Origin: Saprospiraceae bacterium
GTDB taxonomy: Bacteria > Bacteroidota > Bacteroidia > Chitinophagales > Saprospiraceae
DNA length: 41,087 bases
NCBI GenBank assembly: GCA_022841505.1
Contig: JALHRK010000015.1
Coordinates: forward strand, 1 to 41,087
Direction: 5' to 3'
Made by a program: the position numbers and the translations under genes
The notes under the pieces: generated by a model
Told to the model about the DNA's origin: nothing
Databases searched by the model: none
What the model saw: the letters and a program-made list of their open reading frames with translations, nothing else
Part shown: piece by piece, positions 1-41,087 of the stretch
Layout: every line of letters starts with the position of its first letter
Position numbering within the stretch: the first letter of the stretch is position 1

Positions 1-718
1 CCACCACTTCCGGAACCGGTTTCAGGCGTAGGGTGATTAAAATTTTTCCGGTGAAATCGGTCTCGTATTTTGCGATGTACGGCAGGTGGACAAGAGCCTG
101 GCGGTTGGCCCGAAAAAAAGCGGCAGGATCCACCAATTCCTCAACTTCATCAAGCGATCGGTAGTCCGTGACATAGCGTTGACCGGATTTGTCAAACAAA
201 AAAATCACCTCCTGCTCCTTGAGAAAGCAAACCACTTCTGGAACGGGTACCAGCACGACGCTGCGGCCACTGTGGACGGCGAAACGCTCCTTGTAAGCAG
301 GGCCCGTATTGAAATTTTGCAGCAACTGGCGCAGGTTCGCCGAAAACTGCTCGTTGTTGAATTTGTCGCGGAGGGAATAGAACTTGTCGAGCGCAGCTTT
401 CAATTCCGGCAAGTCAATCGGCTTGAGCAGGTAGTCCACGCTGTTGAGGCGGAATGCGCGGATCGCATATTCATCGTAGGCCGTGGTGAAAATAACGGGA
501 ACCTGCGTATGGGCCTGCAGGGCATCAAAACTGACGCCATCCGAAAGCTGAATATCGGATAAAATTAGATCCGGCACGGCGTGCGCAGCAAACCATTGGC
601 GGGTTTCGCGCACACTGGCTAAAGGGCCGTGAATGACTGCGCCCGGTTCCAGTTCGCGGAGCAGCGACAACAGGTTTTCGGCCACTAAAGGTTCGTCTTC
701 CAGGATCAGGATGTTCAC
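1..718 (-). CDS. LytTR-family response regulator (truncated at window edge; GTG start at 718)
   Basis: Minus-strand translation from GTG 718 reads MNILILEDEPLVAENLLSLLREL...VPVIFTTAYDEYAIRAFRLNSVDYLLKPIDLPEL... followed by a LytTR-like DNA-binding region (KSGQRYVTDYRSLDEVEE...FFRANRQALVHLPYI). It overlaps the upstream kinase stop by 4 nt (GTGA). Confidence 0.9.
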   Translation of the reverse strand, partial: MNILILEDEPLVAENLLSLLRELEPGAVIHGPLASVRETRQWFAAHAVPDLILSDIQLSDGVSFDALQAHTQVPVIFTTAYDEYAIRAFRLNSVDYLLKPIDLPELKAALDKFYSLRDKFNNEQFSANLRQLLQNFNTGPAYKERFAVHSGRSVVLVPVPEVVCFLKEQEVIFLFDKSGQRYVTDYRSLDEVEELVDPAAFFRANRQALVHLPYIAKYETDFTGKILITLRLKPVPEVV

Positions 719-1722
719 AGCAAAGGGATTTTTATGGTAAAATGTTGTTCGGTTTGTTCGATCTGAACCGGGGTTTCACTCAGGAAGCTGTAGAGCGTCC
801 GGAGTTGCTCCAGCCCCTGCTGGTTGGAGCCGCTGATGGTGCCCCTTTTTTGGAGGTTGTTCCGCACAATCAGGTAATTCGCTTCGTCAAAAACTTCAAT
901 CGTCAGGGGCGACTTTGGGTGTACTTCATTGTGTTTGATGGCATTGTCTAACAACATTTGCAGGGTGATCATCACAATTTCCCGGTCTTTGGCGGCTTCG
1001 CTGATGTTCATCTGAATGCGCAGGGCGTCCCCGTACCGGATTTTGAGCAAAGAAATGTAGTGTTCGATGAAACGCAGTTCCGTTTCCATTGAAACCACCT
1101 CTTTTTCCTTATTTTGCAACACATAGCGGTAGACCTTCGACAAGTGGGAAATGTATTGGGAGGCCAAATCAGGGTTGCTTTTCACCAAACTCTGCAAAGA
1201 CGACAGGGAATTGAACAGGAAATGCGGATTAACCTGATTTTTGAGGTTGTGGTAACGCATCATGCTCTGCTCTTTTTCTAACCGCTCGGTTTTCACTAAG
1301 CCTTCTTTCCAGCGTGCAATAAAATAATGCGTAATGAGCGCGAGGTTAACGGTGAGTGCAAAAAAGACATCCAGCATAATGATGGTGCTCGTCATGACCG
1401 TGTTGAGTTCCATTGGCAAATAATCGCCAAAAAGACTGATGCCCGTCCAGCGCAGCGCCGCCAGAAACAACACGCCTGCCAGCAACTGAATGCCGATGCG
1501 CATGGGGATGTTTTTCTGGAACGGCAAGACCGTATCCAGCCATTCATTAATGCTTGCAAAAAACCACCACAGGAAATAAATAACGAAAAAAGAATAGCCA
1601 TACAAAGCGATGTCAACATTCAGGGGAATGTCTAAAATAATGCGCCGAACGATGAACCCTAAGGTAGCCAGGGTGAAGGTTACCAGGATGCGAAAGCGGT
1701 TCTTTTTCCAGAAATTTTTCAT
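715..1722 (-). CDS. LytS-type sensor histidine kinase (His_kinase family), multi-TM
   Basis: ORF 335 aa with N-terminal TM helices and the YHNLKNQVNPHFLFNSLSSLQSL motif; coupled to the LytTR regulator. Confidence 0.92.
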   Translation of the reverse strand: MKNFWKKNRFRILVTFTLATLGFIVRRIILDIPLNVDIALYGYSFFVIYFLWWFFASINEWLDTVLPFQKNIPMRIGIQLLAGVLFLAALRWTGISLFGDYLPMELNTVMTSTIIMLDVFFALTVNLALITHYFIARWKEGLVKTERLEKEQSMMRYHNLKNQVNPHFLFNSLSSLQSLVKSNPDLASQYISHLSKVYRYVLQNKEKEVVSMETELRFIEHYISLLKIRYGDALRIQMNISEAAKDREIVMITLQMLLDNAIKHNEVHPKSPLTIEVFDEANYLIVRNNLQKRGTISGSNQQGLEQLRTLYSFLSETPVQIEQTEQHFTIKIPLL

Positions 1723-1871
1723 TAATTTTTCCTTGATTCAGTTATTTTTGGCACATCAGCGACTAAGGGTTGTGTAATAAGGTGCAAGGTGCAAAAGGCA
1801 AAAATTTCGAAAAATGAAATGATTTCAAAAGATCAATCCCTTTGATTACAAAAGCATCCAGCTTCACGAAA

Positions 1872-1907
1872 CAAAATTGCCCCTTGCCAGTTTGCCCCTT
1901 GCCCCTT
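1872..1907 (-). repeat. Word array AAGGGGC AAGGGGC AAACTGGC AAGGGGC AATTTTG
   Basis: 7-7-8-7-7 cadence downstream of the ABC ATPase stop (1926). Confidence 0.85.
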
Positions 1908-1925
1908 TACACCACCCATCATTGT

Positions 1926-2600
1926 TCAATTAACTATAACCCCGTCGCTCATTTCAATAATCCGGTCGCTGGCAGCAGCAAAATCCTTATCGTGGGTAAC
2001 CGCGATGATGGTTTGGCCGTTTTCTTTCGCCAATTTCATAAAAATATCGAAAATGATCCCGGTATTTGTCTGGTCGAGGTTGCCTGTCGGTTCGTCGCCC
2101 ATGATGATGGCGGGGTCGTTCACCAGCGCCCGGGCAATAGCAACCCGCTGTTGCTGGCCCCCGGACAGGCGGGAAGCGCGTTTCAGGGCATAGTCGCCCA
2201 TGCCCATCCAGTTCAGTTTTTCGTAGGCGCGTTCTTCCACTTCCTTTGGGGAATACTTGCCCAGCTTGAGCGCCGGCAGCATCACGTTTTTGAGCGCCGT
2301 AAATTCCGGCAACAGGTAGTGAAATTGAAAAACGAACCCCATGTGCTCGTTGCGAAAGCGAGACAACGCGTTTTGCGACAAGCCGGTCAGGGTTTCATTG
2401 TTCATTTGCAGGTTCCCCTGATAATCGGTGTCCATGGTAGACAGGATATAGAGCAAGGTAGATTTTCCACAGCCGGATTTTCCAACCACGGATAAAAATT
2501 CTCCTTTTTTTGCCTCAAATGATACGCCTTTCAGCACCTCAAATGGTTCGGGCTGATAGAAGTATTTGACGATGTTGTCTGCTTTTAAAATGGTTTGCAT
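1926..2600 (-). CDS. ABC transporter ATP-binding protein (LolD/MacB-type)
   Basis: Walker A GKSGCGKST, signature LSGGQQQRVAIARAL, Walker B IIMGDEPTGNLD. The internal Met at 2600 (MQTILKADNIVKYF) is the likelier start than 2660. Confidence 0.93.
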   Translation of the reverse strand: MQTILKADNIVKYFYQPEPFEVLKGVSFEAKKGEFLSVVGKSGCGKSTLLYILSTMDTDYQGNLQMNNETLTGLSQNALSRFRNEHMGFVFQFHYLLPEFTALKNVMLPALKLGKYSPKEVEERAYEKLNWMGMGDYALKRASRLSGGQQQRVAIARALVNDPAIIMGDEPTGNLDQTNTGIIFDIFMKLAKENGQTIIAVTHDKDFAAASDRIIEMSDGVIVN

Positions 2601-2617
2601 GATTTTATTTTTTCTTA

Positions 2618-2739
2618 GTGTCTGTCTATAGTCCGATAGCTGCGTTATGTTTGGTTCCAAAATCGGTCATCCCGCCCGAGCGGGACTCCCGTTTTTGGAA
2701 CCAAACATGCCTTGCTCTCGAACTCTAAAGAACAGACAC
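2618..2739 (+). repeat. ~122-bp covarying hairpin element, copy 1
   Basis: GTGTCTGT...ACAGACAC ends; stem TTTGGTTCCAAAA/TTTTGGAACCAAA; inner stem CCCGC/GCGGG. Confidence 0.95.
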
Positions 2740-2768
2740 GGACTAAATACACTATTGTAGACTCTCCT

Positions 2769-2797
2769 GCCAACTGCCCACTGATAAACTGCCCACT
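2769..2797 (-). repeat. Word array AGTGGGC AGTTTATC AGTGGGC AGTTGGC
   Basis: 7-8-7-7 cadence directly 3' of the permease stop codon (2802-2804). Confidence 0.85.
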
Positions 2798-2801
2798 GAC
2801 T

Positions 2802-4061
2802 TTACCCTCGAATAATATCCACCGGATCCACCCGTGACGCCCGTCGGGCCGGAAACCAGCCTGCAAACAACGTGGTCAGGAAGCCGAATACAATACCCGT
2901 TATATAATACTTCACTTCAAAAAGCACCGGAAACGTTTCGATGTTGAACCCCGTGCCCGAAGGGAATGGCGTAATGGAGATCAGGTAGCTGAAAAAGCCG
3001 CCCGTCAGCACGCCCAGCACCCCGCCCAGCACGCCGATGATGAGGGATTGCAACAGAAATATACTCACAATATTGCCGCTTTCAAACCCGGTCGCCTTGA
3101 GGATGGCAATATCCTTGAGCTTGTTGAGGATGCTCATATTCATGATGTTGTAAATGCCGAATCCGGCCACGACCAACATGGCAAGCGACACCACAAACGT
3201 CATTACATTCCGGATCACCTCGCCTGCCAGAATGGCGGCATTGGTTGTTTCCCAGTCTTCGGCGGTGTAGCCGTATATTTGCGATAGCGTTTTGGACAAC
3301 GTTTTGGCCTGGGTATAATCTTCCAGCCGAATGACGATGTCGGTGATGTATTGCGGGTCTTTTTGCAAAATTTTCTGCACCGAAGCCAGCGTGGCATAAC
3401 TGCGCATGCCATCCACCGCACTGAATCCGAAAGAGAAAGTGCCCACCACCCGCATCAGCAGAATCGTGCCCTGGGGGGTAGAGATGGAAATGCGGTCGCC
3501 CACCTTCACGTTCATCTTTTCGGCCAATTCGTTGCCCAGCAGGATGCCATCCGGGTTGGTGAGCAGGTCCTCGAGGGCGCCGGTCTCCAACTTGTTTTCA
3601 AGGTCGTACATCACGTTCTCTTTCAGGATGTCGCAACCGATCATGCTGCCGGCGAATTGCACCGAGCCGCTGTTGTAAAACACCTGCGTACTCAGGTTCG
3701 GCGCGGCCTGCTGCACGCCAGGCCATTGCTCTAATTCCCGCAGGATACGCATGCCGTTTTTAATTTTTGGCAATTCACTTTTCGGCTTCTGGTGGTGGAC
3801 GATGTACATCGCATCGGCTGGCCCGCCCTGTTGTTCGATGATGCTTTTGCGGTCGTTTTTAATGGGGTTGTAAATGCGCACGTGCGGCGAGCCGTCCAAA
3901 GCCAGGTCGAGGGTAAACTGGTTCACGCCCTGCATGAAGCTGATCATGACAATGAACATGCTGATGCCAAATGTGACGCCCAGCATGGCAATGATGGTCT
4001 GGCGCTTTTTGGCCAACAAATGCGTCAGCGCAATATCAAGGGCTAATCTCAGGTTTCTCAT
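2802..4061 (-). CDS. ABC transporter permease (FtsX/MacB family)
   Basis: 419 aa; N-terminal TM, large periplasmic domain, C-terminal FtsX-like TM block (AGFGIYNIMNMSILNKLKDIAILKATGF). Confidence 0.92.
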   Translation of the reverse strand: MRNLRLALDIALTHLLAKKRQTIIAMLGVTFGISMFIVMISFMQGVNQFTLDLALDGSPHVRIYNPIKNDRKSIIEQQGGPADAMYIVHHQKPKSELPKIKNGMRILRELEQWPGVQQAAPNLSTQVFYNSGSVQFAGSMIGCDILKENVMYDLENKLETGALEDLLTNPDGILLGNELAEKMNVKVGDRISISTPQGTILLMRVVGTFSFGFSAVDGMRSYATLASVQKILQKDPQYITDIVIRLEDYTQAKTLSKTLSQIYGYTAEDWETTNAAILAGEVIRNVMTFVVSLAMLVVAGFGIYNIMNMSILNKLKDIAILKATGFESGNIVSIFLLQSLIIGVLGGVLGVLTGGFFSYLISITPFPSGTGFNIETFPVLFEVKYYITGIVFGFLTTLFAGWFPARRASRVDPVDIIRG

Positions 4062-4064
4062 GGC

Positions 4065-5183
4065 TTAGTTGTTTATGATCAGCTTCGTATGCACATCCAA
4101 ACCTTCCAATACTTCGACATTGTTGCGATCCGCCAAGCCGGTGCGGATGCCAATTTTAGTGGCTTTCCCGTCTTTTTCCACCCACACGCTGTCGCCCTGC
4201 AACAAAGCGGTTCGGGGAATGGTGAGCGCCTGCGGTGTTTCTTTGATGACGATATTGGCTTCTAAATTGAGGCCGTAAATCTCCATCGGAAGGCGTTCAT
4301 CAAACACGGCGTCAGCCCGGAACGATTGCTCCACCCGGTTCAGTTTTGGGTAAATTTTGTGCAGGTGTGCCGGAAAGGTTTTGTCCGGTACGGCATCAAA
4401 AGCAATCAGTACTTTCTGGCCTTTTTTCACTTTGGAATAATCGCCTTCATCAATGCTCAACCGCGCGATGAGGCGACGGCTGCCCGCCAATGCGATGGGT
4501 TCGTTGGTATGTACGGCGTCGCCGGTTTGTTTGTAAATTTCGTAAATACGGCCGTCAAGAAAGCTGTACAACAAGCCGTCGTTTTGGGTATTGCGTGCCC
4601 GCAAATATTGACTTTGGGCTTGCTGGAGTTCGATGTTGGCCGAATTTTTGCGGTTGCGGATCTGCGCTTTCAGTTGCTTCGCCTCATTGCGCGACACTTC
4701 GTATTGCAATTTGATGCGCTCCCATTCGCTTTTGCTCACTGCTTTGCTTTCGTACAGATTGTCGTAGCGTTGAGCCTGCAGGCTGTCGTTTTTGGTTTTC
4801 AGCAAAGCAGTCTGGAGGCGGTTTTCCAATTCCTGCAACGCGGGGGCATTGCGCGAAGCATTTTCGCGGCTGATGTCGTAAATCGCCAGGGCTGCCCGCT
4901 CGTCTACCTCCCGGTTGGGGCCGCTGACCAGAAACAAAGGCATGTTTTTGGCCACGGAGTCGCCCTCCTCCACGTAAGCTTTGGTCAGATAGCCGTTCAC
5001 ATTGGCAAATACCTTATATTCTTCATCCGGGTATAAATTGCCGGAAGCATACACCGCTTCGGTGAGCGGGCGCACTTGCGGCGTCGCAAACTGGGTTTCT
5101 TTTTTGCAGGCTACAGCCAAAAAAGCAGCAGCGGCGACAACGGTAACGGCAAGGATGCCTATTTTGATTTTTCTGTTTTTCAT
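4065..5183 (-). CDS. HlyD/MacA-type periplasmic adaptor subunit (lipoprotein-like)
   Basis: 372 aa with lipobox-like VACKKE, biotinyl-lipoyl and coiled-coil organisation; adjacent to permease and TolC. Confidence 0.9.
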   Translation of the reverse strand: MKNRKIKIGILAVTVVAAAAFLAVACKKETQFATPQVRPLTEAVYASGNLYPDEEYKVFANVNGYLTKAYVEEGDSVAKNMPLFLVSGPNREVDERAALAIYDISRENASRNAPALQELENRLQTALLKTKNDSLQAQRYDNLYESKAVSKSEWERIKLQYEVSRNEAKQLKAQIRNRKNSANIELQQAQSQYLRARNTQNDGLLYSFLDGRIYEIYKQTGDAVHTNEPIALAGSRRLIARLSIDEGDYSKVKKGQKVLIAFDAVPDKTFPAHLHKIYPKLNRVEQSFRADAVFDERLPMEIYGLNLEANIVIKETPQALTIPRTALLQGDSVWVEKDGKATKIGIRTGLADRNNVEVLEGLDVHTKLIINN

Positions 5184-5198
5184 GATAGTAAGGTGATT

Positions 5199-6512
5199 TT
5201 ATTCATTCATATTCAGAAGCGCCTGGTAAACGTTCGCATTCACCAACACCTGAAGATAAGCCTGCTGCGCCTGCACGTATTCGCCATACACATTGAAATA
5301 TTCTGTCAGGTCGCTCAATCCTTCTTCGTAGCGTTTGAGCGCGATGCGCACGTTTTCGACGCTGCGCTCTGCGTTTGCTTTTGCAGCAGGTGCATTGACA
5401 AACGCTTCATCGCGCGACAAGCGCCACTCGATCAGTTCCTTTTGGCTTTGCTCTAATGCCTGTGCGGTTTCTTTCAGCGATTGTTCGTGTCGGAGGCGCG
5501 CTTTTTCGGTTTGCAACGCCAGCGTTTTGCCCCGGAACAGGGGCGCCTGAAAGCTCAGTCCCACCACCCCAAAATCGAAGCTGTTGGACGTGGCCGACTC
5601 CGAAAAAGGCTGGTCGAATTGGAATTGCAGGGTATGGCGGGCGCTCAGCGAAAGTTTGGGCAACCGCGCAGCTTGTTTTTCCTGTAGCTGGCTGAGGGCT
5701 GTTTCCGCGCCCGCGACCTGTGCGAGGTAGGCCGGGCGTTGCATTGCTGCGGCTGCATCGGTAGCGGCGGCAGTGCTTTCGGGCAGCGTCAGGGTTTCGT
5801 CCAGCATCAGGTTTTCCTCCAGCGGAAGGTGGAGCAATTGTTTCAGTGTCAGCGCCGATTGGGCAAACCGGGCGCGGTTGCTTTCCAGCGCCATCCGGGT
5901 GGTGCTCACGAGGTTCAGTACGCGGTTGTAGTCGGCAGGACTGAGGATGTCGTTGGCCATTTTGTGCTCTGCGGCGCTTTTCAGTGAATCGGCCAGCGTC
6001 AATTGCTGCTCGTTGATGCCAATTACCGCTTTGTAAAGCAGGTTTTGGTAATAAGCCGAAATGACGCTCATGCTCACCGTTTCCAATTGTTTTTCGAGCT
6101 GAAAGCCGGTTTGGATGTCCATTTTCCGGGCGGTTTCGCGGGCGCGCCATTTTTCGGGCGCATAGATCGGCATAGACACGTCAATGGCCATGTTGGCGAC
6201 GTAAGGTTGTCCGAACTGGATTTCGCGGTATTCGCCTTCCGCGCCGCCAAAAATTACTGCCGGAATCAGTTGCACCGGCATGCGGTAGTTGTAGTCGCCG
6301 GAAGCAGAAAAGTTGACAGCGGGCAAGAGGTTGCCGCCGGCAATGCGCACGTCCGTTTGAGCAAGGTCGCGGGAAGTCGCTGCGGCCTGAATGCTGGCAT
6401 TTTGCCGCGCTGCAAGGGCGACGGTTTCATCGAGCGTGCCGAGGCGCACCTGGGCAAAACCGATTTGCGCTAAGCTCAGCAAAAACAGGATTAAGGGAAT
6501 CGGGTGTTTCAT
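5199..6512 (-). CDS. TolC-family outer membrane efflux protein
   Basis: 437 aa, signal peptide, two OEP-like repeats with long helices. Confidence 0.9.
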   Translation of the reverse strand: MKHPIPLILFLLSLAQIGFAQVRLGTLDETVALAARQNASIQAAATSRDLAQTDVRIAGGNLLPAVNFSASGDYNYRMPVQLIPAVIFGGAEGEYREIQFGQPYVANMAIDVSMPIYAPEKWRARETARKMDIQTGFQLEKQLETVSMSVISAYYQNLLYKAVIGINEQQLTLADSLKSAAEHKMANDILSPADYNRVLNLVSTTRMALESNRARFAQSALTLKQLLHLPLEENLMLDETLTLPESTAAATDAAAAMQRPAYLAQVAGAETALSQLQEKQAARLPKLSLSARHTLQFQFDQPFSESATSNSFDFGVVGLSFQAPLFRGKTLALQTEKARLRHEQSLKETAQALEQSQKELIEWRLSRDEAFVNAPAAKANAERSVENVRIALKRYEEGLSDLTEYFNVYGEYVQAQQAYLQVLVNANVYQALLNMNE

Positions 6513-6570
6513 TGCAACATGAATTTTGATGCAAAGGAACGCCTGTTAGAAGGGGTTTGGAAATTTTTTA

Positions 6571-6607
6571 CAGGGAGGCGGAAAGATGGGACAGGGAGGC
6601 GGAAAGA
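6571..6607. repeat. Two 16-bp copies CAGGGAGGCGGAAAGA with 21-nt spacing
   Basis: CAGGGAGGCGGAAAGA at 6571-6586 and 6592-6607, upstream of the tolC-like gene. Confidence 0.85.
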
Positions 6608-6773
6608 GGGTGGTGAAGCTGTCGTTTATGCCAGGCAGAGCCTGACCAATAGGACACGCGAGGTGGAACTTCGACTTGACTTCGACTGGCTTCGGCTACG
6701 CTCAGCCAACAACTCAGCCGTCAGCTCAGTTACCGCCATCGCGCGAGCAGGTGGCGCCATTTGCCCCATAAAC

Positions 6774-6814
6774 AACAAGAGCCATCCCAAAAATTACTCG
6801 GGATGGCGCTTGTT
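6774..6814 (-). terminator. Hairpin (15-bp stem with one mismatch) downstream of hemD
   Basis: AACAAGAGCCATCCC...GGGATGGCGCTTGTT; lies 3' of the hemD stop (6834). Confidence 0.7.
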
Positions 6815-6833
6815 TTTCGCGAAAGCGTATCTG

Positions 6834-7616
6834 CTACACCTCCTTATTCGACTTTTGCAGGTAAAGTTCCAGCGCGGTCGTCATGGAAGGCACATCGGGC
6901 ACGGGCGCTTTGATGTTGATCGTCAGGCCCCGTTCTTCCACGGCTTTGCTGGTGCTGTTGCCGTACACGGCGATGCGGGTATCGTTTTGCAGAAAATCCG
7001 GAAAATTGTCATAGAGCGACTTGATTTCCAGCGGGCTGAAGAAAACCAGCACGTCGTAGGTCACATCGCTCAGATCGGAAAGGTCGCTGCTCACGGTTTT
7101 GTACATGATCGCATCCTGCCAGTTGAAGCCCTGTTCATCCAGGTAGGTCGCAATTTCCTGCGCACCAAGGTCGGAGCAAGGCATCAAAAAGCGCTCGTTG
7201 GCTTTGTGTTTTTTCATGTAATGCCCCAGATCCTGGATGCTCCGCTGTCCTGAAAACACTTTGCGCTTTCGGTAAATGATGAACTTCTGCAGGTAGTTGG
7301 CAATGGTTTCCGTGAGGCAGAAATACTTCGTTTCCTGCGACATTTTCGCGCGCATCTCTTCACAAAGGCGGAAAAAATGATCCACTGCATTTTTACTGTT
7401 AAAAATAACGGCCGTAAACTCTTCCGGGCGGATGCGCTGCTTCCTGAAATCGCGGGCTTCAACACCTTCTACATGAACGAACGGGCGCCAGTCAATCTGG
7501 AGTCCGTATCGCTTTTCGAGTTCGTAGTAGGGAGAGCGTTCCGGCTTGGGTTGTGAAACCAATATGGTTTTCACGGTCTTGAAGATTCCTTCCTGAACTT
7601 TTACGTTTGTTGTCAT
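6834..7616 (-). CDS. hemD: uroporphyrinogen-III synthase
   Basis: 260 aa; HemD-like pattern KTILVSQPKPERSPYYELEKRYGLQIDWRPFVHVEGVEARDFRKQRI...AVIFNSKNAVDHFF. Confidence 0.82.
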   Translation of the reverse strand: MTTNVKVQEGIFKTVKTILVSQPKPERSPYYELEKRYGLQIDWRPFVHVEGVEARDFRKQRIRPEEFTAVIFNSKNAVDHFFRLCEEMRAKMSQETKYFCLTETIANYLQKFIIYRKRKVFSGQRSIQDLGHYMKKHKANERFLMPCSDLGAQEIATYLDEQGFNWQDAIMYKTVSSDLSDLSDVTYDVLVFFSPLEIKSLYDNFPDFLQNDTRIAVYGNSTSKAVEERGLTINIKAPVPDVPSMTTALELYLQKSNKEV

Positions 7617-7629
7617 TCAACAAAGTATT

Positions 7630-8550
7630 TTAAAAATTTGGCATTCCTGTCAATTGGTTACTGATAATTTTGACCAGTGCCAACGCAGGTGCTATTTCGA
7701 CGGTGCAAAGATACAACAAAAAGTGGAATTTATAGTATAGCAGGTAATTGTTGGCGATAAAGGCGCCCCGCAACGACCGCAGCAAGTAGAACAAGACGAG
7801 TATTCCCAAGGTTCCATTGATCAGCAAAGCAGTGAAACTTTCAGGGGCATAAGCGATCAAAAAATTGGCTGGCCCGAGGAACAAACTGATCATGATGCCG
7901 AAGATCATGATGGTGAAACTGTAAGCACTAATTTCTTTACCAATCGGAAAAATAGCGCCAATGATCCGCAAGAGCAAGTGTTTGAACAACACGACCAACA
8001 GCACCGCCCCGACGCAGTAAAGCAGGTTGATCAAATGCGTTTCACCGGGCAACACCACCTTCTTATGGCGCAGCAATAAAAAAACAAACAGCCCCCCGTT
8101 GATGAAAAACAAGCTGTACAGAATCATGTAGGCTTGCCCCGCACCCGACTGCCGGTCGCGGTAGGCCTGGTTCAGCAAATTGTCGTTCAGCATCGCCTGG
8201 TAGGCTCGGCCATAGAGGTTTCTGAAAAAAGTAATAAAAAAAGTGAGCAACAGCAAGCTCACCAGCATGGCGCCCAACAAAAAACCCGGGTAACGGGTTG
8301 GGTTTGGCAAACGGCGCGGCTTGGCAATTTTTTTAACAACTCCGGATTTGGAAGTGATTTTTCTGCCTGGCTGTGTGGGCGCAGAAAGGTCGAAAGGGTT
8401 GCCGTTGGTTCCGTTGGGTACAACAACGGTTTCGGCAGGCGCAGAAAGGCGAAATGCCAGGTCAAACGGATTTTCACTGGTCTGGCCGTCTGCGAAACCC
8501 GCTATGATCAGGAAGAAAAATACTAAGGCTTTTGCTTTCAACTTCCGCAA
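7630..8550 (-). CDS. DUF4271-type membrane protein
   Basis: 306 aa, several TM helices, in tandem with hemD as is common in Bacteroidota. Confidence 0.72.
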   Translation of the reverse strand: MRKLKAKALVFFFLIIAGFADGQTSENPFDLAFRLSAPAETVVVPNGTNGNPFDLSAPTQPGRKITSKSGVVKKIAKPRRLPNPTRYPGFLLGAMLVSLLLLTFFITFFRNLYGRAYQAMLNDNLLNQAYRDRQSGAGQAYMILYSLFFINGGLFVFLLLRHKKVVLPGETHLINLLYCVGAVLLVVLFKHLLLRIIGAIFPIGKEISAYSFTIMIFGIMISLFLGPANFLIAYAPESFTALLINGTLGILVLFYLLRSLRGAFIANNYLLYYKFHFLLYLCTVEIAPALALVKIISNQLTGMPNF

Positions 8551-8715
8551 ATTAGTGTTACTGGCTGCAAAATTAGTGAAAAAATTGTTCTATCCTTCCG
8601 CTATTTATTGCTGTACCTGCAACACCTTTTTGTAATTGTCTGTTAATGAGTTGTTAAGCAATTAAAGGACTGTGGCGTTAGCCCTATCTTCGTTCAACTT
8701 ATACTTCACGCTGCT

Positions 8716-8723
8716 TAGTTTTG
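8716..8723 (+). promoter_or_regulatory. Candidate Bacteroidota -7 box TAGTTTTG upstream of the histidine kinase
   Basis: Matches TAnnTTTG; no clear -33 box assigned. Confidence 0.35.
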
Positions 8724-8823
8724 CACACTGCATTTAGGTTAACCATAAGATTTGCAGCGTTCAGTATGACAAAAAAGGATTTGCATCCCAACTGTGGTCG
8801 GGATGCGAGGTATAACTAACTTC

Positions 8824-10104
8824 ATGCAAAACAGCATCATATTAAGGGTCTTTCTTCTCGGCGCTTTTGCCATCATGGGCATCATCGCCATGCAGACCTA
8901 TTGGGTGATCAGCACCTGGAACATCAACGAGGAAGAGTTCGATAAAAAAGTGCGGTTAGCGCTGTACAATGTGGCTAAATCCTTAGCCGACCTGAACAAC
9001 GGCGAACTGCCTGCCCGGGACGTCATCAAACAAAAAACTTCGAATTATTACATTGTCAATATTGCCAATGAATTCGATGCGCCCGACCTGGAGCACTACC
9101 TCCACATCCAGTTCCAGGAACGGATGTTGAACATTGACTTCGAGTATGCGGTGTACGATTGTACCACCAATGAAATGTTGTATGGGAACTATTGCAGTTA
9201 CAAGCCAGATGAAAGGAAAAACATCAGCATCGGCCATTTGCCCAAAGACGCTGAGTTTACCTACTACTTTGGCGTCAGGTTCCCTACGCGCCCCAGCTAC
9301 CTGTTTGATAAAATGCAGCTTTCAGTCATTTTTTCCGTTATCCTGTTTGTGACCATCCTGTTTTTTGTTTATTCCATGCTGGTCATTTTGCGCCAGAAAC
9401 GCCTGTCGGAAATGCAGAAGGACTTCATCAACAACATGACGCACGAGTTCAAAACGCCAATCTCTACGGTTCGCATCGCAGCGGATGTCTTTTTGAACGC
9501 GCCGGTCGTGAAAGCCGACAACCGACTGCTTCAATACGCAGGCATCATCAGAGACCAAAATCAGCGCTTAGACGATCAGGTGGAAAAAATGCTGCAACTG
9601 ACCCGCATCGAAAAACGGCAACTCGATTTAAAAAAAGAAGTGCTGAACCTCGAAGACACCCTCTGTGAAATCATTGGGGGCGCTGGCGTTCAGGTAGAAA
9701 AACGGAAGGGCCGGATCGAATACGAATGCAAAGCCAAAGGCATAGAAATCTTAGCCGACCGCCTGCACCTCGTCAATGTGCTGCACAACCTGCTCGACAA
9801 CGCAGTGAAGTATTGTACCCAGACACCCCACATCAAAATTGTGCTGGAGCAATCGGGAAAGTTCGTCCGGCTGAGCATCGCCGACAACGGCATTGGCATC
9901 TCTAAAGAACACCTCAAGCACGTTTTCGATAAGTTCTACCGGGTGCCCACGGGCAATGTTCACAATGTTAAGGGATTTGGACTCGGGTTGTATTACGTCT
10001 GGTCTGTTTGCCAGGCACACCGCTGGAAAATTGAATTGGACAGCGAGCCGGGGAAAGGGACGACGATTGGGTTGTTGATGCCGATTTTTAAGGAGAGAGG
10101 GTGA
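8824..10104 (+). CDS. Transmembrane sensor histidine kinase (HisKA/HATPase)
   Basis: Two TM segments, H-box FINNMTHEFKTPISTVRIAADVF, N-box LLDNAVKY, G-box FGLGLYYV. Start 8824 (MQNSIILRV) preferred over 8794. Confidence 0.93.
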   Translation: MQNSIILRVFLLGAFAIMGIIAMQTYWVISTWNINEEEFDKKVRLALYNVAKSLADLNNGELPARDVIKQKTSNYYIVNIANEFDAPDLEHYLHIQFQERMLNIDFEYAVYDCTTNEMLYGNYCSYKPDERKNISIGHLPKDAEFTYYFGVRFPTRPSYLFDKMQLSVIFSVILFVTILFFVYSMLVILRQKRLSEMQKDFINNMTHEFKTPISTVRIAADVFLNAPVVKADNRLLQYAGIIRDQNQRLDDQVEKMLQLTRIEKRQLDLKKEVLNLEDTLCEIIGGAGVQVEKRKGRIEYECKAKGIEILADRLHLVNVLHNLLDNAVKYCTQTPHIKIVLEQSGKFVRLSIADNGIGISKEHLKHVFDKFYRVPTGNVHNVKGFGLGLYYVWSVCQAHRWKIELDSEPGKGTTIGLLMPIFKERG

Positions 10105-10136
10105 GGGAGATAGGGAGATAGGGAGATAGGGAGATA
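10105..10136 (+). repeat. GGGAGATA x4 tandem octamer directly after stop codon
   Basis: Four perfect copies starting at the first base after TGA (10102-10104). Confidence 0.97.
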
Positions 10137-10170
10137 GGGGGTGAGAATCTACAAAAAGATTGAAATAAAC

Positions 10171-10860
10171 ATGAACGCAAAAGCACACCTGCTGTACGTA
10201 GAAGACGATGAAAGCCTGAGCTTTGTGACGCGCGACAACCTTGAACTTCAGGGATATGAAGTCACCTATTGCAAAGACGGTCAACAGGCGATGCAAGTCA
10301 TTGCTGAACAAAGTTTCGATTTGTGCATCCTTGATGTGATGCTGCCGGAAGTGGATGGTTTTGCTTTAGCCAAAGAAATACGGCGCACCGACACCCATGT
10401 TCCCATTCTGTTCCTCACAGCTAAGTCGTTGAAAGAAGATCGAATATTCGGCCTCAAACTTGGCGCCGATGATTACATCACCAAACCGTTCAGCATTGAG
10501 GAACTGATTTTGCGCATCGAAGTTTTTCTGCGCAGGAGCGGCGTCCGGCAACCGATTGCGGCTGCGACGACCAATATTGGCCGATACGAATTCGACTACC
10601 CTAACCTCGCCTTGTCCTGCAACGGTGAAACCAATCGTCTTACCCAAAAAGAGGCCGATTTATTGAAATTTTTGTCTGAAAACCGGAACCAGGTGGTCAA
10701 GCGCTCCACCATTTTAGAGCAACTCTGGGGAGAAGACGATTATTTTTTAGGCCGTAGCCTCGATGTTTTTATTTCCCGCTTGCGCAAATACCTGCGCCAG
10801 GATGAAAACATCAAGATTGAGAATATTCACAGCGTGGGCTTTCGGTTTGTAGCGGAATAA
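10171..10860 (+). CDS. OmpR/PhoB-family response regulator
   Basis: Receiver (LLYVEDDESL, CILDVMLPEVDGF, ITKPFSIEEL) plus winged helix (RLTQKEADLLKFLSENRNQVVKRSTILEQLWGEDDYFLGRSLDVFISRLRKYL). Confidence 0.95.
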   Translation: MNAKAHLLYVEDDESLSFVTRDNLELQGYEVTYCKDGQQAMQVIAEQSFDLCILDVMLPEVDGFALAKEIRRTDTHVPILFLTAKSLKEDRIFGLKLGADDYITKPFSIEELILRIEVFLRRSGVRQPIAAATTNIGRYEFDYPNLALSCNGETNRLTQKEADLLKFLSENRNQVVKRSTILEQLWGEDDYFLGRSLDVFISRLRKYLRQDENIKIENIHSVGFRFVAE

Positions 10861-10862
10861 CC

Positions 10863-11246
10863 CTATGCACTCAACTGCTCTGGTTCTTTCAGCACCCCAC
10901 CATCCAAATACGCTTTCAAGCCATCGCTCATCAAAACCCATAACAAAACGACGTGTAAAGCCACAAGCAGAGCATATCCGCGGTAGAAGGATGCGTCCGA
11001 AAGAAAGAAACCAGCCAATGAAAAGTACAACCCGATTGCAAAGAAGCCTAGCGCTATTTTCCTAACCCGCCAGCGGGCCAGCAACCCGAAGGCCAGAATT
11101 GGCCCGATGGCCGGCAGGATTCGGAAATTCCCCGTTTCGTACACGAACCAGGTTTTAAAGTAAGTCGGCAAAATAATTGTGATGAGCACAATAGAGATTA
11201 TTGCCGTGGCAACCGCAATCAGCGGTTTGAGGTTAAAATTCGACAT
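10863..11246 (-). CDS. small integral membrane protein, unknown function
   Basis: 127 aa, four predicted TM stretches. Confidence 0.7.
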   Translation of the reverse strand: MSNFNLKPLIAVATAIISIVLITIILPTYFKTWFVYETGNFRILPAIGPILAFGLLARWRVRKIALGFFAIGLYFSLAGFFLSDASFYRGYALLVALHVVLLWVLMSDGLKAYLDGGVLKEPEQLSA

Positions 11247-11304
11247 AAAAATTTTATTAGTGAAGTATACATGATTGACAATAGCAAATGCAGAACATTA
11301 TCCA

Positions 11305-11333
11305 TCATCAATCATGTAATCATCTATCATCAA
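11305..11333 (-). repeat. Heptamer/octamer word array TTGATGA TAGATGA TTACATGA TTGATGA
   Basis: 7-7-8-7 cadence on minus strand just after the stop of the 11341 gene; second copy at 26773-26801. Confidence 0.85.
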
Positions 11334-11340
11334 TTCTTTA

Positions 11341-11946
11341 TTACAACGCCCAGCTTCTCCCGTCCTTCACCTCCGCCAGCGGATAACAGCCGACGTATTT
11401 GCCCGGAACGGGGTCGTAATTCAGGACATTCATGGCCACTTCTTTAGAGGAGAAATAGCCGGCAATTGTCATTTCCTTGAACTTCAGGATGAACGGCAGT
11501 TTTTCTGCGAGTTCTCCCCGGGTCAGGGGCTTCACCAGGGCGCGTGCAGCAACATCCAATTTGTTCATAAACGCTAATTGTTGCTCCTCGTCGCATTGAA
11601 GGAATGGCTTGCCGTATTCGCGCTGACAATCCGCTTCAAATTGCGCAAAGCCATCCTTAAATTTCTGCTGCCCCTTTTCGTCAGTGCATTCGGCCAGCGC
11701 AACGTCTATGAATTCGTGAACAAAGACATCTGTGGCGCCCGGCGAACTTTTGGTGTACGGCAGGATATGTTCGGACATAGCCGCCACCGTCAGTCCCTGC
11801 TCTTTGGTAAAAAACATCGGTTGCCACTTGCTCAGGTCCACCTTCTGGCGTGCTGAGCAACCCTGCATCAGGGCAGTGAGCACCGAACCGGAGACCGCAT
11901 AACCGGTGATGAGGGCAGTCGCTTTGATTACTTCTCTTCTGGTCAT
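11341..11946 (-). CDS. gluconate 2-dehydrogenase subunit 3-family protein with Tat-like signal
   Basis: MTRREVIKATALITGYAVSGSVLTALMQGC; downstream partner of GMC oxidoreductase. Start 11946 preferred over 12006. Confidence 0.85.
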   Translation of the reverse strand: MTRREVIKATALITGYAVSGSVLTALMQGCSARQKVDLSKWQPMFFTKEQGLTVAAMSEHILPYTKSSPGATDVFVHEFIDVALAECTDEKGQQKFKDGFAQFEADCQREYGKPFLQCDEEQQLAFMNKLDVAARALVKPLTRGELAEKLPFILKFKEMTIAGYFSSKEVAMNVLNYDPVPGKYVGCYPLAEVKDGRSWAL

Positions 11947-12006
11947 TTTTATAAGCTTAAGCGCATGATTACTGCGCGATGATTCAAATAAGAAGACGTC
12001 AGCCAT

Positions 12007-12034
12007 CTAAAATCTAACGTCTTAAATCTAACGT
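12007..12034 (-). repeat. Heptamer array ACGTTAG ATTTAAG ACGTTAG ATTTTAG
   Basis: Four consecutive 7-mers, 8 nt after the GMC oxidoreductase stop codon. Confidence 0.85.
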
Positions 12035-12042
12035 TTTAAAAA

Positions 12043-13755
12043 CTACAGATTCCCTTTTTTCAACTCTTCTGCTGCATGGTTCGCGGCGCGTGCCGTCAAA
12101 GCCATATAGGTGAGCGAAGGGTTCTGACAGGCCGAAGACGTCATACACGAACCGTCCGTCACGAAAACATTAGTCGCCGCGTGTACCTGATTCCAGCCGT
12201 TCAGCACGGAAGTTTTCGGATCGCGGCCCATGCGGGCGGTGCCCATCTCGTGGATGGCCAAACCCGGCCAGGAACCGTCGTCAAACACCTTGATGTCTTT
12301 GAATCCTGTTGCTTCCAGCATCTCGGCAGCGGCAATTTTGATGTCTTCGCGCATGGCCATTTCGTTGGCTTTGAACTCAGCATCAATGGTCAGCGTGGGC
12401 TGTCCCCATTTGTCGCGCAGTTCCTGGTTCAGCGTCACCCGGTTGTCTTCGTAGGGCAGACATTCACCAAAACCGGTGATGCCCATTTTCCAGGGGCCGG
12501 GTTGCAACAGGGCCTCTTTGAAGTCTTTGCCCAGCGCCATGTCGAGTTCCTTGATGCCGCGCATCCAGTTTTGCCGGCTGGCGCCGCCCTGGTAGCCGTA
12601 GCCGCGCAGGAAGTCCTTCTGCTTGGTCTTTTCATCTATATTGCGGAAACGCGGAATATAGATCCCGTTGGGTCGCCGTCCTTTGTGGTATTGATCTTCA
12701 AAACCATCGTAGGTGCCTTCTGCGCCGCAGCGGAAGTGGTGGTCCATCAGGTTGCGGCCCAGCGAACCGCTGTCGTTGCCAAATCCGTTGGGGAACCGAC
12801 CAGAAGTGGAATTGAGCAGGATGAACGTCGAGCCCAGTGTAGAGGCGCAACTGAAAATAACGCGCGCGAAGTACTCCTTCGTTTCGTTCGTTTCTGCGTC
12901 TATGATACGAACGCCAACGGCTTTATTTTTTTTCTCATCAAAAATGATGGAATTCACTATCGAATTGGGGCGCAGTGTCATGTTGCCGGTTGCTTCAGCG
13001 GCGGGCAAAGTGGAGGCATTGCTGCTGAAATAGGCGCCAAAAGGACAGCCCCGGATGCAACGGTTGCGATACTGGCATTGTCCGCGGCCATTGTGCGCCT
13101 GGGAGAGGTTCGCGACCCGGCCAATAGTAACAAGGCGGTCGGTATAGCGATCGGCAATTTTTTTGCGGAATTCTTCTTCCACACAAGTCAAATCCATGGG
13201 CGGAAGAAACTCGCCGTCAGGCAATTGCGCCAGGCCTTCTTTTTTACCGCTGATGCCTGCAAAGCGCTCCACATGGTCGTACCAGGGCGCCAGATCGCCG
13301 TAGCGAATCGGCCAGTCCACCGCGATGCCTTCTTTTGCATTGGCTTCAAAATCCATTTCGCTGAGGCGGTACGACTGCCGGCCCCACATGATGGAACGCC
13401 CGCCAACGTGGTAGCCGCGAATCCAGTCGAAGCGCTTCTTTTCTGTGTACGGATTTTCAACGTCGTTCACCCACCAATGCTTAGAAGCTTCGTTCATGGT
13501 GTAACCCGTTCGGTTTTGCACCGCATACGATTTCATTTCCGATACCTTCGGCGCACCCCGGCGCTCAAAATCCCAGTCGTCCAAAGAAGCAGTTGGGTAG
13601 TCGAGAACATGCCGCACCATGCGGCCGCGTTCGAGCACGAGTGTTTTTAAGCCTTTTTCGCAAAGCTCCTTAGCCGCCCAGCCCCCGCTGATGCCGGTGC
13701 CGATGACTATGGCGTCGTAGGTAACTTCCTTATCGCCGTCGTTGTTGAAGTACAT
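12043..13755 (-). CDS. GMC-family oxidoreductase (FAD)
   Basis: 570 aa; N-terminal YDAIVIGTGISGGWAAKELCEKGLKTLVLERG, C-terminal HEMGTARMG and NVFVTDGSCMTSSACQNPSLTYMALTARAA. Confidence 0.93.
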   Translation of the reverse strand: MYFNNDGDKEVTYDAIVIGTGISGGWAAKELCEKGLKTLVLERGRMVRHVLDYPTASLDDWDFERRGAPKVSEMKSYAVQNRTGYTMNEASKHWWVNDVENPYTEKKRFDWIRGYHVGGRSIMWGRQSYRLSEMDFEANAKEGIAVDWPIRYGDLAPWYDHVERFAGISGKKEGLAQLPDGEFLPPMDLTCVEEEFRKKIADRYTDRLVTIGRVANLSQAHNGRGQCQYRNRCIRGCPFGAYFSSNASTLPAAEATGNMTLRPNSIVNSIIFDEKKNKAVGVRIIDAETNETKEYFARVIFSCASTLGSTFILLNSTSGRFPNGFGNDSGSLGRNLMDHHFRCGAEGTYDGFEDQYHKGRRPNGIYIPRFRNIDEKTKQKDFLRGYGYQGGASRQNWMRGIKELDMALGKDFKEALLQPGPWKMGITGFGECLPYEDNRVTLNQELRDKWGQPTLTIDAEFKANEMAMREDIKIAAAEMLEATGFKDIKVFDDGSWPGLAIHEMGTARMGRDPKTSVLNGWNQVHAATNVFVTDGSCMTSSACQNPSLTYMALTARAANHAAEELKKGNL

Positions 13756-13937
13756 AATCGCTCCGTTAATTTATGGATGGATAGGGTGTGTATTCTTTAC
13801 ACATACCCACTCTCAAATGTAAAAAAACTAATTGCATCTAACCTAATTTTGATGCGGTAGTTTGCAAAATTTAAAGAAGGATTGTTTGTAAATGCCTCAG
13901 CCTGCGGGGTATTATTTGCGTTTTTCGATAGGAAGGT

Positions 13938-14125
13938 GAGTATTTGAGTATTCGAGGAGTTGAGTATCTGAGTATTCGAGGAGTTGAGTATTCGAGGAGT
14001 TGAGTATCTGAGTATTCGAGGAGTTGAACGTGGTGGGTGTCAAATACTCGAATACTCAAATCTTCAAATACTCAATCTTCAAATACTCAATCTTCAAATT
14101 TTCAAATTAACTAATTTTCAAATCA
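13938..14125. repeat. Inverted arrays of TTYGAGTA-type octamers
   Basis: Left arm is eleven 8-mers starting with GAG on + (GAGTATTT GAGTATTC GAGGAGTT GAGTATCT ...). The right arm has related TTTGAGTA/TTTGAAGA words on minus. A 13-nt centre separates them. Confidence 0.93.
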
Positions 14126-14127
14126 AC

Positions 14128-16563
14128 CTACGGTTTCACCCCCGCATCCCCAACCACCTTCACGTACTTCTCCAACCAGTCAAACTGTTCGTGCAGCAGG
14201 TGCAGGATGTTTTCCCGGCCAGCGTAACCGTGGCTTTCGTGCGGCAGACTCAGGAATTTCACTGTGCCGCCGTTTCCTTTGATGGCGTTGAACAAACGTT
14301 CGCTCTGGATGGGAAAGGTACCGCTGTTGTTGTCGGCTTCGCCGTGGACCAGCAGCAGCGGAGTTTTGATTTTGTCGGCATTGCTGAACGGGCTCATATC
14401 GTGGTACAAATCCGGCGCTTCCCAATAAGTGCGGTCTTCATTTTGAAACCCGAAAGGCGTCAATGTGCGGTTGTAGGCCCCGCTGCGGGCGATGCCGGCT
14501 TTGAACAAATTGGTATGCGCCAGCAGGTTGGCGGTCATGAATGCGCCGTAGCTGTGGCCGCCTACCGACATGCGGTTTTTATCGCCTACACCCATTTCTG
14601 CTAATTTGTTCACGGCGGCTTCGGCATTCATTTTCAGTTGGGCGATAAAATCGTCGTTCGGTTTTTTATCGCCCCCGGTAGCTACGATGGGCATTTCGGC
14701 GTTGTTGAGCACCGCGTAACCCTGGGTGACGTAATACACCGGCGAACCCCAGTTGAGCAAAGTGAATTTGTGTTCGCTTCCGCGAATCTGCGCCGCATCG
14801 GCCGCCGAATTGTATTCCGCCGGATAAGCCCAAATCAGCGTAGGCAAAGGCCCGTCGCGCGTTGGATCGTAGCCTTTCGGCAAATACAAATCGCCGGTCA
14901 GGTCTACCCCATCGGCGCGCTTGTAGCTGATTTTTTGTTTGCTCACCCCTTCCAGTTGCGGATACGGATTGGCGAAAGCCGTAACCTGCCGGTCGGCGAT
15001 GCGCAGCTTCAGGTTTTTGATCCAATAATTGGGCATGTCTTTTTCACCCTCACGGCGGGTGAGCAATTCCAATTTATCCGGATCCATCACCCGCACGATG
15101 TATTCGAACGAACCTTCGGGGCAGCGCCAGAGTTCTTCTGTTTTTTTTGTTGTGAGATCGAACGTGGCTAAGAACGGCAAGTCACCTTTGGGCGAAGCGC
15201 CCGTGGTGTTGTTCATCAGAATTTTATTGCCGTTGTCTATCGTTTTAATGACCCAGCGATCGAACTGGTTTTTTTCCGTTACCGGAAATCCCGGGTTGCT
15301 GTAAGCATCGGTGGTATTGCGTTCCATCAGCTTTTCCATTGCTCCGGTTCCCGGATTGTAGCGGTTGGTGCGCATGAGTTGTTTGCTCCACAAGCCTTCG
15401 GTCACCAATGCGAGGGTGCCATTGCCCCAGGTCGTGTTGCGATAGCGCCATTGCGTTTTGAACAATTCTTTGGCCTCCCCGGTAAAGGGCGCCCCGAGGG
15501 CGTATACCGCGTCGTGGAATTCTACTTCCTTTTTCATGAGACCGCTGTCTAAAGGCATGCACCACACCACCGTGGCCGCTTCGTCGTCGCGCCATTCAAA
15601 GCTGCGTGGCACATTTTGTACGTTGTCGCGACCACTGGGCGACGTTTCGGAAGAGGGGAGTTCGGCTAAGGTTTTCAGCACTTTACCGTTCAGATCGGCG
15701 ATCGCCACGGTTGACGGGAAACCACCTGCAGTCACCAAATAGGAGAAAGGCTTCCGCAGCGTGCGCAACAACAGGTATTTTTTGTCCGGCGAAGCTTGTA
15801 CGCTGCTGTAAATAGCGGGTTGCCCTATTTTTGTTTCCATGCCATTTACATTTTTTACCAATTGTGCGGTGGCGTAAAAAGCAAACAACTGTTCGTCGTA
15901 CGGGCTTTTGATCAAATCCTGGTAAGTGGGGCGCGGCGCGGCTTTCCCATAGTTCTCCTGGATGGTAGGGCCTTTCGGCATCAGCGGTTTTGGCGGGGCA
16001 GCCGATGCCGGTTGCAGCGCGGCACGGTAGAGCAGGGTGTTGTCGTCGTACCATTGGTAACTTCCGCCCATCAGGACATTGAGGGCTGATTTATTAATTT
16101 TAACCGCTTTTTGGGTGGCAACCTCTACCACATAGAGGTCTACCCGCTCATTGGTCGTATGCGTAAAAGCGATTTTTTTGTCATTGGGGCTCCAGCTCAC
16201 ACTGCCGGCGTAAAGCGGCGAAGGCAGCCCGCTGATGGCCATTTCTTTGCCCGTGGCCATGTTTTTCAGGTACAGGTTTTGCAGGAAATTCTGGCGGCTG
16301 GGCGCGTAGTTGTTCGGGTTGATGCGCAACCCGGCGATCCTGAGTTCGGGCCGCGCCAGTTCTTCCACTGAAGGGTAACTGCTGCTTTCGGTGAGCAGCA
16401 TCCATTCGCCTTTGTCGTCGGTACTGACTCCCGGCGCAGGTTTGGCCAGCAACAAATCGGCAATATCTTTGGGCGGCAGTTTGTAGGAAACGTCTTCCTG
16501 TGCAAAAGCGCCGCTTATTAAAAAACAGCAGGCAATGAAGGTGAGCAGTCGTTGATTCATCAT
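14128..16563 (-). CDS. S9 family (prolyl oligopeptidase-like) secreted peptidase
   Basis: 811 aa, signal peptide, catalytic GGHSYGAFMTANLLAHT, C-terminal LLVHGEADNNSGTFP and HESHGY. Confidence 0.93.
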   Translation of the reverse strand: MMNQRLLTFIACCFLISGAFAQEDVSYKLPPKDIADLLLAKPAPGVSTDDKGEWMLLTESSSYPSVEELARPELRIAGLRINPNNYAPSRQNFLQNLYLKNMATGKEMAISGLPSPLYAGSVSWSPNDKKIAFTHTTNERVDLYVVEVATQKAVKINKSALNVLMGGSYQWYDDNTLLYRAALQPASAAPPKPLMPKGPTIQENYGKAAPRPTYQDLIKSPYDEQLFAFYATAQLVKNVNGMETKIGQPAIYSSVQASPDKKYLLLRTLRKPFSYLVTAGGFPSTVAIADLNGKVLKTLAELPSSETSPSGRDNVQNVPRSFEWRDDEAATVVWCMPLDSGLMKKEVEFHDAVYALGAPFTGEAKELFKTQWRYRNTTWGNGTLALVTEGLWSKQLMRTNRYNPGTGAMEKLMERNTTDAYSNPGFPVTEKNQFDRWVIKTIDNGNKILMNNTTGASPKGDLPFLATFDLTTKKTEELWRCPEGSFEYIVRVMDPDKLELLTRREGEKDMPNYWIKNLKLRIADRQVTAFANPYPQLEGVSKQKISYKRADGVDLTGDLYLPKGYDPTRDGPLPTLIWAYPAEYNSAADAAQIRGSEHKFTLLNWGSPVYYVTQGYAVLNNAEMPIVATGGDKKPNDDFIAQLKMNAEAAVNKLAEMGVGDKNRMSVGGHSYGAFMTANLLAHTNLFKAGIARSGAYNRTLTPFGFQNEDRTYWEAPDLYHDMSPFSNADKIKTPLLLVHGEADNNSGTFPIQSERLFNAIKGNGGTVKFLSLPHESHGYAGRENILHLLHEQFDWLEKYVKVVGDAGVKP

Positions 16564-16603
16564 ATCTTATCTTTTTTTTGAAAAGCTGAAATTGAAAAAA
16601 AAT

Positions 16604-17173
16604 ATGGAAAACACCAACAAAGACGGTTGGAAATTGGAACGCTCTGAACCAGGCCCCGGCCTGAAGATCTTCCGAAGCCGGTTCGACTACATGCTCAACC
16701 CCCGCAACGGCAAAACGGAAGCCATGATTATCCTCGAAGGCGCTGATGCCGCCAACATTGTGGCCGTGACACCGGATCGCCAGATCGTTTTTGTTCGGCA
16801 ATACCGCTTTGGCACGGGAACCGACACCCTGGAGTTGCCAGGCGGCGCAGTGAATCCCAACGAACCACAAGCCAATGCCGCCATGCGCGAACTGGCCGAA
16901 GAAACCGGCTACACCGCCCCTGAATGGCGACATCTCGGCAGTATTCCTTCCAATCCGGTGTTTATGAGCAGTTATATCTTCCATTGGTTGGCGCTCGGCG
17001 CAATGCCCACGCTGGAACAAAATCTCGATGATGGAGAAGCGGTGGAAGTGGTGTTGCTCCCTGAATCGGAAGTTTTGGACAAACTCTTAGCCGGCTGGTT
17101 TCAGCATACGCATACGGTGAATGCGTTGCTTCGGTATTTTGTGGAAAAAGGTGATTTGAGAGGGAGAGATTGA
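16604..17173 (+). CDS. NUDIX hydrolase (ADP-ribose pyrophosphatase-like)
   Basis: Nudix box GGAVNPNEPQANAAMRELAEETGY. Start 16604 (MENTNKDGW) or 16592. Confidence 0.92.
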   Translation: MENTNKDGWKLERSEPGPGLKIFRSRFDYMLNPRNGKTEAMIILEGADAANIVAVTPDRQIVFVRQYRFGTGTDTLELPGGAVNPNEPQANAAMRELAEETGYTAPEWRHLGSIPSNPVFMSSYIFHWLALGAMPTLEQNLDDGEAVEVVLLPESEVLDKLLAGWFQHTHTVNALLRYFVEKGDLRGRD

Positions 17174-17197
17174 GAGAGGGAGAGAGAGGGAGGGAGT
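17158..17197 (+). repeat. GAGAGGGA-type octamer array spanning the nudix stop codon
   Basis: GAGAGGGA GAGATTGA GAGAGGGA GAGAGAGG GAGGGAG; TGA 17171-17173 lies inside the second word. Confidence 0.8.
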
Positions 17198-17214
17198 GCG
17201 CTACATATTGTCGG

Positions 17215-17338
17215 GTGTCTGTTTTTTAGAGTTCGAGAGCAAGGCATGCGAAGGCCCCAAAAACGGGATTTTACACGCGTAAATGACCGATTTTGGGGCC
17301 TTCGCATAACGCAGCTATCGGACTATAAAAACAGACAC
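17215..17338 (-). repeat. ~122-bp covarying hairpin element, copy 2
   Basis: GTGTCTGT...ACAGACAC ends; arms shared with 2618-2739 and 30668-30788; 15-bp stem GCGAAGGCCCCAAAA/TTTTGGGGCCTTCGC. Confidence 0.95.
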
Positions 17339-18699
17339 TACCTGATTTGCATCAAAATCCGCCACTCTTTGGGATAGTAATTATTCACCCGGTTCCCGAT
17401 CCCTTTAGCCCAACCCAGGCCCAGCCCTTCGTATTCCACCAACATCCAGCCTTGCGGAACGGGATTAAAAATGGGTGGTTCTTTTTTCAAAAAATGCAAC
17501 GCCTGTTCCCGCTCCAGCGCCACACGCGGCACATCGGGGTGAACGAGGGCGCTTAGCGCGAATTCGGGAGCTGGCAGAAAATCTTTGCCTTTAAACAAAC
17601 CAAGCGGCACGCCGAATGCGGATTGCCGAAGCATGGAACCCAGGTGCATACAATCCGCTACCTGCGCCTCCGGCAACGCCCGGAACGCGCCCTGCCAATC
17701 CTGAAAAACGACGATTCCTGCTTCCGGGGCCAACCAGGGGGCCAGGGATTCTATGTCGGTTTTTGAAGCCGGTTTCAACGTCCAGGCGGGCAGCGATTTG
17801 GCGGCTTTTTCAGCGGATTGATCCTTGCTTTCTTTGCGAAAACACGACAGGTAAAAACCTTCCCCCCGAACACGGTGGGGGTAGCACTGGTAACCTATAT
17901 CTTTATGAACCAGGCCCCATTCGGCAGGCAACGCAAGTTCAAGCGCCTGAAAAGATGCCTGTTCCAACAACCAGGCGGCGTTGTTTTCGTTTTCTTCGTC
18001 GTTGTAGGTGCAGGTGCAGTACAACAGCACGCCGCCGGGGCGAACCAAGGCTGCGGCTTCCGCCAGAATGCGTCGTTGCCGGGCTGAACAATGTGCGGTA
18101 TGGGCCGGCGACCATTCTTTCACCGCGTCCGGATCTTTGCGGAACAAACCTTCGCCCGAACAGGGCGCGTCTACCAGCACCAGATCGAACCAGCCTTGCA
18201 ACGCTTTGAAGTCGCGGCTGTCGTGCTGACTGGTGTGCGTGCAGGGATGGCCCCATTTGGCTATATTGTATTGCAGGGTTTGGTAGCGGTTGCGGATGAC
18301 TTCGTTGGAAAGCAGCAAACTCCCCGCCGGCAATACGGAAGCCAGCAGGGTACTTTTTCCCCCGGGCGCAGCGCACAAATCCAGCACCCGAAGCGGTTGA
18401 CCGGCAGGCACGCATTGCTGAACAGCTGTTGCAACCAGCATCGAAGAAGCTTCCTGCACGTAATAAGCGCCGGCGTGGAATCGCGGATCGAGCGTAAAAA
18501 TCGGGCGCTCTGCGAGGTACCTTCCGGCCGCGTACCAAGGCACCGGCTCCAGGGTCTCGTTTTTCAATCCGCTTTCTTTCCCGGGATTCAGGTGGATGCT
18601 GATTGGCGCAGGCCGCTGGAGGGCTTCCAGAAAGGCAGCCGTTTCTGCGCCAAGCAGGCTACGCATTTGCGCTAAAAAAGGCTCTGGAAGGTTATTCAT
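17338..18699 (-). CDS. 16S rRNA (cytosine-C5)-methyltransferase, NOL1/NOP2/Sun family (RsmF-like)
   Basis: 453 aa; VLDLCAAPGGKSTLLASVL, LVLVDAPCSGEGLFRKD, LLYCTCTYNDEENE; C-terminal PUA-like region ending NNYYPKEWRI. Confidence 0.9.
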   Translation of the reverse strand: MNNLPEPFLAQMRSLLGAETAAFLEALQRPAPISIHLNPGKESGLKNETLEPVPWYAAGRYLAERPIFTLDPRFHAGAYYVQEASSMLVATAVQQCVPAGQPLRVLDLCAAPGGKSTLLASVLPAGSLLLSNEVIRNRYQTLQYNIAKWGHPCTHTSQHDSRDFKALQGWFDLVLVDAPCSGEGLFRKDPDAVKEWSPAHTAHCSARQRRILAEAAALVRPGGVLLYCTCTYNDEENENNAAWLLEQASFQALELALPAEWGLVHKDIGYQCYPHRVRGEGFYLSCFRKESKDQSAEKAAKSLPAWTLKPASKTDIESLAPWLAPEAGIVVFQDWQGAFRALPEAQVADCMHLGSMLRQSAFGVPLGLFKGKDFLPAPEFALSALVHPDVPRVALEREQALHFLKKEPPIFNPVPQGWMLVEYEGLGLGWAKGIGNRVNNYYPKEWRILMQIR

Positions 18700-18731
18700 T
18701 AGATTGAAGGCATTAGATAAAAGACATTAGA
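18697..18731 (-). repeat. Heptamer array TCTAATG TCTTTTA TCTAATG CCTTCAA TCTAATG
   Basis: Five consecutive 7-mers filling the M20 peptidase / methyltransferase intergene; the last TCTAATG contains the methyltransferase ATG. Confidence 0.88.
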
Positions 18732-18737
18732 CAGACA

Positions 18738-20327
18738 CTACTTAAAGTCAATCAACATAATCGCCGCAAGGGTCTCAATCCCATCCCAAAGAAAGCTAAG
18801 TTGTACATTTTCATTTTCGCCATGCTGGTTGTTGTCGTAATTGACCACAGGAACGGAGATGGGTGGGGTATTCAACACCTCTTCAAACAGGTACAAGGGC
18901 AAACTTCCGCCCGCCGAGGGCATTAGCACAATCTCCTGATCCGAGGTGGCTTTGACGGCCTGGATCACCAATTTGGAAATGGGCAAATCCATGGAGGTGC
19001 GTTGGGCGTTGTAGCCTGTTGCAGCGCGGATCGTGGCGATATTCGGGTGCGTCAGGCGCTCTTCGTCGGTCGGTTCGCGGTCGAGTACATAGTAACCCTG
19101 CGCGCGGATGTGGTCCACCACCTTTTGCACCTGGCGTTTGTGGTCGTTGCCTTTCACTAAGCGCAGGTCGAGCGTGACCGTCGCCATGGTGGGGATGATG
19201 TTGCTGGCCAATTTGCCCACATTGGCGCTCACGATGCCGTTAATGTTCAGCGTTGGCAGGGTGATGATGGATTCCAAAAACGAAAGGGACGGGTTTTCCG
19301 CCTCTGCAAAAGCTAATTCCTGCTGCATCATAGGGGCCGGATCGGGAATGGCCGCCAACGCGGCGCGTTCGGATGTGCTGAGGGGTACCACATCGTCGTA
19401 AAATCCAGGGATCAGCACTTTGCCTTCGTCGTCTTTCATGGTGGCCAGCAACCGCACCAGTTTCATGGCAGGATTGGGCGCCCAGTTGCCGTAATTTCCG
19501 CTGTGCAGCGGGCGTTTGGCGCCAAAGATCGTCAAGTTCAGGTTCACATCGCCGCGCACGCCGAAAGTGATTTGTTTTTTGCCCGAAGCATGCATGGGGC
19601 CATCGCAGATGATCCAGGCATCGGCTTTGAGCAGGTCGCGGTGTTTTTCTAAAATTTCTCCGAGGTTTGTGGAACCTTTTTCCTCTTCGCCTTCAAAGAA
19701 AAATTTGAGGTTGATTTTGGGTGCAAGCTTGGTGCGCCGGATGGCGTCGTAGGCGTTCAAGATCGTGAAAACTCCCGCTTTGTCGTCTGCGGCCGCACGG
19801 GCGTACAGGCGCCATTGGGGCTGGAGTAGTATGCTGGAAGTCTCCGTACCGCGAAACTCCGATTTCGCGGAGGGCAACGAACTTGCAGTGGGGAAATCTA
19901 TGAGTTGCCCGCCTTTGTCCAACGGTGCAGTCGCCAATTGCGGCTTAAACGGCGACAGGCCCTCCGCCCATTTGTCGGGGTTCACCGGTTGGCCGTCGTA
20001 GTGGGCGTAAAAAATCAAGGTTCTGGTGGCGCCGGGTGTCAGTACTTCTCCGTAAACCGCAGGAATGGCGCCGGGCGTATCGGCCTCCAGCAGGCGCGCG
20101 TTGCCGATTCCCCGCTTTTTCATCATCTCTACGACATACCGGGCGTTGATTTGCAACTGCTCGGGGTCGTTCATGGTGTTGGGCAGGGAAAGAAATTCGA
20201 CGTATTCCTTCAACAACTCGTAATGCCGGGGCTGGTGGTCGGAACGGATGGCCTGAACGGCTTTGTTTTGGCCGGAAAGGATGGTTGTCGAAAGGATCAA
20301 AAAAAGGAAAAGAATGGATTTTTTCAT
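18738..20327 (-). CDS. M20/M25/M40 family metallo-dipeptidase, secreted
   Basis: Signal peptide MKKSILFLFLILSTTILSG; LIFYAHYDGQPV, AADDKAG, FFFEGEEEKGS. Start 20327 preferred over 20381. Confidence 0.92.
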   Translation of the reverse strand: MKKSILFLFLILSTTILSGQNKAVQAIRSDHQPRHYELLKEYVEFLSLPNTMNDPEQLQINARYVVEMMKKRGIGNARLLEADTPGAIPAVYGEVLTPGATRTLIFYAHYDGQPVNPDKWAEGLSPFKPQLATAPLDKGGQLIDFPTASSLPSAKSEFRGTETSSILLQPQWRLYARAAADDKAGVFTILNAYDAIRRTKLAPKINLKFFFEGEEEKGSTNLGEILEKHRDLLKADAWIICDGPMHASGKKQITFGVRGDVNLNLTIFGAKRPLHSGNYGNWAPNPAMKLVRLLATMKDDEGKVLIPGFYDDVVPLSTSERAALAAIPDPAPMMQQELAFAEAENPSLSFLESIITLPTLNINGIVSANVGKLASNIIPTMATVTLDLRLVKGNDHKRQVQKVVDHIRAQGYYVLDREPTDEERLTHPNIATIRAATGYNAQRTSMDLPISKLVIQAVKATSDQEIVLMPSAGGSLPLYLFEEVLNTPPISVPVVNYDNNQHGENENVQLSFLWDGIETLAAIMLIDFK

Positions 20328-20389
20328 GAACCTGATATTTTCAAGATCATGCAAGGTAAGATAAGCTTTGCAGTACGGCAAGGCTTTTT

Positions 20390-20578
20390 AGGGTCGCTGA
20401 AATAATAACTATACACATTCTCAGGAGGCCTTTTGCTCCTACCCTGCGTTGGAGAACCGCCTCCCTTAGCTATGGCTAAGGTCGGGAACCTCCGCCCCCG
20501 AATAAATTCGGGACAGGCCTTGGTTAGAACCAAAATGCCTTGCCTGGTAAAAGCGACACTTATTAATTCAGCGACCCT
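20390..20578. mobile_element. 189-bp inverted-repeat (MITE-like) element
   Basis: AGGGTCGCTGAAATAATAA (20390-20408) versus TTATTAATTCAGCGACCCT (20560-20578), 18/19 match; internal hairpins TTAGC/GCTAA and CCCGAAT/ATTCGGG. Confidence 0.75.
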
Positions 20579-20642
20579 TAGGGGAACCCAACGAAACTCG
20601 GGTGGATCCCTGTCTTAGAAAAAATCGAACTTTTCCCGTAAC

Positions 20643-21038
20643 CTACTTGCTGTTGTACCAATGATTCTGTCCCATTGCTGCAGCCTTTTCCAAAACTAAT
20701 ACAAACCCAATTCCCAGTGTATAAGCTACGAGATCCATCCAATCGAAGGAAGTTCCGATTAAGATGCGTGCAATTTTTGAATGTTGAAGCCCAAGCGTTT
20801 CAACAATTTTTAAATATTGCAAGAATTCAATGGTATAAGAAAAAAGCAAAACAAAAATAGTCGCAGCAAAAACGGATACATCAAAAAAAGACCGGACAAA
20901 GCAATAAATCAGTATCACGACGAGGAAATCTCCAAGATACGGCCGGATAAAGCCGTCGCGAAGAAAAAAGCCAATACCAAGCTCAATGGCGAACAGAAGG
21001 ATTGAATAAATAAAATAACGAGCCCGAAATTTGAACAT
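20643..21038 (-). CDS. DUF2809-like integral membrane protein
   Basis: 131 aa, hydrophobic; FSYTIEFLQYLKIVETLGLQHSKIARILIGTSFDWMDLVAYTLG. Confidence 0.7.
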   Translation of the reverse strand: MFKFRARYFIYSILLFAIELGIGFFLRDGFIRPYLGDFLVVILIYCFVRSFFDVSVFAATIFVLLFSYTIEFLQYLKIVETLGLQHSKIARILIGTSFDWMDLVAYTLGIGFVLVLEKAAAMGQNHWYNSK

Positions 21039-21058
21039 AGTAATATTGGGTTGGGTCC

Positions 21059-21152
21059 CATACTACTGGACATTTTCGTGCGATGAGACCTTGTAGGGGT
21101 TTTAGAAACCTATAAGGTCTGAAGCCCTGAAATGAAAATGTCCAGTAGTATG
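21059..21152. mobile_element. 94-bp MITE-like element with perfect 19-bp TIRs and 9-bp direct repeats
   Basis: CATACTACTGGACATTTTC (21059-21077) / GAAAATGTCCAGTAGTATG (21134-21152); flanking GTTGGGTCC at 21050-21058 and 21153-21161. Confidence 0.93.
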
Positions 21153-21164
21153 GTTGGGTCCACA

Positions 21165-21641
21165 CTATGCGGAACCTGTTATCATTTTTTTCAATAAGGA
21201 AATTTGACCTAAATGATAATAACTGTGTTCAATTACGCCTTCAATATTCCGCAGGTAACTTCCATACTTCTCGTCCACAAAAGGCTGATCAAAAATTTCA
21301 TCAGGCATTTCTTCTACTTTTTCAGCAAATTTTTCAGCATTGAGCAAAAAGGCATTCACTAAATTCATCCAATCCGTTTCACTTTTAATTTCAGGAAGAT
21401 CAAAACTGTATTTGTCCCTGATTTCAAGATTTCCGCCATTAAAAACATTTAATAGCCCCCCTAAATAATAGTTTATGTGAAAGGTCAAAACGGCAATGGT
21501 ATTTAAATGGTCTACCTTTTGAATGGCTTGTTCCCAATGAATACTCAAAATTTGTTCCTTAAAATTAGTGTTTGCAATCCATTTTCCGTTCAGCAGGACT
21601 TCCCGGAGCCGGTTAGCCAGATAAACATTTCTTGATGCCAT
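21165..21641 (-). CDS. DinB-like / DUF1572-type protein
   Basis: 158 aa; HWEQAIQKVDHLNTIAVLTFHINYYLGG...GVIEHSYYHLGQISLLKKM. Confidence 0.65.
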   Translation of the reverse strand: MASRNVYLANRLREVLLNGKWIANTNFKEQILSIHWEQAIQKVDHLNTIAVLTFHINYYLGGLLNVFNGGNLEIRDKYSFDLPEIKSETDWMNLVNAFLLNAEKFAEKVEEMPDEIFDQPFVDEKYGSYLRNIEGVIEHSYYHLGQISLLKKMITGSA

Positions 21642-21664
21642 TGTTTTTCGTTTTTTTACAGAAA

Positions 21665-22717
21665 CTACTTAAACTCTCTGAAATTTGTCGAAATACTCAA
21701 ATGATTAATCCCCCCTGCAAGATGGTAGTGCATGCGCCCATAATCTAAGCGGAAGCGATTAATTTTGATGCCGATTCCGTAGGTGAAACCTGCCAGGCTG
21801 CGGTAGCTTTCCACGCTAAGCTCTTTGCCCAGCAGCGCTGCATAGCCGGCGCGCAGGCGGAAATTTTCCTTTTTGCCAAACAGAAATTCGCCGTTAAAAA
21901 CGAAATGGCGCAGGAAGTTATCGAAAAAGACGGCACTTTGGCTGCGCTCTGTGGGCTCTTCACCAAAGAAAGCGGTATCGTCCTCCGCGTTCGGGTCATC
22001 GTAGAGCACGTTCCAGCGGTCGAAATAGCGGTAGATGACGGAAACGCGGAACGGCAGGTAGCGCAGGCGTTTGGAAACACCGAGTTGCATTTCAAAAGGC
22101 AGCTTTTCAAACGGGGCGCCTTCTTCATACGTGGTCAATTGGGTGCCGATGTTTTTGGCCACAAAAGCCACCGTGAGCAGGCGCGACGTATCAGAATACG
22201 TGACGCCGAGATCGCCGGAAATACCCATGGACTGAGCGCCGGCCAATTGCGATGAAATCCACTTGATGTTAGCGCCAACTGAAAGCCGGTCGTAAGCCTG
22301 GTAGCCTGCGCCGAGCACGACGGCGTATTCGGCCACTTTAAAGCTGCCGGTAACCTGCGCAAGCACGTCGGTCGCATCTAATTCCCCATAGTTGGTGTAT
22401 TGCACGCCCCCATGGAACGTGGTGCGCCATTTCTCAATGCTGTGCCCGTAAGCTGCGTAGCCGTTTTGGATGCCGGCAAAATGAAAATTGTGGTTGAAGG
22501 TCAGTTGCTGGTGCATGGAGGCGTTGAGCAGGGAAGGATTGGCGTGCGCCAGACTCACGTCGTCGTCCTGAACAGCAATCAGGTTGCCGCCCAGCGCGGT
22601 CACCCGGGCTGATGGCGACAGGTTCATAAAAGCATAGGTGCTGTTGCCGCCTAATTGGGCAAAACTGAAGACGTATGCGAATACAGCAGGCAACAGGGAG
22701 ATCGCTTTTTTGAGCAT
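21665..22717 (-). CDS. porQ: type IX secretion system protein PorQ
   Basis: 350 aa; signal peptide, GGNSTYAFMNLSPSARVTALGGNLIAVQDDDVSLAHANPSLLN, beta-barrel pattern. Confidence 0.88.
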   Translation of the reverse strand: MLKKAISLLPAVFAYVFSFAQLGGNSTYAFMNLSPSARVTALGGNLIAVQDDDVSLAHANPSLLNASMHQQLTFNHNFHFAGIQNGYAAYGHSIEKWRTTFHGGVQYTNYGELDATDVLAQVTGSFKVAEYAVVLGAGYQAYDRLSVGANIKWISSQLAGAQSMGISGDLGVTYSDTSRLLTVAFVAKNIGTQLTTYEEGAPFEKLPFEMQLGVSKRLRYLPFRVSVIYRYFDRWNVLYDDPNAEDDTAFFGEEPTERSQSAVFFDNFLRHFVFNGEFLFGKKENFRLRAGYAALLGKELSVESYRSLAGFTYGIGIKINRFRLDYGRMHYHLAGGINHLSISTNFREFK

Positions 22718-22840
22718 GGGTAGAAGTTCTTATCCGTTAAAATTAAGATTTAAATGACGAAGTTGAGCAGCATACAAAAGGCGAACGCAAATCCTGAATG
22801 AATATTTTTGGTCGGTGTTTCCTTAGCATGTGATCGGTTT

Positions 22841-23017
22841 GTTGTTCGTGGTTCGTTAAGGGTTGTTCGTTAGGTTTCTGGATGAATCGGATGCGAGAAC
22901 AGAACGACGTTTCGACTTGCTTCGACTTCGCTCAGTACAAGCCGCTCAACGAACAGCGAACAACCGACAACGAACAACGACTTCTGACCAATCATCAAAT
23001 TTTCAAATCTTCAAATC
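22841..23017. repeat. GTTGTTC-heptamer inverted arms plus TTTGAAGA octamers (copy A, with nested REP-like insert)
   Basis: GTTGTTC GTGGTTC ... on +; GTTGTTC GTTGTCG GTTGTTC GCTGTTC on minus; core GTTCTCGCATCCGATT shared with 30964-31107. Confidence 0.88.
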
Positions 23018-24190
23018 ACCTTCCCCTCTATACGTTGGCACACAATCCACGACCCGGTCGCCCTGAATCAGGTAGAGTACTTTAAAATGCTCGCACAGTT
23101 CTCCAGCTTTGGCGTGTCGGAAAAAGATGGGGTCGCCCAAATGCAACGGTTGCGAGCCTCGGTACAAAATGGGCGTTTGCACTTCTCCTGCGCCTTCGTT
23201 GGGCAAAAGCGAGGCGCCTTCCGGCAAATACGGCGTCGGGAGTTTTGCTTTGCCAGCTGCTCCGGAAGCTACATACCCACCACCGTAGCAGGTAAAAATA
23301 TCAAGCTCGGGCTGACGGGTAATGTCTAATGCAAATCCAGCAGCGGGCAGGTGGTGAAAATGCCGATACCCATCGAACAGGGTAGGCGCATAAAACGCCG
23401 AGCCGGCGGTCACTTCCGTCACGACCGCTTCTTCGGAAGAAGTTTCCAGGCTTCCCGTACCTCCGGCATTCACAAAACGAAGGTTTTCAGCGCCGATGGC
23501 CGCCACGACCTCAGCCCGCAAAGCCCGCACTTTGGACAAAGCCCGGTTTTGCAGCAGCCGGATGACCTGGTTTTTAAAAAACTGTCCGGACACATGATCG
23601 CCCAGTCCGGCAAGCTGTGCCTCGTAGCCCATGATCCCATCCAATCGCAGCCCATCATACTGTTGAATGGTTTCAAAAAGCGCCTTTGCTTGTGCAGCCG
23701 AGCGGATGCCCGAGCGTTGTACCCCGAAGTGGAGTCCGGGAAATTTGGTAGACATATCCACGTCTATACATATCGGGAGTTGCACTTTTTTTTCTATTGC
23801 GGCGCGATTGGCCAAGGCAATGTGCTGCGGGCAATCCACCATCAGCGTGAGGCATTTCCCGCGGGCGACTTCTTCCGCCACAGCGGCCAAATCCGTTGCA
23901 TCACAGGAAGGATAGGCGATCAGCAGGTCATCGAATCCCTGGCGGCTCAAAAAAACTGCTTCCCTGGCATGGTAAGCCATAACGCCCTGGTAGCGATCGT
24001 GACTTTGGAGCACCCGGAACAGCAGCGCCTGGCAACGAATGGATTTGGAAGCCACCCGAATTTGTTTGCTGCCGGCCCTTTTTAACACTTGCCGGACATT
24101 GTTGTCAAAATAATCCAGGTCTACAAAAGCCGCTGGTTTTGAGACGTTACGGAGGGCTTCCCGGTATCGGTTGTATGAATCTGAAGACAT
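23003..24190 (-). CDS. D-threonine aldolase / alanine racemase-fold (type III) PLP enzyme
   Basis: 395 aa; AFVDLDYFDNNVRQVLKRAGSKQIRVASKSIRC; ICIDVDMSTKFPGLHFGVQRSGI; GGGYVASG near C-terminus. Confidence 0.82.
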   Translation of the reverse strand: MSSDSYNRYREALRNVSKPAAFVDLDYFDNNVRQVLKRAGSKQIRVASKSIRCQALLFRVLQSHDRYQGVMAYHAREAVFLSRQGFDDLLIAYPSCDATDLAAVAEEVARGKCLTLMVDCPQHIALANRAAIEKKVQLPICIDVDMSTKFPGLHFGVQRSGIRSAAQAKALFETIQQYDGLRLDGIMGYEAQLAGLGDHVSGQFFKNQVIRLLQNRALSKVRALRAEVVAAIGAENLRFVNAGGTGSLETSSEEAVVTEVTAGSAFYAPTLFDGYRHFHHLPAAGFALDITRQPELDIFTCYGGGYVASGAAGKAKLPTPYLPEGASLLPNEGAGEVQTPILYRGSQPLHLGDPIFFRHAKAGELCEHFKVLYLIQGDRVVDCVPTYRGEGDLKI

Positions 24191-24238
24191 TTGATGTGAA
24201 CTTTTTAATTTTTTTTGGTGCTTATCTCCAAAATGGCC

Positions 24239-24246
24239 TATATTTG
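24239..24246 (+). promoter_or_regulatory. Candidate Bacteroidota promoter -7 box TATATTTG upstream of tRNA-Cys
   Basis: TAnnTTTG match with TTTG at 24214-24217 about 21 nt upstream. Confidence 0.5.
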
Positions 24247-24283
24247 CGTTCTCGATTCCAAAAGGGGTCGTTTTTTTTAAAAA

Positions 24284-24354
24284 GGTCGGGTGGCCGAGTG
24301 GCTAGGCAGAGGTCTGCAAAACCTCGTACAGCGGTTCGAATCCGCTCTCGACCT
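24284..24354 (+). tRNA. tRNA-Cys (GCA)
   Basis: Cloverleaf GGTCGGG...CTCGACC + U discriminator; anticodon loop CTGCAAA; T-loop GGTTCGAATCC; no encoded CCA. Confidence 0.95.
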
Positions 24355-24483
24355 CAGGTTAAAGCCCTTTTCTGCAATGCCGGAAGAGGGCTTTTTCTTT
24401 TATTCCTGCAATCTCTGTACTTTTCCCTCAAGATTTTTTGTATCATTGCTGGCACTCAAGTTCCCACTTACAATCCAGTTAAC

Positions 24484-25506
24484 ATGTTCAATCGGCGTGA
24501 CTTCCTGAATAAGACCATCCTCGCTTCTTTGGCTGCCGGGGTTGGAATTTCTTCCTGCGAATCCAAACCTAAGCAAGATGCGGCAAAAAACAATGCCGCA
24601 ACCACAAATCAATCATCCGGAGAAAAGCCGGAAGCGACGGTCATCGCTACCTGGAAACACCCCGATGCTACACAAAAAGCCTTGGAAGTGATTCAAAATC
24701 AGGGGCGTGCGCTGGATGGCATCGAGGCAGGCGTCAGGATGGTGGAAGCAGATCCGTTGGATCAATCGGTGGGCTATGGAGGTTTGCCTGACCGCGATGG
24801 GATCGTCACCCTTGATGCTTGCGTGATGGATGAAAAGGGCAACGCAGGTTGCGTGACTTTTCTTCAGCACATCATGCACCCCGTTTCCGTGGCGCGGAAG
24901 GTCATGGAGGACACCCCACATGTGATGTTGAGCGGGGAGGGCGCCCTCCAGTTTGCCCTGTCCAAAGGTTTTGAAAAAGAAAACCTGCTCACGCAGGCTG
25001 CCGAGGAACGATGGAAAGAATGGCTGAAAGAAGGAACCTACAAACCGGTTGGCGGCCACGAACAGCACGATACCATTGGGATGCTGGCCATAGATGGCAA
25101 CGGGAACCTTTCCGGCGCATGCAGTACCAGCGGGATGGCCTTTAAAATGCACGGCAGGGTCGGGGATTCCCCGATCATTGGCGCGGGTTTATATGTAGAC
25201 AATGAAGTCGGGGCTGCTACCGCAACCGGCTTGGGCGAATTTGTGATGAAAACCCTCGGCGCTTTCCTAATTGTGGAACTCATGCGCCAGGGAAAATCGC
25301 CGGAAGCCGCCTGCCGGGAGGCCGCCCTGCGCATTGCAGAAAAATACGGCAAAGCAAACGAAGACATGCAGGTAGGTTATATCGCCCTGAATAAAAAAGG
25401 CGAATACGGCACTTATTCCCTGCACCCGGGATTCAATTACAGCATTTCCCGCAAAGCTTCGCACGAAGTACTTGATTCACCCTATCTTTCTGCAAGCGCC
25501 GGTTGA
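24484..25506 (+). CDS. N4-(beta-N-acetylglucosaminyl)-L-asparaginase / isoaspartyl peptidase family, Tat-like signal
   Basis: MFNRRDFLNKTILASLAAGVGISSCES; HDTIGMLAIDGNGNLSGACSTSGMAFKMHGRVGDSPIIGAGLYVDNEVGAATATG. Confidence 0.92.
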   Translation: MFNRRDFLNKTILASLAAGVGISSCESKPKQDAAKNNAATTNQSSGEKPEATVIATWKHPDATQKALEVIQNQGRALDGIEAGVRMVEADPLDQSVGYGGLPDRDGIVTLDACVMDEKGNAGCVTFLQHIMHPVSVARKVMEDTPHVMLSGEGALQFALSKGFEKENLLTQAAEERWKEWLKEGTYKPVGGHEQHDTIGMLAIDGNGNLSGACSTSGMAFKMHGRVGDSPIIGAGLYVDNEVGAATATGLGEFVMKTLGAFLIVELMRQGKSPEAACREAALRIAEKYGKANEDMQVGYIALNKKGEYGTYSLHPGFNYSISRKASHEVLDSPYLSASAG

Positions 25507-25604
25507 TTTTTTGTGTCTAGAGTCCAGTGACTACGCTTTTGTGGTCATGCAAATCTTTAATGGCACAGCGTTTCGCGGAGGAACACGGAGTTTACTTTAA
25601 AAAC

Positions 25605-26192
25605 TTACTTTAACTTCTTCCTCCAAAATCGCAGCGCCTTCGGGCTTTCCGAATCCTCATCCAAATCTTTCCAGGAAATGGTGCAAATCATTGCTGTGCG
25701 CTCGAACCCGCGTTTTTGCCAGAAAGCATCGAGCGGAATAAAATCAGCGGGGCGGCGTGGATGATCCTCAGGGCGGATCACGCCGCAAAAGCAAACCCAT
25801 TCAAACCGGCCCAGGCGCCTTGCATGCGCTTCGCGGTGTTCAAAAAATGCCACGCCCAGCCCGCTGCCGCGGTACGATTTTCGCAAAACCGACTCGCCGT
25901 AGTAGAAGACCTGCCCGATATCGTAGCCGTTTTCAAGAAAAGGCGTTTGAATATTCGGGGTTTCGTGCACCATTGGCAATCCGGTGGAGGCGCCCACCAC
26001 CTGATCGCCATCAAAAGCCACCACGAGTACCGCATCGGGCGCCGATAAAAAAGCTTGCAGGTATTCCTGCTCAGATAACATATCGCCATCGTAGAGATAA
26101 GGGAATTCGCGGAAGACCTCAATGCGCAGCGCAGCCAGGTCATCAAGGTATGCCAGCGCGGCCTTGCCGGTAAAGGATTTTACCTCAAGCAT
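25605..26192 (-). CDS. GNAT-family N-acetyltransferase
   Basis: Start at Met 26192 (MLEVKSFTGKAALAYLDDLAAL); VLRKSYRGSGLGVAFFEHREAHARRLG. Confidence 0.85.
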   Translation of the reverse strand: MLEVKSFTGKAALAYLDDLAALRIEVFREFPYLYDGDMLSEQEYLQAFLSAPDAVLVVAFDGDQVVGASTGLPMVHETPNIQTPFLENGYDIGQVFYYGESVLRKSYRGSGLGVAFFEHREAHARRLGRFEWVCFCGVIRPEDHPRRPADFIPLDAFWQKRGFERTAMICTISWKDLDEDSESPKALRFWRKKLK

Positions 26193-26194
26193 AG

Positions 26195-26707
26195 CTATTG
26201 CGCGTCTTTTTTGGCTTTCTCCATGTTCTTCGCCGAAGCTTTTTTCACCTCCTCCAGCACCATCACCGTTTGGGCGTGAATGGGCTCCATCTCGGAAGTC
26301 AGGCGGTCGTGTTCCGCTTTCAGCGAGCCAAATTCCTGCTCGAACACTTCCGAAGCAAGGTTGCCGGCGCCGTGTTTTGCCAGCAGCGTGTCGCTTTTGA
26401 TTAAAATTTCGGTGCTGTTTTTGAGCAGCATGTTTTGTTTGGGCAGAATGACGCTCTTCATCATCGAGGTAAACCATTGCGTCAGCGAATCAGAGAGGAG
26501 CGTATCCATGACCATGATTTTTTGCAATTCATCAATGGTATTGTTCTGATCCTTTTCAAATTTGCGCGCATCGTTGAACATCGCAAGGCGCTTGTTCAGG
26601 GCTTCCAACTGGGTTTCGCTTTCAGCCGGATTGCTGCTGCAGGCGCTGAAGCCGACCGTGAAGAGGATTGCCGTTAAAACCGGAAAAAGAATGCTTGATT
26701 TTTTCAT
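26195..26707 (-). CDS. lipoprotein, unknown function
   Basis: 170 aa; lipobox FSACSSNPAES, mostly helical. Confidence 0.7.
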   Translation of the reverse strand: MKKSSILFPVLTAILFTVGFSACSSNPAESETQLEALNKRLAMFNDARKFEKDQNNTIDELQKIMVMDTLLSDSLTQWFTSMMKSVILPKQNMLLKNSTEILIKSDTLLAKHGAGNLASEVFEQEFGSLKAEHDRLTSEMEPIHAQTVMVLEEVKKASAKNMEKAKKDAQ

Positions 26708-26772
26708 GTCTGTATGATTTTAAGCGGCGAAGTTAATGCCTTCCACCTTGCTTTTCCAACTTACATTAACAA

Positions 26773-26801
26773 TCATCAATCATGTAATCGTCAATCCTCA
26801 A
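26773..26801 (-). repeat. Word array TTGAGGA TTGACGA TTACATGA TTGATGA (7-7-8-7)
   Basis: Second copy of the 11305-11333 array with identical cadence. Confidence 0.85.
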
Positions 26802-26881
26802 TAAAAAATAAAAATGAACGATTAAGCATCATTTTATAGAACTGATCACCTCTGGTTTATACGGGACAAGCTTTGCCTCTT

Positions 26882-27604
26882 TTAGGGCTTAAGCCGTTCC
26901 AACACCGTTGGCAGCAGGAGATCCACCCAGCGGGCATACATCTTCCCGGAAGGGTGCAGTTGATCGGAAGCCAGCAGGGAAGGGTCGGTCAGCGCCTCTC
27001 GGGAGATTGGGGTGATGTCGAAATAAGCTACGCCCCGGCTTTCCGTGATGGCCCGGTTGGCGGCATTAAACGCGTCAATTTCCAGACTGATTTGCGCCGG
27101 ATTCGGGCGGTTTTGCCCAAAAGGCGTGACGCCATAATCAGGAATGGACAAAACGAAAACGCGCTCGGGGCGGTTGCCCGCAAACTGGATGGCCATTTCC
27201 AGCAAGTCTGCAAACTCGGGTTCGTAAGCGCTCAGCGAAAAACCCCGGAATTGGTTGTTGACCCCGATGAGCAGGGTGACCAAATCAAAAGTATCTGCGG
27301 CCAACTGGGTATTCCCGATGGCCGATTTCAGGTCTCCGGTGGTCCAGCCCGTTTTGGCGATGATTTGCATCGTATCTACCTGGAGGTCGGCTTCCATTAG
27401 TTTTTGCCGGAGTTGCACCGGGAAACGGGCAGCAACCGGCACGCCCTGCCCGATGGTGTAGGAGTCGCCCAAAGCCAAGCAGGCAAGCGGTGTTTTTTCA
27501 TCGGTTACCGGCACTTCGATCACCGGCTCCAACGCAGGGGGATGTTCGCAGCCATTTGCGCTAAGCAAAGTTGATAAAGCAAATAAAATCAATAACTTAT
27601 TCAT
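26882..27604 (-). CDS. SGNH/GDSL hydrolase lipoprotein
   Basis: MNKLLILFALSTLLSANGCEH; ACLALGDSYTIGQGVP, LLIGVNNQFRG, SDQLHPSGKMYARW. Start 27604 overlaps the upstream ypdA-like 3' end. Confidence 0.88.
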   Translation of the reverse strand: MNKLLILFALSTLLSANGCEHPPALEPVIEVPVTDEKTPLACLALGDSYTIGQGVPVAARFPVQLRQKLMEADLQVDTMQIIAKTGWTTGDLKSAIGNTQLAADTFDLVTLLIGVNNQFRGFSLSAYEPEFADLLEMAIQFAGNRPERVFVLSIPDYGVTPFGQNRPNPAQISLEIDAFNAANRAITESRGVAYFDITPISREALTDPSLLASDQLHPSGKMYARWVDLLLPTVLERLKP

Positions 27605-28598
27605 GAACGCCTTGTTTTGAACCGGTGGATAAACTATGCTGAATATGCCCAATGATCGCTTTGCCATGGTGGCGGGTATTTTCAATAAACAAGCGGTTGG
27701 TTTGGAGTCCCGCGCACAAAACCCCGGCGAGGTAGACCCCCGGCAGGTTGGTTTCCAAGGTATTGCTGTCGTGAACCGGCGTGCGGGCTTCATCCGCGCC
27801 AAGCTGAATGCCCAGGTTTTCCAAAAAAGTAAAATCGGGCTGGTAGCCGGTCATGGCCAGCACAAAGTCGTTTTCCAGCGTCACCTTGCCTTCCGGCGTT
27901 TGCAACATCACTCGATCGGGCAGGATTTCAAGCACGCTGGTATTGAACCAGGCTTTGATGCTGCCTTCTTTGATCCGGTTTTCAATATTGGGCCGGATCC
28001 AGTACTTCACCCCGCTGTAAATTTCGCTTTCGCGAATGGCCATCGTCACTTCTGCGCCTTTGTTCCAGGTCTCTAATGCTGCATCGCAGGCCGAATTGGC
28101 CGCGCCGACCACCAGCACTTTTTGCCCGGCGTAGAGGTGCGCGTCGTCGTAATAGTGCTTCACTTTTGGCAATTCCTCTCCCGGAATGCCCAACAAGCGC
28201 GGCGTATCGTAAAAACCGGTCGCTACAATCACCGCACGGGCATGCCACGTATGTTTTACGGAAAAAACACGCCATCCGGTTTTTTCGTCCGCTTCCATCC
28301 CGGTGACGGCTTCGTACAGACGCACGTCCAGTTTCCAGGCTTCCCAAACCCGGCGGTAGTATTCCAGGGCTTCCCGGCGCGTCGGTTTTTCGGTATGGGA
28401 AATAAACGGGGTCTCTCCAATTTCCAGCAGCCTGGATGTGGAAAAAAAAGTCATGTTATCCGGAAAATGGTAGATGGAATTGGCCAAAACGCCTTTTTCA
28501 AGCACCACATAGGACAAGCCTGCTTTCTGCGCTTCGATGGCGCAAACCAAACCCACCGGGCCTGCGCCGATGATCACGATGTCAAGTGATGTTTCCAT
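27597..28598 (-). CDS. ypdA: YpdA-family (putative bacillithiol disulfide reductase) FAD oxidoreductase
   Basis: 333 aa; DIVIIGAGPVGLVCAIEAQKAGLSYVVLEKGVLANSIYHFPDNMTFFSTSRLLEIGETPF; second Rossmann VLVVGAANSACDAALE. Confidence 0.85.
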   Translation of the reverse strand: METSLDIVIIGAGPVGLVCAIEAQKAGLSYVVLEKGVLANSIYHFPDNMTFFSTSRLLEIGETPFISHTEKPTRREALEYYRRVWEAWKLDVRLYEAVTGMEADEKTGWRVFSVKHTWHARAVIVATGFYDTPRLLGIPGEELPKVKHYYDDAHLYAGQKVLVVGAANSACDAALETWNKGAEVTMAIRESEIYSGVKYWIRPNIENRIKEGSIKAWFNTSVLEILPDRVMLQTPEGKVTLENDFVLAMTGYQPDFTFLENLGIQLGADEARTPVHDSNTLETNLPGVYLAGVLCAGLQTNRLFIENTRHHGKAIIGHIQHSLSTGSKQGVHE

Positions 28599-28629
28599 AA
28601 GTCAATTGTTAATAAAACTGTATAAAAGG

Positions 28630-28720
28630 GCAAGTTGGCAAGGGGCAAATTTGCAAGTTTGTTTTTTGCCCCTTGCCAACTTGCATTTTGCCAACTTGCT
28701 TCCTGCCCCTTGCCGACTTC
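28630..28720. repeat. Perfect 20-bp inverted repeat of AAGTTGGC/AAGGGGC words plus further words
   Basis: GCAAGTTGGCAAGGGGCAAA (28630-28649) versus TTTGCCCCTTGCCAACTTGC (28665-28684); the right arm continues with the same words. Confidence 0.92.
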
Positions 28721-28804
28721 CCAATTTACGCATAAAGGGGGATTTCCCACCCCGCTATATGCAAAGGAGCAACTTTTGCCGTGCCAATACGTTCTTTATT
28801 ATCG

Positions 28805-28812
28805 TATTTTTG
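28805..28812 (+). promoter_or_regulatory. Candidate -7 box TATTTTTG upstream of TPR gene
   Basis: TAnnTTTG match 47 nt before ATG 28859. Confidence 0.35.
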
Positions 28813-28858
28813 TGGTCCCCGGATCCATTTTACCTACAACAAACAATCAGAAAAGTTT

Positions 28859-30667
28859 ATGCGGCGCATCGTATTTTTGGCGGTATTGATATGGACAAGC
28901 CTGACTCCGGCCCTTGTCGGCGCACAGGATGCTCAGTTGGCGCAGCAGTATTTCCGCGACGGCGAGTATGAAAAAGCGGCACTGTTGTACCAAAAGCTGT
29001 TCGAACAAAACGAGCAGAACGATTACATCTTCGAGCGTTACATCGAGTGTCTGCTGGCTACAGAAGATTTCGCAACAGCCGAGGCTTCTATCAAAAAGCA
29101 GATCAAAAAAGTACCGCAAAACTCCACGAATTACGTGATGTACGGCAAATTGCTGGAGCGCCAGTACCGCGAGGATGATGCCATGGCTCAATACCGCGAA
29201 GGCATCGCCAAATTGCCTGCTGACCGCTACCAGGTGGTGCGCTTAGCCAACGCGTTCATTACGTCCAACAAATATGAGCTGGCAATTGAAGCCTACGAAA
29301 AAGGGGCGGATTTGCTCAAAGATACCCAGGTTTTTTCCTTCAACCTCGGCGATTTGTACCGCATGAAAGGCGATACGCCCAAGATGATCGAAAACTACCT
29401 GAACAGCATTGACGCCGATCCAACCCGCCTGAACAACCTCAAAACGGTTTTTCAGCGCTATCTTTTCCCGGATGATTTCAAAGAGTTGCAAAAACAGCTC
29501 TACGCCCGCATGCAGGACGGCGTTGAGAAAGAATACCACGCCGAATTATTGGGCTGGGTTTTCATTCAGCAAAAAGATTACGCCAGCGCCCTGCGCCAGG
29601 CCAAAGCCCTTGACCGGCGCCTGGTGGAAAACGGCGGGCGCGTGTTCCGCCTGGCAGAAGTAGCTGCCAACGACGGTGATTACGACGCGGCCATCTCTGG
29701 TTATGACTACATTGTGGCACAAAAAGGCCCCGCTTCTTCCTTCTATATTGACGCCCGCACCGAAGCGCTGCGCTGCCGCCGCAACAAAATTGTGGAAGGT
29801 TTTCAATACAAAGAAGAGGAGCTGCGGGCACTGGAATTGCAGTTCAATGCCTTCCTCGACGAATTTGGCCGCACGAAAATCACGGCACCGGTGATCCTCG
29901 ACTTAGCCGAATTGCAAGCCGTTTACCTCAACGACCTCGACCAGGCCATTGCCTTGTTGTCTAAAATGATCCAATATCCCGGTACAGAACCCGCAGTGCA
30001 GGCCATGGGCAAGCTCCGGCTGGCCGATTATTACCTGATGAAAGGAGAAGTCTGGGACGCTACCCTGCTCTATTCGCAGGTTGATAAAGATTTTAAAGAA
30101 GACGTGCTGGGGCAGGAAGCCCGGTTCCAGAATGCCCGGCTCTCGTATTTCAACAGCGATTTTCAGTGGGCACAGGCCCAGTTTGAGATCCTGAAAGCTG
30201 CCACTTCGCGCCTGATCGCCAACGACGCCCTCGACCTTTCTGTGTTCATTATGGACAACCTCGGCTTAGACTCCACCGCTACGGCGCTGGGGATGTACGC
30301 CGATGCGGAACTGCTGGTTTTCCAGAATCGCTTTGATGATGCTTTCCGCAAATTGGACAGCCTGATCACGCTTTTTCCGGAGCATAGCCTTGAAGACGAT
30401 GTGTGGTACCTGAAAGCACAGGTCTATGCCCGCAAGCGCGATTACGCGCAGGCAGCGCTCATGTACCAGGCCGTTATCGAAAAATACCCACAGGACATCC
30501 GCGCCGACAACTCCATGTTCGCGCTGGCGGAACTCCACGAAACCCACCTGAACGATGTGGAAAAAGCCAAAGCACTCTACGAAAAAATCTTTATTGATTA
30601 TTCGGGGAGTACGTTTGCGGTGGAGGCCAGGAAACGGTTCCGGAAGTTGAGGGGGGATAATATTTAA
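28859..30667 (+). CDS. secreted tetratricopeptide-repeat protein
   Basis: Signal peptide MRRIVFLAVLIWTSLTPALVGAQ, multiple TPR-like repeats. Confidence 0.9.
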   Translation: MRRIVFLAVLIWTSLTPALVGAQDAQLAQQYFRDGEYEKAALLYQKLFEQNEQNDYIFERYIECLLATEDFATAEASIKKQIKKVPQNSTNYVMYGKLLERQYREDDAMAQYREGIAKLPADRYQVVRLANAFITSNKYELAIEAYEKGADLLKDTQVFSFNLGDLYRMKGDTPKMIENYLNSIDADPTRLNNLKTVFQRYLFPDDFKELQKQLYARMQDGVEKEYHAELLGWVFIQQKDYASALRQAKALDRRLVENGGRVFRLAEVAANDGDYDAAISGYDYIVAQKGPASSFYIDARTEALRCRRNKIVEGFQYKEEELRALELQFNAFLDEFGRTKITAPVILDLAELQAVYLNDLDQAIALLSKMIQYPGTEPAVQAMGKLRLADYYLMKGEVWDATLLYSQVDKDFKEDVLGQEARFQNARLSYFNSDFQWAQAQFEILKAATSRLIANDALDLSVFIMDNLGLDSTATALGMYADAELLVFQNRFDDAFRKLDSLITLFPEHSLEDDVWYLKAQVYARKRDYAQAALMYQAVIEKYPQDIRADNSMFALAELHETHLNDVEKAKALYEKIFIDYSGSTFAVEARKRFRKLRGDNI

Positions 30668-30788
30668 TGTCTGTTTTTATAGTCCGATAGCTGCGTTATG
30701 CTTCGCCCCAAAACCGGTCATTTACGTCAGTAAACTCCCGTTTTTGGGGCGAAACATGCCTTGCTCTCGAACTCTAAAGAACAGCCAC
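30668..30788 (+). repeat. ~122-bp covarying hairpin element, copy 3
   Basis: Begins at the base after the TAA stop (30665-30667); stem TTCGCCCCAAAA/TTTTGGGGCGAA. Confidence 0.95.
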
Positions 30789-30894
30789 GGGACTCAATGG
30801 GCAGATACATTTAGTAAAAAAAGGCCGCCCCCAAAAAACCAGGAGCAGCCTCTAACGTCATTTTATCGCTTATCTTTAACACCGACGCCTGGTG

Positions 30895-30930
30895 TTGGTT
30901 ATTGGTGTATCGGTTACTGGTTATTGGTGG
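30895..30930 (+). repeat. Word array TTGGTTA TTGGTGTA TCGGTTA CTGGTTA TTGGTGG
   Basis: 7-8-7-7-7 cadence. Confidence 0.85.
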
Positions 30931-30963
30931 TGCCGGATTTTGATCCTGTTTTAGACCGAAAAA

Positions 30964-31107
30964 GTTGTTCGTTGAGCGTTGTTGGTTCTTCGTTAGGTTT
31001 CAGAATAATCGGATGCGAGAACAAAACGAACAACGAACAACCGACAACGAACAACCGCTCCTGCCCCAATCTTCAAATTTTCAAATTAACACATCTTCAA
31101 ATCAATC
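30964..31107. repeat. GTTGTTC-heptamer inverted arms plus TTTGAAGA octamers (copy B)
   Basis: Shares core TCGGATGCGAGAACA and flanking word arrays with 22841-23017. Confidence 0.88.
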
Positions 31108-34100
31108 TATCCTCACCATTTTCCCCGTTGCTGTATGCCCCAGCGCTTCGATGCGGTAGAGTAATACGCCGGCAGCGAGTTGGCGTTCGGCCTGAAATTC
31201 CACTTCGTGTTTGCCCGCGTCGTAGTAGCCGTTGAGTTCCCACACTGTTTTGCCGGAAAGGTCGCTGACCACGAGCCGCACCTGAGAAGCCGCCGGCAGG
31301 TTGAAGCCGATGGTGGTTTCATCGCGGAACGGGTTCGGGCGATTTTGGTACAACTCGATCCGGTCGTCTGGTTCGGCGTCCGGTAGGAAAACTAAACTCA
31401 GCGGCAGCGCCTGGTCGGCTTCGTCGTAAGCTTCTGCTTTTGTGATGCCCGAATGCAGTGTAAACGCCTGGCTCATATCCACGTTGTCGCTTGCGCGGAA
31501 AACCAGCGTAATCAGCACTTCGCTATCCGGAGCGCCAGCCTCCTGGGGCCAGTTCCAGCTAAACGTCAGCAAGCCGTCCAGCAACTCCTTCGAACCGAGG
31601 TGCTCTTCCTGAAGGATGCCATTTTCGATGCCGATCAATTCGAGGTCGTCCGCGTCAAATTGCAGGGTTCCCTGTAAGCCTTCCAACCCTTCAATGCCGG
31701 GCGCTTTCAGCGTCAGGTGACAGATGTCACCAGGTGACAGCATTTTGCCTGTCGCTTGCAGCACAAAAGGCGCCCGGGTATTGCGGTTTTCCGCCTGCTG
31801 GAAATTGAACTGCGCGCTGCCATTGATGTCGCCGGTTTTTACAGCGATGAAATCCTCATTCACCAGATCGCTGCTCAGGTTCGTCAGGCTGATCACCTGT
31901 GGGAAACTTTCCTGCCAGGGATTCATCGCATTGGGGAAAGCGTAATTGGCATCTACAAAACGCCAACTGGGCACGTTGGGGAGTTCAGTGGAAATGCCAA
32001 GAATTAACTTGCGAAGCAAAACAACATCTAAGGTCGTCACCGAACCTGAGCCATTCGCGTCGGCAGCGATGAGTTTATACGGCGAATTCAAAAGTTGAGT
32101 GCCCAGAATATGCCGGGAAATCAATACCAGGTCAATGGTGGAAACCCCGTTCATCCAGTCGCCGGGGCGCTGTGGCCGGATGGTGTATTCGTGTCCTGTT
32201 TCCAGGCCACCCAATTCGTAGGCGCCATCCACGCCGGTCGTATCCATCACCGGCATCGCTTCGGCCGGTCGCAGACTCACCCCTTCCACCGGCTCCCCGG
32301 ATTCGCTGATGATCAGACCCGCCACGCTGGCAATCGTAGTGGTTGGGAGGAAACCGCCACAAGCTTGTGGCTGGTTGTCCTGTACGGTGAGGAACGCTTC
32401 GCAGAAAGTGAAGTTCGGTCCGCCAATTGTGCCATTTGGCTGTTGTAAAAGCGGATTGTAAGCGTTGTCCCAGGCATACAACCGCACCAGGATGATGCCT
32501 TCGTCGTCGCAGGTCAGGAGCAGGCTGTCGTGGCCCGGGTTTGGTAAATCTATGCCGTCCAGCACGTCTTGTGAACGATGGATCGAATAGCGGATCGGGC
32601 CGGAACAGGTTTCAATAGCCGGGCTTCCGATAAAATTCAAGGCGGGCAACACAGTAAAACCGCCATCAACATCGCCATCGCCGTCAATATCCACACCCGC
32701 GGGTAAGGGTTGCAACACCATCGACAGGTTGGTTAGGCAAGTGGGCGCGGCGGCTATACAATCACTCACCTGGAAAGGCAGGGTGCTTTGAGCCTGATTG
32801 CCGCAGGCGTCTGTTACCTGCACCACAAATGCATGCAGGCCGATGGGGTAATTAGCCCGGATATTGTAGTTCGGATAAGCTCCAAACAAAGCAGTTGCCG
32901 TCACTTCCTGATCCAAAGAGCCGTTGCGGCCCAGGTCAATAAAAACCTTGACCACGACGGGGCCAGTTTGGCAGGATTGCTGCACGGTAAAGGCCGCAGT
33001 GGCTTCGCCCAGACAAGTATTGTTGTTAAAAGAACAGAAAGAAGTTCCTCCCGGACTAACCGAAATCACCGGAGGTACGTTGTTTTGCACCTTAATGACT
33101 TGGGTATAGGTCCAGTAACCATTGCTGGCAACAACCTCCCGCCAGTATCCGGCGGGGTTATTGCCGCCCGGGCAGGAAGGCCCGCGTGTTCCTGCGGCTG
33201 GAATGGCATTGGCAGGATCGTTGTCGCGGTCAATCACAATTCCATTGGCGCGGCGCAAGATCCAGACGTCTTCATCGCCGGGTTCGCCGTCGCAATCTTC
33301 ATCGCGGCTGATTTCTATGGCCGGATCGCTTCCATTGTATTCGCAATGATTGATGATGTGGTACGTGCGGAATATTTTATAACAAGCCTCTCCGGGAGCT
33401 GATAGTTGTACATCCTGCACGCTGAGGACGAAGCGGTCGCAACCAAGCGCAATCATTTGAGCCGTATCCGGCGCAGGTACTACGCAGTTGACACTGAGGT
33501 CTTTCGGTAATTTGATGTTGTAAATATTGGAGGGCTGAATGGTTATCTGTTGTTGGCAGGTTCCAAGCGAAGTATTCCCAAAGGCATCGCTTGCCCGGAA
33601 GCGCCGGGTAATCGTGCCGCTGCCACACTGATTTAGGGCGACAATCGGACTCAGTTCCTCAGCCGTTGCGCCTGCACAGTTGTCTTCCGCCCCCGGGGCG
33701 CCGAACAGCGTATTCAGTTGCGCCAGGTTGTTGGGGTTAAAATTCGCCGGCAGGTTGCTGCAAAGCACGCTCACGGCATTCGGCGCTACACAGGTTGGCC
33801 GCGAATTGTCTTCGATGGTTATTTGCGTGATGCAAACGCTTTGGTTGCCGTTCAGATCGGTGGCACGCAATTCTGTGTGCATGTCAGAACCCGCATCGCA
33901 GCAGTAGAACTGGACAGAAGGCCCCCAGGCGGTATAGTAAGGCGTCACTGGCTGGCAAGTAACCGGGTCTTTGGTGATCATTCGGCGCACCTGGATGGAA
34001 GCCAGTCCGCAGGGATCATTGCTGCCTTCATCCACGTCCGAGGCCAGTAAGGTTCCAACGCTGCCGCCCAGCGACATCGTCAACTGGTCGTCACAAACGG

Positions 34101-36498
34101 CCGTTGGTAGCGCCTGATCGCGCACGCAGAAGGTCATTGTTTTGGTTGCACTATTGCCGCAGGCGTCCGTAACCGTATACCGGATGCGGTGACACCCAAT
34201 CGGAATATTGGCAACGGTACGGTTCGTCGCGCCGTTCGGGAAGGTAGCGAGCACCTGCGTTTGCATAACAGTTCCAACTACCTGGCCGACTTCATTCAAC
34301 AGTTGAACGGGCACTTCCGTCAGTACCTCTGTAAGGATCTGCCAGCTGTTTGAACAGTTATCGGTCACGGTGGGCAAGGGGACGTCAAAGCTTGCGGTGC
34401 AGGAGCCCCCGCCGGTAGAATAATAGGTCGTGTCGGATGCGGTTGTAATTACGGGCGGTGTATTATCTGCCACCCGGATGACCTGGTCATAGCTCAAGGT
34501 ACCAGTTGGGTTACAATCGTCGAAGATATACCAGCGGCGAATAAATTGGTAGTTACCCTGGCATGTACTGGTGCGGGGCTGGTCACCAAACGAAGCGATG
34601 AGGTTGCAAAACGGCGAATCCAAATAATGGATGCCAAATGCGCTGTACACCAAAGGACGTCCGGTGACGAGCGGGCTGGGGTTTCCATCGGGCGTCGTTT
34701 GCAGGCTCGCATCGCAGGCGATGAGCACACTTTTGGCCGGAAAGACAATATCGGGGCTGCCGGCTTTCCCAACGGTGATTGTTTGAGTGCATTGCACCGA
34801 GTTATTGGCGCCATCGCGTATGGTAAACTGACGGTTGATCAGGGTGTTTCCGCAGATGCCGTTGTTGGTAACCTGGTCGGTAAACGTGACGACCGGCTGC
34901 GCGCTGCAATTGTCCTGGGCCACCGGCGTGCCTGTAAACTGAATGCTTCCGGCAATGTTGATCAATGACGCCGCGTCGGTGCAGAATAACTTGTTGCGGA
35001 TGGTTCCGTTCGTCACGGGTCTGCCGCTGAGCCTCCCGTTTCCGGCGGAATAGACGGCCCAACGAAAAGTTCCGGTTGCTCCTACATCGAAAGTGCTGGT
35101 CAGGATGCTGTAAACTTGTCCGGCCTGCAATTGGATGGCAATCCGCACAACATCCGTAGAATCGCTGAAATACCCCATTCCGGGCAGCATCAGGTTGCTT
35201 ACGGAAAGCAAAGACAAACAAGGGCCGTTGAAAAAAGCCGGGATGCCTTCATAGATTCCGCCCAGGCCTCGACCATAAGTCGCGTCTAATTCAAAAATAT
35301 ACAGGTCGTTCTGCGTAACGGTAAAAGTATCTAAGCGATAGGAATGTTGCCCGATAGCCAGGCTTACCTGCGGAGCAAGGCAACTGAAATTCAGTGGAAT
35401 AAAACTGGAACTGTTGGCATCCAGGCTGCCTTGCAGAAATTGAACCTGCTGTGCGATTACAGCGGTATTGGTATTTGGCGGACAGGCAACCGTGGGTGGA
35501 AGCGGATCGGTGATGTAAATATTGCCAATACTGAAGGATCCACCGGCAACCGTATTTACGCGCACCGGCAGGGTTTGGCCGACGTGCGCGCTATTGACCG
35601 TATTGCCGATCGCATTTCCAAACTGATCGAAAACCGTCACGACGTAGTCCTGATCTATACAGGGATAGTCCCCTTCCAGGATCATATCCGGGGTGATGAG
35701 CGTCGAACAATTGGCGTTCAGCGTTACGTTCACTAAGTCGTTTGTTGCAATATTGGGGGCTTCCAGTACCGTAACGACTTGTTCTACATACGCAGAACAG
35801 GCAGGATCTCCGGCATTTCCCGGGGTTCCCGTTCCCGCATTAAAGGTGTATCGGATCGTATAAGATCCTGGTCCAGCCTGCAGGGGATTAAATACCGTTG
35901 CAGGTAGTCCATTGATCGCAAAACTTCCCGTTCCGGCAGCCCCGCCAGCATTTCCCGTAAGGGTCACTGGTGCGCTGCTGGTGCAATACTGGTTGGAAAG
36001 CCCCACGATTTGTGGATTTGGATAATGGCAGGTGCTGCCGATGGTGAGCGTTTGCATACCATTGCCCACGGTCAGCAAAAAGCCGATGCCGTCCACATGC
36101 CGCCCGGAGATCTGGTACACCCCCGATCCGGCTGCGGTCTCCGGTATGGGTGTGCCCACCGGAATTGGCGTTGGCGCTGCCGGAGGCGCAGGGCTGGCCG
36201 TGCTGAAAAAGCCCGAACCGCCAACCACCGTCCAGGTTTGACCCGCCGGCGCTTCAATGGTAATTTGGTCGCTGAACTGGCCGTTGGTCAATGTGGTCGC
36301 ATTGTTCAGGCAATTGCAGGTTGTCGGCGCGCCGGGTGAGGCGCCGAGGTAAATCACCGGCGTTTGACCTTTTGCGGGCATCGCGGCGACTAAAGCTGCC
36401 AACAAAGGCAGCAACCACAAATTTCGGGGCAGCATCCGGAAGCAGTTTGCCCGGGTTTGCGCCGATTTTAGTTCCTGGTTGATCATGAATGTTCTCAT
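31102..36498 (-). CDS. Large secreted T9SS-sorted protein with HYR-like, dockerin-like and cohesin-like regions
   Basis: Repeated TDNCS...CxxxxTI modules; dockerin-like NGVSTIDLVLISRHILG...ADANGSGSVTTLDVVLLRKLILG; C-terminal YQNRPNPFRDETTIGFNLP...GKMVRID sorting domain. Start 36498 or 36486. Confidence 0.9.
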   Translation of the reverse strand: MRTFMINQELKSAQTRANCFRMLPRNLWLLPLLAALVAAMPAKGQTPVIYLGASPGAPTTCNCLNNATTLTNGQFSDQITIEAPAGQTWTVVGGSGFFSTASPAPPAAPTPIPVGTPIPETAAGSGVYQISGRHVDGIGFLLTVGNGMQTLTIGSTCHYPNPQIVGLSNQYCTSSAPVTLTGNAGGAAGTGSFAINGLPATVFNPLQAGPGSYTIRYTFNAGTGTPGNAGDPACSAYVEQVVTVLEAPNIATNDLVNVTLNANCSTLITPDMILEGDYPCIDQDYVVTVFDQFGNAIGNTVNSAHVGQTLPVRVNTVAGGSFSIGNIYITDPLPPTVACPPNTNTAVIAQQVQFLQGSLDANSSSFIPLNFSCLAPQVSLAIGQHSYRLDTFTVTQNDLYIFELDATYGRGLGGIYEGIPAFFNGPCLSLLSVSNLMLPGMGYFSDSTDVVRIAIQLQAGQVYSILTSTFDVGATGTFRWAVYSAGNGRLSGRPVTNGTIRNKLFCTDAASLINIAGSIQFTGTPVAQDNCSAQPVVTFTDQVTNNGICGNTLINRQFTIRDGANNSVQCTQTITVGKAGSPDIVFPAKSVLIACDASLQTTPDGNPSPLVTGRPLVYSAFGIHYLDSPFCNLIASFGDQPRTSTCQGNYQFIRRWYIFDDCNPTGTLSYDQVIRVADNTPPVITTASDTTYYSTGGGSCTASFDVPLPTVTDNCSNSWQILTEVLTEVPVQLLNEVGQVVGTVMQTQVLATFPNGATNRTVANIPIGCHRIRYTVTDACGNSATKTMTFCVRDQALPTAVCDDQLTMSLGGSVGTLLASDVDEGSNDPCGLASIQVRRMITKDPVTCQPVTPYYTAWGPSVQFYCCDAGSDMHTELRATDLNGNQSVCITQITIEDNSRPTCVAPNAVSVLCSNLPANFNPNNLAQLNTLFGAPGAEDNCAGATAEELSPIVALNQCGSGTITRRFRASDAFGNTSLGTCQQQITIQPSNIYNIKLPKDLSVNCVVPAPDTAQMIALGCDRFVLSVQDVQLSAPGEACYKIFRTYHIINHCEYNGSDPAIEISRDEDCDGEPGDEDVWILRRANGIVIDRDNDPANAIPAAGTRGPSCPGGNNPAGYWREVVASNGYWTYTQVIKVQNNVPPVISVSPGGTSFCSFNNNTCLGEATAAFTVQQSCQTGPVVVKVFIDLGRNGSLDQEVTATALFGAYPNYNIRANYPIGLHAFVVQVTDACGNQAQSTLPFQVSDCIAAAPTCLTNLSMVLQPLPAGVDIDGDGDVDGGFTVLPALNFIGSPAIETCSGPIRYSIHRSQDVLDGIDLPNPGHDSLLLTCDDEGIILVRLYAWDNAYNPLLQQPNGTIGGPNFTFCEAFLTVQDNQPQACGGFLPTTTIASVAGLIISESGEPVEGVSLRPAEAMPVMDTTGVDGAYELGGLETGHEYTIRPQRPGDWMNGVSTIDLVLISRHILGTQLLNSPYKLIAADANGSGSVTTLDVVLLRKLILGISTELPNVPSWRFVDANYAFPNAMNPWQESFPQVISLTNLSSDLVNEDFIAVKTGDINGSAQFNFQQAENRNTRAPFVLQATGKMLSPGDICHLTLKAPGIEGLEGLQGTLQFDADDLELIGIENGILQEEHLGSKELLDGLLTFSWNWPQEAGAPDSEVLITLVFRASDNVDMSQAFTLHSGITKAEAYDEADQALPLSLVFLPDAEPDDRIELYQNRPNPFRDETTIGFNLPAASQVRLVVSDLSGKTVWELNGYYDAGKHEVEFQAERQLAAGVLLYRIEALGHTATGKMVRID

Positions 36499-36727
36499 AG
36501 CACTTCCTGTTAACCTTTTGTTTGCGATAAAATGACATAGCAGGCGTCCCTTGCCGCAAAGCAAAGGCGCTTCGTTTGCACCGGGCGGTTTATGACCGTG
36601 CCTGGAGCGAATCCTTATTGATTGATTTATTTAAACAGGGAGGTATTTACGGATAGACTTTGCAAACATCAGGCCAAACTTGCCGGGAGGCTTATTTTTT
36701 TATAAAAATATATGTAATTAATTGATT

Positions 36728-37411
36728 CTATAATCCTTTTCTCGGTGTTGTAATATTCGGTGGCTTTAAATAAAATGGCGCGTGGTAAGCAATATCTGCG
36801 AAAGCAGCTTCTGTGAAAGCGGCTTCTGCCAACGCCATGAGGTGGAGGGCGGAACAACGGACGCCGGAAAAAGAGACGCCCGGCCCGGCTAAACCTGCCT
36901 GCGCTTTGTCGCTGCCGTTTCCGCAGCAAACCACCAATTGCCCGGCCTGCAACCAGGAGTCAAAAAGCGCGGCATGCAGGACGATGGCTTCGGGGTCATT
37001 GATCGGGTGGAGATCGCGGTCAAAAGCCTGCATATAGACCTCCATACGCCGCGCATCAATCATCGGAACGAAGATGTTTGCATCGGGCATTTCCACTGCT
37101 GCTGCCCATGCCATGGATTGGAGCGTCGGCACTGCAATCAAGGGTTTGTCCAACGCATAACAAATCCCTTTTGCCGTAGCCAGTCCGATGCGCAGCGACG
37201 TGTAGGAACCGGGGCCATCGCTCACCGCTACCGCATCGAGTGTGGCCAGTTCTAAGCCAGCCTCCCGAAAACAATCGGCAATCATCAGTGTGATTTGGGC
37301 GGCGTGATCCTGAGCATTGGTACTTTCGCGCAGGGCTAAGGGCGCTCCGTTTTGGCTCAGACACACGGAACACACTTCCGTTGCAGTTTCTATATTCAGA
37401 ATTAATGGCAT
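36728..37411 (-). CDS. tsaB: tRNA threonylcarbamoyladenosine biosynthesis protein TsaB
   Basis: MPLILNIETATEVCSVCLSQNG; VSDGPGSYTSLRIGLATAKGICYALDKPLIAVPTLQSMA. Confidence 0.93.
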   Translation of the reverse strand: MPLILNIETATEVCSVCLSQNGAPLALRESTNAQDHAAQITLMIADCFREAGLELATLDAVAVSDGPGSYTSLRIGLATAKGICYALDKPLIAVPTLQSMAWAAAVEMPDANIFVPMIDARRMEVYMQAFDRDLHPINDPEAIVLHAALFDSWLQAGQLVVCCGNGSDKAQAGLAGPGVSFSGVRCSALHLMALAEAAFTEAAFADIAYHAPFYLKPPNITTPRKGL

Positions 37412-37439
37412 CGTGGACAATTATCCGGTATTTGGATGG

Positions 37440-38243
37440 CTATTGCTGCAATAAATGCACTTTCACATTAGTCAATTCGACTAAGGAAAGTTGTTCCAAT
37501 GCTCCGGTTTCAAACAATTGGTCAAAGGTATAAATGTCTGGCCTTCCTGCCGCTTTGGGTTTGTAATTGCGGTAATCGGCAAACCGAACGCCACTGGCTT
37601 TTCGGATGTTGTAAGCCTCTCTGAAACGCGCCCCCAACCCATCAGGCGCCTTACTGTCTTTGTAGCTGTAAGCCAAATAATCCATGGTAAAATGCGTACA
37701 GTGAATCCAGTAAACATATTCGTCCTGAAAATCTTTACCGCCGCCTTCCTGGTCAAAACGCACGCCAATTTTGAAATAAGGTTCGCCTTTGATAGACGAG
37801 GTGCCCATCAGTGTTTTTTTCACAGCCTGGTCTTTCAAAAAAAAAGGCAGCAAGGCGAAATAAACCACGCTGTTCACGGATTCTACCAGGGCGCTGCTGT
37901 CTTTTTCGGTCAGGACGACGCGTTCACCGTTGCGTTCGCTGAAAAAAACAGCGTTGGTGAGTACGTCTCGGGTAGCAACTCCGGCACTGTCTGTGTGGGT
38001 ACGCTCATAACTGAACGATCCGCTTTTTCGGGTCACCTTAAAATGGTAGTCCCGAAAGTCGAACTCCGTAATGCTATTGCTTAACGAGGCGCTGGCGTGG
38101 GCTTCGAAGGCTTTTTCTACCACCCAGGTTGCAGAATCCTGTGTCGGTGCCGGAATATTGGAAGATTGCGTTTTTTGATCTTCTTTACAAGCCGTAACGC
38201 TGATCAATACCGAGCACACGAAAAGCCATTTGATTATATGCAT
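37440..38243 (-). CDS. lipoprotein, DUF6503-like
   Basis: 267 aa; lipobox SVTACKED; single-domain beta-rich. Confidence 0.65.
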   Translation of the reverse strand: MHIIKWLFVCSVLISVTACKEDQKTQSSNIPAPTQDSATWVVEKAFEAHASASLSNSITEFDFRDYHFKVTRKSGSFSYERTHTDSAGVATRDVLTNAVFFSERNGERVVLTEKDSSALVESVNSVVYFALLPFFLKDQAVKKTLMGTSSIKGEPYFKIGVRFDQEGGGKDFQDEYVYWIHCTHFTMDYLAYSYKDSKAPDGLGARFREAYNIRKASGVRFADYRNYKPKAAGRPDIYTFDQLFETGALEQLSLVELTNVKVHLLQQ

Positions 38244-38257
38244 CTTAGATTTATTTT

Positions 38258-38339
38258 AAGGTTAAAGGAGAAAGGATAATGGTTTAAGTAAGGTCGCGTT
38301 CCACACTAAAATCTTGTATTCCTTTCTACTTTCTATCAC
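38258..38339. repeat. Heptamer arrays in inverted arrangement next to the recR stop codon
   Basis: +: AAGGTTA AAGGAGA AAGGATA (38258-38278); minus: GTGATAG AAAGTAG AAAGGAA (38319-38339), first word containing the recR TGA. Confidence 0.6.
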
Positions 38340-38953
38340 GACTCATCCTGCAATCGATACGGCGCCCGCGCAGCAATAGAACGCCCAAGCGTCAGTTCGT
38401 CTGCGTATTCCAGTTCGCCGCCGAAAGATACGCCGCGCGCGATAGCGCTGATCTGCACGTTCACTCCCTGGAGTTTTTTGGAAATGTAATAAATCGTTGT
38501 GTCGCCTTCGATGGTGGGGCTGATGGCCATGACCACTTCCCGCACTTCGGGATCGCGAAGCCGTTCCAACAGCGAATCAATGTTCAGTTCCGCCGGACCA
38601 ATGCCTTCGATGGGCGAGATGATGCCGCCCAGCACGTGATACAGCCCCCGGTATTGCCCCGTTGCCTCTATGGCGAGGATGTCGCGCAGGCTTTCTACCA
38701 CACATATAACCGATCGCTCCCGATGCGGATTCGTGCAAATCGAGCAGATGTCGTCATCAGAAATATTATGGCAGACGCGGCAGGTTTTGATGTTGCGGCG
38801 CATGCCCAGGATGGCTTCGACAAACTGCTCGCTGTTCTCCAGCGGGTGTTTCACTAAATGCAGCACCAACCGCAGCGCGGTTTTCCGGCCGATACCGGGT
38901 AAGGTAGCGAAGGCATTTACCGCCTCTTCAATGCGTTTGGATGAAAAATTCAT
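38336..38953 (-). CDS. recR: recombination protein RecR
   Basis: LPGIGRKTALRLVLHLV; CRVCHNISDDDICSIC zinc finger; Toprim VICVVESLRDILAIEATGQYRGLYHVLGG. Confidence 0.96.
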   Translation of the reverse strand: MNFSSKRIEEAVNAFATLPGIGRKTALRLVLHLVKHPLENSEQFVEAILGMRRNIKTCRVCHNISDDDICSICTNPHRERSVICVVESLRDILAIEATGQYRGLYHVLGGIISPIEGIGPAELNIDSLLERLRDPEVREVVMAISPTIEGDTTIYYISKKLQGVNVQISAIARGVSFGGELEYADELTLGRSIAARAPYRLQDES

Positions 38954-38981
38954 ACGCTGGTTTGGTTACTGGATTTCAGGG

Positions 38982-40049
38982 TTAAGGAGCTGGAAGCGCA
39001 CAAGCCCGCACCACTTCGGCCAATTCCAAAGCATCGTTTGTGGTGCATAATACTGCGTCTACCGAAGCTAATTCGAGAAAGAACAGTTTTTTATCAAAAG
39101 AAGCGGCGTAGGCGGCGTTCATGGAAAGGAACATGTCTTCATACGTCGCGCATTGCAGCAATTGCCAGGCGTCTTCCCGAACATTAAATACCACAATCAG
39201 GAAGGTTTTCGCCCCCTCCTGCGGATAACACCACAATAACACAGGGTAATCGAGGTACGGCGCTGAAAAAAAGCTGAACAAATTGGCTTCAAAAAAAGGA
39301 TAGTGCAGGTAGCGGCAGGGAATTTGGTGCTGCTGCAAAGCTGCTTCCAGAATTTGCAGGCGCGTTTGCATTTTGGGAAGGGGGATGTTTTCGGGGCTCA
39401 GCTGGGGCAAAGGCAGCCAGTCATCGGTGCGCAGGTCGTAATACTCCACCGGGCCAATTCGCTTTTTGTACTCGAATCGCTCGTATCCGGGCACGACATA
39501 CCCGGGATAATAATGGTTCATACCCTGGCTCATGCACCACTTGATTTCGAGCAGCATGGTGTAAAACCCCAGGCTGTAACCGCGATAATCAGGTGAATAA
39601 ACCCCCTGAATGCTTGCAGCGCTGTGCTGGCCGATGTCGAAAAAACTGAACGCCACCAATTGGTCCTCGTGGTACAAACGCACTTCCCAGGTGCTGTACA
39701 CATTGGACTCTTCTTCGTCCAGCAACGCTTCTTTCAGGGAATAAGACAACACGCCGGGGAAGGTATTTCTGTATCGCTGATAAAGCGCCTCTTTCTCTTC
39801 GTCTAAGCGCATCGGGCCGTATTCACAACGGAAAAGTTCTTCGTTCCGGCGGCAAAGCTTGCGCAAACGCTTGCTAAAAACGTAATGATCGAGTGGCAGC
39901 CGAATCCAGATCGCGGAATAAAAGCGCCGGTCAAAGCTTAGAAAATGCGTGGTAAAGATAGATTGCCCCATGCGGTACCATCCCTTTTCAAGGTAAGTAT
40001 CCAACGATTCCGCCGCGATCCTGTCGGGGTAATATTTATCTGTAAACAT
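38982..40049 (-). CDS. Ate1/Bpt-like aminoacyl-tRNA-protein transferase family protein (C-terminal GNAT domain)
   Basis: YYPDRIAAESLDTYLEKGWYRMGQSIF and QGVYSPDYRGYSLGFYTMLLEIKWCMSQGMNHYYPGYVVPGYERFEYKKRIGPVEYYD. Confidence 0.78.
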   Translation of the reverse strand: MFTDKYYPDRIAAESLDTYLEKGWYRMGQSIFTTHFLSFDRRFYSAIWIRLPLDHYVFSKRLRKLCRRNEELFRCEYGPMRLDEEKEALYQRYRNTFPGVLSYSLKEALLDEEESNVYSTWEVRLYHEDQLVAFSFFDIGQHSAASIQGVYSPDYRGYSLGFYTMLLEIKWCMSQGMNHYYPGYVVPGYERFEYKKRIGPVEYYDLRTDDWLPLPQLSPENIPLPKMQTRLQILEAALQQHQIPCRYLHYPFFEANLFSFFSAPYLDYPVLLWCYPQEGAKTFLIVVFNVREDAWQLLQCATYEDMFLSMNAAYAASFDKKLFFLELASVDAVLCTTNDALELAEVVRACALPAP

Positions 40050-40369
40050 GCAGAAAACGGTTGTCAGGGAGGCAATTATCCCAAGCTGCGAAGATACGCC
40101 GAGCTACGGATATACAAAACGAAGAGAAGCGCTTAGCTGTAAAAAACAGAAGTTCCTGGCTGAAAAAGTCCTGATTGTTCCGCAGATTGGGATAAAAATT
40201 TGTTTTTTAACTTCATTTCTTCATAGGATACTTGACTTTAGAATGAATGGCGTATTTTAAAGGTGAGATACTGACTACCAGAACTATGAAGGGATATATC
40301 ACAAAGCGAGCAGATTATTTCTGAGAGGCAGGCAACCTTTTTGTCCTACCTTGCGAATAGGAATATAAC

Positions 40370-40924
40370 ATGAGCGCAGGAGAAAACCGACTTGCTGCAA
40401 TAATTGAGGCTTGTCGCCGCCAGGATCGGGCCAGCCAGAAAGAACTGTACCAGCTGTTTTACAGCTTTGCATTAGCCGTTGCTATGCGCTATACCGCTTC
40501 AGCAGAAGAAGCACGCGAAATTGTGAATGACGTATTCTTCCGGGTTTTTACCAAAATTGACCATTACAATGCTGAATTGCCTTTCAAAGCCTGGCTCAAC
40601 AAGGTAGCAGTTCACAGCGCCATTGATTACTATCGCAAGTATCACTCCCATACTGCACCAATGGCCGAACTCTCTGATGCAATGGGAGTGGAAGTGGACA
40701 ATTCCTTATTTAGTCGCCTTTCGGCAGATGAATTGCGCGCCTTGGTGCAACAATTGCCGCCAGCCTATCGCATGGCAATCAACCTGTATGCCATCGAAGG
40801 TTATAACCATCAGGAAATTGCCAATATGATGGGCATTACAGAAGGCACCTCGAAGTCGAATTTATTTAAAGCAAGGGCAAAGCTTAAACAACTGATGCTC
40901 CAGCAGGAAGTCATCCGTAGATAG
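40370..40924 (+). CDS. ECF-type RNA polymerase sigma factor
   Basis: EEAREIVNDVFFRVFTKIDHY; sigma-4 LPPAYRMAINLYAIEGYNHQEIANMMGITEGTSKSNLFKARAKLK. Confidence 0.94.
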   Translation: MSAGENRLAAIIEACRRQDRASQKELYQLFYSFALAVAMRYTASAEEAREIVNDVFFRVFTKIDHYNAELPFKAWLNKVAVHSAIDYYRKYHSHTAPMAELSDAMGVEVDNSLFSRLSADELRALVQQLPPAYRMAINLYAIEGYNHQEIANMMGITEGTSKSNLFKARAKLKQLMLQQEVIRR

Positions 40925-40979
40925 GGTTTATTCCAAACAACAAAGACAATTTTCAGTCAAGCTGAAAAAAATATCGCGT

Positions 40980-41087
40980 ATGGACGAGCAGGACTTTGAC
41001 AAATTATTTTCCGAAAAAATGAAAGCGGCCACGGTTACAGACTTCAGCGATGAAGACTGGCAGCCGCTTTCACAACGGCTCGACACC
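40980..41087 (+). CDS. N-terminus of protein downstream of ECF sigma factor (truncated at window edge)
   Basis: MDEQDFDKLFSEKMKAATVTDFSDEDWQPLSQRLDT...; open to window end. Confidence 0.65.
   Translation, partial: MDEQDFDKLFSEKMKAATVTDFSDEDWQPLSQRLDT

Follow-up and report, generated by a model that had tools for sequence, protein, structure and literature searches.

A ~145-bp hairpin element of Bacteroidota inserts in TAnnTA and often comes to lie at the stop codons of full-length genes

A hairpin element that abuts stop codons in a Saprospiraceae genome is probably a non-autonomous MITE of ~145 bp, folded as one long hairpin, that inserts in TAnnTA and owes its residual docking at stops and its orientation to selection. 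The window, which is the whole stretch of 41,087 nucleotides analysed here, corresponds to contig C15; the draft genome comprises 7.5 Mb in 999 contigs. The copies in the window and their neighbouring genes are as follows.

2618..2739, plus strand: copy 1, the same element, away from stops; the nearest facing stop is 63 nt past its right end
2802-4061, minus strand: MacB/FtsX-like gene to the right of copy 1, its end 63 nt from the copy
16592..17173, plus strand: convergent NUDIX gene flanking copy 2 on the right, its stop 42 nt away from the inner right tip
17192..17214, minus strand: outer right arm of copy 2, decayed; the consensus CCGACTAAATGGACAGACACTA is lost and the target duplication unreadable
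17215..17338, minus strand: core hairpin of copy 2, from tip GTGTCTG (17338) to inner CAGACAC (17215), read from the sequence
17338..18699, minus strand: host gene of copy 2, RsmF-like 16S rRNA methyltransferase, 453 aa, C-terminus full-length (Pfam PF01189, PF17125, PF13636)
28781..30667, plus strand: host gene of copy 3, TPR protein (Pfam TPR), stop TAA
30661..30666, plus strand: putative left target copy TATTTA of copy 3, including the TA of the stop, assigned by analogy with the duplications of other copies
30668..30788, plus strand: core hairpin of copy 3, running from TGTCTG to an inner CAGCCAC; A at 30667 replaces the consensus tip G
30789..30808, plus strand: outer right arm of copy 3, with the end CAGATAC, read in the same way

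We observed that both junctions were as the first-pass annotation had described them. The RsmF-like gene ends CAGG-TAG on the minus strand, and the G at 17338 is also the first G of the tip GTGTCTGT. The TPR gene ends ATT-TAA, and the element runs from 30668 (TGTCTGTTTTTATAG). A covariance model matched copy 2 with 137.5 bits (C15:17214-17338; fold z −8.8) and copy 3 with 131.2 bits (C15:30667-30789; fold z −4.6). The right target copy of copy 3 is probably ATTTAG (30809-30814), with one T missing, again by analogy. Besides the hairpin element, the window has intergenic repeat blocks at 13930-14130, 22841-23031 and 30964-31109. They include 8-nt units (GAGTATTC/GAGGAGTT) with an inverted partner, and two GTTGTTCGTT...AACGAACAAC blocks followed by TCTTCAAATTTTCAAAT that 22841-23031 and 30964-31109 have in common. 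Low-complexity TTGCCCCTTGCC repeats, direct and inverted, lie between genes at 1872-1918 and 28625-28720, and similar GGCAAGGGGCAA runs occur 3′ of genes in the sister genome (G001, same genus).

The element is present in high copy number. The exact tip 15-mer had 40 matches in the 7.5-Mb genome (reversed control, 0), and with up to 3 mismatches the left 24-mer had 204 and the right 24-mer 185 (reversed controls, 0). We read ~130 loci individually, chosen mainly for well-kept left ends; genes were ORF calls made without a gene finder, and model E-values are rough. Flank alignment placed the true right end ~23 nt beyond the inner CAGACAC, at a second CAGACAC, so that the right tip read inward is GTGTCTGTCCATTTAGTCGGG-TGTCTGTTCTTTAGAG and the full element, ~145 bp, has the ends GTGTCTGT...ACAGACAC. 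These form terminal inverted repeats at the left and outer right tips, as in a MITE.

A consensus hairpin built from 69 copies has 43 pairs, with double compensatory changes in 21, and a well-kept copy gave a fold z of −9.4. Sequence is conserved only at the tips, at CCGATAGCTGCGTTA, at the apical TCATTTACnnnnGTAAACTCC and at GCCTTGCTCTCGAAC; the stem between them is free in sequence but paired. The core can be written CTGCGTTA ... TCATTTACnnnnGTAAACTCC ... GCCTTG, with fixed asymmetric internal loops, freely covarying stems and an apical loop whose length varies between cores in other genomes. This covariation may reflect selection on RNA or on single-stranded DNA, or template switching within hairpins, and is no proof of function. 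Rfam gave nothing at the gathering threshold in the window except a tRNA, and on six loci at E ≤ 5 it gave weak chance-type matches only. An integron attC site was set aside as an identity for the hairpin, since its copies occur one at a time, dispersed among ordinary genes. Another palindromic repeat (CATTTCGACTTCGCTCAATGACC / TTGAGCGGAGTCGAAA) is nested, mostly apically, within copies L002, L003, L008 and L022.

To locate the insertion target, we compared the two flanks of each copy. They matched in one register only, with no signal in the other registers from 3 to 13, and the middle bases of TAnnTA agreed between flanks (z 3.9 and 2.7 versus shuffled pairs). A perfect 6-bp duplication was seen in 11/64 copies versus 2.4 expected (P < 2e-4), the duplications of most copies having decayed. 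Related elements in three other genomes (G203, G059, G210) had perfect duplications in 9/12 cases, at length 6 only. The single register and the duplications in relatives indicate that the element inserts into TAnnTA with a 6-bp duplication and that G and C are its own end bases. An 8-bp duplication, CTAnnTAG, was dropped: the left base at −8 mismatches the right C, and the base at −1 mismatches the eighth right base, which likewise makes G and C part of the element.

We next measured the distance from the left tip to the nearest stop, as the stop position relative to the first T of TGTCTG. The left tip lay 0-12 nt past the stop of a gene in 95/134 elements. Offsets were 0 (33 elements), −1 (11), −2 (2), −3 (10), −4 (32) and −5 (4), with five more out to −12 and none of the 134 from −13 to −40. 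The first-pass annotation had expected enrichment at 0-1 nt; there was enrichment at 0, but the peak was not limited to 0-1 and a second one stood at −4. TAA and TAG stops offer a TA, so that insertion can start within or just after the stop. At offset 0 the duplicated target ends with the TA of the stop, and the G of the element completes TAG; at −4 the target begins with the stop, which stays untouched. TAG is thus expected at offset 0 and mixed stops at −4, and the gene's own stop was TAG in 27/29 cases at offset 0 versus 11/28 at −4 (P = 2e-5, Fisher's exact test). At one locus (L070) the duplicated TAAGTA spans the last sense codon (TAT-AAG-TAG), and the Tyr-Lys is conserved in the sister.

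The orientation of the element was also biased. The upstream gene pointed at the left tip in 113/134 elements. Between tandem genes the left tip faced the upstream gene 69 times and the right tip 13 times (P = 2e-10, binomial test). Between convergent genes the left tip was at a stop in 35/41 cases and the right tip, where the right arm was intact, in 10/18; only 6 elements lay between divergent genes. Given this bias, read-through from the upstream gene would yield a transcript in which a given strand of the hairpin comes straight after the stop.

Empty sites show what the element changed on arrival. We searched the same-genus genome with the C-terminal 60 residues of 50 host genes and aligned 30 orthologues. 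The comparison, which the first-pass annotation had proposed, found 28/30 sites empty and 2/30 with the element at the same junction; with its length of ~145 bp, lack of coding sequence and ~200 copies, the element again resembles a MITE. The stop was at the identical codon in 29/30. In Saprospiraceae bacterium MAG_1 (JABWAJ010000032.1), the source of the nearest named RsmF orthologue found (80% identity), the gene likewise stops at this codon, which is TAA there, and the element is absent. The claim that the host coding sequences are full-length at their C-termini was thus borne out. The possibility that ORFs entering the element simply meet TAATTAG in two of three frames, so that the stop says nothing about the host gene, had in its favor that a duplicated TAnnTA plus the tip G does give stops in two frames; the end codons shared with the orthologues refute it, and we give it next to no weight.

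Ten TAG stops at offset 0 were compared with the sister, which has TAA (8) or TGA (2); for RsmF, MAG_1 has TAA. The difference shows that the first G of the element completes the stop. Copy 3 is the converse case, with its own TAA (A replaces the tip G) versus TAG in the sister orthologue, where the site is empty and the end codon the same. The earlier proposal that the tip supplies the stop therefore stands only as far as the third base is concerned; the codon itself was already the stop of the host gene, and no new one arose within the coding sequence. The two doubly occupied sites (L063 versus L227, L079 versus L238) have identical junctions and very different hairpin stems, for which fast stem turnover, gene conversion and independent insertion at the same stop are alternatives.

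To apportion the docking, we modelled insertion by drawing the site from the whole pre-insertion spacer (median 40 nt) with a leave-one-out TAnnTA matrix alone. The model expected 24.7/47 elements at offsets 0 to −4, and we observed 41 (z 7.3); at offset 0 alone, 12.2 were expected and 13 observed. Short spacers and TAnnTA are thereby predicted to account for about 60% of the docking. Falsely long downstream ORFs shorten the spacers and raise the expectation, so the excess may be underestimated. The target is palindromic and does not explain the orientation bias. The suggestion that the element chooses its target at the stop codon was right in that the excess and the orientation bias are real, but such a choice is needed only in part, as stops supply TAnnTA and spacers are very short. 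Targeting and selection both fit the leftover excess and the orientation bias.

Our preferred reading, a MITE filtered by selection, would have the concentration at stops follow mostly from the target motif and the very compact spacers. The remainder and the orientation would come from selection, insertions elsewhere or in reverse harming the host or the downstream gene, while a sense-strand hairpin may be tolerated or even useful as a 3′-UTR structure that influences mRNA ends, a role suggested for ERIC in Yersinia. Against it stand the part of the docking that spacer and motif leave unexplained, the decayed duplications of most copies, the outcome of the searches below, which yielded no autonomous partner or transposase with the ends of the element, and the orientation in other genomes, which amounts to no more than 22:11 (P = 0.08) when gene arrangement by itself is counted. 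That same unexplained part, and the tandem orientation of 69:13 despite a palindromic target, would suit a transposase or complex that recognises gene 3′ ends (a terminating ribosome, a transcript or a terminator structure) and so sets both position and orientation. The youngest copies, those with a perfect duplication (only 11), also look broadly like old ones, with 8/11 at a stop and an orientation of 6:2. At offset 0, however, the motif model suffices, and in G203, where duplications are fresh, only ~4/10 copies are at stops and the tandem orientation is 3:4. This lower share at stops favors motif plus filtering over stop recognition. We also know of no transposase that reads stop codons, and we consider targeted insertion unlikely. 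Sense orientation and proximity to stops recur in many genomes with differing outer stems, and the strong covariation comes with two fixed internal loops; both would fit a domesticated 3′-UTR element whose hairpin is kept for stabilising or ending the upstream mRNA, position and orientation being adaptive and mobility only the means of delivery. Yet only 2/30 sites are common to the sister, with wholly different stems there, which points to high turnover and gives little sign of conserved single copies. The sequence behind the hairpin has no U-tract, so it is no canonical intrinsic terminator, and we regard domestication as quite improbable.

The enzyme that moves the element was sought along two lines. 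A search of the element's own genome for an autonomous partner with the end pattern TAGTGTCTGTCR found none; it returned one chance match and one further hairpin copy, which has TATTTA duplicated on both sides. DDE_Tnp_1 genes in five carrier genomes included no transposon with the ends of the element. Membership of the REP/REPIN family, whose mobilising enzyme is a RAYT (a tyrosine, single-strand transposase), would fit the high copy number, the hairpin, the position at gene 3′ ends and the tip TAG, as in GTAG REPs (PMC3733652), and Y1 transposase genes are present in most carrier genomes tested. But the element makes target duplications. To our knowledge, IS200/IS605-type enzymes make none. 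Furthermore, the core lies beside 0/21 Y1 genes in carrier genomes and the element beside 0/2 in its own, and G037 has seven copies and no Y1 match. The GTAG/CGTC end tag is absent, the left flank being TAnnTA plus G with a varying base before TAG, in a unit of ~145 bp. We hold this origin to be very improbable. One RAYT-like Y1 transposase gene of the own genome (194 aa) is at 1423-2007 of locus L111 (G000:C308); the short ORFs around it suggest a different local repeat rather than the hairpin element.

We also assessed the distribution of the element across the class. A covariance model built from the own genome only matched, among 39 relatives, the sister genome, G037 (7 loci, best E 2e-16) and G034 (1 locus). 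Extended with those genomes, the model had matches in 19 more, distributed patchily over 12 families of the class; several of these have 10 or more copies. Carriers have the core in common and differ in the outer stems, which are of a TGTCTG type, with the 6-bp TAnnTA duplication, or a GGGCATC type. In G182, of the latter type, the duplication is 4 bp and TTAA-like (9/12 perfect versus 1.25 expected, at length 4 only); G037 has similar ends, GGGTAC/GGGCATC. With their flanks, the ends of the two shells would read TAnnTA-GTGTCTGTC and TTAA-GGGCATCTCTAA. Where a gene runs into one side of the element in the other genomes, its stop is ≤12 nt from the left tip in 25/40 cases and from the right tip in 3/30 (P = 7e-6).

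These sequence comparisons suggest that the hairpin core outlives its terminal shells, of which there are at least two, distinct in their duplications. We put forward tentatively, and at less than even odds, that this RNA-like core moves through Bacteroidia in both shells and stays in sense orientation after stops in each, which would make the core and not the shell the selected unit, a mobile 3′-UTR module spread by different transposases. In G203, a 231-bp element (L366, 702-933) has the same ends (G(C/T)G(T/C)CTGTCCATAGAGTC), a near-duplicated flank and an unrelated interior, so the shell also exists without the hairpin core. In G292, two or three elements form head-to-tail arrays (L352, 1261-1679; L355, 1258-1527; L354, 1156-1424) with a period of ~147 nt, the sum of one element and a shared 6-nt target.

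Several known repeats resemble the element in part. GTAG REPs frequently provide neighbouring ORFs with their TAG stop and lie no more than 20 bp from 3′ ends; they too are high-copy hairpins close to the 3′ ends of genes, chiefly where the adjoining genes are co-directional or convergent (PMC3733652). They differ in being 20-40 bp long, GTAG-tagged and RAYT-associated, whereas our element is ~145 bp, has tips that vary by shell, makes duplications and shows no RAYT link. ERIC, a ~127-bp MITE, has a hairpin, inverted ends and a gene 3′ end position in common with it; in Yersinia, ERICs at gene 3′ ends have an orientation-dependent effect on the upstream mRNA (decay) that was tested experimentally (De Gregorio 2005, cited in PMC2229807 and PMC10969869). 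ERIC has TA termini and a TA duplication, in contrast to the 6-bp TAnnTA of this element, which belongs to another phylum. QMITE2 of Coxiella burnetii is also a MITE (150-190 bp); it has direct repeats and occurs mostly in 3′ untranslated regions, but its duplications (7-11 nt) vary in sequence and it sometimes lengthens the host protein, unlike our element, which leaves protein length unchanged (PMC5896051). RUP of pneumococcus and Correia/NEMIS of Neisseria, going by their description in PMC2229807, are similarly small and mobile, with inverted ends, duplications and TA termini; stop-codon docking and a common hairpin core set our element apart from what is described there.

The literature that we searched contained no description of this Bacteroidota hairpin family. 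ERIC elements that overlap stop codons reportedly have one preferred orientation. The phenomenon has precedents in published REPs that supply TAG stops and in the oriented ERICs at gene ends. What appears to be new, judging from the literature searched, is a Bacteroidota-wide MITE family whose hairpin core occurs in two or more terminal shells that differ in their duplications. It provides an unusually clean worked example, backed by empty sites, of a mobile element entering a stop codon and rebuilding it from its own first base, and one in which docking can be apportioned among target motif, genome compactness, and selection or targeting. Cores in different shells would serve as natural replicates for asking whether mobile hairpins after stops influence where bacterial mRNAs end and how, which to date has been tested chiefly with ERIC in Yersinia.

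Follow-up and report, generated by a model that had tools for sequence, protein, structure and literature searches.

The 41,087-nucleotide stretch of a Saprospiraceae genome analysed here (the window) carries three copies of a hairpin that belongs to a MITE-like mobile family, in which a single copy is an element of approximately 140-160 bp. It is new as a family: the literature searched on palindromes of Bacteroidota, on MITEs located at stop codons and on orientation bias, a search in which subscription journals were mostly outside coverage, holds no description of it. Its position at stop codons with fixed orientation, and a covarying stem without G-U steps, make it distinct from the ERIC, Correia and REP elements. 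With somewhat better than even probability, the explanation that fits it best is a non-autonomous family of mobile DNA at native stop codons, whose arms would be bound by way of a hairpin folded on the antisense strand and whose stem would be rewritten by template switching.

The three copies lie where the first-pass annotation had placed them, with the arms and stems it had described, and the search of the genome and its relatives that it proposed has revealed the trio as the tip of a large family. In the source genome (7.5 Mb, 999 contigs), the 21-base left arm has 108 forward and 99 reverse matches with up to three mismatches (approximately 207), and the reversed pattern, used as a control in the same search, has 0 + 0. 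The same-genus genome G001, the sole clear carrier among 60 relatives searched, has eight matches; six Flavobacteriales MAGs hold 5-39 copies of the left arm each, a Chitinophagaceae MAG holds a single one, and a 399-genome sample across the phylum gave one weak match beyond the source genome. An exact 20-mer scan of 85,488 species returned 24 loci, one of them in a Chitinophagaceae MAG and nearly all in MAGs that carry the label Cryomorphaceae or Flavobacteriales, and the plasmid, phage and viral collections searched for the element gave no match. The distribution is patchy yet order-spanning, with a left arm that is identical over 20 bases.

When the copies are aligned with their flanks, the element begins AGTGTCTGTCTTTATAGTCCGATAGCTGCGTTATG, continues with the variable stem-loop and then CATGCCTTGCTCTCGAACTCTAAAGAACAGACAC, and ends with a second repeat, GACTAAATGGACAGACACT; full copies have the terminal inverted repeats AGTGTCTGTC... 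/ ...GACAGACACT. There are an inner and an outer right repeat, and the left end can therefore pair with either. The limits first assigned to the element were too short, although its arms and stems were right, given that the outer second terminal repeat lies further to the right; the target duplication, the location at stop codons and the fixed orientation had all been missed. Among the copies whose outer end is recognisable, 74 in all, 22 have identical flanking 4 bp (in shuffles 6.4 on average and at most 13), exact target duplications being present in only 30% of copies. The target consensus is palindromic, Y-T-AWWT-A-R, and the duplicated part is the 4-bp AWWT. A longer duplication (5-8 bp) was considered and rejected: matching drops past 4 bp, and the right-hand CT is nearly always there. 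At the empty orthologous site of copy 3, GATAATATTTAA followed by TGTCTG in the source genome corresponds to GATAATATTTAG followed by GAG in G001, and, conversely, the source genome is empty at the sites that two G001 copies occupy (L040/L282 and L036/L279). The element has moved since the species split. The terminal inverted repeats, target site duplication and empty orthologous sites mark the family as MITE-like and bear out the mobility that had been suspected for the hairpin.

Table 1. Copies of the element in the window and the genes that adjoin them.
Feature	Coordinates	Strand	Basis
Copy 3, whole element, left terminal repeat (A30666) to outer right repeat GACTCAATGGGCAGATAC	30666..30808	+	Sequence; empty G001 site
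Copy 3, left target duplication ATTT	30662..30665	+	Read from sequence
Copy 3, right target duplication ATTT	30809..30812	+	Read from sequence
Copy 3, left arm GTCTGTTTTTATAGTCCGATAGCTGCGTTATG	30669..30700	+	Genome-wide pattern match; nearly invariant columns
Copy 3, variable covarying stem	30701..30754	+	Fold, alignment columns, covariation
Copy 3, right arm and inner right repeat CATGCCTTGCTCTCGAACTCTAAAGAACAGCCAC	30755..30788	+	Sequence, alignment columns, divergence
TPR-repeat protein gene, stop codon overlapping copy 3 left end, sense	28781..30667	+	ORF; Pfam TPR families
Copy 2, left end A17339 to inner right repeat	17215..17339	-	Sequence, fold
RsmF-type 16S rRNA methyltransferase gene	17338..18699	-	ORF; Pfam RsmB/F and C-terminal PUA domain
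Copy 1, left end A2617, outer right repeat shortened	2617..2753	+	Sequence
ABC transporter ATPase gene, operon-downstream of copy 1	1926..2660	-	ORF; Pfam ABC_tran
FtsX/MacB-type permease gene, operon-upstream of copy 1	2802..4061	-	ORF; Pfam FtsX, MacB_PCD

In copy 3 the last T of the left duplication is the first letter of the upstream gene's stop codon (T-AA), and the G001 ortholog of this gene terminates at the same codon; the internal loop CGGTCA / CTCCCG of its stem is fixed and the apical stem is TTTAC/GTAAA. Copy 2, whose outer right repeat has decayed, supplies the AG of the stop codon TAG (17340-17338) of the methyltransferase gene, whose C-terminus is intact, as the presence of the PUA domain indicates; in G001 the 3' end of the orthologous gene lacks the element. 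These two copies obey the stop-codon rule described below. Copy 1 is the exception in the window: it lies antisense within an operon, next to an ATPase gene whose likely start is near 2599, its left end is short by two bases (TGTCTGTCTATAG), and it is missing from the orthologous site in G001. The window copies fold end to end on either strand (z -7.3 to -13.4; 0 of 200 shuffles as good), and an Rfam search of the window found tRNA only, with no family that matches the hairpin. Other repeats also occur in the window. Another dispersed repeat of approximately 150 bp, with some 20 BLAST matches in G001, occupies 1767-1917, and low-complexity repeats with a period of 7-8 bases (GAGTATTC/GAGGAGTT, TTCAAAT, AACAACGAAC) occupy 13930-14120, 22841-23031 and 30964-31109; two of these three blocks are near-duplicate and intergenic, 8 kb apart.

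The family includes several variant forms. Minimal forms, in which the terminal repeats are present without the central hairpin, are found at L066 (about 1470-1525) and L295 (minus strand, ATTTAGTGTTTGTCC...GGATAAACACTAAAT). Six elements of genome G459 (L169, L174, L179, L184, L189 and L194), of 150-370 bp, have the same terminal repeats with different arms, and some of them share the centre GTCATCCCGCC...GGCGGGACTCC; they represent other subfamilies, in this case in a Flavobacteriales MAG. At L284, L111 (minus strand near 8342) and L076, solo ends of the element are fused to a different dispersed hairpin (GTGAGGGCGTCA...TGACACCCTCAC). In L067-L069, L071, L073, L081, L083 and L087 the left arm contains an inserted REP-like palindrome (GACTTCGACTCCGCTCAGCCACC or relatives), a version that recurs in many copies and may be a subfamily of its own; in L015, L070, L072, L078, L150 and L220 such a palindrome stands in place of the hairpin centre. 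Flavobacteriales copies (L042, L044, L046, L050, L052, L054, L057, L058, L060, L062 and L063) have the palindrome CCCCGATAGCTATCGGGG in the 3' side of the stem, which produces a lopsided hairpin. Some copies lie between or beside tRNA genes (L281 in the source genome and L037 in G001, also L045, L051, L061 and L213); the orthologous pair L281/L037, possibly ancestral, has the CTCGGCCC/GGGCCTTCGCAAGCC form of the Flavobacteriales copies.

A distinctive property of the family is its location with respect to genes, which were mapped around the copies as open reading frames of at least 100 aa and not with a trained gene finder. Of 101 copies, 66 have their left end between -3 and +5 nt from the stop codon of the upstream gene, and 23 of 33 unselected copies from 1.23 Mb of contigs have it at a stop codon, against a background of 36 of 242 non-coding TAWWTA sites (15%). 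The overlap is mostly T-AG, in which the element gives the AG, or a TAA within the target duplication. The left neighbour reads into the element in 79 of the 95 copies that could be placed, and between co-directional genes the sense orientation outnumbers the antisense by 47 to 9 (binomial p 2.6e-7). The right end is at an antisense stop in 7 of 55 copies, and in five of those seven the left end is at a stop too. The upstream genes that were checked are real and mostly full-length (HMG-CoA reductase, UxuA mannonate dehydratase, DnaJ, TypA, RsmF and others). The Flavobacteriales copies are alike: 13 of 19 left neighbours that read toward the element stop at its left end or a few bases from it. 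One doubtful though conceivable proposal is that the transposition system directionally recognises gene 3' ends, inserting the hairpin at the stop codon in the orientation of the gene and giving the last two letters of the stop (T-AG); the target palindrome itself being directionless, the direction would come perhaps from transcription, translation termination or a folded single strand.

The stem varies in a manner that preserves pairing. In 45 gapless copies, 97.4% of stem cells pair (88.3% in shuffled alignments), 14 pairs have changes on both sides (7.7 shuffled), and the covariation score is 0.228 (0.064 shuffled); none of 500 shuffles reaches the observed pairing, number of double-sided pairs or covariation score, and if the partner is shifted by one column, pairing falls to 42-45%. 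The same copies contain 143 double-changed stem cells, versus only seven cells with the standard one-sided (G-U) change, and therefore both letters of a pair seem to change together. The arms show no covariation and are nearly fixed, and the internal-loop strands TGCGTT and GCCTT are essentially invariant (45 distinct copies). The outcomes under which the hairpin proposal was to be abandoned, namely no significant covarying pairs, or only three copies without empty sites, are thus both contrary to what was found.

It is known that homogenisation of arms and inversion of a spacer or loop are footprints of template switching during replication (PMC8794818, PMC8604942). Such a process had been put forward at the outset as the alternative to a maintained hairpin, and direct footprints of it are present: in L092 the right arm has been replaced by the complement of the left, in L091 the reverse has occurred, and in L021 the centre is inverted. 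Because these three copies bear the described footprints, the variation of the stem is attributed mainly to template switching, which probably accounts for how stems vary; it leaves the persistence of the arm mismatches unexplained. The proposal of a maintained hairpin has also gained support, both from covariation far beyond that of shuffles and from orthologous arms that are kept where the non-coding flanks no longer align. Divergence from the consensus is 2-5% in the arms and 4% in the inner right repeat, and 22% in the outer right repeat. In the TypA copy common to both species (L022/L038), the arms are almost identical; downstream, the non-coding DNA can no longer be aligned, and a different complementary stem has taken the place of the old one. 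These comparisons of sequence suggest that the folded unit is kept in place after insertion; fixed arms could instead reflect the youth of the copies or conversion among them.

As to which strand folds, the one antisense to the upstream gene is the more stable in 99 of 101 source copies with RNA parameters (by a mean of 9.1 kcal/mol) and in all 101 with DNA parameters; 32 of 34 far copies agree. On this strand the TCA/CTC loop that is fixed on the top strand becomes GAG/TGA, and we infer that tandem G.A pairs could form there. One-sided transitions, A.C over G.T, favour antisense pairing by 28:9 when counted by cells, which is significant, and by 15:8 when counted by events, which is not. A better antisense fold is no demonstration that this strand is used.

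Several searches concern the enzyme and the class of the element. No autonomous relative or transposase was found in the searched parts of the draft carrier genomes, where ends were paired by eye and by script. Non-standard matches to the terminal repeats in 1.23 Mb of the source genome and five Flavobacteriales genomes were only solo ends, truncated copies and members of hairpin subfamilies of smaller or greater length. Y1 transposase genes are present in most carrier genomes (0-3 per genome, none in G462), and the one inspected in the source genome is flanked by unrelated palindromes, with only a short terminal-repeat-like relic in its locus; the link to a RAYT or IS200-type transposase that had been suspected at first finds no backing in these data. 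An intrinsic terminator was ruled out, as a T-run follows neither strand.

In the explanation favoured here, a transposase encoded elsewhere would move the element, and this enzyme or a host protein would bind the fixed arms, most likely on the folded antisense strand. Template switching between the arms during replication would rewrite the stem while complementarity stays perfect, and selection would preserve the arms and their mismatches. The position at stop codons and the orientation would reflect directional target choice, or selection under which the hairpin is tolerated or favoured nowhere else; any host function is likewise presumptive. A rather unlikely alternative is that the hairpin is selected as RNA, co-transcribed in the 3' UTR after the stop and tuning mRNA stability or translation termination. 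The copies do sit in sense directly 3' of stop codons, the hairpin unit is retained while the outer repeat decays, and ERIC in Yersinia provides a precedent, with its orientation-dependent change of transcript stability (reviewed in PMC2229807). Selection of RNA, one of the two options of the first-pass annotation, is nevertheless unsupported, because one-sided G-U changes are nearly absent (G-T pairing is often seen in REP stems; PMC3733652) and the sense strand folds worse in nearly all copies; the lack of a matching Rfam family also speaks against it.

It is unlikely that these are simply neutral, decaying MITEs, in which repair of the palindrome by template switching alone gives the covariation, the hairpin goes unused after insertion, and location at stops results from target preference plus purifying selection. 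Template-switch footprints do exist and the target TAWWTA contains TAA, but the fixed arm mismatches stay unrepaired, the orthologous TypA copy keeps its arms beside an unalignable flank, and target preference alone predicts 15% of copies at stops, versus 65-70% observed; as the target is palindromic, it predicts no orientation bias either. That the family is a REP/REPIN-type repeat moved by a Y1 transposase (RAYT or IS200-like) is highly improbable: it is a dispersed palindrome, and most carrier genomes have Y1 genes, but terminal inverted repeats and target duplications, the low number of such genes and the different palindromes beside the inspected one all oppose this idea. Hardly credible at all is an integron attC-like recombination site, a class with which the position 3' of an ORF in sense, the variable tip and the bottom-strand fold agree (PMC2727003). 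Here, no match to the integron integrase model TIGR02249 above cut-off was found in seven carrier genomes (these being drafts, absence is not absolute), attC R'/R'' boxes with GTT/AAC cores were not recognised on inspection of the arms and ends, and the copies are dispersed singly with target duplications, not in arrays.

With regard to the significance of the family, landing on stop codons in gene orientation without gene breakage amounts to a safe-harbour strategy of a kind rarely met in bacteria, and an orientation bias at a palindromic target calls for a mechanism. With hundreds of copies, fixed arms and a hypervariable stem in which G-U steps are all but missing, the family is a clean natural test of how pairing is kept amid letter change, and it illustrates that strong covariation alone need not imply RNA function. 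With its hairpin directly 3' of an ORF, the family also parallels integron cassettes in geometry, and how those cassettes arose is still debated as an open question.

Among known systems, Correia/NEMIS, RUP and other bacterial MITEs have in common with this family the terminal inverted repeats, short target duplication, non-autonomy and high copy number. RUP and Correia have established links to IS families, whereas no parent transposase was found here, and a covarying centre and stop-codon position are undescribed for them in the literature compared. ERIC (RU-1), the enterobacterial 127-bp imperfect palindrome, is MITE-like, of similar size, with a long imperfect hairpin and many intergenic copies, and it has no transposition protein of its own; an orientation-dependent effect on transcripts has been reported for it (PMC2229807). 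It differs in duplicating TA (PMC2759123) instead of the 4-bp AWWT and is unrelated in sequence, and the left end on stop codons in sense and the hypervariable yet complementary centre are particular to the present family. REP/REPIN elements with RAYT are also dispersed near-gene palindromes with complementary stem variants (PMC3733652), but the present element exceeds them in length approximately three- to fivefold, shows a target duplication and has no RAYT association, and none of its copies has a GTAG or CGTC tag next to a palindrome of 20-40 nt (the family description being that of PMC3733652). Integron attC sites resemble it in being directly 3' of an ORF in sense, with conserved unpaired positions, a variable terminal structure and a folded bottom strand (PMC2727003); integrase, arrays and AAC/GTT boxes separate them from the present family, as do its target duplications. 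Finally, the template-switch mutation of hairpins (Monttinen and Loytynoja 2022, PMC8794818) likewise changes several stem bases at once in a complementary way and inverts loops; it has been seen as a mutation process in RNA genes, whereas here it would act on a family of mobile DNA.
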